Shown: piece after piece, positions 1 through 64,000 of the stretch
Position numbering within the stretch: the stretch's first letter is position 1
Layout of the letters: each line of letters begins with the position of its first letter
Assembly: GCA_000153445.1 (NCBI GenBank)
Contig: CH672396.1
Coordinates: 281,668-345,667 of the forward strand
Length of the DNA stretch: 64,000 nucleotides
Origin: a gamma proteobacterium HTCC2207
GTDB lineage: Bacteria > Pseudomonadota > Gammaproteobacteria > Pseudomonadales > Porticoccaceae
Direction: 5' to 3'
Translations under genes and position numbers: made by a program
Notes under the pieces: generated by a model
Told to the model about the DNA's origin: nothing
Databases searched by the model: none
What the model saw: only the letters and a program-made list of their open reading frames with translations

Positions 1-1
1 C

Positions 2-664
2 GCGGTGCGCATGTCAGCTCTGATGGGACTACAGAGTATTTTTGTCTATACCCACGACTCAATCGGTCTTGGTGAAGATGGCCCTACTCACCAGCCAGTT
101 GAGCAACTCAGCGCCCTTCGTTCCACACCTAACCTTCACACCTGGCGTCCCTGTGACACCGTGGAATCTGCGGTGTGCTGGAAAAGTGCCATAGTTCGCG
201 GCGACGGACCCAGCGCCCTGGTGTTTAGTCGCCAAGGTCTGGCTCCTATGCCTCGCAGCACACAGCAGGTTGCTGATATTGCGCGCGGCGGCTATATCCT
301 TCGTGATTGCGACGCGCCTCAGGCGATTGTGATTGCTACAGGATCAGAAGTTGAGCTGGCCATGGTTGCCGCTGAACAGCTAGCCGAGCAGGGCACTCAG
401 GTGCGTGTTGTCTCTATGCCCTGTGCTGAAATCTTCTCCGCTCAGGACGCCGATTATCGTGAAGCAGTGCTGCCCGCAGCGGTTAGAGCGCGTGTTGCAG
501 TGGAAGCCTTGCATGCAGATTACTGGTACAAGTTTGTCGGCCTTGACGGTCGCGTTGTCGGCATGACCAGTTTCGGTGAGTCTGCCCCCGGCGGCGAACT
601 GATGAAAGAGTTTGGTTTCACCGTCGAAAATGTGGTGAACAATATTGTAGAGGCTATTGGCTAG
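2..664 (+). CDS. tkt: Transketolase, C-terminal part (5' truncated by window edge)
   Basis: C-terminal third of transketolase, the thiamine-diphosphate enzyme that moves two-carbon ketol units in the pentose phosphate and Calvin-type pathways. About 220 of the usual ~660 residues are present. The reading frame is open from base 2, so the true start lies upstream. Visible family motifs are [19 protein letters not shown] (end of the pyrimidine-binding domain), [24 protein letters not shown] and TSFGESAP. They match the Escherichia TktA C-terminal domain closely. The stop codon TAG shares its G with the GTG start of the next gene, so the two are probably translationally coupled. Identification is secure; isoenzyme class is not determinable. 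Confidence 0.97.
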
Positions 665-1686
665 TGTTACGCATAGCCATTAATGGCTATGGCCGTATCG
701 GCCGTTCGGTATTGCGTGCGCTCTATGAATCAGAGTCGCGCAATAGCGTACAAGTTGTCGCGATAAACGAACTCGCAGATAGCAAAACCATTGCCCACCT
801 GACGCGCTATGACTCCACTCACGGTCGCTTCCCAGGTACTGTCACTGCCACTGAAAATCTATTGACGGTGAATGGTAACGATATCGTTATTATCCACCAG
901 CCCAGTATAGACCAGCTGCCCTGGGCTGAGCTCAATGTCGATGTGGTGCTCGAATGTAGCGGTACTTTTTCCGATCGTGAAACCGCCGAGCAACACATTG
1001 CCAGTGGCGCCAAGCGCGTGTTGTTTTCTCAACCAGCGGAATCAACGGTCGATGCCACCATTGTCTACGGCATAAACCAGCACCTTCTTAGCGGCAAAGA
1101 AACCATTATCTCCAGTGCCTCCTGCTCCACTAACTGTGTGGTGCCAGTGATTAAAGTGCTGCATGATCAGTTTGGTGTCGAGGGGGGTGTGATAACAACC
1201 ATTCACTCGGCAATGAACGACCAGCCGGTAATCGACGCCTATCACAACACCGATTTACGCAAAACCCGCGCTGCTATGCAGTCGATTATTCCAGTCGACA
1301 CCGGGTTAGCCCTGGGCATAGATCGCTTGTTACCAGAACTTACTGGACGCTTTCAGGCGCAAGCTATGCGCGTGCCCACGGTCAATGTTTCGGCGATTGA
1401 CCTCTCTGTGATGCTCAACAGCAAAGTAGATACAGATAAAATTAATCGCGCCCTTGAACAGGCTTCCCTTGGTGCGCTCCATGGCGTACTCGGTTACACC
1501 GAAGAGCCTTTGGCCTCCTGTGATTTTAATCACGACCCGCGCAGCGGCATTGTAGATGCCAGCCAGACTCGCGTGAGTCAGGAGAAACTCGTCAAAGTGT
1601 TGATTTGGTTCGATAACGAATGGGGCTATGCCAACAGAATGATTGATACTCTGCTGCACTGGTGTTCAGCGGAGATAAACACCTGA
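664..1686 (+). CDS. epd: Erythrose-4-phosphate / glyceraldehyde-3-phosphate dehydrogenase
   Basis: NAD-dependent phosphorylating aldehyde dehydrogenase of 340 residues. It has an N-terminal Rossmann fold (NGYGRIGRS, residues 7-15), the catalytic SASCSTNC motif with Cys154, and His181 in TTIHSAM. Family-specific blocks INELAD, HGRF, NDQPVIDAYH, RKTRAA and FNHDPRSGIVD resemble Escherichia Epd more than GapA. The preferred substrate may thus be erythrose-4-phosphate (pyridoxal phosphate synthesis), although a GAPDH role in this tkt-epd-pgk-fba cluster is equally possible. The start is GTG, overlapping the tkt stop by one base; no alternative start fits the Rossmann fold. Confidence 0.9.
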   Translation: MLRIAINGYGRIGRSVLRALYESESRNSVQVVAINELADSKTIAHLTRYDSTHGRFPGTVTATENLLTVNGNDIVIIHQPSIDQLPWAELNVDVVLECSGTFSDRETAEQHIASGAKRVLFSQPAESTVDATIVYGINQHLLSGKETIISSASCSTNCVVPVIKVLHDQFGVEGGVITTIHSAMNDQPVIDAYHNTDLRKTRAAMQSIIPVDTGLALGIDRLLPELTGRFQAQAMRVPTVNVSAIDLSVMLNSKVDTDKINRALEQASLGALHGVLGYTEEPLASCDFNHDPRSGIVDASQTRVSQEKLVKVLIWFDNEWGYANRMIDTLLHWCSAEINT

Positions 1687-1720
1687 GACCCTGAATATAA
1701 TTTAATACCTAAGGACTGAT

Positions 1721-2884
1721 ATGACCGTCAAGTTAATGACCGAACTGGATCTAGCCAGCAAACGAGTACTGATTCGCGAAGACCTCAATGTACCTATCAA
1801 AGAGGGTCAGGTTACCAGCGATGCGCGCATCCAAGCCGCACTACCCACCATTCAACAAGCGATCCAAGCCGGCGCCAAAGTGATTCTGATGTCACACTTA
1901 GGTCGTCCTACTGAAGGTGAATATAACCCCGATTTTAGTATGGAGCCCGTGGCCAAGCACCTTAGCGGTTTGCTCGGCCAGCCGGTTAGGCTTGAACAGA
2001 GCTGGACTAACGGCATTGAGATGAATGATGGCGAGATCGTTATTCTTGAAAATGTGCGCTTTAATCCCGGCGAGAAAAAGAACGACGATACTCTGGCCAA
2101 AGCCTACGCCAAGCTCTGCGATATATTTGTTATGGACGCCTTTGGTACAGCTCACCGTGCTCAGGCCTCAACCCACGGTGTATCCAAATATGCGCCAGTC
2201 GCCTGCGCTGGACCATTGCTAGAAAATGAATTGAATGCGCTGGAAAAAGCTCTGGCAGCCCCGACACCACCGGTTGCTGCAATTGTTGGCGGCTCGAAGG
2301 TATCGACCAAATTGATGGTCCTCGAGACCCTTTCAGATAGAGTAGATCAGCTAATTGTTGGCGGCGGTATAGCCAATACATTTTTGGCTGCAGCTGGCAA
2401 GCCGGTTGGTAAATCTCTCTTTGAGCTAGACCTTATTCCCGCTGCTCAGGCGCTGATGAAAAAAGTCAATATTCCCCTGCCCACCGATGTGGTGGTTGGC
2501 AAAGCCTTCTCTGAAACCACCGAAGCGACAATTAAGTCGGTAGATGATGTTGAAGAAGACGATATGATTTTCGATATAGGCCCAGATTCCTCGGCTAAGC
2601 TTGCAGAGCTACTGCAGTTAATGGGAACCATTATTTGGAACGGCCCAGTGGGTGTATTTGAGTTTGACCAATTTGGCGAGGGTACTAAAACTCTGTCGTT
2701 AGCCATTGCTAAAAGCTCAGCATTTTCGATTGCTGGGGGTGGAGATACACTAGCTGCAGTGGATAAATATGATATTGCCGATCAAGTCTCCTATATTTCA
2801 ACTGGGGGTGGCGCATTTCTAGAATATGTCGAGGGCAAAGAACTACCGGCGGTAACTATTCTTCAGCAGCGCGCCAAAGACTAA
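1721..2884 (+). CDS. pgk: Phosphoglycerate kinase
   Basis: Cytosolic enzyme transferring the acyl phosphate of 1,3-bisphosphoglycerate to ADP. It has 387 residues, the normal bacterial length. Motifs seen: REDLNVPI near residue 20, the substrate loop [46 protein letters not shown] and the nucleotide-binding GGGDTLAAV and STGGGAFLE segments. The ATG is preceded by AAGGA at normal spacing and lies 34 bp after epd, consistent with one transcript. A 180-bp AT-rich gap separates it from fba. Confidence 0.98.
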
Positions 2885-3064
2885 AGCGTATACTTCAGCG
2901 CATCGAAAAAAGCAGTAGCCACGAGAGCAATAGTGAAAATATTAGAGAGGATAATAAATAGATAAATAAAAAGAGCTTTTAAAAGAAAGCTATTAAAGAG
3001 ATCAAAAACAGCGCGATAAAGAATTTATAAAGTATTTATAAAGTATTTATAGAGGAACAGAACT

Positions 3065-4132
3065 ATGGCACTAATCTCGTTAAGACAGATGTTAGACCAC
3101 GCGGCCGAGCAGGGCTATGGCGTGCCCGCATTTAATGTAAACAACCTTGAACAGATGCGCGCGATTATGCTCGCCGCTGATCAAACTAACAGCCCAGTGA
3201 TTGTTCAGGCCTCTGCTGGCGCACGCAAATATGCTGGCGCACCGTTCCTGCGGCATTTGATTCTCGCCGCCATCGAAGAGTGGCCGCACATCCCAGTTTG
3301 TATGCACCAAGATCACGGCACCAGCCCGGCGATCTGTCAGCGCTCAATTCAGCAAGGCTTTAGTTCGGTAATGATGGACGGCTCCCTAGAAGACGATGGC
3401 AAGACGCCTTCCAGCTATGAATACAACGTTGACGTTACTCGACGTACCGTCGATATGGCTCATGCCTGCGGCGTTTCGGTAGAGGGCGAGCTGGGTTGCC
3501 TCGGTTCGCTGGAAACCGGTGAGGCGGGTGAGGAAGACGGCTCAGGGGCCGAGGGTAAGCTGACTCTCGAGCAGATGCTCACCGATCCAGAAGAAGCCGC
3601 CGACTTTGTTTCAAAAGCCGGCGTCGATGCTCTAGCCATTGCCTGTGGTACCTCACATGGTGCGTACAAATTTAGCCGTCCGCCCACAGGTGATATTCTC
3701 GCTATAGACCGAATCAAGGAAATCAATCGCCGTATCCCCGGAACTCATCTGGTGATGCACGGTTCATCCTCGGTACCTCAAGAATGGCTGCAAGTTATCA
3801 ATCAGTACGGCGGAGAAATTCCTGAAACCTATGGTGTTCCCGTTGAACAGATCTGTGAAGGCATTAAACACGGTGTGCGCAAAATTAATATAGATACCGA
3901 TCTGCGCCTTGCCTCCACCGGAGCTGTGCGTCGCTTCTTGGCAGAAAATCCATCGGCGTTTGATCCCCGCGCCTTCCTGAAAGAAACCACTACCGCAATG
4001 AAAGATATTGCCGTGGCACGCTATGAAGCCTTTGGTACTGCCGGCAATGCCTCTAAGATCAAGGTGTTGAGCTTGGATGCTATGACTGAGCGTTATCAGA
4101 GCGGCGAGTTAAACGCCCAAATTAATGGGTAG
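3065..4132 (+). CDS. fba: Fructose-bisphosphate aldolase, class II
   Basis: Zinc-dependent aldolase of 355 residues interconverting fructose-1,6-bisphosphate and the two triose phosphates. Class II features are CMHQDHGTS (metal and catalytic region), [43 protein letters not shown] and INIDTDLR. The length and the insertion rich in Gly and Glu after the GSLETG motif fit the longer CbbA/FbaA-like type of pseudomonads and autotrophs. A GAGGAACAG ribosome site precedes the ATG. The gene closes the sugar-phosphate cluster and is followed by a clear intrinsic terminator. Confidence 0.97.
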
Positions 4133-4160
4133 GTATTAGAGCAACTTGGTAAATCAAAAA

Positions 4161-4182
4161 GAGCGCTTCGGCGCTCTTTTTT
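4161..4182 (+). terminator. Intrinsic terminator after fba
   Basis: A six-bp GC-rich stem GAGCGC/GCGCTC with a TTCG tetraloop is followed directly by six T residues. This is a textbook rho-independent terminator 28 bp past the fba stop codon, closing the tkt-epd-pgk-fba unit. Confidence 0.93.
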
Positions 4183-4353
4183 GTCTCTCGACAAAACAGC
4201 TGGGCGTTTGCCACGACTAGGTTATCAGGCTTTAGTTGGTTGTTATCTTGGGGATAGTTATTCAGGTTCATCTATCGGTATAATCCCTTCCAAAGCTGCA
4301 TTGCAGCCTATCTGTTTTTATCCAAGTGTCTTCTTTTATCCATAGGGTTTGTT

Positions 4354-4668
4354 ATGTCAGAATTTGCCAATGTAAGCGTCAATCTAGAAGCCAATGTTTA
4401 TTTCGACGGTCAGGTGACCAGCCGGGCCATAGTGCTTGCCGACGGTACTCAGAAAACCCTCGGAGTGATGTTACCCGGTGAATATGAATTTGGTACCGAG
4501 GTCCGCGAGTTGATGGAAATTACCTCGGGTCAGTTGGATGTTCTGTTGCCGGGCGCGACAGAATGGCAGGCTTATACTGGCGGCAGCGCATTTGATGTCC
4601 CCGCCGCAGCGACGTTTTCGGTTCGAGTGCAGCAGATTACTAACTATGTCTGTTCATACTTTGCCTAG
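4354..4668 (+). CDS. ppnP: Pyrimidine/purine nucleoside phosphorylase PpnP
   Basis: Small single-domain cupin of 104 residues (former DUF1255/YaiE family) that phosphorolyses several nucleosides to free base and ribose-1-phosphate. Matching features are EANVYFDGQVTSRAI at the N-terminus, LGVMLPGEYEFGT, EITSGQLDVLLPG, WQAYTGGSAFDVP and the C-terminal NYVCSYF. The length is about ten residues over Escherichia PpnP because of a longer N-terminus. The start ATG has only a weak purine stretch upstream. It stands alone between a terminator and the VF530 gene. Confidence 0.93.
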   Translation: MSEFANVSVNLEANVYFDGQVTSRAIVLADGTQKTLGVMLPGEYEFGTEVRELMEITSGQLDVLLPGATEWQAYTGGSAFDVPAAATFSVRVQQITNYVCSYFA

Positions 4669-4716
4669 GGTTAAAACCTTATTACTGTGCGGCTTATTAC
4701 TGAGTAGCCTATTACT

Positions 4717-5064
4717 GTGACAAAAGATTCTCGCACCAACCAGCAACCGAATAATCCACTGCACGGGCTTACGCTCGAGGCAGTGGTGACTCAGCTAGTT
4801 GATAGCTATGGTTTTCCGTATCTGGCGGAGAGAGTCAAAATCAACTGTTTCAAAAGTGACCCTTCGATAAAATCTAGCCTCAAGTTTTTGCGCAGAACCC
4901 TCTGGGCCCGCGAGCAGGTTGAGAAGCTCTATGTCGCCAAATTTGCCAAGGTCCAATCCAAGCAGCTTAAGGCTAAACCTGAATCTAAAACTAAAACTAA
5001 GACTGAGCCCAAGTCGCCCAGTGCGCCTAACCCTTGGGCCTCTGGCGCATACAAAAAATCCTAG
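4717..5064 (+). CDS. VF530 family (DUF2132) small DNA-binding-like protein
   Basis: Protein of 115 residues whose first ~70 residues match the VF530 family: [20 protein letters not shown], then [20 protein letters not shown] and [10 protein letters not shown]. That family adopts a helical fold with suspected DNA binding; its role is unknown. The remaining ~35 residues are a Lys/Pro/Ser-rich, probably disordered basic tail. The start is GTG, located in the last of three 15-bp-spaced TATTACTG repeats; no strong ribosome site is visible. It begins 48 bp after ppnP on the same strand. Confidence 0.82.
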
Positions 5065-5376
5065 ATCCTTTCCTCCGCAAGTAATCGGCTAACCAGTCTC
5101 AGTTATATAACACCGTTTCTTCAATCCCTAACTGATTGGTTTGTGTCAGTGTGCGGAAAGAATAAGGAGAACGCTTTTAATAGGACTGTCTCAGTATTCC
5201 GCAATTTATTTGCCCCAAGATAAAATTTTTTAACCGGGGAAAACGAAACCTGGTCAAGGTTTTTTCAAAATTACTCAATTTAAAAAACGCTACATCATAT
5301 TTCTATTATAGTTAAGCCACTCTAATTACGACTAACGGGAATACCGAGGACTATCCCAAACAAGGAGCACAAAAAA
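5065..5376. other. AT-rich gap without a recognisable gene
   Basis: This 312-bp gap holds no convincing coding frame. It is markedly AT-rich from about 5215 onward, matching the AT-rich gene that follows. It ends in a strong AAGGAG ribosome site at 5362-5367 for that gene. A TATTATAG stretch near 5304-5311 could be a -10 element, but I see no paired -35, so no promoter is claimed. Confidence 0.6.
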
Positions 5377-6237
5377 ATGGATTTAATAAATTCCCAAAAT
5401 ATCAATAATCGGATCAAAAAAAGAACTGTTGCAATCGCCGTTATAATGCACCTTTATCTAGCAATTTTTACATTTGGTTTGTCCTTACTTCTGTTGGCTA
5501 TAGCGGGTTTTGTCACGTCAATGCTCTTAGAAAAAGATATCAATGAAGCAAAATCCACCGCCAATAGTTTCAATAAAAAGTTCCCATTTCGCCATTTTGG
5601 TCATGTATTTGGTAGCTTTCAACATATCTTTAATCACGCCTATAGCATCGAAAAAGATATAAGCAGTGCCATCGAAGGCGCAATAAAAACTAAAACCCCT
5701 ATAACCTCCGTGAACACCCTATCGGTTATTGACACAGATCCTGATCTAAAGAATTGTGAGCAGAGACGTTTTATCAAGGCGGAGTCTGCCCCAACCTCCA
5801 GAGGCACGGGAATAACGCTGATTCTCAATCAATCCAGCTATGGCTCGATGCGCAGTATCCAGTGGCGTGTCCTAGCTGGCGGCTACCTGGATAGAAATGC
5901 CAAATTCAATCTGATTGCCTACTCGCTATTTACTATTTTATTTTGGATTCGTCCCTACTTTAAGCGCGAAACTGATCTTATCAGTCGCGTTAGGACAATT
6001 TATTCTAGTGCCTACAATGATATGGATGTAGCGACTCAGGTGCGCTGCCTCCATGAGGTAGTGTTTGATGAAATGATCACGGAGCTAGATAAAAATGGCA
6101 TAGATACTAGCGAATTAAAAGTTCAAAAAATGCAGGTAATGAATATTAATATCTCAGGTAGAAAAGTAAATATGGGTAATGTAGTCAAGGGAGCCATGAA
6201 CAAAATTAGTGGTGTCGCTAAGGGAGCAAAGGTATGA
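5377..6237 (+). CDS. Unrecognised membrane protein, first gene of an overlapping pair
   Basis: I do not recognise a family for this 286-residue protein. Residues 17-50 are a long hydrophobic stretch (one or two membrane passes) after a basic N-terminus. The middle (about 55-175) is polar and probably cytosolic or periplasmic. Residues 177-195 form another membrane segment followed by Arg/Lys. The last ~90 residues are soluble and end in ISGRKVNMGNVVKG (259-272). A nearly identical pattern occurs near the N-terminus of the next protein. The ATG has an AAGGAG site nine bases upstream. The gene is AT-rich compared with its neighbours, which suggests recent acquisition. It overlaps the next gene by four bases (ATGA). 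Confidence 0.8.
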   Translation: MDLINSQNINNRIKKRTVAIAVIMHLYLAIFTFGLSLLLLAIAGFVTSMLLEKDINEAKSTANSFNKKFPFRHFGHVFGSFQHIFNHAYSIEKDISSAIEGAIKTKTPITSVNTLSVIDTDPDLKNCEQRRFIKAESAPTSRGTGITLILNQSSYGSMRSIQWRVLAGGYLDRNAKFNLIAYSLFTILFWIRPYFKRETDLISRVRTIYSSAYNDMDVATQVRCLHEVVFDEMITELDKNGIDTSELKVQKMQVMNINISGRKVNMGNVVKGAMNKISGVAKGAKV

Positions 6238-6566
6238 GTAATTCGGATCTAAAAGTTACCGTCTCTGGCGGGCATGCCAATATTGGTAACATTAATCAGG
6301 GCGATCATGGGCATCTAGAAACAACTCAGTCGACGATTTTTCAGGCTGCAGATTTAGACACGTTTGAGCAATCGATTAGCAATATTGCAGCCCATAACAA
6401 TATTGATTTCGCCGAGTACCAAGCGTTGCAATCTCAGGTTGCAGAACTCATTAAGCACCCAGAGAAACCAGGGTTTTTCGGCGCTGTTGAAACGCTTTGT
6501 GAGAAATATAAATGGGCATTGAAACCCCTGTCAGTTTTATTTGCTATGTTTATTAAAAATAACTAA
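6234..6566 (+). CDS. Unrecognised small protein, second gene of the overlapping pair
   Basis: A 110-residue protein of no family I can name. Residues 10-23 (VSGGHANIGNINQG) echo the C-terminal motif of the upstream membrane protein, suggesting a common fold element or mutual recognition. Residues 35-75 look like amphipathic helices (DLDTFEQSISNIAAH, then EYQALQSQVAELIKH). The C-terminus (about 82-108) is hydrophobic and aromatic with basic residues and might touch the membrane. Its ATG overlaps the upstream stop as ATGA, so translation is very likely coupled. It has no signal peptide. Confidence 0.78.
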   Translation: MSNSDLKVTVSGGHANIGNINQGDHGHLETTQSTIFQAADLDTFEQSISNIAAHNNIDFAEYQALQSQVAELIKHPEKPGFFGAVETLCEKYKWALKPLSVLFAMFIKNN

Positions 6567-6580
6567 TCCGGAGACCCCAT

Positions 6581-6997
6581 ATGCCGCAGCGTGCGGAGAC
6601 AGATGATGAGATTGAAGCTTGTTTTGACGTAATGGCCGAACTGAGGCCGAATTTAGATCAAGACGCGTTTTTGTCTAAGGTGCGGTGTATGGAGTCTGAA
6701 GGTTTTCATCTAATTTATATCGCTGCAGGGAATAAAGTTGTCGCTGCAGCGGGCTATCGTATTTATAGCAATCTCTGGATGGGCAAACACCTCTATGTTG
6801 ATGATCTAGTGACTGCCGATGCAAATAGATCTTCAGGCTATGGTCAGCGCATGATTGAGTGGTTGCGCGATGAAGCAAAGGCCAAGGGATGTAAGCTTTT
6901 CCACCTGGATTCAGGCACCCATCGCGGCAGAGCGCATAAGTTTTACTTTGAGCAAGGTTTTACCATCGGCAGTTATCACTTTAGCGAGGAGCTGTAA
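6581..6997 (+). CDS. GNAT family N-acetyltransferase
   Basis: A 138-residue single-domain acetyltransferase. Motif A is visible as LYVDDLVTADANRSSGYGQRM, with the RSSGYG acetyl-CoA pyrophosphate loop near residues 83-88. Motif B appears as HLDSGTHRGRAHKFYFEQGF, where Tyr is the usual general-acid position. The N-terminal helices (EIEACFDVMAEL) fit the typical GNAT start. The substrate is unknown; the short form resembles small-molecule acetyltransferases. GGAG lies seven bases before the ATG, 14 bp after the preceding gene, so it may be co-transcribed with the unrecognised pair. Confidence 0.88.
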   Translation: MPQRAETDDEIEACFDVMAELRPNLDQDAFLSKVRCMESEGFHLIYIAAGNKVVAAAGYRIYSNLWMGKHLYVDDLVTADANRSSGYGQRMIEWLRDEAKAKGCKLFHLDSGTHRGRAHKFYFEQGFTIGSYHFSEEL

Positions 6998-6999
6998 TA

Positions 7000-7182
7000 G
7001 TGCCCGCAGCCTATGTATTGGTCATGGTGAATATTATTTCAATTTTCGTCTGTTATACGATCGCAAAAGACCGTGGCGGTAATAGGCGTTTTTGGGGATG
7101 GATGGGAGTATTTTTTGGCCCACTTGCTATCCCTTTTGTGTGTTTTTGCAAAGTAAAAACTGAAACTGAAAGCTGGAAGTGA
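7000..7182 (+). CDS. Small membrane protein (60 residues)
   Basis: Short hydrophobic protein with two probable membrane segments. Residues 4-20 (AYVLVMVNIISIFVCYT) form the first. The second covers residues 31-50 around GWMGVFFGPLAIPFVCF, separated by a basic turn KDRGGNRRFW. The turn-Trp-Gly-GP pattern is typical of many uncharacterised small bacterial membrane proteins; no function can be given. The GTG start is preceded by GAGGAG eight bases upstream and sits 2 bp after the acetyltransferase stop. The reductase gene starts 3 bp downstream, so the three are tightly packed and likely one transcript. Confidence 0.68.
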   Translation: MPAAYVLVMVNIISIFVCYTIAKDRGGNRRFWGWMGVFFGPLAIPFVCFCKVKTETESWK

Positions 7183-7185
7183 AAT

Positions 7186-7746
7186 ATGAAATGTTCCGTC
7201 TATATAGCAACCAGTGCCGATGGTTATATTGCAAAGCCGGACGGCGCAATTGACTGGCTTCATACTACGGGTAATTTAGAGGCTGATCTGGGCTCTGAAG
7301 ATATGGGATGGCACTCTTTTATTGAGTCGGTAGATTGCATGATCATGGGGCGCAAGTCTATGGACTCAATAGGGAGTATGAATCTAACGCCTGAGCAATG
7401 GCCTTACGGTGATATGAACATTATCGTTTTGAGCCGCACAGTGAAGATACCGCCAACAAGCTTCCACAGTGAAACTGAAATGTACTCTGGCGATATTGCA
7501 GAATTAGTTAAGGATTTAGACGCTAGGGGCTATAAACACGCCTATATTGATGGCGGCGAAACTATTACATCATTTATTGAGCTTGGGCTGATCAATGAGA
7601 TGACCATTACACAGGTCCCTGTGCTTTTAGGCGACGGGGTTCCGCTTTTTGGTAACCTTAATCGTCATGTGAGTTTAGAAAAGCCTGAAGTCTTAGCGTT
7701 CCCAAACGATTTTATTCAGGTGAAATACACTGTTAGTCCGCTGTAG
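7186..7746 (+). CDS. RibD C-terminal / dihydrofolate-reductase-like protein
   Basis: A 186-residue member of the RibD_C (YyaP/YwjB-like) reductase family, an NADPH-binding fold related to dihydrofolate reductase. Seen are the N-terminal SVYIATSADGYIAKPDG strand-loop, CMIMGRKSMDSI (cofactor pocket), and the diagnostic YIDGGETITSFIELGLINE followed by VPVLLGDGVPLF. The physiological substrate of these stand-alone proteins is unknown. It is distinct from the true FolA encoded near 52.8-53.3 kb. GGAAG precedes the ATG, 3 bp after the small membrane protein. Confidence 0.9.
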   Translation: MKCSVYIATSADGYIAKPDGAIDWLHTTGNLEADLGSEDMGWHSFIESVDCMIMGRKSMDSIGSMNLTPEQWPYGDMNIIVLSRTVKIPPTSFHSETEMYSGDIAELVKDLDARGYKHAYIDGGETITSFIELGLINEMTITQVPVLLGDGVPLFGNLNRHVSLEKPEVLAFPNDFIQVKYTVSPL

Positions 7747-7754
7747 CAATAGTA

Positions 7755-7881
7755 GGGGCTTACAGAGGAAACTGACGCTTAAACACCTAGCTCACAGTGG
7801 TTAGATGGTTGCCGCCAATCATGTTAAATAAGCCCCAAAAACAAAAAAGCCTATGCATGTCTCTCCGCGCAGTGAGCTAGG
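7755..7881. repeat. Two interleaved inverted repeats between convergent genes
   Basis: The 138-bp gap between the convergent reductase and cobA genes holds two perfect inverted repeats whose arms alternate. GGGGCTTA (7755-7762) pairs with TAAGCCCC (7829-7836), and CCTAGCTCAC (7786-7795) pairs with GTGAGCTAGG (7872-7881). Because they interleave, both cannot form as nested hairpins; together they would make a pseudoknot, or they are alternatives. No strong T-run follows either, so a simple terminator is not evident. Confidence 0.55.
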
Positions 7882-7884
7882 GAG

Positions 7885-8739
7885 TTAGATCACCTCCAAT
7901 CGCTCCTCTGAAAATGGTTGTGCAGCGCTGGTGAGATCAGCCAAATGCTGAGCATAACCATTGGCATTGATAACATCCCCCATCATTAACAGCGCTGGGG
8001 ATGGCAGAGGATGCGCGGCCAGTTTCTCCGCTATATCGCTTACAGTTCCCACCAATACCTGCTGAGTTTCAGCAGTGCCCTGTGCCACTACGGCAAAGGG
8101 TTTGTCCTCTGGGCAGCCTCGGGCGATTAGCTCTGAGGTAATTTCCTTTAGATTAGATAGGCCCATATAGAACACCACGGTACTGTCTTTTTGCAGCGCC
8201 AGATCCCAGTTGATATACATTTTGCCATGCTGTCGGTGACCGGTAATAAAGGTCACGGCATGGGCGTGGTCGCGATGGGTCAAGGGAATCCGTGTGGTGG
8301 CAGCACAGCCAATGGCGGCGGTGATACCTGGGACTATGGTGCAGGCAATGCCCTGCTCGGCCAGGTGGTCCACTTCTTCGCCGCCGCGGCCAAAGATAAA
8401 GGGGTCGCCGCCTTTGAGTCGGACAACTTTTTTACCGCAGCCGGCTAGAGCCGCTAATAGTGCGCAGATTTGGTCCTGTGGCAGGCTGTGCTGATCTTTC
8501 TTTTTGCCCACATAGATAAGGTCGCAGTGTTTGCGGGCGTAATCTAGTAACAATGGATTGGCCAGCCGATCGTAGACAATAGCATCGGCTTCCTGAAGCA
8601 GTCTCATGGCTTTGACCGTGATGAGTTCTGGATCGCCGGGCCCGGCACCAACAAGGAATACTTCACCGATGCTGTGGGCTTTAGGGCTCTCTTGTTTAGG
8701 GCTTTCTGGCGAGGCAAATAAATTAACAATATTGGTCAT
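7885..8739 (-). CDS. cobA: Uroporphyrinogen-III C-methyltransferase (siroheme synthesis)
   Basis: SAM-dependent methylase making precorrin-2 from uroporphyrinogen III, here presumably for the siroheme of NirB. It has 284 residues with a ~25-residue N-terminal extension before the core. Motifs: VGAGPGDPELIT (SAM loop), YVGKK, RLKGGDPFIFGRGGEE, VPGITAAIG, PLTHRDHA, and the C-terminal PSPALLMMGDV. It lacks the dehydrogenase/ferrochelatase half of CysG, so a second enzyme elsewhere must finish siroheme. It lies 5 bp after nasA and is the last gene of the nitrate operon. Confidence 0.96.
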   Translation of the reverse strand: MTNIVNLFASPESPKQESPKAHSIGEVFLVGAGPGDPELITVKAMRLLQEADAIVYDRLANPLLLDYARKHCDLIYVGKKKDQHSLPQDQICALLAALAGCGKKVVRLKGGDPFIFGRGGEEVDHLAEQGIACTIVPGITAAIGCAATTRIPLTHRDHAHAVTFITGHRQHGKMYINWDLALQKDSTVVFYMGLSNLKEITSELIARGCPEDKPFAVVAQGTAETQQVLVGTVSDIAEKLAAHPLPSPALLMMGDVINANGYAQHLADLTSAAQPFSEERLEVI

Positions 8740-8744
8740 GGGGG

Positions 8745-11438
8745 TTATCCGATTTGTTTGGCTAAAAACTGACTGGAGGTTTGAACCTGCTTGATTAGAC
8801 TGCTCAGTTCAGGAATGCAGGAACCGCAGTTGGTGCCGCATTGAAGTTGTTTGCCGAGCTGCTCAGTTGAGTCGGCACCGGTTTCAATGGCGGAGATAAT
8901 ATGTTCTTCGCTGACTTTAAAGCAGGAGCAGATAAGCTTGCCGCCACTATCCGCTAGCGACAGATCCGGTCCCGATAGCAGTCGCCAATAATTCTCTGGG
9001 GCGCGGTTATTTAGTAGATCTTGCATCCAGGCTTTGTTCGGCAGTGAGGGTTTTTGACGATGGCTAAAAAGTGCTATTTCCATCTGTTGATCGCTGTATC
9101 CGATAAGCCGCTGGTCAAAATTGGCAGCATCCGAGAACTGCGCATAGGCTGTGGCACCGGTTACTTTGCTCGCATAGTGCTGCCAGTTAAATTCGGCGCT
9201 GACCGCCACTTGATAGATAAAGCCCAGCTGTCGAGGCAGTGCTGCGGAGGTCCAGTTAATAAATTCTGAGCAATCCAGCGCAGTGCGACTTACCAGTGTT
9301 GCCCAACAGGGGCTTTCAATTTTCTTTAGTGCGGCGCGACTGAACTTAGATTCTGGTTGGCCAGAGACAGGGTCGATGATCGCTTCAAAGAGTGTCGCGA
9401 CTCGTGCGCTGTGCGCGTTCTGATTGCTCCAGTGAATGGGGACAAATAGTTGCTCAGGTTTTACCCCCAGATCTATCAGGCTGATCACCTGAATTACGCC
9501 TTGGGGGGTTGAAACTTCTGCCAAATCGCCGTTTTGCAAATCTGCCGCAGCAGCAGTGTCTGGGTGCATGGCGACAAAGGGCTGGTCCGTATGGTCGAGC
9601 AAGGATGCGGCGCGTCCGGTGCGGGTCATGGTGTGCCACTGGTCGCGAATACGTCCACTGTTGAGGGCTAATGGGTATCGCCTCTGGGACTTGCGTTTCG
9701 CAGGCAAACGCGGAGTGATGGCAATAAATCGCGCACGACCGCTTGGCGTGACAAATTGCCCGTCTTCAAATAGCCGCGTCGTGCCCTGGGGACGATTGGT
9801 AGTCACGGGCCATTGAATAGGCTGTAGAGAGTCATAGTGGGTTTCGGATAGCTGGCTGAGGGCGCCAATATTAAACAGGCGTTGCCCTTGATTTTGGTAG
9901 TCACTGAGTTGCGCATGTTCGACAAACACATCCCGCGGTGACTGATAGTTAAAGCCGTCGCTAAAGCCCATGGCCTTGGCCACCTGCGCCAGTATCCACC
10001 AGTCGGCCCGAGCTTCTCCCGCGGCGCTAACCAGTGCTCGCTGGCGCGAGATACGCCGCTCGGAGTTAGTGACAGTGCCAGATTTCTCACCCCAGCCAGC
10101 GGCGGGCAGAAGGATATTGGCCGTGGCGGTGGTGTCGGTTTCGGCAATACAGTCTGAGACAATCACTGTTTCACAGTGCTCTAGTGCCGCTTTGACTCGG
10201 TCTGCATTGGGCATACTCACTACCGGATTGGTGCCCATAATCCAGATCGCTTTAATACTGCCATCTGCCACGGCATCAAACAGATCAACCGCTTTTAATC
10301 CGGCTTTCTTGCTGACCTTATCGCTATTCCAAAATGCCGATACAGTGGCGACATTCTCGGTGGTGTAATCCATGTGGGCAGCGAGCATATTAGCTAGGCC
10401 GCCCACCTCGCGCCCCCCCATGGCATTGGGCTGACCGGTAATCGAAAAGGGCCCAGCACCGAGCTTGCCAATGCGCCCTGTGGCAAGGTGACAGTTGATA
10501 ATGGCATTGCATTTATCCGTGCCAGTTGCGGACTGATTAATACCCATTGAATAGAATGTAATGCTCTTTTCGGTCTCGACAAACCACTGATAAAAAGTAG
10601 CCAACTCTTCCCTGCTGATCCCAGTCTGCTGTTCGAGCTCAGCCTGACTGATGGCGCTTGCTGTCTCTAGTGCAGCCGCAAAGCCCTCGGTGTGCTGCTC
10701 GATATAGTGTCTGTCGAGCTGGTCGGCTCTGTCTAAAAAGGCGAGTAAACCATTAAAGATAAAGGCATCGGCCCCAGGGGCTACTGCCAGATGCAGATCA
10801 GCCAGATCACAGCTTGCAGTGCGCCGTGGATCTATCACCACCACGCGCATGGCAGGATTTTTTTGCTTGGCCGCGGCTATTCGCCGATAAAGCACCGGAT
10901 GGGTCCAGGCGGCATTGGAGCCGGTTAGCACTAGCAGTTCGCAGTGCTCGAGGTCTTCATAGTTACAGGGCACGGCATCGGCACCAAAGGCGCGCTTATA
11001 GCCGGCCACTGCCGAGGACATGCACAGGCGTGAGTTGGTATCCACGTGGCCAGTGCCGATGAAGCCTTTAGCCAGTTTGTTGGCCACATAGTAGTCTTCT
11101 GTGAGCAGCTGCCCTGAGAGATAAAAGGCGATGGCCTCGGGACCATATTTCTCGCGGACCTGATTGAGCCTGCAGGCCACCTCCTCAATGGCCCTATCCC
11201 AACTTACCGGATGACCCTCAATACTGGGCTGCAGCAGCCGACCATGGTTACCCATGGTCTGATCCAATGCTGCGCCTTTGACGCAGAGCTTACCCAGATT
11301 GGCTGGATGCTCGGTATCACCTGAGACGGCAATTAGCTGATCATTTTTGATTTCAGCACTCACACCACAGCCTACACCGCAGTAGGGGCAGGTGGTTTTA
11401 ACGGTGCATGAGTCTCTGGTTTCAGTGGCGTGGCTCAT
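8745..11438 (-). CDS. nasA: Assimilatory nitrate reductase, molybdopterin catalytic subunit
   Basis: Cytosolic molybdoenzyme of 897 residues reducing nitrate to nitrite. The N-terminal [4Fe-4S] ligands are Cys17, Cys20, Cys24 and Cys52. The molybdopterin oxidoreductase core follows (LCMSSAVAGYKRAFG; GANPxx-type IMGTNPVVSMPN; QPNAMGGREVGG), then the dinucleotide-binding domain with LNSGRIRDQWHTMTRTGRA. The C-terminus carries a BFD-type [2Fe-2S] domain (ICSCFKVSEE and CGTNCGSCIPEL), typical of assimilatory enzymes that accept electrons from a flavoprotein or ferredoxin. No separate NasB-like reductase is encoded nearby. It starts 3 bp after nirD. Confidence 0.97.
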   Translation of the reverse strand: MSHATETRDSCTVKTTCPYCGVGCGVSAEIKNDQLIAVSGDTEHPANLGKLCVKGAALDQTMGNHGRLLQPSIEGHPVSWDRAIEEVACRLNQVREKYGPEAIAFYLSGQLLTEDYYVANKLAKGFIGTGHVDTNSRLCMSSAVAGYKRAFGADAVPCNYEDLEHCELLVLTGSNAAWTHPVLYRRIAAAKQKNPAMRVVVIDPRRTASCDLADLHLAVAPGADAFIFNGLLAFLDRADQLDRHYIEQHTEGFAAALETASAISQAELEQQTGISREELATFYQWFVETEKSITFYSMGINQSATGTDKCNAIINCHLATGRIGKLGAGPFSITGQPNAMGGREVGGLANMLAAHMDYTTENVATVSAFWNSDKVSKKAGLKAVDLFDAVADGSIKAIWIMGTNPVVSMPNADRVKAALEHCETVIVSDCIAETDTTATANILLPAAGWGEKSGTVTNSERRISRQRALVSAAGEARADWWILAQVAKAMGFSDGFNYQSPRDVFVEHAQLSDYQNQGQRLFNIGALSQLSETHYDSLQPIQWPVTTNRPQGTTRLFEDGQFVTPSGRARFIAITPRLPAKRKSQRRYPLALNSGRIRDQWHTMTRTGRAASLLDHTDQPFVAMHPDTAAAADLQNGDLAEVSTPQGVIQVISLIDLGVKPEQLFVPIHWSNQNAHSARVATLFEAIIDPVSGQPESKFSRAALKKIESPCWATLVSRTALDCSEFINWTSAALPRQLGFIYQVAVSAEFNWQHYASKVTGATAYAQFSDAANFDQRLIGYSDQQMEIALFSHRQKPSLPNKAWMQDLLNNRAPENYWRLLSGPDLSLADSGGKLICSCFKVSEEHIISAIETGADSTEQLGKQLQCGTNCGSCIPELSSLIKQVQTSSQFLAKQIG

Positions 11439-11441
11439 AGA

Positions 11442-11795
11442 TTACAGGCACAACATAACGTGGTCGCCGAACAGACTAACCGGGAATACTGGCACCGAGA
11501 TCTCGGCCTCTTCCAAGCATTCCCCGGTGAGCAGATCAAAGTGCTGCTTATACATAGGTGAGGCCACCACCAGTCGTCCGTCGAGATCCCCCACCATTCC
11601 CCGGGACAAGATATTGGCTTTACCAATGGGGTCCCAGTTGCCCAGCGCATAGAGTTGCGGGCTTTCATTGGGTAGATAAAACAGGGCAATTTGCTCCCCA
11701 TCCAATTCCGCACAGATACCGGAGTTGGGAATCAAATCTCCTTGCATACAGAGATTGATAGGCTGTGATTCTGCTACTAGTACGTCAGTGCTCAC
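11442..11795 (-). CDS. nirD: Nitrite reductase [NAD(P)H] small subunit
   Basis: A 117-residue Rieske-fold partner of NirB. The fold is recognisable from YALGNWDPIGKANILSRG and VASPMYKQHFDLLTGECLE. The Cys-X-His and Cys-XX-His ligands of a true Rieske cluster are replaced (GNWD, MYKQ), as is normal for NirD, so it should not bind iron-sulphur. The start is GTG with AGGAG eight bases upstream; no suitable ATG is present. It lies between nirB (12 bp upstream) and nasA (3 bp downstream) in one transcript. Confidence 0.95.
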   Translation of the reverse strand: MSTDVLVAESQPINLCMQGDLIPNSGICAELDGEQIALFYLPNESPQLYALGNWDPIGKANILSRGMVGDLDGRLVVASPMYKQHFDLLTGECLEEAEISVPVFPVSLFGDHVMLCL

Positions 11796-11806
11796 TATGG
11801 TTTCTC

Positions 11807-14332
11807 CTAAGCGGATTCGGCTAAAAGTTGTTTGCGTTCGGCATCGGTGGCCGGTCGCGGCTGGCCCCGCTCTTCGACAAAGATAATCTCCCGATCTTCG
11901 GCTTTGGAGTTGACAAACTGGCGGAAGCGTTTGAGTTTCTCCGGGTCTTCAACGGTGGTTTTCCACTCGCACTGATAGCTGCCGACAATGCTTTCCATCT
12001 GCTCTTCCAGTTCGCCGGCGATTCCCAGTGAGTCTTCGATTACCACTTGCTTGAGATAGTCGAGCCCGCCTTCAAGGGTGCCCATCCATACCGAGGTGCG
12101 CTGAAGGCGGTCGGCAGTGCGCACATAAAACATCAGGAAGCGGTCGATATATTTGATCAGGGTTTCGTCGTCGAGATCCGTGGCAAAAAGATCTGCGTGT
12201 CGCGGTTTCATACCGCCATTGCCACCGACAAATAGGTTCCAGCCATTTTCCGTGGCGATCACACCAAAGTCTTTCGACTGGGCCTCGGCACATTCACGGG
12301 TGCAGCCGGAGACTGCAGATTTGAGTTTGTGTGGGGAGCGCAGGCCTTTATAACGGTTCTCTATATACAGGGCCATGGCGACACTGTCTTGCACACCGTA
12401 ACGACACCAGGTGCTACCAACACATGACTTTACTGTGCGCAGGGCTTTGCCGTAGGCATGACCGGTTTCAAAGCCAGCGGCGATAAGCTCTTCCCAGATG
12501 CCAGGCAGATGCTGCACTCGGGCACCAAACAGGTCGATGCGCTGTCCGCCGGTAATCTTGGTGTAAAGGTTATATTTCTTGGCGACCTGACCGATGGTAA
12601 TCAATTTATCTGGGGTGATTTCACCGCCGGCTATACGCGGCACCACTGAGTAGGTGCCGTTTTTTTGCATATTGGCGAGAAAGGTATCGTTAGTGTCCTG
12701 CAGGCCCACATGCTTTTCTTCCAGCACATAGTCATTCCACAGGGACGCGAGAATGGAACCGGCGGTGGGTTTACAGATATCACAGCCGCGTCCGCTGCCG
12801 TGTTTACTAATTAGCTCTTCAAAGCTTTTGATCGACTCCACCTTAACTATATGAAACATTTCTTGGCGGGTCAGGTTGAAGTGCTCGCACATGGCTTTAT
12901 TGACTTCGAGACCGCGGGAGGCGAGTTCATCATCGACAACGCTCTTCAGCAGTGCCGCGCAGCCACCACAGCCGCTGCTAGCGGCGGTCTCGCTTTTGAC
13001 TTCAGCGAGGGAGCAGAAACCGGCGTCCATTGCGTTAACTATGTCGCCTTTACTGACATTGTGGCAGGAGCAGATGGTGGCGGTGGCCGGCAGTGCGGCG
13101 GCTCCCAGTGCTGGTGCGGCGCCCGCATTGTAAGGCAGGATTAGCGTTTGGGGGTCGGCGGGTAAGGCTATACCATTGAGGAAGTACTGGAGCAAGGTAT
13201 CGTAGTCGGAACAGTCGCCGACCAATACCGCGCCCAATAGCTTTTTGCCATCGGCGCTGACAATCAGGCGCTTATAGACATCAATGCGCTCGTCGCTAAA
13301 GGTGTAGGCCACGGACCCAGCTTCTTTGCCATGGGCGTCGCCAATGGAGCCAACATCGACCCCAAGCAGTTTCAACTTTGTGCTCATATCCGCGCCCTGA
13401 AAGGGCACCACTTCATTGGTTAGCTGACTCACCGCGGCCTCGGCCATGCGGTAACCTGGTGCCACTAGGCCATAGATTCGGCCGCCAAATAGGGCGCACT
13501 CACCAATAGCAAAAATATCCGAATCGCTGGTTTTGCAGTGGTAGTCAATCTCAATACCACCGCGCTCGCCGACAGTTAAACCGCAGTCTTTGGCCAGCTG
13601 ATCATAGGGACGAATACCGGCAGAGAAGACAATCATATCGGTGGCCAGGGAACTGCCATCGGCAAACTGCATTCGCAGACGGGCCTCGCCCTCAGCATCG
13701 GGTTCAATCACCTTAGTGGCTTTGCTTGTGTGGACTGTGACCCCTAGGGCTTCGATCTTGCGCCGCAGCATGGCGCTGCCGCCGCCATCGAGCTGCACGC
13801 CCATGAGGCCGGGAGCGAACTCCACAACATGGGTTTCGAGGCCGAGGTTTTTAACCGCGTTGGCGCACTCTAGGCCCAGTAAGCCGCCGCCCACCACTAC
13901 CCCGATCTTGCCGCCTGTGGCCTGAGCCTGAATAGTGCCCAGGTCGTCAATGGTGCGGTACACCGTACAAGGTTCAAGATCATTGCCTTTAACCGGTGGT
14001 ACAAAGGGATAGGAGCCAGTGGCCAAAACCAGTTTGTCATAGGCAAACTGCTTGCCGCTCTCGGTGGTCAGGGTTTTAGTGTCGCGATCAATGCTGGCGA
14101 CCATATCGCCAAAATGGGCCTCGACACCGAGCTCGCGGTAGTGATCTCTGGTGGTTAGGGCGAGATCTTCAGGACTGCGTCCGGCAAAGAATTCCGACAG
14201 ATGAACACGGTCATAGGCGGGGCGCGTTTCACCGCCAATCACGGTAATCTGGGCCTCGACGTCGCTTGCCACCAGCTGCTCTACATAGTGATGACCGACC
14301 ATGCCATTTCCGACTACTACTACTTTTAACAT
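11807..14332 (-). CDS. nirB: Nitrite reductase [NAD(P)H] large subunit
   Basis: Cytosolic siroheme enzyme of 841 residues reducing nitrite to ammonium. Domains in order are: FAD/NAD oxidoreductase (VVVGNGMVGHHYVEQL at the N-terminus; second nucleotide loop GVVGGGLLGLECA); a BFD-like [2Fe-2S] domain (ICSCHNVSKG and SGCGGCAALL); a ferredoxin-like half-domain (TITGGQRIDLFG); and the siroheme/[4Fe-4S] domain with GSTWCRYG and VSGCTRECAEAQSKDFGV providing four Cys. AAGGAAAAGAG precedes the ATG. It follows the transporter genes by about 46 bp, so uptake and reduction are probably one operon. Confidence 0.98.
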   Translation of the reverse strand: MLKVVVVGNGMVGHHYVEQLVASDVEAQITVIGGETRPAYDRVHLSEFFAGRSPEDLALTTRDHYRELGVEAHFGDMVASIDRDTKTLTTESGKQFAYDKLVLATGSYPFVPPVKGNDLEPCTVYRTIDDLGTIQAQATGGKIGVVVGGGLLGLECANAVKNLGLETHVVEFAPGLMGVQLDGGGSAMLRRKIEALGVTVHTSKATKVIEPDAEGEARLRMQFADGSSLATDMIVFSAGIRPYDQLAKDCGLTVGERGGIEIDYHCKTSDSDIFAIGECALFGGRIYGLVAPGYRMAEAAVSQLTNEVVPFQGADMSTKLKLLGVDVGSIGDAHGKEAGSVAYTFSDERIDVYKRLIVSADGKKLLGAVLVGDCSDYDTLLQYFLNGIALPADPQTLILPYNAGAAPALGAAALPATATICSCHNVSKGDIVNAMDAGFCSLAEVKSETAASSGCGGCAALLKSVVDDELASRGLEVNKAMCEHFNLTRQEMFHIVKVESIKSFEELISKHGSGRGCDICKPTAGSILASLWNDYVLEEKHVGLQDTNDTFLANMQKNGTYSVVPRIAGGEITPDKLITIGQVAKKYNLYTKITGGQRIDLFGARVQHLPGIWEELIAAGFETGHAYGKALRTVKSCVGSTWCRYGVQDSVAMALYIENRYKGLRSPHKLKSAVSGCTRECAEAQSKDFGVIATENGWNLFVGGNGGMKPRHADLFATDLDDETLIKYIDRFLMFYVRTADRLQRTSVWMGTLEGGLDYLKQVVIEDSLGIAGELEEQMESIVGSYQCEWKTTVEDPEKLKRFRQFVNSKAEDREIIFVEERGQPRPATDAERKQLLAESA

Positions 14333-14378
14333 GACTCTTTTCCTTAGTTAATAATGGGCTGCTCTATAGCTCTCAGAC

Positions 14379-15272
14379 TCAGGCTGCTGCGGAGCTAGTT
14401 GGCTTAGCTTTTGGTACTGACGCTGGCGCTACCTGTGGTTCTGTCGGCGGCGTTTCACTGGCTGGTACCTCTGCAGCTTGGGCCGCGGGGTTTCTGTGTT
14501 TCTCATAGAGAAAGCGAAGTACTTGCTGCCGGCAGGCGTTAAATGCGGGATCTTCAGCCAGTGCTAAGCGGTCTCGCGGCCGCGCTAGATCAATCTCGAG
14601 AATCTCGCCAATGCTTGCTGCTGGGCCATTGGTCATCATTACAATGCGATCCGAGAGCAGCACGGCTTCATCTACATCGTGGGTAATCATCACCACGGTA
14701 TTACCGAGGCGGTTTTGGATCTCCATCAATGAGTCCTGGAGATGGGCGCGAGTCAGGGCATCTAGAGCACCGAAGGGCTCGTCCATCAACAGTACTTTGG
14801 GTTGCATAGCCAGGCAGCGGGCTATACCCACGCGCTGCTTCATACCGCCGGAGATCTCTCCCGGGCGCTTGTGGAGAGCGTGATCCATGTGCACCAGGCT
14901 GAGGTTGTGCGCAATCCAGTCACGCATTTCGGCTTTGCTCTTGGTTTTCTTAAACACTGACTTCACCGCCAGTTCGACGTTTTCATAGACCGTCAGCCAG
15001 GGTAACAAGGCGTGATTTTGAAACACCACAGCGCGGTCTGGGCCAGGTTCATTGACCTCGCGGCCCTCAAGAATTACGCCGCCTTCAGATGCCCGATAGA
15101 GGCCGGCAATAATATTTAGCACTGTGGATTTACCACAGCCTGAGTGGCCGATCAGGGAAATAAACTCGCCTTTTTGAATCGACAAGTTGATGTTCTGCAG
15201 CGCTCGAAAGGGTTCGCCGTCAGTGGGAAATTCGATGCCTACCTGGCTTAGTTCTAGGTAGTTCTTGTTCAT
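14379..15272 (-). CDS. nrtD: Nitrate/nitrite ABC transporter ATP-binding protein
   Basis: ABC ATPase energising nitrate import; 297 residues. Walker A GHSGCGKST, Q-loop VVFQNHALLPWLTV, signature SGGMKQR, Walker B VLLMDEPFGALDALTR and H-loop MITHDVDEA are intact. It lacks the fused substrate-binding domain of cyanobacterial NrtC, hence NrtD-like. The C-terminal ~40 residues are Pro/Ala/Thr-rich and probably disordered, an uncommon tail. I chose the ATG at 15272 because GAAGGA lies eight bases upstream; the in-frame TTG five codons earlier has no ribosome site. It belongs with nrtB and nrtA. Confidence 0.95.
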   Translation of the reverse strand: MNKNYLELSQVGIEFPTDGEPFRALQNINLSIQKGEFISLIGHSGCGKSTVLNIIAGLYRASEGGVILEGREVNEPGPDRAVVFQNHALLPWLTVYENVELAVKSVFKKTKSKAEMRDWIAHNLSLVHMDHALHKRPGEISGGMKQRVGIARCLAMQPKVLLMDEPFGALDALTRAHLQDSLMEIQNRLGNTVVMITHDVDEAVLLSDRIVMMTNGPAASIGEILEIDLARPRDRLALAEDPAFNACRQQVLRFLYEKHRNPAAQAAEVPASETPPTEPQVAPASVPKAKPTSSAAA

Positions 15273-15321
15273 GTTTCTGTCCTTCAATTGGGGATTAATC
15301 CGTTTTTTTGCGACCGGTGTA

Positions 15322-16323
15322 TTAGCGTAAAACCGCCTGCTTATCCCAGCTCATGCGTTTTTGTAGCGCCAGCATTAGCTGATCCAAAATAAAGCCGATA
15401 ATGCCAATGGTGATCACAGCCACCATAATTCGACCCAGAGAGCTGGATGATCCATTTTGAAATTCATCCCAGATAAATTTTCCTAGCCCCGGGTTCTGGG
15501 CAAGCATTTCTGCGGCGATTAGCACCATCCAGCCGGTGGCCAGAGACAGGCGTAGGCCAGTAAAAATCAGCGGAGTCGCCGAGGGAATAACAATGGTTTT
15601 GATATACACGGGGGACGACAGGCGCAGTACGCGACTGACATCGATAAGATCGCGATTAATACTGGCGACGCCGACTATGGTATTCACCACTGTGGGCCAG
15701 AGGCAGCAGAGGGCTACGGTAAATCCGGAGGTGAGAAAAGCTTTTTCAAACATTGGGTCATCGCTGACATAGAGGGCCGAGACCACCATGGTCACTAGTG
15801 GCAGCCAGGCCAATGGCGAGACGGGTTTAAAGGTTTGAATAATAGGGTTGATGGCGCGGTAAGCGTTTTCGCTGAGACCGCATAAGATCCCAAGAGGGAT
15901 AGCAATAAAGGTGGCCACCAGAAAGCCAAACATCACCGTATAGAGACTGGTAAAGATCTGATCAAAATAGGTGGCTTTGCCGGTGTAGGGGCGGACTTTT
16001 ACATCGGCCTGAGGATTTTTCGCCAGCTTCTTAGCATTGCGCACTTCCTGGCGAGTATAAAAAGCGTCAGCCTTTTGACGCTCCTGACGGTGTTCGGCAA
16101 CCAGTGTTTTGGATTGCTGCCAAACATCAGAGGGTCCTGGGAACTGACCCAGTGAGGTGACGATACTACTGGCGGCGATCTGCCAGATAAACAGAAAGAT
16201 CACAATACCAGTGAGAGGCAGAACCAAATTTTTCACTGTCCGCCGCAAGCCTTTCAACAGGCTGGCCAGGCTAAGCTGCTGGAGGCGCTGACTAATATCG
16301 GATCTGATCTTTGGTGCGTTCAT
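15322..16323 (-). CDS. nrtB: Nitrate/nitrite ABC transporter permease
   Basis: Inner-membrane permease of 333 residues of the NrtB/SsuC type. A membrane segment at about residues 34-52 is followed by a ~75-residue hydrophilic stretch (VWQQSKTLVAEHRQE to VRPYTGKATYF). The five-helix transport core comes next, with the EAA-type coupling loop around INRDLIDVSRVLRLSS and AEMLAQNPGLGKFIWDEF near the end. The long hydrophilic stretch is characteristic of the nitrate branch. AAGG lies upstream of the ATG. A hairpin terminator lies between it and nrtA, which should make the permease less abundant than the binding protein. Confidence 0.95.
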   Translation of the reverse strand: MNAPKIRSDISQRLQQLSLASLLKGLRRTVKNLVLPLTGIVIFLFIWQIAASSIVTSLGQFPGPSDVWQQSKTLVAEHRQERQKADAFYTRQEVRNAKKLAKNPQADVKVRPYTGKATYFDQIFTSLYTVMFGFLVATFIAIPLGILCGLSENAYRAINPIIQTFKPVSPLAWLPLVTMVVSALYVSDDPMFEKAFLTSGFTVALCCLWPTVVNTIVGVASINRDLIDVSRVLRLSSPVYIKTIVIPSATPLIFTGLRLSLATGWMVLIAAEMLAQNPGLGKFIWDEFQNGSSSSLGRIMVAVITIGIIGFILDQLMLALQKRMSWDKQAVLR

Positions 16324-16377
16324 GTTGGTGCCTTATTTAAACTTTATTTATTGAAACGGTATTGCTTTGAGTTGGGT

Positions 16378-16400
16378 AAAAAGCGGGCCCTGGGGCCCGC
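16378..16400 (-). terminator. Intra-operon terminator between nrtA and nrtB
   Basis: On the minus strand the gap between nrtA and nrtB holds a near-perfect GC stem, GCGGGCCC paired with GGGCCCGC, followed by five T residues. It lies 25 bp past the nrtA stop and about 55 bp before the nrtB start. Such partial terminators or 3'-stabilising hairpins often let a binding protein be made in excess of its membrane partners. Strength cannot be judged from sequence alone. Confidence 0.8.
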
Positions 16401-16424
16401 CACTGTTGCCTTTGTTTGGCGCTA

Positions 16425-17825
16425 TCAAAGAACCTCATCTTTTAAGCCAATGGAAAATTTCTTCAGGTAGGCATTGGGTTGAGTACCGTCATAGACGACT
16501 TCGTCAATAAACTCTTTCTGCGGTGCGCGGTAGCCCGTTTCACTGGCGAAGGCTGGGAAGTCTGCGTCTGTCATAAGGCCTTCTTCAATCAGCTCTTGCG
16601 CCGCAGTTTTGTAGATATCTGGGCGGTAGACACTGGCGGCAACATCGAAGTACCACTGGTCTGACTTGGGCTCGGAAATCTGTCCCCAGCGACGCATCTG
16701 GGTCAGGTACCAGACGGCATCTGAGTAGAATGGGTAGGTGGCGAAGTAGCGGAAGAACACGTTGAAGTCAGGCACTGAACGCTTGTCGCCCTTTTCATAT
16801 TCGAAGGTGCCGGTCATGCTGTTGGCAATCACATCGTAATCAGCGCCAACATAGTTGCTCTGGGCGAGAATCTTGACCGCTGCCGGACGGTTGGCATTGT
16901 CATTTTCATCTAGCCATTTAGCAGCGCGAATAAGAGCCTTAACAACACGGGCAGTGGTATTGGGGTACTTCTCTGTAAACTCCTTGGTCATACCAAAGAC
17001 TTTCTCTGGGTTATTCTTCCAGATTTCATAGTCGGTGATCACTGGCACACCAATGCCTTTAAAGACTGCCTGTTGATTCCATGGCTCACCGACGCAGTAG
17101 CCGTGAATAGTACCGGCCTCAAGGGTAGATGGCATCTGTGGTGGTGGGGTTACCGACAGTAGCGCCTGTGCATTTAAGGTGCCGCTGGAGTCGCCTTTAT
17201 GTGGGGCGTAATAGCCTGGGTGAATGTCACCTGCAGCCAGCCAATAGCGCAGCTCATAGTTGTGGGTAGAGACTGGGAACACCATACCCATTTTGAATTG
17301 CTTGCCTTCGGCAGTGAACTTATCTACTACCGGTTTCATATAATCAGCTTTGATGGGGTGCACTGGCTTGCCATCGTTAATCGGTACGTACTCCTTCATC
17401 TGCTCCCAGATATCGTTGGAGACAGTGATCGCATTCCCGTTTAGATCCATACTGAAAGGCGTCACTATATGGGCTTTGGTACCGTAGCCAATGGTTGCAG
17501 CCAGGGGCTGGCCGGCGAGCATATGGGCGCCGTCTAATTTGCCGTCAATAACGCCGTCGAGGAGCACTTTCCAATTGGCTTGGGCTTCGATGGTGACGTA
17601 GAGCCCCTCGTCTTCGAAGTAGCCATTCTCATAGGCTACTGCGATGGGGGCCATATCCGTGAGCTTGATAAAACCAAAGCGCAGCTCGTCTTTTTCCGGC
17701 TCGCCGAGTTCTGCCATGGCCGCACTGCCATTAACCAATAAAGCCAGTGTTAGGCCTATTTTTAGTCTGCTGAAAAGTCGATCTGTGAACTTATGTTTCT
17801 TAGGGGACTGCATGGGGGACTGCAT
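16425..17825 (-). CDS. nrtA: Nitrate/nitrite ABC transporter substrate-binding protein
   Basis: Exported nitrate-binding protein of 466 residues. A basic N-terminus and hydrophobic core ([16 protein letters not shown]) end at a likely signal-peptidase site before ELGEPEK. The mature part has the NrtA landmarks [51 protein letters not shown] and [14 protein letters not shown]. No lipobox Cys is seen, so it is probably periplasmic. The start region is a 12-bp tandem duplication encoding MQSPMQSP. I chose the first ATG, with AAAGG just upstream, but the second at 17813 is possible. An antitermination leader precedes it. Confidence 0.95.
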
Positions 17826-17856
17826 AGTACCTTTACCTCTGTATAAAAAATGACCC

Positions 17857-17930
17857 AAAAAAAAGCCCGCCTATCTAGGTCTTCACGCCTTTTCGGGCGT
17901 GCTAACTTCAACAGGCGGGCATCGTTACCC
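17857..17930 (-). promoter_or_regulatory. NasT-type (ANTAR) antitermination leader of the nitrate operon
   Basis: On the minus strand, 5' of nrtA, a small hairpin GGGT-AACGAT-GCCC (17917-17930) has a six-base loop with A at position 1 and G at position 4. This is the rule for ANTAR-protein target hairpins. Its 3' strand GCCC is also the start of the 5' arm GCCCGCCT (17913-17920) of a terminator. The 3' arm is AGGCGGGC (17865-17872), followed by T residues. A smaller hairpin CACGCC/GGCGTG (17884-17901) sits in the terminator loop. Forming the first hairpin should block the terminator. NasT, encoded just upstream, is the obvious ligand. An upstream hairpin around 17936-17957 may be the first of the usual pair, but its loop does not clearly fit. 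Confidence 0.85.
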
Positions 17931-17999
17931 TGAGAACCACATCGGAGATGGGATCTGAGATTGTTTACTGCTTGTGTTCTTTCACTACCAAAAACATAT

Positions 18000-18015
18000 T
18001 CAATATCTGTGCCAG
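18000..18015 (-). promoter_or_regulatory. Candidate sigma-54 (-24/-12) promoter of the nitrate operon
   Basis: The minus-strand sequence CTGGCACAGATATTGA matches the -24 box TGGCAC perfectly and the -12 box TTGC in three of four bases (TTGA), with the GG and GA dinucleotides ten bases apart. Transcription would begin near 17989, leaving a ~165-base leader that contains the antitermination element. The non-consensus -12 base is the weak point. Confidence 0.5.
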
Positions 18016-18143
18016 TTAGTTAAATTCAGGGAGAAAAACTGGTTGTTGAAGGAGAAGCCGCCGTTAGCTGGGGCTTAGTTGAGACAGTTTCAATGGGCTG
18101 GCACTGGCTAAGCATATGATACGCGGCGGCGGCCAATTTTCTG

Positions 18144-18162
18144 ACGCACCTTTGCGGTGCGT
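18144..18162. promoter_or_regulatory. Candidate NtrC binding site
   Basis: Perfect palindrome ACGCACC-TTTGC-GGTGCGT. It contains GCAC-N7-GTGC, the core of the NtrC consensus, and lies roughly 140 bp upstream of the -24/-12 promoter candidate, a normal enhancer distance. It is 19 bp past the nasS stop, so it could also act as a terminator hairpin for nasS. The bases after it on the minus strand (CAGAAAATT) are not a T-run, which favours the operator reading. Confidence 0.5.
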
Positions 18163-18180
18163 TTTAGTTGCGGCCCCAGA

Positions 18181-19398
18181 CTAGTTGGTCTGTAATGGCG
18201 CATCGATACCCAGCATCAGGTCGCTGCCCAGTTCAATACGTTCATTGAGCATCCATGGCTTTTCGTGGACCCCCTCGAGTTTGTAATCCTGATCTGGATA
18301 ATCGAGTCCAGATCTGGATGCCGCTTCGCGGTAAAGGTCTGTTCTAAAGCACTGCTGTGCCAGTGCCGCAAGCTTGTCTTTGTCTAGGGCTTTGCCTAAC
18401 AGTGGTGCGAATTGTTCGAGTATATACTCGGCTTGGGAGCGCCAGGGGAAGCCCGCGCTATAGCTGGAAAAGACATGGAAGTTGGACTGGCTTAGAGGGT
18501 TGTCCTCGCGCTTTTGCACAATTTGCCCGGTCAGTGATGGACGTAAATAATCGGCGGGTAAATCCAGATACTCAGGACGCGAGAGTATCGCCACAGCCTC
18601 TCTGCGATTGTCCATATTCCCTAGCCATTCACAGGCCGCCATTAGTGCCAGGCGCAGGCGCAGATGGGTGGATGGGTTGCGACTGTGCCAGGACTCCAAA
18701 ACACCGAGCACTTTTTCTGGGGCGTTATTCCATATTTCGAAACCGGTGGTAGCCATAATTCCAGCGCCATATTCCACGGCAATACTGTTCCAGGGTGCGC
18801 CAACACAGAAACCGTCAATAACGCCTTGGGCTAAGCTGTCCACCATTTGTTCTGGTGGCAGCACTATAATCCGCACGTCGCGGTCTGGATCTATACCGCC
18901 GGCGCGCAACCATTTGCGCAGCAGTAATGTATGACTGGAAAAGGAGTGTACGGTGGCAAAGGTCAGGGGATTGCCGGGATTTTGGTCCATCAGTGTCTTC
19001 AGTGCCGTGGCCGTGGCCAAGGCATCATGTGCCGCTTGGCTGGGGTCGGCAACCAGTCTCATCTTGTTCCACAGTGCCGAGGAGACAGTAATAGCATTGC
19101 CATTGAGGGATAACATCAATCCGGTAATTATGGGTGCGCGAATCCCTGCCGCACCCAATGTGGTAATCAGCGGCATGGGTGCCAACATCTGACTGGCATC
19201 CAGTGTCCCAGCAATCGTCTTGTCGCGGATATTGGCCCAGGAGACTTCGCGCTGGAGGCTGACTTTAAGGCCATACTCTTCATAGAGTCCGAGGGCCTGG
19301 GCGACGATGATCGGCGCGCTATCGCTAAGGCGCATATAGCCTATATTGAGTTCTTCCTGCTCTGGTGCTGGTAGCTGTTTGTTCAGTTTAATTATCAT
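18181..19398 (-). CDS. nasS: Nitrate sensor NasS (cytosolic NrtA paralogue)
   Basis: A 405-residue paralogue of the nitrate-binding protein ([64 protein letters not shown]) but without any signal peptide, so it stays in the cytosol. In NasS-NasT systems, NasS holds NasT inactive and frees it when nitrate or nitrite binds. The ATG at 19398 overlaps nasT by 11 bases; a GTG at 19407 is an alternative. Tight overlap with nasT supports stoichiometric synthesis of the two partners. Confidence 0.93.
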   Translation of the reverse strand: MIIKLNKQLPAPEQEELNIGYMRLSDSAPIIVAQALGLYEEYGLKVSLQREVSWANIRDKTIAGTLDASQMLAPMPLITTLGAAGIRAPIITGLMLSLNGNAITVSSALWNKMRLVADPSQAAHDALATATALKTLMDQNPGNPLTFATVHSFSSHTLLLRKWLRAGGIDPDRDVRIIVLPPEQMVDSLAQGVIDGFCVGAPWNSIAVEYGAGIMATTGFEIWNNAPEKVLGVLESWHSRNPSTHLRLRLALMAACEWLGNMDNRREAVAILSRPEYLDLPADYLRPSLTGQIVQKREDNPLSQSNFHVFSSYSAGFPWRSQAEYILEQFAPLLGKALDKDKLAALAQQCFRTDLYREAASRSGLDYPDQDYKLEGVHEKPWMLNERIELGSDLMLGIDAPLQTN

Positions 19399-20011
19399 GA
19401 TTGCCACTATTTTTTTTGTTTTGGCTGAGGATTTTTATCACAGACTCAGCTGCTTGGGGCAGACTTTGGTTGGTGTCCATGGATAGCGTGCGCAGCAGCT
19501 TGTGAGCCTTGTCTTCACTGACACTGTGCTGTTGCATAAGTAAGCTTTTCGCCCGGTCTATCACTGACAGGCTCTCTAGTTGGGTGCGGGTGCTGTCGAG
19601 TGCCTGGCGCAGGGCTTGAAAGGATTTAAACTGAGCCATGGCAACATCGATTACCGGTTTCACGCGTTCGGCCTCCACCCCACCGACCATATAAGCGGTG
19701 ACCCCGGCGTCCACGGCCTCTTCAATATAGCTGGGATCTTCCTCTTCGGAAAACATCACCACGGGGGTCGGATTATGGATATTGATCACTGACAGGCTTT
19801 CGAGCATATCGCGACCTGGAGACTGAAGATCGATAAGAATAACGTCGGGCTTTTGCTGCTCAATCTGGAATAGTAAGCCGGCGGCTGACGGTAATCTGGC
19901 GATAACATCAAAGCCGTCGCCAGTGAGTTTTTCGGCGACACGAACTGAACGTTGGGGGACGTCATCCACCAACATCACTCGCACTATATTGTTTTGCGTC
20001 GCTGCTGACAT
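19388..20011 (-). CDS. nasT: ANTAR-domain antiterminator NasT
   Basis: A 207-residue response-regulator-like protein. The N-terminal receiver-type domain (VRVMLVDDVPQRS, VILIDLQSPGRDM, PVVMFSEEED) is followed by a helical linker and a C-terminal ANTAR RNA-binding domain. The ANTAR domain shows RTQLESLSVIDRAKSLLMQQ, then SEDKAHKLLRTLSMDTNQSL. It binds paired hexaloop hairpins in leader RNA and prevents termination. The ATG at 20011 is preferred over an upstream TTG; its ribosome site is weak (AGAGTG). Its targets here are the leaders of nrtA and of the porin, one on each side. Confidence 0.95.
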   Translation of the reverse strand: MSAATQNNIVRVMLVDDVPQRSVRVAEKLTGDGFDVIARLPSAAGLLFQIEQQKPDVILIDLQSPGRDMLESLSVINIHNPTPVVMFSEEEDPSYIEEAVDAGVTAYMVGGVEAERVKPVIDVAMAQFKSFQALRQALDSTRTQLESLSVIDRAKSLLMQQHSVSEDKAHKLLRTLSMDTNQSLPQAAESVIKILSQNKKNSGNHDN

Positions 20012-20038
20012 ATACACTCTATTGTTCAATGCTAAAGA

Positions 20039-20063
20039 GGGGCGCCGATAATCTCGACGCCCC
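20039..20063 (-). terminator. Hairpin after the porin gene
   Basis: On the minus strand, GGGGCG pairs with CGCCCC across a 13-base loop, followed by TCTTT. It sits 34 bp past the porin stop and just before nasT. The T-run is poor, so this may be a weak terminator or a processing hairpin allowing some readthrough into nasTS. Confidence 0.5.
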
Positions 20064-20096
20064 CAGTGTCGCTACTTTAGGTACTGCTGTTACTGA

Positions 20097-21302
20097 TTAA
20101 AATTTCACATTCAGGGTTAGCCACAGTTTGTCGGTATCGCTAGCATGGCTATCGGCGGAATAACTGGCATATTTAGCCTGTACAGAGGTCTGTTTATTGA
20201 TCTTATAGGTACCCACAATATCCACTTCTGAGCCCAGATCAGCGCCGCTTTTGTCAGCACTAAACTGGTGGTAGAAAATCGCTATAGGAATGCCGCCTAC
20301 TTTACCTGCGACCTTTAAGTAGACATCTTCGAGTCCAGTTCCCGGGGTGCCGAGAAACTTATCCGCCCAACCCTGAAACTTGTGCAGTGTTGCCAGTGGC
20401 GTTTTAAATCCGATGCCGTTGTCAGCACCCAGTAGTTCGTATCCCAGGGCCACCTTGTAGGTTTTTACTGGAACCGTGACCTCGGCCATCATGTAGTCTG
20501 TGTCAAAGGATGCACTGTTATCGCCGTAGTCTGACTGCTTGGCAGCAGTGGCTGCGACCTTAGCTTTACCGAGCGTACCGGTGTAATCAAAACCATAGGT
20601 GCTGGTGGAATTTGACGCACTATTGTCAAAATCTAATAGGTAGGCAAATGCGGTTACCGAATGACCTTTAGCCGGTGTAAAAGACGCCAGCAAACTATGG
20701 GAATCAGAACCCCATTGTTTGGCCTGGCCAGCACTGTCGACCGGGCCGAAGATACGATTAACATTCCAGATATAGCTGTAGTCGATTTTCACCGAGTTAA
20801 CATCTGGCAGAGTTAGTCTCAAGGCATCGAATGTCTGTTCGTTCTGCCTCCAGCCCACACCGCCAACAAAACGTTGCCCGCCGTGAAGAATTCGTTGTCG
20901 GCCCAAGGTCGCGCTTAAATCTGAGCTCTGATGATGGATATAGGCTTGATTTACATCGGTGCCCTTGGGATCTGCAACTATGGGGTAGCCCGCTTTACCA
21001 TTGGTAGGAGTCTTGTAATTCTCGCCACCTATCACTGTGACATTATCGAACTCCAAAACCGTCTTAAAGTCTTTGTAGGTTGCTGAGGTCCAGGTTAGTC
21101 GTGATTTTAATGTTGAGGCATTGGCCTGCTTATCGATGCCATCCTGGTCTACAGATTCGTAGCGGTAACGAAAGGCGGTGGATGCACTGCCGCCAGTAAA
21201 CATATCGCTCACACTAGAGGCTTCTGCTGCAACGGCTGCGCCTAGTGGTTGCATGCCGATAACGGCCAATGTCAGAGAGGAAAGTAAGCGTTTGTGGTTC
21301 AT
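20097..21302 (-). CDS. Outer-membrane porin (alginate-export/OprD-like beta barrel), probable nitrate-regulated
   Basis: A 401-residue beta-barrel protein. The signal peptide is MNHKRLLSSLTLAVIGMQPL... ending near VAA before EASS. The body alternates aromatic and polar residues typical of porin strands (FRYRYESVDQ, DLSATLGRQRILHGGQRFVGGVGWRQNEQTFDA in shorter pieces) and ends in LWLTLNVKF with a terminal Phe, the outer-membrane assembly signal. The family is the alginate-export-like porins, whose substrates vary. The start at 21302 has AGGA upstream. Its leader carries the same NasT-type element as nrtA, which implies a role in nitrate or nitrite entry. Confidence 0.85.
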   Translation of the reverse strand: MNHKRLLSSLTLAVIGMQPLGAAVAAEASSVSDMFTGGSASTAFRYRYESVDQDGIDKQANASTLKSRLTWTSATYKDFKTVLEFDNVTVIGGENYKTPTNGKAGYPIVADPKGTDVNQAYIHHQSSDLSATLGRQRILHGGQRFVGGVGWRQNEQTFDALRLTLPDVNSVKIDYSYIWNVNRIFGPVDSAGQAKQWGSDSHSLLASFTPAKGHSVTAFAYLLDFDNSASNSTSTYGFDYTGTLGKAKVAATAAKQSDYGDNSASFDTDYMMAEVTVPVKTYKVALGYELLGADNGIGFKTPLATLHKFQGWADKFLGTPGTGLEDVYLKVAGKVGGIPIAIFYHQFSADKSGADLGSEVDIVGTYKINKQTSVQAKYASYSADSHASDTDKLWLTLNVKF

Positions 21303-21333
21303 AAAAAATCCTATAAAAATAAATCTCAGAAAT

Positions 21334-21382
21334 AAAAAAAGCCCGTGCGCAGCATATGAGCTGCGCACGGGCTTCGTTGCCC
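21334..21382 (-). promoter_or_regulatory. NasT-type (ANTAR) antitermination leader of the porin gene
   Basis: Minus-strand leader with hairpin GGGC-AACGAA-GCCC (21369-21382), a six-base loop with A1 and G4. Its 3' strand is part of the 5' arm of a strong 13-bp terminator stem (21360-21372 with 21341-21353, loop of six) followed by seven T residues (21334-21340). The layout and loop sequence copy the nrtA leader (shared GGGYAACGAWGCCCG). A further hairpin ATGTC-TTTGAT-GACAT upstream, with a six-base loop and G at position 4, could be the first ANTAR hairpin. The gene should be expressed only when NasT is free. Confidence 0.85.
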
Positions 21383-21423
21383 AGCAAAATTACAATGTCA
21401 TCAAAGACATGTTGCTAGAAGCA

Positions 21424-21441
21424 ATACAAAAACTATGCCAA
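21424..21441 (-). promoter_or_regulatory. Candidate sigma-54 (-24/-12) promoter of the porin gene
   Basis: The minus-strand sequence TTGGCATAGTTTTTGTAT has the -24 box TGGCA and a -12 box TTGT in place of TTGC, with GG and GT ten bases apart. It would give a leader of about 110 bases carrying the antitermination element. As in the nitrate operon candidate, one -12 base departs from consensus. Confidence 0.42.
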
Positions 21442-21547
21442 CCTAATAAAATCAGTGTCTTAGAGAGATTTAGAGATTTCTTCGAGCTATGGCTGAAGCA
21501 AGTTGGTGCGCTGAAATGGCTGTCAGGCTTTATCTTGGGGCGACCAC

Positions 21548-21587
21548 AAAAAAGAGATGCCCGAGATAGCGAGCGTGCTATTTCGGG
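21548..21587 (-). terminator. Intrinsic terminator after the phosphate transporter gene
   Basis: On the minus strand, CCCGAAATAGC pairs with GCTATCTCGGG (one mismatch) across a six-base loop. After a short spacer, six T residues follow. It starts 18 bp past the pit stop codon and separates it from the porin transcript. Confidence 0.8.
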
Positions 21588-21604
21588 ATGGGATTATTGC
21601 TCTG

Positions 21605-22885
21605 CTACTGGCCGAAGGCCGCTTTAAACACAAAGAAAAACATAATCGAGAGTCCGGCGCCGGCTGGCAGAGTGACCAGCCAAGAGAGGAATATAGACCC
21701 CACCATTCGCAGATCAATTGCGCCTATGCCTCGGGCCAGACCCACACCTAGAACCGCACCCACCAAGGTGTGTGTGGTTGAGATCGGCAGACCTGTACCC
21801 GATGCAATAACCACTGTGGCCGCTGCGCCCAATTCGGCTGCAAAGCCACGACTAGGAGTGAGTTCGGTGATTTTGCGGCCGATGGTACCCATAACTTTGT
21901 AACCATAGGTTGCAAGACCAACAACTATACCGCCACCACCGAGTAACAAAATCCAGGGTGGCATGGAGGTTTTGGCGGCAATATCGCCACCGGAGCCAAC
22001 AATGCTGACCACTGCTGCCAAGGGCCCCACCGCGTTGGCCACATCGTTGGAACCGTGAGCAAAGGCCATGCTGCAGGCGGTGAAGATCATCAATACGGCG
22101 AATACGCGCTCAACATTGGCAAAGCGGTTATCGGCTTCAAGGCTCAGGTCGCGCTTTACCTTGGACAGCAAATAGCTGCCGAGAATGGCAACCAACACGC
22201 CAACCACTGAGGCAATTAGAGCACTGTCGAGGAATGTCAGAGACATGCCGTTATCTTTAAACACATGTTTCAGACCTTTCAGTAAGGTCACCATGGCGAT
22301 TAAAAAGCCGACGAAAAACATGTAGATGGGGATATAGCGTTTGGCTTTGGTAAAGGGGTCATCCTGCAGCAGGATTAGATGCTGAACACTGCGGAACAGA
22401 GCAAAGGATAGAGTGCCAGCCATGATCGGCGACACCAGCCAGCTCATTACGATAGTGCCAACCTTGCCCCAGTTGACTGCATCGGGAGAGACACCCACCG
22501 CGGCAAAACCAACAATGGCGCCAACAATCGAATGGGTTGTCGACACCGGCCAGCCTTTGAAGCTGGCTATAGCCAGCCAGCTTCCGGCTGCTAGCAGAGC
22601 CGATAACATACCAAAGACTAGATCCTCTGGCCGATCTTTAAAGATCGCCGAGTCGACTATGCCCTTGCGGATGGTGGAGGTCACTTCGCCGCCGGCCAGA
22701 TAGGCGCCGGCAAATTCAAATACCATGGCGATCAAAATCGCCTGCTTGATGGTTAGGGCCTTGGAGCCCACCGAGGTACCCATGGCATTAGCCACATCGT
22801 TGGCGCCTACGCCCCAAGCCATAAAGAAGCCGCAGCAGGCTGCCAGCAGAATAAGGATGGTTCCATATTCAGTAAAAAATTCCAT
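21605..22885 (-). CDS. pit: PiT-family inorganic phosphate transporter
   Basis: Inner-membrane low-affinity phosphate transporter of 426 residues. The two inverted PiT signature repeats are visible: GVGANDVANAMGTSVGS with PVSTTHSIVGAIVG in the N-terminal half, and FAHGSNDVANAVGPLAAV with PISTTHTLVGAVLG in the C-terminal half. About ten hydrophobic segments are present. The DUF47 gene lies 69 bp upstream on the same strand, the standard partnership in which DUF47 modulates the transporter. Confidence 0.95.
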   Translation of the reverse strand: MEFFTEYGTILILLAACCGFFMAWGVGANDVANAMGTSVGSKALTIKQAILIAMVFEFAGAYLAGGEVTSTIRKGIVDSAIFKDRPEDLVFGMLSALLAAGSWLAIASFKGWPVSTTHSIVGAIVGFAAVGVSPDAVNWGKVGTIVMSWLVSPIMAGTLSFALFRSVQHLILLQDDPFTKAKRYIPIYMFFVGFLIAMVTLLKGLKHVFKDNGMSLTFLDSALIASVVGVLVAILGSYLLSKVKRDLSLEADNRFANVERVFAVLMIFTACSMAFAHGSNDVANAVGPLAAVVSIVGSGGDIAAKTSMPPWILLLGGGGIVVGLATYGYKVMGTIGRKITELTPSRGFAAELGAAATVVIASGTGLPISTTHTLVGAVLGVGLARGIGAIDLRMVGSIFLSWLVTLPAGAGLSIMFFFVFKAAFGQ

Positions 22886-22954
22886 CGCATCGATTCCCGA
22901 GTTTGTTATCTTTTATGTAGTAACTATTTTTATAAGTGACCATTTTTATGGGGG

Positions 22955-23635
22955 TTACTTTGCGAGCAGCAATTCAACCTGGTTGCCAATCATTTCGGCA
23001 GTGTCAGCTAATGCTCCGATTTGGTCAATAATGTTGTACATAAAGATCACATTGACCGGAGGCAGATCAGCCTCCAGATTGAATAATTTTTTGCGTAGCT
23101 TAAGCTCTTTTTTATCCACTTTTTGCTCCTGAGCAGCCAATTCACGAATCAGCTTTTGAACAAACTTCACCTCCGCACCAGCAAAACCGGTTTCCAACAG
23201 CTCATCGAGTTCATTGATCGCGCCATGGGCTTTTTCACAGGTCACGGTAGATGAGCCAACGAAACCGATAAAGTCCGCGTGCAGGGCTTTTGGGATAGCC
23301 ATCTGACGGCCGAGAATAATGCCGCAAATATCTTTGGTAAGATTGGCAATATTGTCTTGTTGGGTGATGATGCTCAGCAGATCGCCTCTGGAAACTGGCA
23401 TAAACAGGCTCTTCGGCATATGCATTCGAAATTCTTTCTTGAGCTCGTCGGCGCTTTGCTCGTCGGCTGAGATCAGGTCAAACACCTCGGCGGCCTTAAC
23501 CCAGTCATCATCAAAGGTGGCATTTAAAAACTCTTCCAATTTGGTGACGCAGCTGATCACTTCAGCCATATGATTTTGGATAGGCTTAATTGGTGAGACA
23601 CCGAAGATATTGGAAATAGAATTACTTAAAGTCAT
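22955..23635 (-). CDS. DUF47 (PhoU-like) phosphate transport regulator
   Basis: A 226-residue helical protein of the TIGR00153/DUF47 family, distantly related to PhoU and usually encoded next to PiT transporters. It shows the family layout of two PhoU-like helical bundles: SADEQSADELKKEFRMHMPKSLFMPVSR, then DLLSIITQQDNIANLTKDI, and near the C-terminus IFMYNIIDQIGALADTAEMIGNQVELLLAK in segments. AAGGAAG precedes the ATG. It likely adjusts PiT activity in the cytosol. Confidence 0.93.
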   Translation of the reverse strand: MTLSNSISNIFGVSPIKPIQNHMAEVISCVTKLEEFLNATFDDDWVKAAEVFDLISADEQSADELKKEFRMHMPKSLFMPVSRGDLLSIITQQDNIANLTKDICGIILGRQMAIPKALHADFIGFVGSSTVTCEKAHGAINELDELLETGFAGAEVKFVQKLIRELAAQEQKVDKKELKLRKKLFNLEADLPPVNVIFMYNIIDQIGALADTAEMIGNQVELLLAK

Positions 23636-23685
23636 TACCGCTTCCTTTGTGAAGATTTTATAGGCGCAATTCTATACTGCTTTGC

Positions 23686-25803
23686 TCAAGCTTGCCCGTA
23701 TTGTTCGCTGTGGCCGAGCCAGCGTCCAATAAGTGGATCTACGTTATCGGTATAATCCTGCAGCAACATAATCGCCATGCGTTTCACCTCTGGCAATAGG
23801 TGGGCATCGCGCTGTAAATCCGCGATCCGAAACTGCATGTCTCCCGTTTGGCGAGTGCCCAGTACTTCCCCTGGCCCGCGGATCTCAAGATCTTTTTCGG
23901 CGATCTTAAAACCGTCGTTAGTCTCACGCATAATTTTCAGTCGCGCCGCGCCATTGCCCGACAGTGGGGCACTGTAGAGCAGCACGCAGTGGCTGCTCTG
24001 AGTGCCACGGCCGACCCTACCGCGCAGCTGGTGCAGCTGAGATAGGCCCAAGCGTTCGGAATTTTCGATAATCATGAGACTGGCATTGGGTACATCCACA
24101 CCGATTTCAATCACTGTGGTAGCCACTAGCAGATTGATCTCACCGGCTTTAAAGGCCTGCATTATCTGGACTTTTTCTTTTGGTTTGAGGCGACCATGAA
24201 TCAGCCCAATAGAGAGTTCTGATAGCAGCAGCTGCAACTCCTGAGCTGTGGCCTCTGCCGCCTGAGCTTCTAGTACATCCGATTCTTCAATCAGGGTACA
24301 GACCCAATAGGCCTGGCGACCATCTTGACAGGAAGCGCGCACCCGTTCGATAACATCATTGCGCCGCAGGTCGTTGAGCACCACTGTTTCTATGGGTTTG
24401 CGTCCCGGCGGCAGTTCATCAATTACTGAACAGTCGAGATCGGCATAGGCGCTCATGGCCAATGTCCGTGGAATTGGCGTGGCGGTCATAATTAATTGGT
24501 GAGGTGTAGAAGCCTCCCCATAACCCTCTTCATCAATCTGAGCGTCGATCACTGCGCCTTTTTTACGCAGCGCCAAACGCTGATGAACGCCAAAGCGATG
24601 TTGCTCGTCAATAATGGTCAGGCCTAAGTTATGAAATGCCACCGCCTCTTGAAACAACGCATGGGTGCCAATAACAATTTGCGCACTGCCATCGGCAATT
24701 GCCGCTAGCTGCACTTCTCGCCCCTTGCCTTTAAACTTGCCTGTTAACCAGGCAATACGAATGCCCAGGGGTGCCAGCCAGGATTCAAAGTTGACTCTGT
24801 GCTGCTCGGCGAGAATCTCGGTAGGAGCCATCAGGGCCGCTTGCATACCATTGGCCACAGCCTGCACTGCACCCAGTGCCGCGACCACGGTTTTACCTGA
24901 GCCCACATCTCCCTGAATCAGCCTTAGCATGGGGATGGGTTGACTGATATCGGCACTAATTTCATTGGTAACACGCTGCTGGGCACCAGTGAGGGTAAAA
25001 GGTAGTTGGGCCAAAAAGCGCTCGGTTGCGGACTGGTTTGGCAGCAGTGCCGGTGCCGCCTGGTGCTGAATTTTTTGTCGCAGCCGCAGCAGGCTTAAAT
25101 GGTGGGCAACTAATTCTTCGCTGGCCAGGCGCTGTTGCGCAGGATGCTCACCCTCGGCGAGTAGATTTAGCGCCGTGCCCGGCGGCGGATTGTGCAGCAG
25201 ATGCAGGGCGTCGACCAAACAGTAATTTGAGCTGCCATTATTGAGAGCCGCAGGCATCCAGTCTTCAATACCCTGCTGCTCGAGCAGTTTTAACGCCTGC
25301 CCACAGAGATCGCGAATACGCTGTTGAGTGACGCCCTCGGTGGCTGGATAAATAGGTGTCAGGGTCTCGGCCAAGGCCGGAGGCTGACTCTGATTCAAAA
25401 GTTGATATTCTGGGTGATACATCTCCAGCCCAGATTTACCTCTGCGCACCTCGCCAAAGCAGCGCACTTTGGTACCAGGTTGCAGACCCTGCTGCTGCGC
25501 CTGATTAAAGTGGAAAAAACGCAGTGTGATCAGACCACTGTGATCCTGTACACGACAGACCAGACTGCGACGGCGGCCAAAGACCACATCGCTGCCGCGG
25601 ACCTCGCCCTCAATCACGACTTCGGTGAGCGGTTGTACGCCGCCGATGGCCGTAATTTTAGTGCGGTCTATATAGCGCAGTGGCAGGTGAAAAAGCAGAT
25701 CTTGAATCGTATAGAGTCCGAGCTTTTGCAGTTTGGCCGACAGCAGTGGACCGACTCCGCGAAGCTTTTCGACGCCGATACTATGTAGTGGAAGGGAAGT
25801 CAT
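23686..25803 (-). CDS. recG: ATP-dependent DNA helicase RecG
   Basis: Branch-migrating helicase of 705 residues that regresses stalled forks and processes recombination intermediates. It has the N-terminal wedge/OB domain (LRGVGPLLSAKLQKLGL; GEVRRGKSGLEMYHPEY) and then the SF2 core: QGDVGSGKTVVA (Walker A), APTEILAEQH, IIDEQHRFGV (DExH-type), MTATPIPRTLA, and the second RecA domain with IEIGVDVPNASLM and QLRGRVGRG. The length is close to the ~690 of Escherichia. It closes the spoT-recG neighbourhood typical of gammaproteobacteria, with two extra genes inserted between. Confidence 0.98.
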   Translation of the reverse strand: MTSLPLHSIGVEKLRGVGPLLSAKLQKLGLYTIQDLLFHLPLRYIDRTKITAIGGVQPLTEVVIEGEVRGSDVVFGRRRSLVCRVQDHSGLITLRFFHFNQAQQQGLQPGTKVRCFGEVRRGKSGLEMYHPEYQLLNQSQPPALAETLTPIYPATEGVTQQRIRDLCGQALKLLEQQGIEDWMPAALNNGSSNYCLVDALHLLHNPPPGTALNLLAEGEHPAQQRLASEELVAHHLSLLRLRQKIQHQAAPALLPNQSATERFLAQLPFTLTGAQQRVTNEISADISQPIPMLRLIQGDVGSGKTVVAALGAVQAVANGMQAALMAPTEILAEQHRVNFESWLAPLGIRIAWLTGKFKGKGREVQLAAIADGSAQIVIGTHALFQEAVAFHNLGLTIIDEQHRFGVHQRLALRKKGAVIDAQIDEEGYGEASTPHQLIMTATPIPRTLAMSAYADLDCSVIDELPPGRKPIETVVLNDLRRNDVIERVRASCQDGRQAYWVCTLIEESDVLEAQAAEATAQELQLLLSELSIGLIHGRLKPKEKVQIMQAFKAGEINLLVATTVIEIGVDVPNASLMIIENSERLGLSQLHQLRGRVGRGTQSSHCVLLYSAPLSGNGAARLKIMRETNDGFKIAEKDLEIRGPGEVLGTRQTGDMQFRIADLQRDAHLLPEVKRMAIMLLQDYTDNVDPLIGRWLGHSEQYGQA

Positions 25804-26034
25804 TAATGGAGTGTAATACCGGCAAGGTTGCTGTCAACATCAGAGTGCTGGAAAAGGCTAATACTCAATTCACCTTAGCGTTTTACAACCGCTATACTGA
25901 GCGTCGATTGAATGACTTTAGCGTATTAGGTGGCATTGCCCAAGCTTTGCAGCTGACACAGTTTGAGGCTTCAACCTAGCCGCCCTTGAATTGAAACTGA
26001 TGATAGCCAAAACACATCTTATAGGAAATATAGT

Positions 26035-26877
26035 TTGAAAATATTATTTGCCGGCTGTGGTGATATCGGCACTCGCAGCGCAGCGCGCTTGGCCAGTGAT
26101 TTTGACTGTTCCGGTTTAAAGCGCAATCCAAAGACCCTGCCGGATTATATCTCTCCCCTAGCCGGCAGCATGGCCGATCTAGATCGTTTGGTGGAGGTTT
26201 TAGATCAGGATTTTGATGTAGTTGTCGCCACCTTAACCCCAGATGGCTTTAACCCCGAGGCCTATCAGCGGGCCTATGTGGACAGCGCTAAAACACTGGC
26301 CAGTGCAATGGCTTTGGCCACATCGGTTCCCAAATTGGTGATCTGGGTCTCCAGTACCAGTGTCTATGGTAATTGCGATGGCGACTGGGTCGATGAGCAG
26401 TCGCCGACCACGGCGCTCAGTTTTTCCGGAAAGTTATTGCTCGAAGCGGAGCAGCAGATCACCGACTTACCTTGCCCCACCGTTATCGTTAGATTTTCCG
26501 GTATCTATGGGCCTGGACGCACCCGTATGCTCGACCAGATCATCGCTGGCAAAGGGCGTCCGGCGCAGCCCGAGCAGTGGAGCAATCGTATTTACAGTGA
26601 GGACTGTGCCGGTGTATTGGCACACTTGGTTCGTGCTTTTGATGCGGGCAAAGAATTAGAGAGTCTCTATATAGCGACTGACTGCGCGCCGGTTACACAG
26701 CATGATTTACGAATTTGGCTGGCGCAGCAATTAGAGGCCGAGCTAGAAGATGAGATTGTTGAGCAAAAAGCCATTCGCCGCTGCAGCAATCAGCGGCTGT
26801 TAGACAGTGGCTATGAATTTTTGTACCCCAGTTATAAAGAGGGCTATCAATCGTTGATCGACGCCCGCCTTAAATAA
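26035..26877 (+). CDS. NAD(P)-dependent epimerase/dehydratase-like protein (YeeZ type)
   Basis: A 280-residue extended-SDR-like protein. It opens with a Rossmann loop [12 protein letters not shown] (residues 5-16), then [31 protein letters not shown] and [16 protein letters not shown], and ends with [23 protein letters not shown]. The usual catalytic Tyr-x-x-x-Lys is not evident (FSGK occupies the region), as in many YeeZ-like members whose activity is unknown. The start is TTG with AGGA upstream; no better start exists. It converges on ridA with an 8-bp overlap. Confidence 0.88.
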
Positions 26878-27253
26878 CCAGAATACCATCCATCTCAACT
26901 TGGGCACCTTTGGGCAATTCGCTGACCCCAATAGCGGCTCGGGCCGGATAGGGCTGCTGGAAATACTCGCCCATTACCTGATTGACCACAGCGAAGTTGC
27001 TTAGATCCGTAAGGAAGATATTGAGCTTAACAATATTGCTCAGATCACCACCCGAGGCGGCGCAGACTTCACTTAGATTGTCGAACACCTGGCGGATTTG
27101 CACGCTGATATCGCCTTCGATTAATTCCATGGTGTCAGGGATCAGAGGAATCTGCCCGGATAGGTACACCGTGTTATTGACCTTTACGGCTTGGGAATAG
27201 GTGCCTATAGCGGCGGGTGCTTTGTCTGTGTGAATTACGGCTTTATTGGTCAC
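26870..27253 (-). CDS. ridA: RidA family enamine/imine deaminase
   Basis: A 127-residue trimeric enzyme that hydrolyses reactive 2-aminoacrylate-type enamines from PLP enzymes such as threonine dehydratase. Characteristic blocks are [49 protein letters not shown] in parts, and the active-site end [20 protein letters not shown] with the conserved Arg. The start is GTG with GGAG seven bases upstream. It lies 42 bp after spoT on the same strand, as in many gammaproteobacteria. Confidence 0.96.
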
Positions 27254-27295
27254 GATCGTCTCCGAAGGTTATCTAGATAGCTCTATGAGTAGCTG

Positions 27296-29410
27296 TCAGT
27301 TTTTAACTCTGTAAATGCGGCGAACCTGTTTTAGTCCCCGCGCGCGTCTCAAAATATCGGCCAGATGGATGCGATCGCGAACGGTCAGTACCACGTCTAC
27401 TATGCTGGTAAAGGGATCTTTTTCATCGACGCTGATCTGTTCGATGGTGGCGTCGGCATCGGTCATGCGAGAGGCCAGTGCGGCAATAAAACCACGCTCT
27501 GGTGTGATCTCAACTTTTAGCTCAACCGGGAACTCTCCGCGCGGCTTGCTCGACCAGCTCAGCGCCATACACTTCTCTGGATTATTGCGAATCTCGAGCA
27601 GATTGCGACAGCTCTCGATATGAATTACTAGCCCTTTACCCGGAGAGATATGACCAAGAATAGGGTCGCCGGGAATCGGGTGACAACAGCGCGCATACTG
27701 TAATAGCAGTCCATCTGAGGCATCGATCATGATCGGCAGAGTCGACCTTTTATTCTCCTCGACCGGTTTGCGCTTACTCGCCGGTACCAGCACATTGGCT
27801 ACCGCAAAGGGTACCCGGTTGCCGAGACCAATCTGTTGCAGAATATATTCAAATGTCGATGCGCCAGTATCTTTTAAGAGCCGTTTGATCTGCGACTTTT
27901 TCAATTCCTTGTAATGCGTGCCGAGACGGCTAAGGGCTTGGTCGAGCAAGCGTTTGCCGAGCTCTACAGATTCATCGTGCTGCTGATTCTTAAGATAATG
28001 GCGAATGGCACTACGGGCTTTTGCAGTGACAACGAAGTTTAGCCAGTTGGGATTGGGCTGAGCTTCGTCGGCGCTAATAATTTCAACGCGCTGTCCACTT
28101 TCCAATTGCTCAGATAACGGCGTTAGCTGACCGTCGACACGACAGGCAATACAGCTATTACCTAACCCAGTGTGAACGGAATAGGCAAAATCGATCGGTG
28201 TGGCGCCACTGGGTAGTTCGATAATTTTACCATTAGGCGAAAAAATATAGACTTCATCGGGGAACAGGTCGGCTTTTACATGCTCAAGAAATTCCAGTGA
28301 GTCGCCGGCTTGCTGCTGCATCTCTAGCAGCCCTTGAATCCAGCGCGCCGCGCGTCGCTGATTGACATCGACGGAGTTGCGGCCGGCCTTATACTCCCAG
28401 TGAGCAGCGATGCCGTAACTGGCCATAGCTTCCATTTCGACCGTGCGAATCTGTACTTCGATCACCACGCCATGCATACCCACCAGCACTGTATGCAGTG
28501 ACTGGTAACCATTGGCCTTAGGGATCGCAATATAGTCTTTGAACTCGCCGGGTACCGGCTTGAACATATTGTGCATTATGCCGAGCGTGCGATAGCAGTC
28601 GTCAACACTGGTGACAATCAGGCGAAAGGCAAAAACATCCATAATGTCGCGAAACGAGCGTTTCTTCTCGCGCATCTTGCGATAGATACTCCAGAGATGC
28701 TTCTCACGACTTTTGACTGTGGCTTCCACCTGCTCTTGCTCGAGACGCACTTCCATGGACTGATGAATTTCACCGACCACTTCTTTGCGATTCTTTTTCG
28801 CTGCTTTCATGGCTTCGCGCAGACGCCGGTGCCGCAGTGGATACATGGCCGCAAAGCCAAGATTTTCCAGTTCGAGACGAATATCATTGATGCCGAGGCG
28901 CTGGGCGATGGGGGCGTATATATCGAGAGTCTCTCGAGCAATCCGGCGTCGCTTAGCTGGAGACAGCACACCGAGGGTGCGCATGTTGTGTAGACGGTCA
29001 GCGAGCTTAACCAAGACCACACGAATATCTCGAGACATGGCTAAGGTCATTTTTTGAAAGCTTTCGGCTTGCTGTTCGGCTTTGGACTGGAACTCGATAC
29101 CGGTTAGCTTACTGACACCGTCGACTAAGTCAGCGACCGGACGGCCAAAACGCCGGCTGATCTGACCTTTAGTTACACCGGTATCTTCAATCACATCGTG
29201 GAGCATGGCCGCCATAAGGCTTTCATGATCCATATGCATATCAGCAAGAATGTGAGCTACAGCGAGGGGGTGCGTAATATAGGGGTCGCCGCTTTGGCGC
29301 AGCTGCCCCTCGTGGCATTTTTCAGCAAAGACATAAGCCCGCTCGACACGGCGGACTTCTTTAACTTCGAGGTAGTAAGAGAGTTTGTCTAGCAGTAATC
29401 GCAGTGCCAA
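27296..29410 (-). CDS. spoT: Bifunctional (p)ppGpp synthetase/hydrolase SpoT
   Basis: Stringent-response enzyme of 704 residues. The hydrolase domain carries HDVIED (residues 71-76) and the substrate-binding SGDPYITHP. A synthetase domain (SIYRKMREKKRSFRDIMDVFAFR in parts), TGS (VYIFSPNGKIIELPSGATPIDFAY), the Cys-containing helical region (CCHPIPGD) and a C-terminal ACT domain follow. The start is TTG, with GGGAGAGAG upstream; no in-frame ATG lies near, so initiation is probably weak by design. It follows rpoZ by 33 bp. Confidence 0.97.
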   Translation of the reverse strand: MALRLLLDKLSYYLEVKEVRRVERAYVFAEKCHEGQLRQSGDPYITHPLAVAHILADMHMDHESLMAAMLHDVIEDTGVTKGQISRRFGRPVADLVDGVSKLTGIEFQSKAEQQAESFQKMTLAMSRDIRVVLVKLADRLHNMRTLGVLSPAKRRRIARETLDIYAPIAQRLGINDIRLELENLGFAAMYPLRHRRLREAMKAAKKNRKEVVGEIHQSMEVRLEQEQVEATVKSREKHLWSIYRKMREKKRSFRDIMDVFAFRLIVTSVDDCYRTLGIMHNMFKPVPGEFKDYIAIPKANGYQSLHTVLVGMHGVVIEVQIRTVEMEAMASYGIAAHWEYKAGRNSVDVNQRRAARWIQGLLEMQQQAGDSLEFLEHVKADLFPDEVYIFSPNGKIIELPSGATPIDFAYSVHTGLGNSCIACRVDGQLTPLSEQLESGQRVEIISADEAQPNPNWLNFVVTAKARSAIRHYLKNQQHDESVELGKRLLDQALSRLGTHYKELKKSQIKRLLKDTGASTFEYILQQIGLGNRVPFAVANVLVPASKRKPVEENKRSTLPIMIDASDGLLLQYARCCHPIPGDPILGHISPGKGLVIHIESCRNLLEIRNNPEKCMALSWSSKPRGEFPVELKVEITPERGFIAALASRMTDADATIEQISVDEKDPFTSIVDVVLTVRDRIHLADILRRARGLKQVRRIYRVKN

Positions 29411-29443
29411 GTGACTCTCTCCCTGATTAGGCTTGTGCTCTAT

Positions 29444-29872
29444 TTAGGCAGCAGGTTCTTCTGGTGCCGCCGGAGCCTCTGGTGCGTCAGCCGAAGCAGG
29501 TGCTTCAGCTGCCATAGCAGCTTCGAGTGCGGCAGCCAAGTCAGGCTCCACAGCTTCTTCTGCAGTCGCAGCGCCTTCAGGAGCCAGTGCCGCTTCAATA
29601 GCCGCCATAACTGCCGCATCATCATCCAGTTCTGGTTCTTCGGATGCATCGACAATTTCGTAGTCTTGAGGCTTCTCAGTGAGAATATCAGCGGTAACTA
29701 AACCGGCTTCGATTTCGCGCAGCGCAATAACAGTTGGCTTATCATTCTCTTCAGGAACCAGGGCAGGACGTCCGCCAGTGGCAATTTGACGTGCACGTTT
29801 GGAGCCAACCATGACCAGTTCAAAACGATTATCAACATGATCCAAACAATCTTCTACAGTAATGCGAGCCAT
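29444..29872 (-). CDS. rpoZ: RNA polymerase omega subunit with long acidic Ala/Pro-rich tail
   Basis: Omega assists RNA polymerase assembly and in many gammaproteobacteria forms a ppGpp site. The first ~70 residues are canonical ([45 protein letters not shown]). The remaining ~70 are an unusual low-complexity acidic tail of Ala, Glu, Pro and Asp, giving 142 residues against ~91 in Escherichia. I chose the ATG at 29872 (GGCGGAA upstream) because an upstream in-frame start would add residues foreign to the family. It lies between gmk and spoT as usual. Confidence 0.95.
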
Positions 29873-30021
29873 TTTTATTCCGCCGGGGTAAATAATTTGA
29901 TCTTTATTGCAGCCCAATGCTGCCGAGTCGCCCAGTTTACCTAAAGCGGGGCGCTACGACAATAAACTCGGGAGAATAACTTTTTCTTGAGCGGTGCCAG
30001 GACATTTCGCTGTGGGCAGCT

Positions 30022-30678
<657 letters not shown>

Positions 30679-30695
30679 TTACAGCAGCGAGAAAA

Positions 30696-31610
30696 TTATT
30701 CCAGATGCCCGCCTGTTTCACAGACATTTTTATCTGCCGTTATGGGGGTGAAATATGTGCTATCGAAGAGTCGATTCAAGCAACCCGCGAGGCGAACACC
30801 AGCCATCAGCAGCCGCTTCTTAAGCAGTGGTTTAGTACGATTAATATATTGTTGATCAATGGTAACTGGGCCCTTTTGCACGGGCTGACCAAACTCATAG
30901 ACCTGTGCGCGCAATACTTTCGATTCCATAGCCCAGTCTAAAAAACTATCCGACTGCCAGTTGTACCGCTGCTGCGCGGTAGTTTTATTTATTAGAGCAC
31001 TGTACTGATCGACGCCTAATTGCTCGTCTTTAATTAGGCCGGTGTCCCAGACCCAGTGCAGATTGCGGCGTTTATTGCTGCCTAACCACTTAATCGATAC
31101 TCGGTTGCCGCCGAGATCGCTATAGCGGCCAACATGCAGTGGTTGATGGATATCGCCCGCCAAATGCACAAAAAATGCCAGTGCTTCCCGGCGTTGCTGG
31201 CTTTCGGTTTTGGGATCTTTGAGCTGTTTATAGGATTCTTTCAGTGCACTGAGCACATCGCCCTTAGGGCTGCGGCGAAGACCGGAAAAGCGCTCATGGT
31301 CTTTGATATTGATATAGTGCCAAGACTTGGTATGCGACCATTTTTGCTGGCCGCGAATCTGATCAGGCCAGAGTGCCAGCTCGGTCAGCGCTGTGCCGCC
31401 ACTAATCTGAGTCAGCTCAGCAGCGGTTTTCTTACTCAGATGCTTTTCTGCAATGCTGACAATAATACGGTGACCATCGGCACCGAAAGCCAGGCTCTGG
31501 CTGCTACAAAGCGCCAGCCAAAAAAACAGGGCAACAGACACACACGTTGCTGCCGGACCCCTAGAAATGGCAGCTGAGTGCCGGTTACTCAATATTTTGA
31601 ATCTGCTCAC
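30696..31610 (-). CDS. S1/P1-type zinc nuclease, exported
   Basis: A 304-residue secreted phosphodiesterase of the S1/P1 nuclease family, which cleaves single-stranded nucleic acids and removes 3'-phosphates using three zinc ions. Ligand motifs are GADGHRII, WSHTKSWHYINI, FFVHLAGDIHQPLHVG and NLHWVWDTGLI. A signal peptide (VSVALFFWLALCSSQSLA) would leave mature FGADGH; the family normally starts with Trp, here Phe. The start is uncertain: GTG at 31610 lies inside the yicC end (26-bp overlap), with a TTG at 31592 as alternative. It may scavenge phosphate or nucleosides from DNA and RNA. Confidence 0.9.
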   Translation of the reverse strand: MSRFKILSNRHSAAISRGPAATCVSVALFFWLALCSSQSLAFGADGHRIIVSIAEKHLSKKTAAELTQISGGTALTELALWPDQIRGQQKWSHTKSWHYINIKDHERFSGLRRSPKGDVLSALKESYKQLKDPKTESQQRREALAFFVHLAGDIHQPLHVGRYSDLGGNRVSIKWLGSNKRRNLHWVWDTGLIKDEQLGVDQYSALINKTTAQQRYNWQSDSFLDWAMESKVLRAQVYEFGQPVQKGPVTIDQQYINRTKPLLKKRLLMAGVRLAGCLNRLFDSTYFTPITADKNVCETGGHLE

Positions 31611-32448
31611 GCATCTGCTCGATAAGTACCTTCAACTCCACCGAAGCCTGAGTGGTGACGCCGGCGATGGATTTGGAGCCCAGCGTGTTGGCCTCGCGAT
31701 TGAGTTCTTGCATCAAAAAATCCAGACGTCGACCGATGGAATCTTTGCCGCTTAATACTCGGCGTATCTCGCTAATATGGGCTTCTAGGCGATCTAGCTC
31801 CTCGTCCACATCGGTGCGGTTGGCGATAATCACCATCTCTTGTTCAAGGCGATCTGCGTCAAACTGCTCCTTGAGGTCGCTGAGCTTTTGTTCAAGACGC
31901 TTGCGCTGATCACTGAGGATCGAAGGCAGGTGATCTCGCACAATAACCAGCTGCTGCTCAATGCCCACCAGTCGCTGTTCAATCATCTCCGCCAGCTTGT
32001 CGCCCTCACGTTTGCGTCCCTCAAGCAGCTGATCAATGGTAGCTTTGTAGGTTTCGGTGGCAGCCTTATGCAAGGCTTCCGCCTCCACAGTTTGCTCCTG
32101 AAGAATGCCGGGCCAGCGCATAATTTCCAGCGGAGAAATAGGTGCTGGCGACTGCATTTCAGCGCCGATGGTCTCGGCCATAGCAATCATGCGCTTGGCC
32201 AAGTCCAGATCAGCTTCGAGGCTGGCATCGGCATTATTAAATGCCAGCTGCAGAGAGCAGTCGACCTTGCCGCGGCTCAGCTTCTTGCGGGCGATTTCTC
32301 GCAGCGGCATCTCTATGGGCCGCAGGCTGTCAGGCAGGCGAAATCCCGTTTCAAGAAAGCGATGATTCACTGAGCGCAGTTCACAGGTAACTGAACCCCA
32401 GCTGAACTCTGTGCTGCAGCGGGCAAATGCGGTCATACTCCGGGCCAT
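31585..32448 (-). CDS. yicC: YicC family endoribonuclease
   Basis: A 287-residue protein, exactly the Escherichia YicC length, of a family reported to act as an endoribonuclease. It opens with MARSMTAFARC (family start M-x-RSMTA) and shows SVNHRFLETGFRLPDSLR, KLSRGKVDCSL, ADRLEQEMVIIANRTDVDEEL in parts and the C-terminal GRRLDFLMQELNREANTLGSKS. GGAGA precedes the ATG at 32448. It is divergent from rph, as in Escherichia, and overlaps the following nuclease gene. Confidence 0.96.
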   Translation of the reverse strand: MARSMTAFARCSTEFSWGSVTCELRSVNHRFLETGFRLPDSLRPIEMPLREIARKKLSRGKVDCSLQLAFNNADASLEADLDLAKRMIAMAETIGAEMQSPAPISPLEIMRWPGILQEQTVEAEALHKAATETYKATIDQLLEGRKREGDKLAEMIEQRLVGIEQQLVIVRDHLPSILSDQRKRLEQKLSDLKEQFDADRLEQEMVIIANRTDVDEELDRLEAHISEIRRVLSGKDSIGRRLDFLMQELNREANTLGSKSIAGVTTQASVELKVLIEQMREQIQNIE

Positions 32449-32566
32449 GGTATCTCCAGTAGAAAAATTACGATGCGTCATGGTAACAAAGGCGGTCAAC
32501 TGGTTGGTAGATTTGCTACAATTTGCGCCACTTTTATTTCACAAGTATTCGAACTAGGGAAAAACT

Positions 32567-33286
32567 ATGACTCGACCCAGTGGCCGACGCCCCGAGCAAC
32601 TCCGACCAGTAAAAATAACCCGCGATTTCACCTGCCATGCAGAGGGCTCTGTGCTGATTGAATTTGGCAAAACCAAAGTCATCTGCACCGCCAGTGTGAC
32701 CCCGGGAGTACCAAGATTTTTGCGTGGCAAAGGCGAAGGCTGGGTAACCGCGGAATACGGCATGTTACCCCGCTCGACTGGTTCAAGAATGGATCGCGAA
32801 GCGGCCCGTGGTAAGCAAGGCGGACGCACCCAGGAAATTCAGCGTTTGATTGGCCGCTCCCTCAGAGCCGCGGTTGATATGAAAAAACTTGGCGAGCACA
32901 CCATCAATATCGACTGTGACGTTATTCAAGCCGATGGCGGCACACGCACTGCTTCAATTACGGGCGCCTGTGTTGCCATGGTCGATGCAATCCGTCATCT
33001 GCAACGCAAAAAAGCGATTCTCGATGATCCTTTGTTGTGCATGATTGCCTCAGTCTCTGTGGGTATCTACAAGGGTACGCCAGTACTGGATTTGGATTAC
33101 CCCGAAGACTCCAAAGCCGAAACTGATATGAATGTCGTGATGAACAGCGAAGGCGGCTTTATTGAAGTTCAGGGAACTGCCGAGGCAGCACCCTTTAGTG
33201 AAGAAGAGTTGAGTGCCATGTTAGGGCTGGCCAAACAGGGCATCGCCGATTTGGTGCGGGTGCAGAAGATGGCCCTAGCTCAATAA
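32567..33286 (+). CDS. rph: Ribonuclease PH
   Basis: Phosphorolytic 3'-5' exoribonuclease of 239 residues that trims tRNA 3' ends; it works as a hexamer. Landmarks are [30 protein letters not shown] in pieces, [53 protein letters not shown] and the C-terminal [14 protein letters not shown]. It is full length, unlike the frameshifted Escherichia K-12 copy. It is followed by pyrE on the same strand. Confidence 0.98.
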
Positions 33287-33323
33287 CGCTAGACGACTAA
33301 AAATAACCGCAGTGAAAAATATT

Positions 33324-33974
33324 ATGACAACTGAACAAAATTACAAAACTCTGTTTATCGACAACGGTCTGCGCAGTGGCGCACTCAAGTTTGGCGAATT
33401 CACCCTCAAGTCAGGCCGTGTCTCGCCGTACTTTTTTAATGCCGGCCAATTTTACACAGGCCGCGCCCTGGCCGAATTGGGACGCAGCTATGCCGCGGCC
33501 ATTATCGAGTCGGGGATTGAATTCGATGTGCTATTCGGTCCAGCCTATAAAGGTATTACGCTGGCAGCAGCAACCTCAATTGCCCTCGCCGACCACTATG
33601 ATCGCGATGTGCCTTACTGCTTTAACCGCAAAGAGGCAAAGAATCATGGTGAAGGTGGCACTATGGTCGGCGCACCACTTGAAGGTCGTGTGTTGATTAT
33701 TGATGATGTAATCACCGCTGGCACCGCGATTCGCGAAGTGATGCAAATTGTCGAGAGTGCTGGTGCCACAGCAGCTGGTGTAGTGATTGGTTTGGACCGC
33801 AAAGAAAAGGGTAAATCTGAGCTGTCAGCAATTCAGGAAGTGGAGCGAGATTTCTCCATCCCAGTGGTCGGCATTGTCGATATTGGTGATATTACTGACT
33901 ACCTGAAAGGCAGATCTGAGAATGATGCTTTGATCGCTGCTATTGAAGGGTACAGAGAGCAGTATGGCGTCTAG
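33324..33974 (+). CDS. pyrE: Orotate phosphoribosyltransferase
   Basis: Cytosolic enzyme of 216 residues converting orotate and PRPP to OMP in pyrimidine synthesis. Motifs: [47 protein letters not shown] (mobile loop) and the PRPP-binding [17 protein letters not shown] prefer the ATG at 33324; a GTG four codons earlier is possible, and neither has a strong ribosome site. It is 37 bp after rph and ends at a 13-bp stem facing slmA. Confidence 0.97.
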
Positions 33975-33983
33975 CTAAAAACA

Positions 33984-34022
33984 CTGTTAGAGCGAGTCGA
34001 TAACAACAGCTCGCTCTAACAG
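33984..34022. terminator. Long hairpin between convergent pyrE and slmA
   Basis: A perfect 13-bp inverted repeat (CTGTTAGAGCGAG with its complement) encloses a 13-base loop between the convergent pyrE and slmA stop codons. No T-run follows on either strand, so it is at best a weak bidirectional terminator or a transcript-end stabiliser. Confidence 0.6.
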
Positions 34023-34035
34023 ATTGTCTATAGGA

Positions 34036-34622
34036 TTATTCAAACATGGCAGCAGTTAATAGCTGCCACTGTTCCTGCCAGTTCTGAGTGGGTGGTGTCT
34101 TAAACTGACTGCGCACAAATTGACTGATTTTTCCGTCGGCACTGCACAGCATCAAATTAGCTGCAGTGGCCACTGGCACCTGCAGTTTTAGGCCATCGCG
34201 AATTTCCGCTTCACGGAGTATCTGTTTAAGCTGTGATTCCAAACGGTCGAAAAACTGTGCCACGCGATCATGTAGGCGCTCAGTCTCGCCAGTGAGTGCA
34301 TCGCCATTAAGGATCCGCGTGATACCCGGATTCTTTTCTGAGAACGCCAGCACCAAGCTTAGAATGCGGTAGCACTGATTGATTGGGTCTGGCTCGTCGT
34401 TAACAATACCGCGCACTCTGGCAAAAATAGTTTCATCAATAAAGTCGATCAGCCCTTCATACATTCGGGTTTTACTGGGGAAGTGTCTATAAAGAGCCGC
34501 TTCAGAAACGCCCACTTCGGCGGCCAGTGCCGCTGTGGTAATACGTCCGCCACCTGAATGTTCAAGCATGCGGGCTAGAGCCTGGAGAATTTCTTGGGCG
34601 CGGGTACCGGGTTTTTTAGCCA

Positions 34623-34623
<1 letters not shown>
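34036..34623 (-). CDS. slmA: Nucleoid occlusion factor SlmA (TetR family)
   Basis: A 195-residue DNA-binding protein that blocks FtsZ ring assembly over unsegregated chromosomes. The N-terminal helix-turn-helix is clear (RITTAALAAEVGVSEAALYRHFPSKTRMYEGLI in parts), followed by the SlmA-specific FIDETIFARV and ILNGDALTGETERLHDRVAQFF. Gene neighbourhood (pyrE and the coaBC block) is that of true SlmA. Its ATG shares a base with the argB stop (TAATG), so the two are translationally coupled. Confidence 0.95.
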
Positions 34624-36972
<2,349 letters not shown>

Positions 36973-37012
36973 GTTAAGTGGCAACGGGCTTGCTGTGTTG
37001 GCGAGGCTCTCG

Positions 37013-38206
37013 CTAACCGAGCTGCTCAGTTATAGCGGCGACAATGTCGCGAGCCAGTTGCGTTTTGCTCCTTATACTAAAGGTCTTGCTGGTGTCTGCA
37101 CTGATCCACCAAGCTTCATTATTATCACTGTTAAAACCGACATCGCTGCGGGACACATCGTTGGCGACTATGGCGTCTAAACCTTTGCGCTTTAGTTTGC
37201 CTCGCGCATAGTTCTCTACATCCTGAGTCTCGGCGGCAAAACCCACGACAAAAAGGTGCTTATAGTCACTGGCTGCGGCGCTGACAATATCGATATTTTT
37301 TTCCATTTCAAGCGTTACCGCGTCCGCATGTTTTTTGATTTTTTGGGTGGCCACCGTTACAGGTCGGTAATCTGCCACTGCCGCTGCAGCAATCAAAATA
37401 TTGGCATCTGCGCAGGCACTCATGGTGGCCTTGTGCATATCCGCGGCAGACACCACTGGGATAAGTGTGCAGCGCTCGGGTGGCTCGAGAGTCACTGGCC
37501 CTGAGATTAGGGTGACCTCTGCGCCAGCTTCAATGGCAGCCTCGGCTAAGGCATAGCCCATTTTCCCCGAGCTGTGGTTGCTGATATAGCGCACCGGATC
37601 AATGGCTTCGCGAGTGGGTCCGGCGGTAATCACGAGCTTTTTGCCACTCAACTGCAGTGAGGCGAAACAGGCGGCAACCTGCTCGACCAACATATCAGGT
37701 TGCTGCATGCGCCCTGGGCCAATATCGCCGCAGGCTTGAATGCCACTGTCGGGGCCAAAAATCTTCACCTGGCGCTGGCTGAGTTGTTCCATATTGGCTG
37801 TGGTGGCCGGGTGCGACCACATGCCTTGATTCATGGCTGGCGCCACTGCGACTATTGCCGGTGTCGCCAGATAGATAGCATTTAACAAACTGTTGGCGCG
37901 GCCGTGGACCATGGTGGCAATAAAGTCGGCTGTCGCTGGTGCGATCAACACCAGATCGGCCCAGCGCGCTAATTCAATATGGCCCATGCCGGCTTCGGCT
38001 TCTGGATCGAGTAGGTCCGCATGCACTGGATGACCTGAGAGTGCTTGCAATGTCAGTGGACGAATAAATTCTTCGGCACCTGGTGTCATCACCACACGGA
38101 CCTCTGCGCCGGCATCCTGCAGTCGCCTGACAACTTCGGCACTCTTGTAAGCGGCAATGCCGCCGCTGACGCCGACTATTATTCGTTTGTTTGAAAGGGT
38201 ACTCAT
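37013..38206 (-). CDS. coaBC: Bifunctional phosphopantothenoylcysteine decarboxylase/synthetase CoaBC
   Basis: Two-domain coenzyme A enzyme of 397 residues. The flavin decarboxylase half (CoaC) shows IIVGVSGGIAAYKS, ADLVLIAPATADFIA and APAMNQGMWSHPAT. The synthetase half (CoaB) begins near residue 190 with KLVITAGPTREAIDPVRYISNHSSGKMG in parts and carries AAVADYRP, KKHADAVTLEMEKNIDI and the late IVANDVSRSDVGF. It is divergent from radC, as in Escherichia (dfp-radC). Confidence 0.97.
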   Translation of the reverse strand: MSTLSNKRIIVGVSGGIAAYKSAEVVRRLQDAGAEVRVVMTPGAEEFIRPLTLQALSGHPVHADLLDPEAEAGMGHIELARWADLVLIAPATADFIATMVHGRANSLLNAIYLATPAIVAVAPAMNQGMWSHPATTANMEQLSQRQVKIFGPDSGIQACGDIGPGRMQQPDMLVEQVAACFASLQLSGKKLVITAGPTREAIDPVRYISNHSSGKMGYALAEAAIEAGAEVTLISGPVTLEPPERCTLIPVVSAADMHKATMSACADANILIAAAAVADYRPVTVATQKIKKHADAVTLEMEKNIDIVSAAASDYKHLFVVGFAAETQDVENYARGKLKRKGLDAIVANDVSRSDVGFNSDNNEAWWISADTSKTFSIRSKTQLARDIVAAITEQLG

Positions 38207-38287
38207 TAATCGTCCGGACAGCTCTTATAAAGGCTGTAAGATACCATTAAGAAGAGGATTTCTGTAGCAAAAAAATAAGGACTTACT

Positions 38288-38962
38288 ATGGCTATAAGCC
38301 ACTGGCCGATGAATGAAAGGCCGCGAGAGAAGTTAATTCTTCGGGGGGCGTCGGCACTTTCTGATGCGGAGTTACTAGCAATTTTTCTGCGCACCGGACT
38401 GCCGGGAATCACCGCGATTGATCTGGCGCGAGATCTGATTAAGGAGTTTGGCGGTCTCGGGGCACTAATCAGCTCTGACCACACTACCTTTTGCAAAGCT
38501 AAAGGCGTGGGCACGGCCAAGTTTGTGCAGCTTAAGGCGTCGGTGGAATTGACCCGCCGTTACTTGCAGGAGCAGCTCGAAGGTCAGCCGGTGTTTACCA
38601 GTCCGGAAAAGGTCGGCGATTATCTGTCGGTGCAGATGCGTGATTACAAGCGAGAAGTGTTTGTGATGCTATTGCTAGACAGTAAGCACCAGCTGATTGA
38701 CACCCATGAGCTGTTTCAGGGAACCGTGGATGCGGCCAGTGTGCATCCGCGTGAAGTGGTCGCTCGTGCGCTGCGCAAAAATGCCGCCGCAGTGATTGTT
38801 GCGCACAATCATCCGTCGGGATTGGCTGAGCCCAGTCAGGCCGATATTGATATTACTCGGCGTCTAAAACAGGCGCTCAATTTGGTTGAGATCCGTTTGC
38901 TCGATCATCTGATTATTGGTCGTGGTGAGGTCGTCTCTTTGGCTCAGCGTGGCAAATTATGA
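38288..38962 (+). CDS. radC: RadC family JAB1/MPN-domain protein
   Basis: A 224-residue protein with an N-terminal helix-hairpin-helix-like part (LSDAELLAIFLRTGLPG, CKAKGVGTAKFVQLKA) and a C-terminal MPN(+) domain. The MPN(+) domain has the JAMM zinc motif AHNHPSGLAEPSQADID and an upstream Glu. Despite the name, its biochemical role is unsettled; a DNA repair role is not proven. It precedes the rpmB-rpmG operon. Confidence 0.93.
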   Translation: MAISHWPMNERPREKLILRGASALSDAELLAIFLRTGLPGITAIDLARDLIKEFGGLGALISSDHTTFCKAKGVGTAKFVQLKASVELTRRYLQEQLEGQPVFTSPEKVGDYLSVQMRDYKREVFVMLLLDSKHQLIDTHELFQGTVDAASVHPREVVARALRKNAAAVIVAHNHPSGLAEPSQADIDITRRLKQALNLVEIRLLDHLIIGRGEVVSLAQRGKL

Positions 38963-39010
38963 GCTTAGGCCAATTAAATCCCTCAATAGCTACTAATCCG
39001 GCAATTTCGT

Positions 39011-39039
39011 TTGATTCAGATAGGCCTTTCTGGTATAAA
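39011..39039 (+). promoter_or_regulatory. Sigma-70 promoter of rpmB-rpmG
   Basis: TTGATT (39011-39016), a 17-bp spacer and TATAAA (39034-39039), with TGG just before the -10 (extended -10 form). Transcription should start near 39046, about 100 bp before rpmB. This is the cleanest sigma-70 promoter I can read in the window. Confidence 0.82.
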
Positions 39040-39146
39040 TTGCGCCCCTTTGCGGGAGGGTCCTGCAACTAGGGTTAGATATTCAGAATTCACGTGATGA
39101 GCGGATTACGATTCGGTCACCACAATTGCAATCAGAGGCAGTAGAA

Positions 39147-39383
39147 ATGTCCAGAGTATGTCAAGTCACAGGCAAGCGCCCAATGGCTGGAAACAATGTA
39201 TCTCACGCGAAAAACAGAACACGTCGTCGCTTTGAGCCAAACCTTCATTCCCACCGTTTTTGGGTTGAAGCTGAAAAACGCTTTGTTAAGCTGCGTGTAT
39301 CTACTAAAGGTATGCGTATCATTGACAAAAAAGGTATTGAAACTGTTTTGTCTGAGCTTCTGGCTCGTGGCGAGAAGGTCTAA
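39147..39383 (+). CDS. rpmB: Large ribosomal subunit protein bL28
   Basis: A 78-residue basic ribosomal protein. It has [20 protein letters not shown] at the N-terminus, then [20 protein letters not shown] and the C-terminal [18 protein letters not shown]. The ATG at 39147 matches the family start; the upstream in-frame ATG would add seven foreign residues. GAGG is 13 bases upstream. It is co-transcribed with rpmG. Confidence 0.98.
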
Positions 39384-39394
39384 GGAGACTACTG

Positions 39395-39562
39395 ATGGCT
39401 AAATCAGCGAGAGAAAAGATTCGTTTGGTATCTAGTGCTGGCACTGGACACTTTTACACTACAGATAAAAACAAGCGTAATATGCCTGAGAAAATGGAGA
39501 TCAAGAAGTACGATCCCACTATCCGCAAGCATGTGATCTATAAAGAAGCCAAAATTAAGTAA
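39395..39562 (+). CDS. rpmG: Large ribosomal subunit protein bL33
   Basis: A 55-residue ribosomal protein. It begins [20 protein letters not shown] and continues with [20 protein letters not shown] and [13 protein letters not shown]. It is the zinc-free form: the Cys-x-x-Cys pairs of zinc-binding L33 are absent. AAGGAG lies eight bases before the ATG, 11 bp after rpmB. A strong terminator follows. Confidence 0.98.
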
Positions 39563-39580
39563 TTGGCCTCGAGCTTGTCG

Positions 39581-39611
39581 AAAAATCCTGCCGGTTGGTG
39601 GGATTTTTTTT
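39581..39611 (+). terminator. Intrinsic terminator after rpmG
   Basis: AAAAATCC pairs with GGATTTTT around a short loop that itself contains a CC/GG pair. The 3' arm runs into a stretch of eight T residues. It lies 19 bp after the rpmG stop. Confidence 0.88.
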
Positions 39612-39626
39612 GTCTGGTGCTTTTCA

Positions 39627-39705
39627 TTTGCGCTCTCTCGCTTGCTCTCTTTTTGCGCTTTCTCGCTCCATGCGCTTACCTGCTCTCAATTTGCGCTTCC
39701 TCGCT
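39627..39705 (+). repeat. Three degenerate 16-bp repeats
   Basis: TTTGCGCTCTCTCGCT (39627-39642), TTTGCGCTTTCTCGCT (39652-39667) and TTTGCGCTTCCTCGCT (39690-39705) differ by one or two bases. The second and third are preceded by TGCTCTC, showing a longer duplicated unit. They lie in a 225-bp gene-free stretch between the rpmG terminator and the csp terminator. No coding frame or known repeat type is apparent. Confidence 0.75.
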
Positions 39706-39787
39706 TAGGTGCGCTTAACTGAGTCTGCTGATTCGAGCACCTTACGCTGGTAAGTCTCGGTTGCCCTTTACTTTCTTCTAGACATAA

Positions 39788-39817
39788 AAAAACCCGATAA
39801 TTTCTTATCGGGTTTTT
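39788..39817. terminator. Bidirectional terminator after the cold-shock gene
   Basis: A 13-bp perfect stem AAAAACCCGATAA with its complement encloses a TTTC loop. Both arms end in A/T runs, so it can terminate on either strand. It lies about 40 bp past the stop of the minus-strand csp gene. Confidence 0.88.
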
Positions 39818-39854
39818 CATAATTTACTGATTTGCCTTAAGGCATAATCAGAAA

Positions 39855-40064
39855 TTAGTCGGCAACTACGTTCTCAGCTTGAGCGCCTTTCTGACCTTGA
39901 GTAACTTCCATAGTTACTGCTTGGCCTTCTTTCAGAGATTTGAAGCCATCAGCTTGGATTGCGCTGTGGTGAACAAATACGTCACCGCCGCCTTCTTGCT
40001 CGATGAAACCAAAACCTTTACTGTCGTTGAACCACTTAACAGTGCCAGAAACTCTATCCGACAT
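39855..40064 (-). CDS. Cold-shock protein (CspA family)
   Basis: A 69-residue OB-fold RNA chaperone. RNA-binding motifs RNP1 (KGFGFIEQ) and RNP2 (DVFVHHSAI) are intact; the protein begins [15 protein letters not shown] and ends [10 protein letters not shown]. The ATG at 40064 has GAGG upstream. The predicted transcript has a leader of about 77 bases. Whether it is cold-induced or constitutive cannot be told from sequence. Confidence 0.96.
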
Positions 40065-40148
40065 AACTAACCTCACTTATAAAAAATTGTGTACCGTTTA
40101 AGGCAATTTAAATATCCAGCCTCGTAACGGGGCTAGCCTACACCTTAT

Positions 40149-40176
40149 ATAGTAGAACTGATTTTGCTTTACGCAA
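40149..40176 (-). promoter_or_regulatory. Candidate sigma-70 promoter of the cold-shock gene
   Basis: On the minus strand, TTGCGT (40171-40176) is followed after 16 bases by TACTAT (40149-40154), giving a start near 40141. Overlapping TATATA makes the exact -10 uncertain. Confidence 0.48.
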
Positions 40177-40296
40177 CAGTCATCGTATAAAGGCATTACT
40201 GTTTCAACAGACACTAAAGTGTGCAACCGTCAATTCAGACCGCGCAGTGTATTGGGTTTTTCTTGATTTGGCTAATATTTGCGCGATGTTTAATCA

Positions 40297-40454
40297 AAAA
40301 AACCACTATTTTGATCATTTTTTAATCAATTTTCATGATTTAGGGCAAGGTTAAGAGCCTAAATGGTGCGACTAGTGGTTTTTTGTCGTCGTCGAGTTAC
40401 TTTATAGACAGCTTTGCTCGGGCAAAAAATACTCTTTTAGGGCCCTAAAAGAGT
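40297..40454. repeat. 12-bp inverted repeat and 24-bp perfect palindrome in a gene-free region
   Basis: Within the ~490-bp gap between csp and the FAD dehydrogenase gene, AAAAAACCACTA (40297-40308) has its perfect complement at 40373-40384. A local hairpin ATCAAAA/TTTTGAT (40293-40315) competes with it. Further on, a 24-bp perfect palindrome is centred at 40442/40443, each half reading ACTCTTTTAGGG. It lies about 105 bp before the dehydrogenase ATG and may be an operator. No gene is seen in this gap. Confidence 0.7.
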
Positions 40455-40557
40455 TTAAATGGAAAACCCGATGCTATTATTCTGAATGCAGTTAAGTGCT
40501 AAATCATTATCGCTTGTTCCTATCTTTCGCTTAAAACGACCAAGAGGATTAATCAAG

Positions 40558-41949
40558 ATGTTACCCCAGCGGGTTATTGAGCAACTAATCGACATTGTTG
40601 GCGAGTCGCGTTTACTGTTCGAAGCAGATGATTTGCAGCGCTTTGGCGTCGATCGCACAACGTTGTGGCAAGCGGCGCCCTGTGCGGTGGTTCTGCCAGG
40701 GACAGTGGAAGAGGTTCAGTCTATTGTGCGCCTTGCCAATCAGTGCAATTTGGCTATTGTGCCCTCGGGTGGCAGGACAGGTCTCAGTGGCGGTGCTGTG
40801 GCAAAGGATGGCGAGCTGGTAGTGGCGCTTGATCGAATCAATCAGGTTATCGACTTTAATCCGATGGATCGCAGCGTAACTGTAGGTGCAGGCATGATTA
40901 CTGGGCACTTACAGCAGTTTGCCGAGGAGCAGGGGCTATTTTATCCGGTAGATTTTGCCGCCTCGGGGTCTAGTCAGATTGGCGGCAATATAGCCACCAA
41001 CGCCGGCGGTATCAAAGTGGTCAAGTACGGCATGACACGCAATTGGGTGGCAGGCCTCAAGGTGGTAAATGGTGCTGGCGACATTATCGAACTCAACAAA
41101 GGCCTCGCAAAAAATAATACGGGTTACGATCTGCGTCATCTATTTATTGGCTCTGAAGGAACCCTTGGACTGATCTGTGAAGCGACTATTCAGCTGGCGC
41201 GAGCGCCGCTGGAATCATCAGTGATGGTAATGGGGGTTGAGAATTTTGCAGAGATTGTTGATGTGTTGACCTGCTTTAGCCGCGACCTGGATCTCAGTGC
41301 CTTTGAGTTTTTCTCTCAGCAGGCGCTCGACAAGGTTATTTCCCACCGCGGCCACACCGAGCCGTTTAAGACAGAGACGGCTTTTTATGCACTGCTCGAG
41401 TTCGAGCACAGTAGTCCAGACATTTTGGATAAGGCGATGGCGCTGTTTGAACACTGTGTGGATGTAGGCTGGGTGGTAGATGGGGTGATCAGTCAAAGTC
41501 AGTCTCAGGCGAAAAATCTGTGGAAGTTGCGCGAGGATATTTCCGGGACACTCTGGCAATGGCAGCCCTATAAAAATGATATCTCTGTGCGCATCTCGCG
41601 CATGGCAGATTTTCTGGAAGACGTTGATCAGCTGGTAATGGAGCAGTATCCGGATTTTGAGGTTATTTGGTACGGACATATAGGTGATGGCAATTTGCAC
41701 CTTAACATCCTTAAGCCAGAGGCTTTTTCAGTGGATCAGTTCCACAGTAAATGTGTTAATGTCAGTGAAGAGATTGGACAGCTATTGGCAAAGTACGAAG
41801 GCAGCGTTTCCGCCGAACACGGAGTCGGGTTGCTAAAGAAAGATTATCTACACTACTCCCGATCCGCAGTCGAAATGGATATGATGCGTAGTATTAAGCG
41901 AGCTTTCGACCCAAACTATATTATGAATCCAGGCAAGTTGTTTGACTGA
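40558..41949 (+). CDS. FAD-linked D-2-hydroxyacid dehydrogenase (D-lactate/D-2-hydroxyglutarate type)
   Basis: A 463-residue flavoprotein with an N-terminal FAD_binding_4 (PCMH) domain and a C-terminal FAD oxidase domain. Visible are VLPGTVEEVQSIVRLAN, VPSGGRTGLSGGAV, GSSQIGGNIATNAGGIKVVKYG in parts and GYDLRHLFIGSEGTLG. The catalytic-domain motifs are YGHIGDGNLHLNI (His metal ligands) and SAEHGVGLLKKDYLHYSRS. The last motif resembles D-2-hydroxyglutarate dehydrogenase more than D-lactate dehydrogenase, but substrate is not certain. The ATG at 40558 (AGAGGA upstream) is preferred over one 24 codons earlier. Confidence 0.9.
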   Translation: MLPQRVIEQLIDIVGESRLLFEADDLQRFGVDRTTLWQAAPCAVVLPGTVEEVQSIVRLANQCNLAIVPSGGRTGLSGGAVAKDGELVVALDRINQVIDFNPMDRSVTVGAGMITGHLQQFAEEQGLFYPVDFAASGSSQIGGNIATNAGGIKVVKYGMTRNWVAGLKVVNGAGDIIELNKGLAKNNTGYDLRHLFIGSEGTLGLICEATIQLARAPLESSVMVMGVENFAEIVDVLTCFSRDLDLSAFEFFSQQALDKVISHRGHTEPFKTETAFYALLEFEHSSPDILDKAMALFEHCVDVGWVVDGVISQSQSQAKNLWKLREDISGTLWQWQPYKNDISVRISRMADFLEDVDQLVMEQYPDFEVIWYGHIGDGNLHLNILKPEAFSVDQFHSKCVNVSEEIGQLLAKYEGSVSAEHGVGLLKKDYLHYSRSAVEMDMMRSIKRAFDPNYIMNPGKLFD

Positions 41950-42004
41950 GCCACCTAGTTAACGGCTTCCAACGTAAGCCCTCTGAGCGAAAAGAGTAAA
42001 TCCC

Positions 42005-42370
42005 ATGATCACCAATGACGATGTTACCGACTCGGAGTTTCTCGACCCCTTGTTAGCAGAGCGTAAAAATCTCGCGTTCCTCGTCTATATTTTGCAGGGC
42101 TTTGGTTTTATTACGGGCGGATTAACCTGGATTGCGGCGATGATGGTCAACTATATTAAGCGTGACAGCGTTCAAGGCACCTGGTTGGAAACCCATTTTC
42201 GCTGGCAGCTGAATACCTTTTGGTATGGCTTGCTATGGTGGGTTGTGGGTCTAATATCTTGGCTGTTACTGCTGGGCTGGTTAGTCTGGGGGGTTCTCAC
42301 ACTGTGGGCGATTTATCGAGTGGTTAAAGGTGCGCTGCTGCTTAATGACAACAGGCCAATTATCTTCTGA
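42005..42370 (+). CDS. DUF4870-like membrane protein
   Basis: A 121-residue inner-membrane protein of unknown function. Three hydrophobic segments are seen (about 23-48, 72-90 and 90-110), with the family pattern LVYILQGFGFITGGLTWIAAMMVNYIKRD in pieces, GTWLETHFRWQLNTFWYGLLWW in pieces, and C-terminal WAIYRVVKGALLLNDNRPI. It is a stand-alone gene between the dehydrogenase and the hydrolase genes; no function should be inferred. Confidence 0.85.
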   Translation: MITNDDVTDSEFLDPLLAERKNLAFLVYILQGFGFITGGLTWIAAMMVNYIKRDSVQGTWLETHFRWQLNTFWYGLLWWVVGLISWLLLLGWLVWGVLTLWAIYRVVKGALLLNDNRPIIF

Positions 42371-42442
42371 TTGGCTTCTACTGTTTGCCCGCACTCTTAT
42401 TTTGGCTTCTTATTTTGCCCTCCTATTTTTTAAGGAAACTCA

Positions 42443-43111
42443 ATGTCAGATTACATTCATATAGTCGATGGCGTGTCCGCGTCATTGCCTCTGGGTAAGG
42501 TTGTCTGTGTCGGCAGAAACTATGCCGAACATGCAAGAGAGCTCAATAATCCCGTTCCCTCAGAACCGGTGCTGTTTATTAAGCCGAGCACAGCCCTGAC
42601 TAGCCTAGATGGACCTGTGGCAATTCCCACCGCCTGGGGCGCCTGTCACTTTGAAACCGAGATGACCCTTTTAATTGGCCAGCGTCTAGCCAACTGTACT
42701 GAGCAGCAGGCAGCCGAAGCCATTGTCGGCATTGGCATTGCGCTTGATTTAACCCTGCGTGATTTACAGTCTGAGCTGAAACAGAAAAGTCTGCCTTGGG
42801 AAAAAGCCAAGTCATTTGATGGCGCCTGTCCCACATCTACCTTTATTAAAGTGCCGGTTTTAGAATTGCAGAATCAGCGGATTCAGTTGCGTCAAAATGG
42901 TGAGTTAAAGCAGGATGGCAATAGTTCCGATATGCTCACACCAGTGTTGCCTCTGCTGGCCTATATAAGTCAGTTTTTCACTCTGCAACCGGGTGATATT
43001 GTACTCACGGGCACCCCCGCCGGGGTTGGACCTTTGGCACTGGGCGATGAGCTGCAGTTGAGTTTATCGAATAAAATTGACCTCTCCACCACTATAATAG
43101 AAAGACATTAA
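42443..43111 (+). CDS. Fumarylacetoacetate hydrolase family protein
   Basis: A 222-residue acylpyruvase-type hydrolase resembling YcgM/FAHD1. Key features are KVVCVGRNYAEHARELNN, PVLFIKPSTAL, the metal-binding HFETEMTLLIG, WEKAKSFDGACPTS and LTGTPAGVGPL. Such enzymes cleave acylpyruvates or decarboxylate oxaloacetate; the substrate here is unknown. AAGGAA precedes the ATG. It forms a tight run with the DUF1653 gene (1 bp) and arfB (2 bp). Confidence 0.92.
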   Translation: MSDYIHIVDGVSASLPLGKVVCVGRNYAEHARELNNPVPSEPVLFIKPSTALTSLDGPVAIPTAWGACHFETEMTLLIGQRLANCTEQQAAEAIVGIGIALDLTLRDLQSELKQKSLPWEKAKSFDGACPTSTFIKVPVLELQNQRIQLRQNGELKQDGNSSDMLTPVLPLLAYISQFFTLQPGDIVLTGTPAGVGPLALGDELQLSLSNKIDLSTTIIERH

Positions 43112-43112
43112 T

Positions 43113-43331
43113 ATGAAATTGGCACCAGGAATTTACAAGCACTATAAAGGTAATCTGTACGAAGTGATGGGCGTTGCCCAACACAGCGAGACAGAGGAGA
43201 TGATGGCGGTCTACAAAACGCTCTATGGTGACCATAGCCTCTGGGTTCGTCCGCTAGCGATGTTTATGGAAACACTTGAGATTGAGGGCAAAACTGTTGC
43301 CCGCTTTGAATTTATTGAGGCCACAGCCTAA
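43113..43331 (+). CDS. DUF1653 domain protein
   Basis: A 72-residue single-domain protein: APGIYKHYKGNLYEVMGVAQHSE, then EEMMAVYKTLYGDHSLWVRPLAMF. This is a widespread small conserved domain of unknown function. It is packed between the hydrolase and arfB with 1- and 2-bp gaps, so expression is linked. Confidence 0.92.
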   Translation: MKLAPGIYKHYKGNLYEVMGVAQHSETEEMMAVYKTLYGDHSLWVRPLAMFMETLEIEGKTVARFEFIEATA

Positions 43332-43333
43332 CT

Positions 43334-43750
43334 ATGTTGACTATCACTGCTGGCGTATCGATTCCCGATAGCGAAATTGAGCTGTCGGCGGTGCGCTCGC
43401 AGGGGCCTGGCGGGCAAAACGTCAATAAGGTCTCCTCGGCTATTCATCTGCGTTTTGATATAAAGCGGTCATCGTTGCCGGCGTTATTTAAGCAGCGACT
43501 GTTAAAGCTTCGCGATCAGCGCATTTCGAAAGGCGGCGTGCTTGTGATCAAGGCGCAAACTACGCGCAGTCAGGAAAAAAATCGTCAGGAAGCATTAGAC
43601 CGTTTAGTACAGTTGTTAGTTGAAGTGAGCTATACGCCAAAGGTCCGCCGGCCTACTAAGCCGACCAAAGGTTCTCAGCGTCGGCGCATGGATAAAAAGA
43701 CTCTGCACGGCAAACAGAAGTCTCTGCGTTCAAAAGTCTCTCCGGACTGA
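43334..43750 (+). CDS. arfB: Alternative ribosome-rescue factor ArfB
   Basis: A 138-residue peptidyl-tRNA hydrolase that rescues stalled ribosomes. It has the release-factor catalytic motif GPGGQNVNKVSSA near residue 25-37 and a C-terminal Lys/Arg-rich tail (RRPTKPTKGSQRRRMDKK, then KQKSLRSK) that inserts into the empty mRNA channel. It is too short to be a full release factor and has no codon-recognition domain. Confidence 0.96.
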   Translation: MLTITAGVSIPDSEIELSAVRSQGPGGQNVNKVSSAIHLRFDIKRSSLPALFKQRLLKLRDQRISKGGVLVIKAQTTRSQEKNRQEALDRLVQLLVEVSYTPKVRRPTKPTKGSQRRRMDKKTLHGKQKSLRSKVSPD

Positions 43751-43783
43751 GCTCATCAGTGTAAACTCCGCGCAACTTAGTTA

Positions 43784-44788
43784 ATGGTTGCCCCAATGTC
43801 GGAATCGAAAAGCCACCCCTTTGATAGTCTTAGCCCCGATCTATTGATCGACGCTGTTGAGAGCGCGGGTTTTGTCAGTGACGGACGTCTGCTGGCGCTG
43901 AATAGCTATGAAAATCGTGTCTATCAAGTGGGCATCGAAGATGAGACTCCGATGATCGCCAAATTCTATCGCCCTGATCGCTGGCGTCGTGAGCAGATTC
44001 TTGAAGAACACGAATTTTGCTTTCAGTTGGTGGACCAGGAACTGCCTGTTGTGCCGCCCTGGCGTGACGCTGAGGGCAATAGCTTGAGCGAGTTTGGCGG
44101 ATTTAGCTTTGCACTTTTTCAGCGTAAAGGCGGTCGCGCACCTGAGCTGGATAACCTCGACAATTTATTTATTCTCGGACGTCTGATGGGGCGGATACAC
44201 GGCATTGGTGCCATGCGGCCGTTCAAATATCGGCCCAAATTAGACAGCAAATCCTTTGGCTGGGACTCCTATAAATTAATCAGTGAGCAGTTTATGCCCA
44301 AGGAACTGCGTCCCGCCTATGATTCGCTGGCCTTGGATATTATGAAAAAAGTCGAGGCGATTCTGGATGACTACGGCGAGATTAATCATATCCGTGTTCA
44401 CGGCGACTGCCACTCTGGCAATATTCTCTGGCGTGATGACAACCCCCATTTTGTCGACTTTGACGATACGCGTATGGCCCCCGCGATTCAGGATTTGTGG
44501 ATGTTGTTGTCCGGCGATCGTCAGGAGCAAACTCTGCAAATGGCGGAGTTGGTCGAGGGCTACCGTGAGTTCTATGACTTTGATGTGCGTGAGCTAAAGC
44601 TGATTGAAGTGATGCGCACATTGCGCATCATGCATCACAGCGCCTGGATCGCAAGGCGCTGGTCAGACCCGGCTTTCCCCCGGGCCTTCACCTGGTTTAA
44701 TACACCGCGTTACTGGAGTGAGCATATTCTGCAGTTGCGCGAGCAATTTGCCGCGCTGCAGGAACCGCCAATTCAATTGATGAGTTAG
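43784..44788 (+). CDS. srkA: Stress response kinase A (YihE/SrkA)
   Basis: A 334-residue serine/threonine kinase of the aminoglycoside-phosphotransferase-like fold that counters stress-induced death in Escherichia. Seen: ALNSYENRVYQVGIED, MIAKFYRPDRWRREQILEEHEF in parts, the catalytic HGDCHSGNILWRDDN, the Mg-binding FVDFDDTRMAPA, and MRTLRIMHHSAWIARRW. Two in-frame ATGs (43784 and 43796) are possible; neither has a strong ribosome site. Confidence 0.95.
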   Translation: MVAPMSESKSHPFDSLSPDLLIDAVESAGFVSDGRLLALNSYENRVYQVGIEDETPMIAKFYRPDRWRREQILEEHEFCFQLVDQELPVVPPWRDAEGNSLSEFGGFSFALFQRKGGRAPELDNLDNLFILGRLMGRIHGIGAMRPFKYRPKLDSKSFGWDSYKLISEQFMPKELRPAYDSLALDIMKKVEAILDDYGEINHIRVHGDCHSGNILWRDDNPHFVDFDDTRMAPAIQDLWMLLSGDRQEQTLQMAELVEGYREFYDFDVRELKLIEVMRTLRIMHHSAWIARRWSDPAFPRAFTWFNTPRYWSEHILQLREQFAALQEPPIQLMS

Positions 44789-44809
44789 GAATCGGTCTTC
44801 TACTTTCAG

Positions 44810-45703
44810 CTACCAGCTGTAATTAACGCCGACAGTTAGCTGGCTATCAGAGGAGCGAGTTCCCAGCGCCGGTTGATTGTCGTAGGTCCATTCCAGCTTG
44901 AGCTCGGTAAACAAATTAGCCACCACCGGTACCTTTAAGCCAATGTCGGCGTTGAGTTCATAATCACTCATATCGGTCAGCGCTATTAGCAGTCCATGGC
45001 GGTGAAAAATCTCCATATTATTGCCGAGCATACGCCGATAGTCTGCCGCCCAACTCCAGGTGAGTCGCCGATCGGAGGTTTGATCTTTCAGGTCTTCACT
45101 GATCCACCGCAAACCGGTCTCTGCCGATAGTGACGTAATTTCCGAATCCCAAAACTGACGACCTATGGCGCTACCTATGGAATAGAACTGATCAATTGAG
45201 CGGTCATCATTGGCTCCCCAAGACAGGGCATTACTCCAGAACCACTTATCTTGAAAAAACCAATCGACGCCGTAGCCAAGGTCGTATTGTTCTGCGGGTC
45301 TCGAACCGTCGAGGCTATGGCTTTCAAAGTTGATCTCAGAGCTATGACGAAAATCACCGTGGCGCCACTCGACGTCGCCATCGAGATCCCAGTCTTTACG
45401 CTTGATATTGCCGCTGGAATAGCCACCAGTAAAAGACAGATCGCCCTTGTAAGTAGTGGTAAATATAACTGCAGTGGGAGCATCTAGGGACGCGCCATTC
45501 AGTGTCGCAATCCGCGCTTTGTCTATGGCTAACAGGCCAAAGTTGTCTGACAGCCAAAGCACCTGATCCTCGGTTTTTTCCTGGATTTTCCCGTTGATAA
45601 CATCGCCATTGGTTAGTGTCAGTTGATCGGCAAGGCTAACTGCAGAGAATGAGACTAGAAGTAGGCCAAGAAATGATTTGATGGTTGAAGACATGTGCTG
45701 CAT
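44810..45703 (-). CDS. DUF481 outer-membrane beta-barrel protein
   Basis: A 297-residue exported protein of the DUF481 (YdiY-like) family. The signal peptide ends near SLADQ. A short N-terminal domain (LTLTNGDVINGKIQEKTEDQVLW, then IDKARIATLNG) precedes a barrel-like region (GDLSFTGGYSSGNIKRKDW; EWRHGDFRHSSEINFES) that ends in VNYSW. The role is unknown. The ATG at 45703 has AGGAG ten bases upstream. It stands alone, convergent with srkA. Confidence 0.88.
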   Translation of the reverse strand: MQHMSSTIKSFLGLLLVSFSAVSLADQLTLTNGDVINGKIQEKTEDQVLWLSDNFGLLAIDKARIATLNGASLDAPTAVIFTTTYKGDLSFTGGYSSGNIKRKDWDLDGDVEWRHGDFRHSSEINFESHSLDGSRPAEQYDLGYGVDWFFQDKWFWSNALSWGANDDRSIDQFYSIGSAIGRQFWDSEITSLSAETGLRWISEDLKDQTSDRRLTWSWAADYRRMLGNNMEIFHRHGLLIALTDMSDYELNADIGLKVPVVANLFTELKLEWTYDNQPALGTRSSDSQLTVGVNYSW

Positions 45704-45860
45704 AAATAACTCCTGTAATAGAGATGAGTGCTGGTCCGAGGTCCTTTTTAAGGGTCGGTATTTTACACATTTAGATCTCTTGGTCATTAGTTGTGAAAAT
45801 ATCTTTATCTTTCGACCTGTTCATCAGTAAAATGCCGATCTTAAAGTCATAGGCGTAAAC

Positions 45861-45888
45861 TTGGTCTTAATTTTATTAATCTTATAGA
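45861..45888 (+). promoter_or_regulatory. Candidate sigma-70 promoter of gcvH
   Basis: TTGGTC (45861-45866), a 16-bp AT-rich spacer and TATAGA (45883-45888) lie directly upstream of the AGGAG ribosome site of gcvH. The leader would be only ~15 bases. No glycine-riboswitch-like structure is seen. Confidence 0.4.
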
Positions 45889-45909
45889 AGTGGTTTAGGA
45901 GAGAATCTA

Positions 45910-46296
45910 ATGAGCGAATTCCCAGCAGAATTAAAGTACGCCAGCAGTCATGAGTGGACCAGATTAGAAAGCGACGGAAGTGTTGTGGTCGGAATTACCG
46001 ACCATGCTCAGGATGCGCTGGGCGATGTGGTCTACATAGAGCTGCCCGAAGTGGGCGCCCATGTTGATGCCGGTGCTGAAGTTGCCGTGATCGAGTCGGT
46101 TAAGGCAGCCTCGGATATTTACTCCCCGGTCACAGGCGATGTAACAGAAATCAACCCAGCTCTTGAAGATGAGCCAGAGGCAGTAAATAGCTCTCCCTAT
46201 GGTGATGGCTGGTTATTCCGTGTGATGCCTTCAGATGCAGCGAGCATGGGTGATCTAATGGACGCCGATGCTTACGCGGCCTCCGTAGAAGAGTAG
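45910..46296 (+). CDS. gcvH: Glycine cleavage system H protein
   Basis: Lipoyl carrier protein of 128 residues that shuttles the aminomethyl group between the P, T and L proteins. The lipoylation site is Lys65 in [24 protein letters not shown] and [12 protein letters not shown] are also typical. The P and T genes are not adjacent, so the protein may equally serve lipoate relay. The stop codon lies within the first units of an 8-bp tandem repeat. Confidence 0.97.
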
Positions 46297-46348
46297 AAGA
46301 GTAGAAGAGTAGAAGAGTAGAAGAGTAGAAGAGTAGAAGAGTAGAAGT
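46285..46348 (+). repeat. 8-bp tandem repeat across the gcvH stop codon
   Basis: Unit GTAGAAGA repeats seven times perfectly (46285-46340) plus a seven-base partial copy. The first unit encodes the last residues of GcvH and the second supplies the TAG stop, so copy number can change without altering the protein. Each unit carries a TAG. Confidence 0.95.
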
Positions 46349-46410
46349 ACCGAAGCAGGCGCTAGTATTTAGCGAGCTGTCTTTCTAAAGCGCTAGCTTT
46401 TCTCGCTTTA

Positions 46411-46444
46411 AAAACCCCGACTCTAGACAGGCCGGGGTTTTTTT
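46411..46444 (+). terminator. Intrinsic terminator after gcvH
   Basis: AAAACCCCG pairs with CGGGGTTTT around a 13-base loop, followed by a T-run to 46444. It lies 115 bp past the gcvH stop, after the tandem repeat. It may also serve the convergent HAD gene through its A-run. Confidence 0.88.
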
Positions 46445-46463
46445 GTGCCTGGCCTAACTACCT

Positions 46464-47120
46464 TCAGTCTCGCAGGGAGATAATCTGCCAGTGTTTTTCT
46501 CTAGCGGCTTCATGTAGTGCTGGGCAGGGGTCTACAGCCACCGCGTGATCAACTTCTAACAGCAGAGGCAGATCGTTGATTGAATCACTGTAAAACCAAC
46601 TGCCTTCAAGTGTCTCGCTTTGCTCTTTAAGCCATTCATTGAGTCGCACCACCTTGCCCTCTTTATAAGTGGGCACGCCTTCAACCTTACCGCTATAACG
46701 GCCGTCGATGATTTGTGCATCCGTAGCCAAAATCTCAGTCACGCCTAGGCTGTGGCAGATCGGCTCAACAATAAAGCGATTGGTGGAGGTGATAATCAAT
46801 AGCCGATCTCCGGCGTCTCGGTGCTTTTGCAAGAGGGTCTGAGCCTTTGCCAAATGCATAGGTGCAATAACCTGCTGCATAAAGCGTTTATGCAGTTCCG
46901 CGAGCGCCGTCATGGACATTTTAGTCAGCGGCTGCAGAGAAAATTCTAGATAGGCAAAAATATCCAAGCTACCGGCGACGTAATCAGCGTAGAATTGATC
47001 ATTAGATTTCTTAAACTGCTGAGCATCAACAACTTTCTCAGAGACTAAAAATTCGCCCCAGCTGTGATCGCTGTCACCAGAGATCAATGTGTTGTCGAGG
47101 TCGAAAATAGCCAGTGCCAT
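46464..47120 (-). CDS. HAD-superfamily (subfamily IB) phosphatase
   Basis: A 218-residue phosphoserine-phosphatase-like hydrolase. Motif I is IFDLDNTLISGD (nucleophile Asp7 and Asp9), motif II is LLIITSTNRFI, and motif IV is FYSDSINDLPLL. A helical cap lies between. The natural substrate is unknown. The ATG at 47120 directly precedes motif I, as in the family. It is divergent from rppH, an arrangement also found in pseudomonads. Confidence 0.92.
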   Translation of the reverse strand: MALAIFDLDNTLISGDSDHSWGEFLVSEKVVDAQQFKKSNDQFYADYVAGSLDIFAYLEFSLQPLTKMSMTALAELHKRFMQQVIAPMHLAKAQTLLQKHRDAGDRLLIITSTNRFIVEPICHSLGVTEILATDAQIIDGRYSGKVEGVPTYKEGKVVRLNEWLKEQSETLEGSWFYSDSINDLPLLLEVDHAVAVDPCPALHEAAREKHWQIISLRD

Positions 47121-47255
47121 AACTTGGAGTCCAATTGGGTTGCAGCCCGAGAGGATAACCATAGCGCAGGGTTGTCTCAAGAGAAAATTGCCGAGACCGG
47201 CAGACTATGGAACAATGCTGCGGCGTCAATGCTTGTAAAAAAGGGTGTATTTGAA

Positions 47256-47759
47256 TTGGTTGATAAGGATGGTTATCGCTCCAACGTCGCGATTGTTATA
47301 GGTGATGGCAACGGTCGCCTATTCTGGGCAAAACGGGTAGGCCAGCAGGCTTGGCAGTTTCCCCAGGGCGGCATAGATCACGGCGAGTCTGTGGAGGATG
47401 CGCTCTATCGTGAGCTCTATGAAGAGGTCGGCCTCAAATCCGATGATGTGAAAATTCTTCAGCGCTCCAAGCGCTGGCTGCGTTACAACATTCCCGAACA
47501 GATGCAGCGTAAACATTCCAAGCCTCTGTGTATCGGCCAAAAGCAGCGATGGTTTTATCTGCAGATGACCTGCGATCCCGCGAACGTGCGCTTTGATACC
47601 AGCGGAAGTCCTGAATTCGATGATTGGCAATGGGTTAATTATTGGTATCCGGTCAATTCAGTTATTTCGTTTAAGCGCACTATTTATCGCAATGCATTGC
47701 AGGAATTCTCCTCCGTCAATGCCCGCTTGCAACATTCACCCTCGTCTAAGAGCCTGTAA
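47256..47759 (+). CDS. rppH: RNA pyrophosphohydrolase
   Basis: Nudix enzyme of 167 residues that removes pyrophosphate from mRNA 5' ends and triggers decay. The Nudix box is complete: GGIDHGESVEDALYRELYEEVGL split across residues ~35-57. KRWLRYNIPE and QRWFYLQMTCD also match. I place the start at the TTG giving MVDKDGYRSN, which aligns with the family start MIDxDGYRPN and has AAGGG upstream; an ATG nine codons earlier (47229) is the alternative. It is followed by ptsP after 2 bp. Confidence 0.94.
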   Translation: MVDKDGYRSNVAIVIGDGNGRLFWAKRVGQQAWQFPQGGIDHGESVEDALYRELYEEVGLKSDDVKILQRSKRWLRYNIPEQMQRKHSKPLCIGQKQRWFYLQMTCDPANVRFDTSGSPEFDDWQWVNYWYPVNSVISFKRTIYRNALQEFSSVNARLQHSPSSKSL

Positions 47760-47761
47760 CT

Positions 47762-50089
47762 ATGTTGGCGTCGCTGCGCAATATAGTGCAAGAAGTTAAC
47801 AGTGCCCGCAGTCTTGGCGAGGTGCTGACGATTATTGTCAAAGAAGTGCGCTCGGCCATGCAGGCCGGAGTTTGCTCGGTTTATCTATTCGACGAATCCG
47901 ATCAGCGCTATGTCCTTATGGCTACCGAAGGTCTGCGCCAAGAGTCTATTGGCCAAGTGCGCCTGGCCATGCGCGAAGGCCTGGTGGGTCTGGTTGCCGC
48001 CAGAGAAGAACCACTTAATTTAGAGGATGCCGATAAGCATCCCAGCTTCGCCTATTTTGAAGAAACCGGCGAGAGCCCCTTCCACTCCTTTTTGGGTGTG
48101 CCAATAATTCATCACCGCAAGGTGCTCGGTATCCTAGTGTTGCAGCAGGAAACCCAGAGACGCTTTGAGACTGAAGAAGAAGCCTTTGTGGTGACTGTCT
48201 GTGCTCAGCTGTCTGGTGCCATTGCGCATGCAGAAGCCACCGGTGCGCTGCGTCAATTGGCTTCGGCGGGCGGAGATAGGCTTCGTGAGGCGATATTCTG
48301 CGGTATCCCCAGCTCCCCAGGTGTGGGTATTGGTCGGGTTGTATTGGCCGCGCCAAGCGCCGATCTCCAGTCTGTTCCAGAGCGTTTTGCCGCCGACATT
48401 CCCGCAGAGATAGAGATCTTCCGCACTGCGCTGGAATCGGCCAAAGACGATATGCGCAATCTCAGCAAGGGGCTTGAAGGCAAGCTCAGCTCGGAAGAGA
48501 TCGCACTATTTGATATCTATATTCGCATGCTCGATGACCATTCCCTTGGGGGTGAGGTGATCGCGGCCATCGTTGACGGTCAGGCGGCGCAGAGTGCCTG
48601 GAGCTCGGTGATCCTCAAGCATGTTCGCACCTTCCGCAAAATGGAAGATCCCTATCTCCGTGAGCGCGCCGCCGACGTCAATGATTTGGGTCGCCGTGTC
48701 TTGGGTTACTTGCAGCGCAATGAAAAAAATATTCAGCCACTGCCGCGACGGATTATTTTAGTCGGTGAAGATTTGTCGGCCTCGGCGCTAGCGGATATTC
48801 CGGTAGACCGCTTGGTGGGTATAGTCTCGGTGAAAGGTTCGAGCAACTCCCATATGGCGATTGTCGGCCGCGCTCTCGGTGTGCCCACGGTAATGGGTGC
48901 GGTGGATTTGCCTTGGACCGAGATGGAAGGCCATGAGTTAATTATTGATGGCTTTAGCGGCGATGTGATCAGCCGTGCTACGCGCAGTATGCGCCGTGCC
49001 TATCTGCACCGACAGCGTCAGGAAACGCTGCTGGCCAAAGATCTTGAAAGTCTCCGAGATATTCCCTGTGTTACACCAGATGGTTTCTCTATGGCCCTGT
49101 GGATCAATACGGGTCTGCGTCAAGATATTGCCCTGGCGCTAAAAAGTAGCGCTGAGGGTGTGGGCCTCTATCGCACCGAAATTCCCTTTTTTACACGTTC
49201 GAGCTTTCCCACGGAAGACGAACAAACTGAAATCTACCGCGAGCAACTGCAAGCCTTTGCCCCTAACCCCGTGACTATGCGAACCCTGGATATCGGCGGT
49301 GATAAAGCGCTGCCCTACTTCCCCATCGAGGAGGAAAACCCTTTCCTCGGGTGGCGTGGTATCCGTATTTCTCTCGATCACCCAGAGATTTTTCTGATTC
49401 AGGTTCGCGCCATGTTGCGCGCCAGTGAAGGGCTCAATAATCTGCGTATCATGCTGCCCATGATCAGTAGTGTGCCAGAGCTTGATAGCGCTATGGAATT
49501 GATCGATCGAGCTTACCGCGAGCTTATACAGGAAGAGGGTTATCAGCTGGAAAAGCCGGCCATCGGCGCGATGATCGAAGTGCCGGCAGCGGTCTATCAA
49601 GTCAAAGAAATTGGTCGGCGAGTAGACTTTCTCTCTGTAGGCACCAATGATTTAACCCAGTACCTACTTGCTGTGGATCGCAATAATCCGAGGGTTGCCG
49701 ATCTCTATCACTCGTTGCACCCAGCTGTACTGCGTGCGCTAAAGAGTATTATTGAGCAGGCTGACGCAGTGAACTGTCAGATCAGTGTCTGTGGTGAGAT
49801 GGCCGGTGATCCCCTCTCCGTCGTAATGTTAATGGGGTTGGGTTACGACCATTTATCCATGAGTGCCAACAGCTTGCTGAAAGTGAAATCGATGCTCAGT
49901 CAGGTCTCGAAAACCGAGGCCCGTAGGTTAGCCAAGCGCGCCCTGCGCATGTCTGATGCGAGCTCTGTATCGCAACTGCTCTCGGATGCTCTAAGTCGAC
50001 CCGAACTGTCGAAACTCTATCGACCTGCCGAGCTCGATGAGAAGGCGGGTTTTTCAGGCAGTTCAAGTAGCCTTAAGCAAATCAAATAG
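47762..50089 (+). CDS. ptsP: Phosphoenolpyruvate-protein phosphotransferase PtsP (EI-Ntr)
   Basis: First enzyme of the nitrogen-related PTS, 775 residues. An N-terminal GAF domain (about 1-160) senses metabolites such as glutamine. The EI core follows: N-terminal PEP-utiliser part, the phosphohistidine His364 in KGSSNSHMAIVGRALG, and the PEP-binding barrel with GLYRTEIPFF, DIGGDKALPYF, ENPFLGWRGIR, FLSVGTNDLTQY and CGEMAGDP. It is co-transcribed with rppH, the usual pairing. Its stop codon lies in a 19-bp tandem repeat. Confidence 0.97.
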   Translation: MLASLRNIVQEVNSARSLGEVLTIIVKEVRSAMQAGVCSVYLFDESDQRYVLMATEGLRQESIGQVRLAMREGLVGLVAAREEPLNLEDADKHPSFAYFEETGESPFHSFLGVPIIHHRKVLGILVLQQETQRRFETEEEAFVVTVCAQLSGAIAHAEATGALRQLASAGGDRLREAIFCGIPSSPGVGIGRVVLAAPSADLQSVPERFAADIPAEIEIFRTALESAKDDMRNLSKGLEGKLSSEEIALFDIYIRMLDDHSLGGEVIAAIVDGQAAQSAWSSVILKHVRTFRKMEDPYLRERAADVNDLGRRVLGYLQRNEKNIQPLPRRIILVGEDLSASALADIPVDRLVGIVSVKGSSNSHMAIVGRALGVPTVMGAVDLPWTEMEGHELIIDGFSGDVISRATRSMRRAYLHRQRQETLLAKDLESLRDIPCVTPDGFSMALWINTGLRQDIALALKSSAEGVGLYRTEIPFFTRSSFPTEDEQTEIYREQLQAFAPNPVTMRTLDIGGDKALPYFPIEEENPFLGWRGIRISLDHPEIFLIQVRAMLRASEGLNNLRIMLPMISSVPELDSAMELIDRAYRELIQEEGYQLEKPAIGAMIEVPAAVYQVKEIGRRVDFLSVGTNDLTQYLLAVDRNNPRVADLYHSLHPAVLRALKSIIEQADAVNCQISVCGEMAGDPLSVVMLMGLGYDHLSMSANSLLKVKSMLSQVSKTEARRLAKRALRMSDASSVSQLLSDALSRPELSKLYRPAELDEKAGFSGSSSSLKQIK

Positions 50090-50123
50090 CCTTAAGCAGA
50101 TCAAATAGCCCTAAGCAGGCAGA
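50068..50123 (+). repeat. 19-bp tandem repeat across the ptsP stop codon
   Basis: Three near-identical copies of TAGCCTTAAGCARATCAAA follow one another at 50068-50086, 50087-50105 and 50106-50123, the last degenerate. The TAG at 50087 that opens the second copy is the ptsP stop; in the first copy the same TAG is out of frame. Confidence 0.88.
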
Positions 50124-50128
50124 TACCC

Positions 50129-50893
50129 TTAAAAAGTAAATATCTCGTGCCGTTCTGCAACACCTTTTATATAAGTCTGTTCGGCAATACTGCTGCCTGA
50201 GCTCGATAGCACAATCGAGGTTGCTGCTCTGGTGCCATAGTCCTCGGCCACAATAAAGGCTGACGACAGGCGTCGTTCCCAGTCCGCCGGCACTCCGGTG
50301 CTGGGAAGTAAGTGGTCAGGGTAAGTTTGATTTTGCTCCAGCAGGCCTAGTAGATCTTCGGCTAACTGTTGGTTGCTGCCCCGCTTACTTAATGTTTCCT
50401 TGAGCTGTCGCCGAGCGTAGTCAACCTTTGGCCAGGGACTGTCGAGAAGGTGGTTGCTCAGAGCATAAATGCCTGGCTCAAGACTGCGCACCTGGTGATT
50501 AAAGTTATTTAGATAAAGCAGTTGCTCGCCATCGTAAATCAGCAGATTAAATCCGCCATAGACATCAAAATCCTCTAACACCGAGTCTGCCCAGTCCTTT
50601 GCTGAGGCCTGGGAGCAGAGAAAATCGGTTACCAAATTACCGCGGGATTTGGGTCGCGCTTCATGAAATCCCGGCTTGGAAAAGTCCCTAAAATTGGTCA
50701 CTGCGGCAAAACGCCCATTGCGTGAGAGCCCCATCCAGGTTCCTCCCTGCTGCTCATCGCGACCCGCTAGCACCGGCATATCCTGCCACCAATGCATGGG
50801 CAGGGTCGGGCGCTGATAGAATTCGTCGCGATTGGAACAGACCGCGAGAGAGGTATCTGGATGATGGTTAAAAGCGATCGCAAGTAGGCACAT
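50129..50893 (-). CDS. NRDE/TANGO2 family protein
   Basis: A 254-residue protein of the Ntn-hydrolase-like NRDE family, named for the N-R-D-E motif seen here as VCSNRDEFYQRPT. Cys2 would be the N-terminal nucleophile after Met removal (MCLLAIAFNHHP). Other blocks are PVLAGRDEQQGGTWMGLS, GRFAAVTNFRD, LSNHLLDSPWPKV and the C-terminal RAATSIVL. The function in bacteria is unknown; animal TANGO2 affects lipid or haem handling. It converges on ptsP. Confidence 0.93.
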   Translation of the reverse strand: MCLLAIAFNHHPDTSLAVCSNRDEFYQRPTLPMHWWQDMPVLAGRDEQQGGTWMGLSRNGRFAAVTNFRDFSKPGFHEARPKSRGNLVTDFLCSQASAKDWADSVLEDFDVYGGFNLLIYDGEQLLYLNNFNHQVRSLEPGIYALSNHLLDSPWPKVDYARRQLKETLSKRGSNQQLAEDLLGLLEQNQTYPDHLLPSTGVPADWERRLSSAFIVAEDYGTRAATSIVLSSSGSSIAEQTYIKGVAERHEIFTF

Positions 50894-51031
50894 GGCCGGC
50901 AGTGTAACTTTTCATGTTTTATTTTAGAATTTTATTTTCAAGCGTATATTTTCTGTCTATTTCGTTCGTCGCGTGGCAGCTGCATAGATAAAAAGTTATC
51001 ATCAGCGAAGAATTAATTCTTGAGAAACACA

Positions 51032-51874
51032 ATGCTAAATTATCCACAGATCGACCCGGTTGCATTGTCACTGGGGCCGTTTGAATTGGCGGACACTGTT
51101 ATTGGGCCGCTACAGGTCCACTGGTACGGCATTATGTACCTGCTGGCTTTTACCTGTGCCTGGTTATTGGCAAGCCGCAACAGTCAGCGCCCCTGGTCGC
51201 CGATTGTTAAAACCCAAGTTGAAGACCTAATCGTCTTTGGCGCCTGGGGGGTTATTCTCGGCGGCCGTTTTGGCTATATGCTGTTTTACAGCGCCGACAA
51301 ATGGCTCGCCGATCCCGGTATGATTTTCCGTATCTGGGAGGGCGGTATGTCCTTTCATGGTGGCTTGTTAGGTGTTGCCCTGGCCCTGCTGCTCTATGCT
51401 CGCAAGCATAAACTCGCCTTTCTCAGCCTTGCTGACTTTGTTGTACCGCTGGTGCCTGCGGGTCTGTTTTTTGGCCGTCTGGGGAATTTTATCGGTCAAG
51501 AACTCTGGGGCCGCCCCACAGAAATGTCCTGGGGCATGCTGTTCCCCGCCGACCCAGAGCAGTTGGCGCGCCATCCTTCGCAACTATATGAGGCCATGCT
51601 TGAGGGCGCGGTACTGTTCTTGATTATCAACTGGTACGCCAGAAAGCCACGCTTGTATGGCGAAGTCTCGGGCCTATTTTTAATTCTCTACGGCGCCTTC
51701 CGATTTGCTGTTGAGTTTGTCCGTCAGCCCGATCCTCAGTTTGCCCTTGACTCCGGTGCGGCTGAATTGCTCGGTTGGATGACTCGCGGCCAGACACTCT
51801 GTATCCCGATGATTATTTTCGGTCTCTGGTTAATGCGCAAATCCCTGCGCGCACTTGTCAGCCGCAAGGCCTAG
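51032..51874 (+). CDS. lgt: Prolipoprotein diacylglyceryl transferase
   Basis: Inner-membrane enzyme of 280 residues that adds diacylglycerol to the Cys of prolipoproteins. About seven membrane segments are present. The signature GRLGNFIGQELWGRPTEMSWG (in parts), HGGLLGV, HPSQLYEAMLEG and GEVSGLFLILYGAFRFAVEF (in parts) include the catalytic Arg and His positions. The ATG at 51032 is preferred over a TTG 12 bases upstream. It leads lgt-thyA-folA. Confidence 0.96.
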   Translation: MLNYPQIDPVALSLGPFELADTVIGPLQVHWYGIMYLLAFTCAWLLASRNSQRPWSPIVKTQVEDLIVFGAWGVILGGRFGYMLFYSADKWLADPGMIFRIWEGGMSFHGGLLGVALALLLYARKHKLAFLSLADFVVPLVPAGLFFGRLGNFIGQELWGRPTEMSWGMLFPADPEQLARHPSQLYEAMLEGAVLFLIINWYARKPRLYGEVSGLFLILYGAFRFAVEFVRQPDPQFALDSGAAELLGWMTRGQTLCIPMIIFGLWLMRKSLRALVSRKA

Positions 51875-51904
51875 AGCGTAAGGCGAAAATTAAAAGGCAC
51901 AGCA

Positions 51905-52810
51905 ATGAAGCAATATTTAGACTTAATTAAACATATTCGTGATCACGGTGTAAAAAAAGAAGATCGCACCGCCACCGGTACTCAGAGTATTTTCGGCCAC
52001 CAGATGCGCTTTGATCTGAGCCAGGGCTTTCCCTTGGTGACAACTAAAAAAGTTCATCTCAAATCGATACTCCATGAATTGCTGTGGTTTATTCGCGGCG
52101 ATACCAATATTCGCTACTTGGTTGAAAATGGCGTTGGCATCTGGAATGACTGGCCCTATCAGAGCTGGCTGCGCGAGACTGACCAAGAGGCCGACTTTCC
52201 AATGTATTCGCCGGAGTGGAAGGCAAAAATGAAGGAGTTTATTCAGCGGATTAAAGATGACGATGAATTTGCTCAGCAGTACGGCGACCTGGGTCCTGTC
52301 TATGGCCATCAGTGGCGCAATTTCGAAGGTGTAGATCAGCTTGCACAGGTGGTTGAGGATATTAAATCCAATCCTGATTCCCGGCGTCTAATTGTCTCAG
52401 CGTGGAACCCAAAAGATATTCCGGTGATGGTCAAGTCGGGTCTGCCGCCCTGCCACAGCCTGTTCCAATTTTATGTCACTGAGGGACGTCTCTCCTGTCA
52501 GCTGTATCAGCGCAGTGCTGATGTGTTTCTCGGTGTGCCGTTTAATATTGCCTCCTATGCCATCTTGACCCTTATGATCGCTCAGGTCACCGGACTCGAG
52601 CCTGGAGATTTCGTGCACACTTTTGGTGATGCTCATCTCTACAGTAACCATATGGATCAGGTGGAGGAGCTGCTTTCCCGAGAGACCTATCCGCTGCCAA
52701 CACTGGCGATTAACCCAGCGGTCGACAACCTATTCGATTTTGTTTTTGAGGACTTTGAGTTACTCGACTATCAGAGTCATGGGCCTATTTCTGCACCTGT
52801 AGCGGTCTAG
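51905..52810 (+). CDS. thyA: Thymidylate synthase
   Basis: Makes dTMP from dUMP using methylenetetrahydrofolate. It has 301 residues, longer than the 264 of Escherichia because of an insert around residues 86-125 ([20 protein letters not shown]), as in many non-enteric bacteria. Active-site features are [21 protein letters not shown], Cys183 in [31 protein letters not shown] and [12 protein letters not shown]. It lies 30 bp after lgt and 19 bp before folA. Confidence 0.98.
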
Positions 52811-52829
52811 CCGCGCCTGAGGAAATAAT

Positions 52830-53333
52830 ATGAAAGTATCCTTAATCGTGGCTGTAAGCCGCAATGGTGTAATTGGTCAAAACAATCAGCTACCTTGGCA
52901 TCTGCCGGGAGACCTTAAGTACTTTAAGTCAGTGACCATGGGCAAGCCTTTGATTATGGGTCGCAAGACCTTTGATTCCATCGGCCGACCCTTGCCCGGG
53001 CGCACCAGCATAGTGATTACTCGCGATCCCGAGTGGCATGCCGAGGGTGTCCAGATCGCCCAGACCTTGCTCCAGGCCATGGCGCTAGCCGAGTTGGCCT
53101 GCGCTGAGGCAGGGGTGGATGAGATTATGGTGATTGGCGGAGAGCAGATATACCGTTTGACTCTGCCAGTTGCGGACCGGCTTTATCTCACCGAAGTGCA
53201 GGCTGAAGTTGAGGGCGATGCATTTTTCCCGACCTATAATTTAGAGCAGTGGCATCAAGTCAGTGAGCAATTACCAGAGAAAACCGACACCCATCCTTAT
53301 CGATATTTGGTGCTCGAGCGAAAGTCTAATTAG
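52830..53333 (+). CDS. folA: Dihydrofolate reductase
   Basis: A 167-residue NADPH enzyme regenerating tetrahydrofolate after the ThyA reaction. It has IVAVSRNGVIGQNNQLPWHLPGDLKYFK in pieces, LIMGRKTFDSIGRPLPGR, IVITRD and the EIMVIGGEQIYRLTLP region. This is the genuine FolA, in contrast to the RibD-like protein at 7186. Coupling with thyA is common. Confidence 0.98.
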   Translation: MKVSLIVAVSRNGVIGQNNQLPWHLPGDLKYFKSVTMGKPLIMGRKTFDSIGRPLPGRTSIVITRDPEWHAEGVQIAQTLLQAMALAELACAEAGVDEIMVIGGEQIYRLTLPVADRLYLTEVQAEVEGDAFFPTYNLEQWHQVSEQLPEKTDTHPYRYLVLERKSN

Positions 53334-53352
53334 TTGTTACATTAGGTAACAA

Positions 53353-53367
53353 AGATAATGCTTATCA
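53353..53367. promoter_or_regulatory. Candidate Fur box upstream of the TonB operon
   Basis: AGATAATGCTTATCA agrees with the 7-1-7 Fur consensus TGATAATNATTATCA at 12 of 14 specified positions. It lies about 160 bp before the first gene of the TonB system. A second inverted repeat TTGTTAC-N5-GTAACAA (53334-53352) abuts it on the folA side. Confidence 0.5.
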
Positions 53368-53524
53368 AGTTCGCCGAGCTCAATTTGTGTCCACCAATTG
53401 ATTCTTTAAGAACAGACTGTTAAAAAGACGCACCAATAAAAATTGTTAGTTGCTGGAGCTGTGTTATTTCCAGATTCTGACAATATAAAGATCACCAATC
53501 CGATAGACCCAAGTTGAGGGAACT

Positions 53525-54307
53525 ATGAAAAAGCAACCACTAAAAGCACTGGCCTTATGCGCCGTACTTGCCGGTGGCTTAACTGCAGTTGCAGTTCAGG
53601 CTACAGAGGTAAGTGAAGTGCTGAAAGCCGGAGCCGTTAAGGTTCAGGCAGCCAAAACAGCACAGACTAAAGTTGATCGCATCGCCGACCAGACCGACGG
53701 TCTACTGCAAGAGTTTAAGCAAGTAAACAAACAGATCGAAAGCCTGCGTGTTTATAACTCACAGCTCGAACGTCAGATTGAAAGCCAGAAGCAAATGATG
53801 GCTGAACTTGTTGAGTCGATCGAAAACGCTACTGTTATTGAGCGAGGAATTTCGCCTCTAATGGAAAGCATGCTGAAAGCACTACGTACCTTTGTTGAGC
53901 TGGACGTCCCCTTTAAGACTGAAATGCGTGCTGCAGCCGTCGAAGAACTTTTCGACAATCTCGACAGCGCCAAGTTCTCTTCAGCTGAAAAATTCCGCCA
54001 GATCCTCGAAATTTACGATATCGAGTCTGAGTACAGCCTCTCTCTGGAAACCTACCGCGATCTCGTTGATATCAACGCCGATGGCTCTGAGGTTGAAGTC
54101 GATATGCTGCGTGTTGGTCGTATTGCACTGATGTATCAAACTAAAGACAAATCTCAGACAGGTGCTTGGAATAAAACCACTGGTTCTTGGGAAACTTTGG
54201 GTTCTGACTACAGACGTCCTGTAGACCAGGGCATTCGCATCGCTAAGAAATTAGCACCGCAGGATGTTATGGAAATGCCAATTAACGCTCCGGAGACTGC
54301 ACAATGA
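53525..54307 (+). CDS. DUF3450 periplasmic protein of the TonB system
   Basis: A 260-residue exported protein (signal peptide MKKQPLKALALCAVLAGGLTA... ending near VQA before TEV). A long coiled coil spans residues ~45-105 (DGLLQEFKQVNKQIESLRVY, then QLERQIESQKQMMAELVES). It carries the DUF3450 region ISPLMESMLKALRTFVELDVPF. In Vibrio-type TonB2 operons a DUF3450 protein is encoded with TtpC, ExbB, ExbD and TonB. GAGGG precedes the ATG, and the gene overlaps the next by four bases. Confidence 0.92.
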   Translation: MKKQPLKALALCAVLAGGLTAVAVQATEVSEVLKAGAVKVQAAKTAQTKVDRIADQTDGLLQEFKQVNKQIESLRVYNSQLERQIESQKQMMAELVESIENATVIERGISPLMESMLKALRTFVELDVPFKTEMRAAAVEELFDNLDSAKFSSAEKFRQILEIYDIESEYSLSLETYRDLVDINADGSEVEVDMLRVGRIALMYQTKDKSQTGAWNKTTGSWETLGSDYRRPVDQGIRIAKKLAPQDVMEMPINAPETAQ

Positions 54308-55674
54308 AACTGAAATTCATTAAAGTTTGTGCCGCTTTCATAGCTGCTGCTGCAGTAAGCATGCCAGCGCTGGCACAGGAAGCTAAATCACTCGATGAGC
54401 TGCTGAACATGATTCAGAGTTCAAAGATTTCTGAATCTCAAGAATATCGAGACCGTGAAGCTGAATTTAAACGCGACCAGCGCAAGCAGGACGCACAGCT
54501 GACTCAAGCTAAGAACACCAAGACTGCTGAAGAGCGTCGCTCTGATCGTCTGGAACAGACTATCCGTGACAACGACCTGAAGCTTATTGGTCTGCGCGAG
54601 CAGCGCGACAAACGTCTCGGCTCACTAAAAGAGCTATTCGGACACCTGACTGGAGCCGCCGGTGATATCCGTGCCAACCTGACTCAGTCTGTCGTTAGTG
54701 CTCAGATCCCTGGCCGTACCGAATTTCTCGATGAGTTGATTGAGAAGATGAGCAGCGACACTCGCCTGCCTTCTATCATGGACATTGAGAAGTTGTGGTT
54801 CGAGCAGCAGCGTGAAATGAACGAGAGTGGTCGTGTGGTTAAATTCAACCGCACAGTACTGCGCGCCGACGGTTCACAAGAAGAAATGGAAGTTGTCCGT
54901 GTTGGTACTTACAACCTGATGGCTAACGGCATGTACTTAGAGTACAGCCCAGAGAGCGGTCTGGTATCAGAGCTGGCTCGTCAGCCTTCTGGTCACCAGG
55001 GCAGCGCTGCAGATCTTCAGAATGCGGTTAGCGGTTTCACCAAAGCGGGCCTGGATCCCACAGGACCATTGGGTGGCGGCTTGTTGCGTGCACTGATTAA
55101 TACGCCAACACTGGTTGAGCGCTGGCACTTCGGTGGCATCGTTGGCTACGTGATTACAGGTGTATTCTGCGTTGCAATTCTGCTGGCTATCTGGCGCTTC
55201 ATCTTCTTACAAGGTGTTTCCTCTAAGGTATCTGCACAGCTTCGCTCTCCTGGCACTGCTGATCTGGCAAACCCATTGGGTCGCGTTCTTGCTGTAGCAC
55301 AGGCCAACCCAGGGCTGGATCCAGAGTCTCTAGAGCTGAAACTCCACGAAGCAGTACTGAAAGAGCGTCCTGCCATTGAGTCTGGTCTGAGCTTGCTCAA
55401 GATCATCGCTATGGTTGCACCGCTGCTCGGTCTGCTGGGTACAGTTACCGGTATGATTATTACCTTCCAGATGATTACTCTGTTTGGTGCTGGCGATCCG
55501 AAGGCAATGGCCGGCGGTATTTCTCAGGCACTGATTACAACAGTACTGGGTCTGGTAGTAGCCATCCCAACTGTATTGATGCACACCTTGGTGAATGGCA
55601 AAGCACAGCGTGTTCTGCATATTCTTGAAGAGCAGAGTGCAGGAATTGTTGCTGGTTCAGTAGAGGGTCGCTGA
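54304..55674 (+). CDS. ttpC: TtpC-like MotA/TolQ/ExbB proton-channel protein
   Basis: A 456-residue inner-membrane protein. A signal sequence (ending near LAQE) is followed by a charged coiled-coil periplasmic domain (QEYRDREAEFKRDQRKQDAQ; ERRSDRLEQTIRD). The C-terminal ExbB-like domain has a membrane segment around residues 280-300 and the conserved MVAPLLGLLGTVTGMIITFQ and ALITTVLGLVVAIPTVL helices. This architecture is TtpC of the TonB2 system, an extra energy-transduction component. It overlaps the DUF3450 gene (ATGA) and is 1 bp before exbB. Confidence 0.92.
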   Translation: MKLKFIKVCAAFIAAAAVSMPALAQEAKSLDELLNMIQSSKISESQEYRDREAEFKRDQRKQDAQLTQAKNTKTAEERRSDRLEQTIRDNDLKLIGLREQRDKRLGSLKELFGHLTGAAGDIRANLTQSVVSAQIPGRTEFLDELIEKMSSDTRLPSIMDIEKLWFEQQREMNESGRVVKFNRTVLRADGSQEEMEVVRVGTYNLMANGMYLEYSPESGLVSELARQPSGHQGSAADLQNAVSGFTKAGLDPTGPLGGGLLRALINTPTLVERWHFGGIVGYVITGVFCVAILLAIWRFIFLQGVSSKVSAQLRSPGTADLANPLGRVLAVAQANPGLDPESLELKLHEAVLKERPAIESGLSLLKIIAMVAPLLGLLGTVTGMIITFQMITLFGAGDPKAMAGGISQALITTVLGLVVAIPTVLMHTLVNGKAQRVLHILEEQSAGIVAGSVEGR

Positions 55675-55675
55675 A

Positions 55676-56200
55676 ATGTTCTTTGTTGATACTATGGCAG
55701 AAGTTGGAAAGTTCATGGATTCAGGCGGCATGGTTCTCTGGGCCATCGTCGTCCTGCTGTTCGTGATGTGGACTCTCCTGTTCGAGCGCATGTGGTATCT
55801 CAAATCCGTTGTCAGTCAAGATGTTCAATACGCACTTGATGCTTGGGAAGAGCGCTCTGAGCGCAAATCCAAGCGCGCACGTCAGATCAGGGAAAAGCTG
55901 ATTTCTGAAGTAAGCGTCAAGATCGATGAGAATATTATGATGATCAAAACTCTGGTTGCCCTAGCCCCGCTGTTTGGATTGCTGGGCACGGTAACCGGAA
56001 TGATCGTGGTATTTGACGTAATGGCATTTACTGGTGGCGGTGACGCCAAGGCGATGGCAGGTGGTGTTTCTCAGGCGACGGTTCCGACTATGTCGGGCAT
56101 GGTTGCTGCCCTCTCTGGTGTATTCGGCATAACATATGTCGAACGTGCTGCAGAGCGTGAGAAACATTTGCTGGAAGATCATCTAACCATGGATCACTAA
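55676..56200 (+). CDS. exbB: ExbB proton channel subunit
   Basis: A 174-residue inner-membrane subunit of the TonB motor. Three membrane segments are seen: residues ~18-38, ~85-110 (LVALAPLFGLLGTVTGMIVVF) and ~128-150 (SQATVPTMSGMVAALSGVFG). The short cytosolic linker distinguishes it from TolQ-type homologues. It forms the proton path with ExbD. Confidence 0.94.
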   Translation: MFFVDTMAEVGKFMDSGGMVLWAIVVLLFVMWTLLFERMWYLKSVVSQDVQYALDAWEERSERKSKRARQIREKLISEVSVKIDENIMMIKTLVALAPLFGLLGTVTGMIVVFDVMAFTGGGDAKAMAGGVSQATVPTMSGMVAALSGVFGITYVERAAEREKHLLEDHLTMDH

Positions 56201-56240
56201 ACGGAGCCTGTCGACGACAAGGTTCCCGTGAGAGAAAACT

Positions 56241-56645
56241 ATGCGCAATAGACAAACAGGATCACAGCCACAGGGCGAGGCGATTGACCTCACCCCAATG
56301 CTGGATGTGGTTTTTATTATGCTGATCTTTTTCATTGTGACAGCATCGTTTATCAAACTCCCCGGTGTTGAGGTCAACAAAGTTGACGCCGACACTGCCC
56401 AAAGCTATAAAAAAGTGGGTATTTTGGTTGCGATCAGCGACAACAATGAAATTTGGATTGATAAAAAGCGCGTTGAAACAACCGCTTTAAAAATCAATTT
56501 ACAGAGACTGTATAACGAAAACCCAAAGGGCGGCATGGTTATCCAAGCCGACAATGAATCGAATATTGAAGTAGTCGCCAAGGTAGCCGATGTCGCATCT
56601 GACATTGGTATCCGTCCGGTGGCAATTTCGGTAGAACAAGACTGA
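56241..56645 (+). CDS. exbD: ExbD energy-transduction subunit
   Basis: A 134-residue protein with a cytosolic N-terminus, one membrane segment (about 18-38) and a periplasmic domain. The proton-carrying Asp lies in IDLTPMLDVVFIMLIFFIVT. The periplasmic part includes GMVIQADNESNIEVVAKV and ends in ISVEQD. It is placed between exbB and tonB as usual. Confidence 0.95.
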   Translation: MRNRQTGSQPQGEAIDLTPMLDVVFIMLIFFIVTASFIKLPGVEVNKVDADTAQSYKKVGILVAISDNNEIWIDKKRVETTALKINLQRLYNENPKGGMVIQADNESNIEVVAKVADVASDIGIRPVAISVEQD

Positions 56646-56655
56646 GTTGATAAGT

Positions 56656-57264
56656 ATGGCCTTTATCAGAATTGGTATTTCTGCTGCACTTGGTGTTCTG
56701 GTTACCTTCGCGTTGATCATTTTGATGTATAAATTGATCGATTCGGGCAACAAAGATTTGGATGAAAAAGAGTCGATTAAAATTGCCGACTTCCTCCATG
56801 TCGATAGACAGTTGACCGAAAATGCGAAACAGACCGAAGTTGAAAAGCCTGAAGATCCGGAGACTCCTCCACCGGATATCCCAGAAGACACTGTAGAGTT
56901 TGAAGTTCCCGACAATGCAATCAGCATGGCCGCCCCGGCAGCCAACGCCAACCTAAAAATTGGTGGTGCCGGTGGATTTGCACGAGACTCTGACTACATT
57001 CCTGTCTATGTACCCCAGCCACAGTATCCGCGTCGCGCTCAAACCCGCGGCAAAGAGGGCTACGCAGTGATCGAAGTCATTATCACCACAACCGGTGGTA
57101 CTCGCGATCCGATCATGGTCGAAGAATTCCCAGAGGGTTGGGGCTTCGGTCGAGCTGCTTTAAAAGCTGCTTCTAAGTTGAAGTACAACCCTCGGGTTGT
57201 TGATGGCGTCGGCCAAGAAGTGCCTGGTGTGCTGTATAAATTTACTTTCCAGATGGCAAAATAA
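56656..57264 (+). CDS. tonB: TonB family protein
   Basis: A 202-residue TonB2-type protein. One N-terminal anchor (about residues 4-24) is followed by a short acidic Pro-rich linker (EKPEDPETPPPDIPEDT) and a C-terminal TonB domain. That domain starts YVPQPQYPRRAQTRGKEGYA and includes WGFGRAALKAASKLKYNP. The linker is much shorter than in Escherichia TonB. The ATG at 56656 is preferred over a TTG three codons upstream. It energises outer-membrane receptors; none is encoded here. Confidence 0.94.
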   Translation: MAFIRIGISAALGVLVTFALIILMYKLIDSGNKDLDEKESIKIADFLHVDRQLTENAKQTEVEKPEDPETPPPDIPEDTVEFEVPDNAISMAAPAANANLKIGGAGGFARDSDYIPVYVPQPQYPRRAQTRGKEGYAVIEVIITTTGGTRDPIMVEEFPEGWGFGRAALKAASKLKYNPRVVDGVGQEVPGVLYKFTFQMAK

Positions 57265-57274
57265 GGAGTCAATG

Positions 57275-58642
57275 ATGTCTAGAAGCAAAAAATTTCTAGC
57301 TGTATTCGGCATTGCTTTTTTACTGCCGTTGTTCCTGGCGGTAGTTGCCCCAGGCACAAGCTTTTCTGGCGCAGTAAATGCTGCGGAAGAAAAAGAAGAG
57401 CCAAAATACAAAAATGTTAAAACACGAAAGCGCCAGTCCGTAGGCGCCAAGTGCTCCAAGGCTTTAGAGAAAATCCAGCCCGAACTAGAGCTCGAAAATT
57501 GGGCTGGTTCACTGGAAATGCTCAAGGCAATTGAAAGCAATACCAAGACCTGTACCAGTGACTATGAGCAGGTTCAGGTGTGGAAGTTCTCCGCTTATGT
57601 TTACTACTCCCTGGATGATTTCAACAGCGCTATTCGCTCTTACAAGCAAGTGGTAAACGGCGCTGGTACGCCGCCGGAGTTACGACTGGATACTCGCTAC
57701 ACCCTAGCGCAGCTCTACACAGTGCAAGAGGATTACAAGAACGCCGCACTACAGCTTGAAGCTTGGATGGCAGAGTCGTTGATTGTTGGTGCTGATGCGA
57801 AGATGTTGCTAGCTCAGATTTACTATCAATTGGAACGCAAAAAGGATTCCCTACGCTTTGTAAACGAAGCCATTGCCGACGTTGAAGCCAAAGCCATTCT
57901 GCCGAAAGAGGGTTGGTGGGGTCTGCAGCGTGTTCTCTATTACGAGAAGAATGATTACAAGAGAGTGATCAGTATTCTTGAGAAGCTGGTTAAGCACTAT
58001 CCAAAGTGGACTTACTGGCGTCAGCTTGGCGGCATGTACGGCGAGCGCGAGCGTGAAATGGATCGCTTGGTCGCAACGGAAGTGGTTTATCTAAATGGCC
58101 AGCTCGACAAAGAAAGTCAGGTTCTGAGCATGGCCTATATGTATCTCGGTGCTGATGTTCCCTATCGTGCTGCAGTGATTATCGAGAAAGGCATGAAGGA
58201 CGGCGTTATCAAGCGTTCGGCAAAGAATCTCGAAATCTTAGGTACTGCATGGTATCAGGCTAAAGATCTCAACAATGCTGTAAAGGCTCTAGAAGATGCT
58301 TCTAAGAAATCCGATACCGGAAATCTTCAAGCTCGTCTTGCGGGTATTTATCTCGATCTAGGTCGCGATGCCTCAGCCTATAAAGCAGCGTCTCGTGCGA
58401 ACAAGAAAGGTGATGTGAAGAAACCCGATTCCAATTTCTTGGTAATGGGTAACGCTCTGATCAACTTGAACTGTTACGAAGATGCAGTAGGTGCATTTAA
58501 GAAGTCACTAAAAGTTGCCAAAGATAAGAAGGGCAAGCGCTACCCTAAGCAGTGGATCAAGTATGCGGAAGCTGAAGGCAGTCGATTACAGAAACTGCGT
58601 GATGTTGGTGCTACGGTTCCAGGCTGTGCTAAAAACGGTTAG
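57275..58642 (+). CDS. Exported TPR-repeat protein of the TonB operon
   Basis: A 455-residue protein with an N-terminal signal or anchor (FLAVFGIAFLLPLFLAVVAP), a short Lys/Glu-rich stretch, then TPR-like helical repeats. Examples are AYVYYSLDDFNSAIRSYKQV, YTLAQLYTVQEDYKNAALQL, GTAWYQAKDLNNAVKALEDA and GNALINLNCYEDAVGAFKKS. A TPR protein is the usual last gene of TtpC-type TonB operons. AAGGAG sits six bases before the ATG at 57275; the ATG at 57272 is too close to it. A terminator follows. Confidence 0.92.
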   Translation: MSRSKKFLAVFGIAFLLPLFLAVVAPGTSFSGAVNAAEEKEEPKYKNVKTRKRQSVGAKCSKALEKIQPELELENWAGSLEMLKAIESNTKTCTSDYEQVQVWKFSAYVYYSLDDFNSAIRSYKQVVNGAGTPPELRLDTRYTLAQLYTVQEDYKNAALQLEAWMAESLIVGADAKMLLAQIYYQLERKKDSLRFVNEAIADVEAKAILPKEGWWGLQRVLYYEKNDYKRVISILEKLVKHYPKWTYWRQLGGMYGEREREMDRLVATEVVYLNGQLDKESQVLSMAYMYLGADVPYRAAVIIEKGMKDGVIKRSAKNLEILGTAWYQAKDLNNAVKALEDASKKSDTGNLQARLAGIYLDLGRDASAYKAASRANKKGDVKKPDSNFLVMGNALINLNCYEDAVGAFKKSLKVAKDKKGKRYPKQWIKYAEAEGSRLQKLRDVGATVPGCAKNG

Positions 58643-58683
58643 TTGATCTAGGCTAACTGGCAACCAGCCAGTTGAACGTTATA

Positions 58684-58717
58684 AAAAAACCGGTGCTCTA
58701 GAGTACCGGGTTTTTTT
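58684..58717 (+). terminator. Intrinsic terminator after the TonB operon
   Basis: CCGGT pairs with ACCGG around a loop containing a CTC/GAG pair, flanked by A7 and T7 runs. It lies 41 bp past the last gene. The flanking A-run could let it terminate ilvD transcripts from the other side. Confidence 0.88.
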
Positions 58718-58761
58718 ATGGCTAGGACTAACACAATCCCAGTTTATAAGGCTTTAGTGAC

Positions 58762-60597
58762 TTAGAGCTGAGAGAGATCTCTAACCGCGCCCTTATCGGC
58801 GCTCGTCGCCAGCTTAGCATAGGCCTTCAAAGATGCCGTAACCTTTCGTGGGCGCTCTTCTACAGGCTTCCAACCCAGCTTATCCTGCTCTACTCGACGT
58901 GCCGCTAACTCGGCATCCGAAACCAGGATATCAATAGAGCGATTGGGGATATCAATGCGAATTATATCGCCTTGACGCACCAGGCCTATATTACCGCCAG
59001 CAGCGGCTTCTGGTGATACATGGCCAATAGATAGCCCAGAGGTACCGCCGGAAAAACGGCCGTCGGTAATCAATGCGCAAGCGGCACCGAGATTCTTCGA
59101 TTTGATATAAGTGGTTGGGTAGAGCATCTCTTGCATGCCGGGTCCACCGCGGGGGCCTTCATAGCGCACAATCACAACATCGCCCGCTTTGACCTCGTCA
59201 TTCAAGATTTTTTCGACAGCTTCATCTTGGCTTTCGGTAATAAATGCGGGGCCTTCGAATACATGAATCGACTCATCGACTCCAGAGGTCTTAACCACGC
59301 AGCCGTCAGGCGAAAGATTACCGGTCAGAATTGCCAGACCACCGTCAAGGCTAAAGGCATGGTCTATATCACGAACACAACCGTTGGCGCGGTCTGCATC
59401 TAGAGATGGCCAGCGAGTGCTCTGACTAAAGGCGGTTTGTGTTGGAATACCTGCGGGACCTGCTTTATAGAAAGTCTTTACTTCCTCACTGACATGGCCG
59501 CTGACAATATCCCACTTTTCCAAGGCTTCTTTTAATGTCGCCGAATGCACAGTTGGTAAGTTGTCATGGATTAAGCCAGCACGATTCAGCTCAGCCAGAA
59601 TGCCTAAAATACCGCCGGCACGATGCACATCTTCAACATGATACTCCGGTGTGCTTGGGGCTACTTTACATAGCTGAGGGACCTTGCGTGACAGACGGTC
59701 GATATCCCCCAGATCAAAATCGACAAAACCTTCTTGAGCCGCGGCCATAAGATGCAGGATGGTGTTAGTTGACCCACCCATGCAAATATCCAGGGTCATA
59801 GCATTTTCAAAAGCTTCGAAATTAGCAATGGAACGAGGCAGCACAGAGTAATCATCGTTGTCGTAATGCGCCTTGGCCAACTTAACGATAGTGCGGCCAG
59901 CCTCTTGGAATAATTCTTTGCGATCAGAGTGGGTCGCCAGCACGGTACCGTTGCCCGGCAGCGCTAGGCCCAATGCTTCCATCAAACAATTCATGGAGTT
60001 GGCGGTAAACATACCAGAGCAAGAGCCGCAGGTCGGGCAAGCAGAACGCTCATACTCAGCAACTTCTTCATCACTGGCGCTGTCATCAACCGCAATCACC
60101 ATGGCATCAACTAGATCAAGCTTTTGATCCGAGAGCTTGGTTTTGCCCGCTTCCATGGGGCCGCCTGAAACAAACACCACCGGAATGTTGAGGCGCATAG
60201 CGGCCATAAACATGCCCGGCGTAATTTTGTCACAGTTGGAGATACACACCAGCGCATCGGCGCAGTGGGCATTGACCATATATTCAACCGAGTCGGCGAT
60301 CACATCTCGCGAGGGCAATGAATAGAGCATGCCGTCGTGGCCCATGGCAATACCATCATCTACCGCAATAGTGTGGAACTCCCGGGCAATACCACCGGCC
60401 TTAGAAATCTCTGCCGCAACCAGTTCACCCATATCTTTAAGGTGCACATGACCGGGAACAAACTGCGTGTAGGAGTTGGCGATGGCGATCATCGGCTTAT
60501 TAAAATCGTCGTCCTTCATGCCTGTTGCGCGCCAAAGTGCACGAGCGCCGGCCATATTGCGGCCCTGGGTGGTGGTATGTGATCTGTACTTAGGCAT
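58762..60597 (-). CDS. ilvD: Dihydroxy-acid dehydratase
   Basis: Iron-sulphur enzyme of 611 residues in isoleucine, valine and CoA-precursor synthesis. It starts [20 protein letters not shown], exactly the family start, with GAGAG upstream. Cluster ligands are seen in [12 protein letters not shown] and [17 protein letters not shown]; other blocks are [35 protein letters not shown] and [16 protein letters not shown]. An upstream ATG adds only four residues. It is preceded by a 14-bp repeat array. Confidence 0.98.
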
Positions 60598-60631
60598 GTA
60601 AACTCTCATTAACGGAAAAATAAAGGCGGTA

Positions 60632-60658
60632 AGAATAGCAGAAACGCTGCCCAGTCAA
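60632..60658 (-). promoter_or_regulatory. Candidate promoter of ilvD using the last repeat as -35
   Basis: On the minus strand TTGACT (60653-60658), supplied by the repeat array, is followed 15 bases later by TATTCT (60632-60637) with TGC before it (extended -10). The short spacer is the weak point. Confidence 0.42.
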
Positions 60659-60746
60659 CACTATTCAGTCAACACTATTCAGTCAACACTATTCAGTCAA
60701 CACTATTCAGTCAATACTGTTCCGTCAAACCTGCTCAGTCAACACG
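60652..60746. repeat. 14-bp tandem repeat array between argA and ilvD
   Basis: CAGTCAACACTATT occurs as four perfect tandem copies (60652-60707), followed by three decaying copies (60708-60721, 60722-60735, 60736-60746). On the minus strand, in which both flanking genes are read, each perfect unit contains TTGACT, a -35-like hexamer. The gradient from perfect to degraded copies runs toward argA. Confidence 0.93.
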
Positions 60747-60764
60747 AAGCGGCGCAGCTTGGAA

Positions 60765-62087
60765 TTAAAGCTTTTTGCTAAAGATGCGCGATTGACGCTG
60801 ATAATTGTAGAGAGACTGTTTCTCTGCTGGCAGTGCACTGACTTCTGCCTCGGAAAAACCTTGCTCTCTAAACCAGTGAGCGGTTTGGGTAGTGAGTACA
60901 AATAGCACTGCAAGCCCATTGTCTGTGGCATCTTTTTCAATGCACTTAAGCAGACGTGAAGCGATGCCCTGATTGTGAAATTCTGGATGTGTCGCAACAC
61001 AAGCGAGCTCGCCGGCATGACTATCTGCTATCGGATAGAGTGCAGCGCAGCCGAGCAGAGTGCCCTCAGGATGCACCACTACCGTAAATCGTGAAATTTC
61101 TGTCTCGAGTAATTCACGAGAACGTTTAACCAAAATTCCCTGCTGTTCCAGTGGCGAGATTAGATCAAGAATACCGCCAACGTCATCTATGGTGGCTGCT
61201 CGAATCACTTCAGAATGATTCTGCATTATTAGTGTGCCGCTGCCCTCGCGAGTAAATAGCTCACTGAGCAATGTTCCGTCTTCGCTGCAGCCGACCAGAT
61301 GCACGCGGTCGACATTATTGCGACAGGCTTGGTAGGCGGCGGAGAGTAAGCCGTAGATCACAGAGTCTTCGCCACCAGAGTTTTTCAGTGTTGCCTTAAG
61401 ATCGCTCACCTCAGGTAAGGAAAGATTGCGCAGTAGATTGTTATCGCCGTCGTTTATGCCCGCCGCTTGGCTGACCAAAATAAGTTTCTCGGCATTTAGC
61501 GCTATAGCTGTTTGAGTCGCTACATCCTGGTAACTGAGATTAAACGCTTCACCGGTCGGTGAGAACCCAATCGAAGACATGAGCACTAAGGCACCAGCGT
61601 CGAGTTGGTTTTGAATAGCGCTGCTATCGATACGGCGAATTTCTCCGGCACGCTGAAAATCGATGCCATCGCGAACCCCTACAGGTTTGGCAGTGATAAA
61701 GTTGCCACCGATCACACGCACGCGAGCACCGTGCATGGGTGAATTAGGCAAGCCCATAGACAGCGCGGCTTCAATTTGGAAGCGTGTAGAGCCCACCGCC
61801 TCTTTGACACACTGCATGGCATCGCCGTCAGTGATGCGCACCTGCTGGCGAAAATCGGTTAGCAAACCGGCCAGTTGCAGACGCTGGTCAATCTGAGGAC
61901 GGGCACCGTGGACCAGCACCACATTGACCCCGAGACTTTGCATCAGCGCTATATCGTGAACAATGCTGTCAAAATTGCTGTCCAGCACCGCCTCACCACT
62001 GACTGCAATAACAAAGGTTTTACCCCTGTGCGCATGGATATAGGGCGAAGTCTCACGAAAAAATTGTACGTAGTTTTGAGTAGTCAT
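60765..62087 (-). CDS. argA: N-acetylglutamate synthase
   Basis: First enzyme of arginine synthesis, 440 residues. The N-terminal amino-acid-kinase domain (FVIAVSGEAVLDS, VVLVHGARPQIDQRLQ, MHGARVRVIGGNFI) binds arginine as a feedback inhibitor. The C-terminal GNAT domain has ELACVATHPEFHNQGIASRLL and ALFVLTTQTAHWFREQGF. The ATG at 62087 starts 7 bp after argE; a TTG nine codons upstream would overlap it. Confidence 0.96.
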   Translation of the reverse strand: MTTQNYVQFFRETSPYIHAHRGKTFVIAVSGEAVLDSNFDSIVHDIALMQSLGVNVVLVHGARPQIDQRLQLAGLLTDFRQQVRITDGDAMQCVKEAVGSTRFQIEAALSMGLPNSPMHGARVRVIGGNFITAKPVGVRDGIDFQRAGEIRRIDSSAIQNQLDAGALVLMSSIGFSPTGEAFNLSYQDVATQTAIALNAEKLILVSQAAGINDGDNNLLRNLSLPEVSDLKATLKNSGGEDSVIYGLLSAAYQACRNNVDRVHLVGCSEDGTLLSELFTREGSGTLIMQNHSEVIRAATIDDVGGILDLISPLEQQGILVKRSRELLETEISRFTVVVHPEGTLLGCAALYPIADSHAGELACVATHPEFHNQGIASRLLKCIEKDATDNGLAVLFVLTTQTAHWFREQGFSEAEVSALPAEKQSLYNYQRQSRIFSKKL

Positions 62088-62094
62088 CGGGCGA

Positions 62095-63216
62095 TTATAA
62101 GCAACAGCGGCCAATAAGTTGAGATAAAAAATTAATTGTTGGTTGAACGCGATCTAGGGGCAAGAACTCATTCGGTTGATGGGCCACATCGATGTCCCCA
62201 GGGCCGAGCACAACTACGTCCATTCCAAGCTGTTGTAGATAGGGCGCCTCGGTAGCAAAAGCAACGGATTCAGCGGCATGACCGGTAAGCTTTTCACAGA
62301 GCGCGACGAGCTCTGATTGGTCGCCGCTGTTAAAAGGTGGGACTATAAGTTTCTCTAGAGACCAGCCCATATTGTCCCTCTCAGCGGTAGCGGCAATCTG
62401 ACGTTCCAGATCTGCCTGCAGCTGATTCAGGTCCATACCGGGTAATGGGCGAATCTCAAAGGCCAGAAAACAGTGCCCGCAAATACGGTTGGCATTGTCG
62501 CCGCCCTGAATACAGCCAAGATTTAAGGTCGGATGATCGATTAAAAATCCCACGTGCTTTTGTTCTTTCATACGATCGCGCATGGCCATCAACTGGCCAA
62601 GAATACGCTGCATAGACTCCATCGCATTATTGCCCAGTTCCGGGTTGCTGGAGTGTCCGGATCGTCCGGTCACCGTCAACTTCTCAATCATAATGCCCTT
62701 ATGCATTTTCACCGGACGCATATTGGTTGGTTCGCCGATTACTGCACTTCGCGCTACAGGGGCGCCAGCGTCGACCAGAGCTTTGGCCCCGCCCATGGAT
62801 GATTCTTCATCGGCGGTGGCGAGAATAATTAATGGTTGTTTGAGATCTTTAACCTGTAGCGATTTAAACGCTTCGATAGCGAGGGGGAAAAAGCCTTTCA
62901 TATCGCAACTGCCGAGACCGTACCAGCGGTTGTCCCGCTCGGTGAGTTCAAAAGGGCTGCTCTCCCAGAGTGATTCGTCACAGGGCACAGTATCGGTGTG
63001 GCCGGCCAGTACCAAACCACCGGGACCACTGCCATATGTGGCGATCAGATTGGCTTTGTTATTACCCAAATCCATGATCTCAATAGTAAAGCCGAGCTCT
63101 GCAAGAGTATTGGCCAGCAGGTCAATCACCTCGCGATTGCCCTGATCTATAGCCGGATTAATACTACTAATCGAGTTGCTGCGAATAATGCGCGAGAGTA
63201 AATCGGTCAGTTCCAT
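62095..63216 (-). CDS. argE: Acetylornithine deacetylase
   Basis: M20 metallopeptidase-family enzyme of 373 residues, releasing ornithine in the linear arginine pathway. Metal and catalytic residues lie in LVLAGHTDTVPCD, GLGSCDMKGFFPLA, ATADEESSMGGAKAL (catalytic Glu) and the dimerisation-domain GRSGHSS. The C-terminal His is in DIDVAHQPNEFL. With argA and argB in this window, the strain appears to use the ArgE route rather than ArgJ recycling. Confidence 0.95.
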   Translation of the reverse strand: MELTDLLSRIIRSNSISSINPAIDQGNREVIDLLANTLAELGFTIEIMDLGNNKANLIATYGSGPGGLVLAGHTDTVPCDESLWESSPFELTERDNRWYGLGSCDMKGFFPLAIEAFKSLQVKDLKQPLIILATADEESSMGGAKALVDAGAPVARSAVIGEPTNMRPVKMHKGIMIEKLTVTGRSGHSSNPELGNNAMESMQRILGQLMAMRDRMKEQKHVGFLIDHPTLNLGCIQGGDNANRICGHCFLAFEIRPLPGMDLNQLQADLERQIAATAERDNMGWSLEKLIVPPFNSGDQSELVALCEKLTGHAAESVAFATEAPYLQQLGMDVVVLGPGDIDVAHQPNEFLPLDRVQPTINFLSQLIGRCCL

Positions 63217-63383
63217 GATTGGCTTCTTATCCGGTTGGTTCTGTTGAGTTTAGCGGATTGACTAAATTGCGCTACCCCTAGAGGGATTAGCGACTAAAAT
63301 TTATGCAGAGCAGGGACAGGGCACCTAATGGATAGCTTTCTATTAGCTCTCTATTAGATCTCGATTACTAGGAGGAGTTGATT

Positions 63384-64000
63384 ATGAATAAGACGCCGGC
63401 GCGGGGCACTAAAACCGATTTGGGTGCTACTTTGATTCTGGGTAGTGTTTTAAAAGATCTGATCAGTGATGGTTTACTCGCCCAGCCGGATGCCGCGGAG
63501 ATCGCCAGCGCTCGGCGCAATCATAACGAGGCGCTGCTGCACCCCCTGGAAATTGTTGCCGCCAAACAGCTTGCCTGTGGTCCTGATAAAAAGCCTCTGA
63601 CACTGGAGCTACTCACGGAATGGCTGGCTAAAAAATCTTGTTTGCAGCTGGCCCATATAGACCCGTTAAAAATTAATGTTCCCGCAATCACCTCAATCAT
63701 GTCATTCGCCTATGCTCAGCGCTACGGCATTCTCTGTCTTAAAGTGAGCCCTGATGAGCTGGTAATTGCCACCATGCAGCCCTTCGACCGCAGTTGGCTT
63801 GAGAGTCTTGAGCAGACTTCCCGTCGAACCATTCAAACCGTGGTTGCCAATCCTGCTGAGATAAAAAAATATACTCTAGAATTTTACTCGCTAGCGAAAT
63901 CCGTTTTTGGCGCTGGCTCCTCTGCAACTAAGGGTACCGGTATTGCCAATTTTGAGCAATTGTTGGAAGTGGGCAAGCTCAAAGATGCCGATGCTCAGGA
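63384..64000 (+). CDS. GspE/PilB-family secretion ATPase, N-terminal part (3' cut by window edge)
   Basis: Open to the window end: 205 codons read without a stop, from an ATG with GGAGGAG six bases upstream. The N-terminal domain matches the type II/IV secretion ATPase N-terminus (GspE_N/MshEN-like). LTLELLTEWLAKKSCLQLAHIDPL, VPAITSIMSFAYAQRYGILCL, IATMQPFDRSWLESLEQ and VVANPAEIKKYTLEFYSLAKSV are present in order. The Walker motifs would lie downstream, so assignment rests on this domain alone; a type IV pilus or type II secretion role is not resolvable. Confidence 0.82.
   Translation, partial: MNKTPARGTKTDLGATLILGSVLKDLISDGLLAQPDAAEIASARRNHNEALLHPLEIVAAKQLACGPDKKPLTLELLTEWLAKKSCLQLAHIDPLKINVPAITSIMSFAYAQRYGILCLKVSPDELVIATMQPFDRSWLESLEQTSRRTIQTVVANPAEIKKYTLEFYSLAKSVFGAGSSATKGTGIANFEQLLEVGKLKDADAQ

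Follow-up and report, generated by a model that had tools for sequence, protein, structure and literature searches.

A candidate NasT-responsive antitermination leader precedes an Occ/AlgE-like porin gene in a nitrate assimilation locus of gammaproteobacterium HTCC2207

The window analysed here is a stretch of 64,000 nucleotides from contig CH672396.1 of the gammaproteobacterium HTCC2207. On its minus strand, a gene encoding a Pit-type phosphate transporter is followed by a leader, a porin gene, nasT, nasS, a second leader and the genes nrtA, nrtB and nrtC, and then by nirB, a nitrate-reductase-like gene and cobA (nrtC and cobA were named by eye). The product of nasT (19388-20011) carries a receiver and an ANTAR domain (PF00072 and PF03861). 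It is encoded beside a nasS-like gene (18181-19407; NMT1_2 domain, PF13379, 258 bits), whose product is probably NasS, given its place next to nasT and its lack of an obvious signal peptide. The first gene after the second leader (16425-17825; PF13379, 318 bits) encodes an NrtA-like nitrate-binding protein. The locus therefore has the composition of a NasS-NasT system, in which a protein with receiver and ANTAR domains accompanies an NrtA-like sensor and genes of nitrate use. The nitrate reductase scores below the curated cut-offs of the NCBIfam models. The C-terminal residues 834-891 of the nitrate-reductase-like protein (8745-11438) match the NirB model.

The leader located before the porin gene contains, on the minus strand, a P2 hairpin (21369-21382, GGGC-AACGAA-GCCC) whose hexaloop has A at position 1 and G at position 4 (A1/G4). 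This hairpin is the likely NasT site (E 6e-9 with R1, a covariance model built from the element). It overlaps an intrinsic terminator (21334-21372) made of a 13-bp stem (21341-21372) and a run of seven T (21334-21340). The arms of the terminator, GCCCGTGCGCAGC and GCTGCGCACGGGC, extend from 21372 to 21341 around a loop at 21359-21354. The GCCC strand is common to both structures, being the 3' side of P2 and belonging to the 5' arm of the terminator, and the terminator excludes P2. Hence, the leader has two of the features looked for in ANTAR targets: an A1/G4 hexaloop closed by at least 3 bp and the overlap of this hairpin with an intrinsic terminator, on the 5' arm of the latter. A previous sequence-only reading of this DNA had described both the hairpin and the shared strand, and the two were found where it had placed them. 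Its description of the leader was right for P2, the terminator and T7, and incomplete in that it mentioned neither a hairpin located 5' of P2 (P1) nor a promoter box.

The predicted folding energy of the 102-nt leader is -49 kcal/mol, compared to a mean of -24.4 (sd 3.0) for shuffled sequences (z -8.2). Its predicted minimum-energy fold is the terminator, which provides almost all of this stability. When the 3' arm of the terminator is omitted, P2 is present in the predicted fold, and the energy of the shortened leader is ordinary relative to shuffles (z -1.9). No Rfam family matches the leader at its gathering threshold; at E up to 10, 44 weak matches were obtained, the best one being rli56 (29.5 of 47 bits). 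Furthermore, since a separate terminator-like site (21574-21559) belongs to the phosphate transporter gene, the terminator of the leader is not simply the end of that gene.

Both exclusive folds are supported by covariation in an alignment (A3) of 29 leaders of porin, nrtA and nirB genes. The pairing of P2 is held in 95.7% of the cells, a percentage that leans towards structure because the P2 rows came from a scan that demands pairing. Seven cells of P2 are changed on both sides, a number reached in none of 500 shuffles, while two of the five measures, the number of pairs with double changes (32/500) and the number of pair types (197/500), are not outstanding relative to shuffles. The pairing of the terminator is held in 89.4% of the cells. 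Double-sided changes occur in 103 cells (0/500) and affect 10 of the 12 pairs (12/500), and the covariation of the terminator is far above that of all slid controls. The GCCC strand is constrained by two partners, P2 and the terminator.

The second leader (17858-17931, minus strand; R1 E 8e-6), which precedes nrtA, also includes a P2 hairpin, GGGTAACGATGCCC (17917-17930), and an overlapping terminator (17865-17920). Both leaders carry the same 15-mer, GGGYAACGAWGCCCG, which is found in the window at 21368-21382 and 17916-17930 only (two matches, none in 100 shuffles) and at these two sites alone in the whole genome (2,634,266 bases). The two leaders had been proposed to have the same design. 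This holds for P2, its overlap with the terminator and the shared 15-mer but has to be limited to these, because the terminator of the nrtA leader (17865-17920) consists of an inner hairpin enclosed by an outer stem of 8 bp. A search of the genome with R1 at E <= 0.1 retrieved exactly two sites, the porin and nrtA leaders, and NasT is the sole ANTAR protein found in this genome. A sequence pattern allowing three mismatches was rejected as a definition of the regulon, being too loose (726 places versus 517 for the reversed control).

Porin homologues were collected from 50 genomes of the genus, of which 23 gave matches, and from a genome collection, in which the best 80 of at least 580 confirmed stretches were considered. 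From the 102 loci, four duplicates (L001, L002, L004 and L008) and three loci lacking upstream DNA (L015, L024 and L061, two of them nasT-linked) were dropped. The other 95 regions, each including 400 nt upstream and 60 nt of the gene, were scanned for an A1/G4 hexaloop hairpin whose 3' strand falls within a terminator arm. When a stem of 4 bp or more was required, this element was detected before 24 of the 32 nasT-adjacent porins and 2 of the 63 others (Fisher p 1.4e-13; shuffles 13/950). With stems of at least 3 bp, it was detected before 29/32 and 2/63, respectively (Fisher 9.8e-19; shuffles 23/640 and 6/315); both Fisher values treat related species as independent samples, which they are not. 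Three nasT-adjacent porins were missed (L071, L074 and L085). Visual inspection shows GGC-AACGAC-GCC without a recognised terminator in L071, and a loop GAAGAC behind a consensus P1 in L074. Conversely, the 3-bp P2 of L036 may be due to chance, and that of L099 was misplaced by the scan. Of the two positives away from nasT, L092 seems fortuitous and L090 seems genuine. The element is thus conserved before the orthologous porins located next to nasT, as the sequence-only reading demanded. Since 61 of the 63 porins found away from nasT have no detected leader, NasT control does not extend to the entire porin family.

Eleven of the 50 genomes of the genus carry nasT, and the porin gene is directly beside it in all of them. 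Strong R1 matches (E <= 1.1e-5) were obtained in 12 genomes, i.e. these 11 and G017, and six further genomes have weak matches alone (E 0.0018 to 0.09). In G017, the element precedes a porin fragment, yet neither nasT nor any ANTAR match was found in this assembly, which is about 85% complete; the contig stops inside the porin and no gene can be called behind the match. Among 193 relatives searched at E <= 0.001 with stricter filters, 38 genomes match. The genes behind the 40 matches listed outside the genus encode porin (18), NrtA (17), NarB (2), NirB-like proteins (2) and, as named by eye, CobA (1). Eight of these matches fall in five genomes that fed the model; the other 32, some of them in close relatives of model members, precede porin (13), nrtA (14), narB (2), nirB-like (2) and cobA (1) genes.

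Two related genomes have a third leader match, at the loci L177 (G063:C2:317500-321950, match at 321733-321791) and L168 (G110:C135, match at 5312-5370). The gene behind it encodes a NirB-like FAD/[2Fe-2S] oxidoreductase with, by eye, a membrane C-terminus, and is followed in L177 by a gene encoding a multihaem cytochrome c. NasT may thus have this oxidoreductase as an additional target, beyond the assimilation genes.

Promoters dependent on sigma-54 have the consensus GG-N10-GC, i.e. TGGCAC-N5-TTGC. A sigma-54-type box (-24/-12), TGGCATAGTTTTTGTA, agreeing with 9 of 11 consensus positions, precedes the porin leader (21425-21440, minus strand), and a second one, TGGCACAGATATTGAA, precedes the nrtA leader (17999-18014, minus strand). 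In the genus, TGGCAY-N5-TTGTA is found before all 10 aligned porin leaders and TGGCAY-N5-TTGAA before all 11 aligned nrtA leaders; the -12 element is therefore TTGTA or TTGAA rather than TTGC, with GC replaced by GT or GA. Box scores of at least 9 of 11 were obtained for 24 of 31 porin leaders (shuffles 22/1550) and 22 of 24 nrtA leaders (shuffles 12/1200). The porin leaders devoid of this box are L036, L101 and the five members of the Parvibaculum group (L077, L091, L094, L097 and L099).

The hairpin found at the P1 position of the porin leader (21395-21410, minus strand; ATGTC-TTTGAT-GACAT, 5 bp) has a hexaloop, TTTGAT, with G4 but not A1, and departs from the published A1/G4 form of P1. No A1/G4 P1 with a stem of 4 bp or more was found in any of the 10 porin leaders from the genus, whose upstream hairpins have other loops, and a consensus P1 in this genus was rejected after the scan of all leaders. 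Such a P1 was detected in 8/31 porin and 6/24 nrtA leaders overall (shuffles 90/1550 and 75/1200), one of the six, L115, looking like chance; with stems of at least 3 bp, the numbers are 12/31 and 8/24 (shuffles 186/1550 and 126/1200). Both P1 and P2 have A1/G4 loops, as in the published dual motif, in the porin leaders L077, L089, L091, L094, L097, L099, L100 and L101. Only about 16 nt separate the predicted start from P2 in the porin leaders L111-L113; they contain at most GAC-ATTGCA-GTC, which is counted among the 3-bp cases. More generally, the sigma-54-type box is close to P2 in L111-L113 and in the nrtA leaders L025, L027 and L055, leaving about 16-23 nt of RNA before it, and these leaders are natural candidates for single-hexaloop antitermination. 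As given in the accessible part of the 2012 paper, the dual-hairpin definition needs an A1/G4 P1, and the hexaloop of this P1 is needed in the eut leader (PMC3369931). According to the accessible part of a structural paper of 2022, the minimal site consists of one hexaloop, in which G4 alone is contacted in a base-specific manner (PMC8934654). P2 could then act by itself or together with a P1 having G4 only. Leaders without a consensus P1 provide natural material on whether one hexaloop suffices for ANTAR antitermination.

The porin (20097-21302, minus strand; 401 aa) harbors an Alginate_exp domain (PF13372, 38.8 bits), which is found in all 39 aligned members. Its AlphaFold2 model (mean pLDDT 87.6) has 18 predicted strands and corresponds to a predicted barrel of the Alginate_exp/Occ type. 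The nearest solved folds found by Foldseek include OccAB2, OpdO and AlgE (query TM 0.71, 0.67 and 0.64, respectively) and MOMP, with identities of 9-14% among the best 50 matches listed. The protein reaches 38 of 150 bits with the NCBIfam Opr porin model, far below the cut-off. A single-sequence search of the PDB retrieved no relative (best E 0.46), and a profile search retrieved OccAB2/VanP at no better than E 0.086. Conserved arginines were set aside as evidence of anion selectivity, since conservation also extends to many acidic residues.

Among the best 80 loci of the collection, several of which are short contigs, the porin gene is accompanied, within the DNA covered, by nasT in 26 cases, by another nitrate or nitrite gene (at least 40% identity) in 14 and by none of them in 40. 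Nine matches from the genus are distant copies (40-49%) without nasT and, where the upstream region could be scanned, without leader. The nasT-linked porins are clustered on the tree (7 changes versus a shuffled mean of 13.0, 0/500 as low); being spread over it, they were rejected as a single clade. Furthermore, six of 22 records of plasmid homologues were examined, four annotated and two without gene table. By tblastn, nasT, nasS, nirB and nitrate reductase were found on a Novosphingobium plasmid, and nrtA/nrtB-like genes on a Niveispirillum plasmid. On the four annotated plasmids (Blastomonas, Sphingobium, Pseudoalteromonas donghaensis and Catenovulum), the porin gene lies within or beside nitrate/nitrite genes. 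For instance, the Blastomonas plasmid encodes an ANTAR protein, an NrtA-like protein, a transporter, the porin, NirB, NirD, nitrate reductase and CobA, and the Sphingobium plasmid carries nrtABC and the porin gene. In P. donghaensis (L186:5777-5920, 11126-12313), the porin gene heads nirBD-cobA near a gene for a NIT-ANTAR (NasR-type) protein, and the scan detected GGC-AAAGAA-GCC over a 16-bp terminator in its leader. Members of this porin family may thus be under the control of more than one kind of ANTAR protein. Weaker elements were detected before the Blastomonas transporter gene and the Sphingobium nrtA, and none within the stretch scanned from Catenovulum.

Three sister genomes (G013, G030 and G043) have the porin but neither an ANTAR match nor an R1 match. 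They also gave no match to nrtA, in a search carried out without its own positive control, and no close nitrate reductase; that of G013 is a 30% match only, and six other genomes have a match of this kind in addition to the close one. The porin gene adjoins nirB in G013 and G043; in G030, the genes after it encode a formate/nitrite-transporter-like protein, a kinase-like protein and NirB. The leaders of G030 (L119) and G013 (L120) retain the sigma-54-type box, and no hexaloop-terminator element was found in them; this looks like the loss of an RNA switch after the loss of its protein. The contig of G043 begins inside the porin, and its leader is therefore not directly readable. Since the porin of these genomes lies near nirB while nitrate assimilation and NasT are missing, it appears to stay with nitrite assimilation. 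Consequently, the substrate first proposed for the barrel, nitrate, is better given as nitrate and/or nitrite.

The recurrence of the porin gene with nitrate assimilation genes in many relatives suggests that the channel admits nitrate or nitrite, which is the best reading of its genomic context. Alternatively, the porin could belong to the regulon and carry another solute of nitrate growth, for instance an organic anion, as known Occ channels do. The closeness of the predicted fold to those of Occ channels, MOMP and AlgE (at 9-14% identity among the best 50 matches listed) and the lack of a nitrate-gene neighbor, within the DNA covered, for half of the best 80 collection homologues fit this view. 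However, the gene is repeatedly found inside compact nitrate/nitrite operons, in both Alpha- and Gammaproteobacteria, and keeps to the neighborhood of nirB where nrtA and nitrate reductase were not found, and we consider another solute rather unlikely.

The presence of the leader before the porin gene, as initially reported, is clear. The view that it serves the porin alone is amended, since it heads a porin-nasT-nasS unit, whose members are probably co-transcribed; an autoregulation of NasT is therefore possible too. In the window, the 85-nt gap between the porin gene and nasT contains a strong hairpin (20039-20064, minus strand), which has resembling counterparts in relatives from the genus and may damp the transcription of nasT-nasS relative to that of the porin gene. 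NasT may thus boost its own synthesis, with this hairpin as a damper. Accordingly, the leader could have been conserved for the autoregulation of nasT-nasS, the porin being a passenger without any role in nitrate use. The porin gene is indeed the first of porin-nasT-nasS in the family to which the window belongs, and neither the 32 nasT genes scanned nor that of the window have a leader of their own. Moreover, 14-37 nt separate the porin stop from the nasT start (codons included) in five other loci (L036, L042, L056, L071 and L085), and no terminator was found in these stretches. However, the order in the Parvibaculum group is nasT, then leader, porin and nrt genes; on the four annotated plasmids, the porin gene is embedded in nirBD, nrtABC or nitrate reductase operons, and porins remain with nirB in genomes devoid of nasT. 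A passenger role is therefore improbable. An ordinary terminator with a hexaloop arising by chance and unregulated read-through would fit the weight of the terminator in the folding energy and the lack of an Rfam family, but is very hard to reconcile with the A1/G4 hexaloop over a terminator arm in 29/32 loci versus 23/640 shuffles, with the recurrence of the same P2 at nrtA alone within the genome, with the separate terminator-like site of the phosphate transporter gene and with the lack of R1 matches where ANTAR is absent.

Our preferred reading, to which we give a probability of about 0.8, is therefore that of a NasT-responsive antitermination leader before a porin that most likely admits nitrate and/or nitrite at the outer membrane. 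On sequence grounds, NasT very probably controls this leader. Under nitrogen limitation, the putative sigma-54-type promoter would start a short leader RNA. In the absence of nitrate, NasS would hold NasT, by analogy with Paracoccus and Bradyrhizobium, the GCCC strand would join the 13-bp terminator, and transcription would end before the porin gene. In the presence of nitrate or nitrite, free NasT would bind the A1/G4 hexaloop of P2 and keep the GCCC strand from the terminator. Antitermination would then allow the transcription of the porin gene and, wholly or partly, of nasT-nasS. The porin, an Occ/AlgE-like 18-strand barrel, would pass nitrate and/or nitrite across the outer membrane.

This proposal is close to several known systems. 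In the accessible parts of the sources, the NasR/nasF leader of Klebsiella and the EutV/AmiR dual-hexaloop RNAs have the same A1/G4 hairpin sharing a terminator arm, with nitrogen genes downstream (PMC3369931, PMC8934654). They differ from the leader described here, which has a porin gene downstream and, in the family of the window, a P1 without A1/G4 loop. NasS-NasT systems (nasA leader of Paracoccus; nosR and nirA of Bradyrhizobium) also have nasT-nasS beside the regulated genes and a terminator-bearing leader before a nitrate gene (PMC5424462, PMC6759348). As far as the accessible parts of these two papers go, the targets are reductase, transporter and denitrification genes and no porin is named, although an outer-membrane protein, blr1311, is reported to be raised in a nasT mutant (PMC6759348). 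Paracoccus nasTS is described there as a separate transcript, whereas nasT-nasS is located behind the porin gene in the window. The Paracoccus work, in its accessible part, also indicates that nitrate or nitrite dissociates NasS from NasT. More generally, the NasT/NasR leaders described in the accessible literature belong to nas, nir, nos and nap genes, and ANTAR RNAs are located close to nitrogen genes. The Occ/OprD channels, AlgE and Campylobacter MOMP share with the porin an 18-strand barrel, here a predicted one, and the Alginate_exp domain, but not its nitrate-gene context, and their identity with it is 9-14% in the best 50 matches listed. A search of open-licence papers, without their supplements, for NasT, nitrate or nrtA together with porin, outer membrane or alginate export retrieved no nitrate porin. 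The accessible parts of the near matches (PMC4895345, PMC13296017, PMC9238374, PMC7438415, PMC9815089 and PMC10995205) concern no nitrate porin; in one of them, an ammonium-entry porin is proposed in an anammox bacterium (PMC7438415).

A broader view can be put forward tentatively, with doubt prevailing over confidence: a widespread Occ-like subfamily annotated as alginate exporters would be a dedicated nitrate/nitrite porin recruited more than once to ANTAR regulons (NasT here and NIT-ANTAR in Pseudoalteromonas), with NasT leaders having a single consensus hexaloop in this family and a positive feedback, driven by nitrate, through porin-nasT-nasS. Accounts of nitrate assimilation usually start at the inner membrane and proceed inward. 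A porin gene that heads a NasT operon and has its regulatory RNA in common with nrtA would mean that entry through the outer membrane belongs to the regulon. Barrels that are called only alginate export family proteins would also gain a testable substrate. Since this label (PF13372) is used as a marker of self-encapsulation in the accessible part of one study (PMC10995205), some inferences of this kind may have to be reconsidered.
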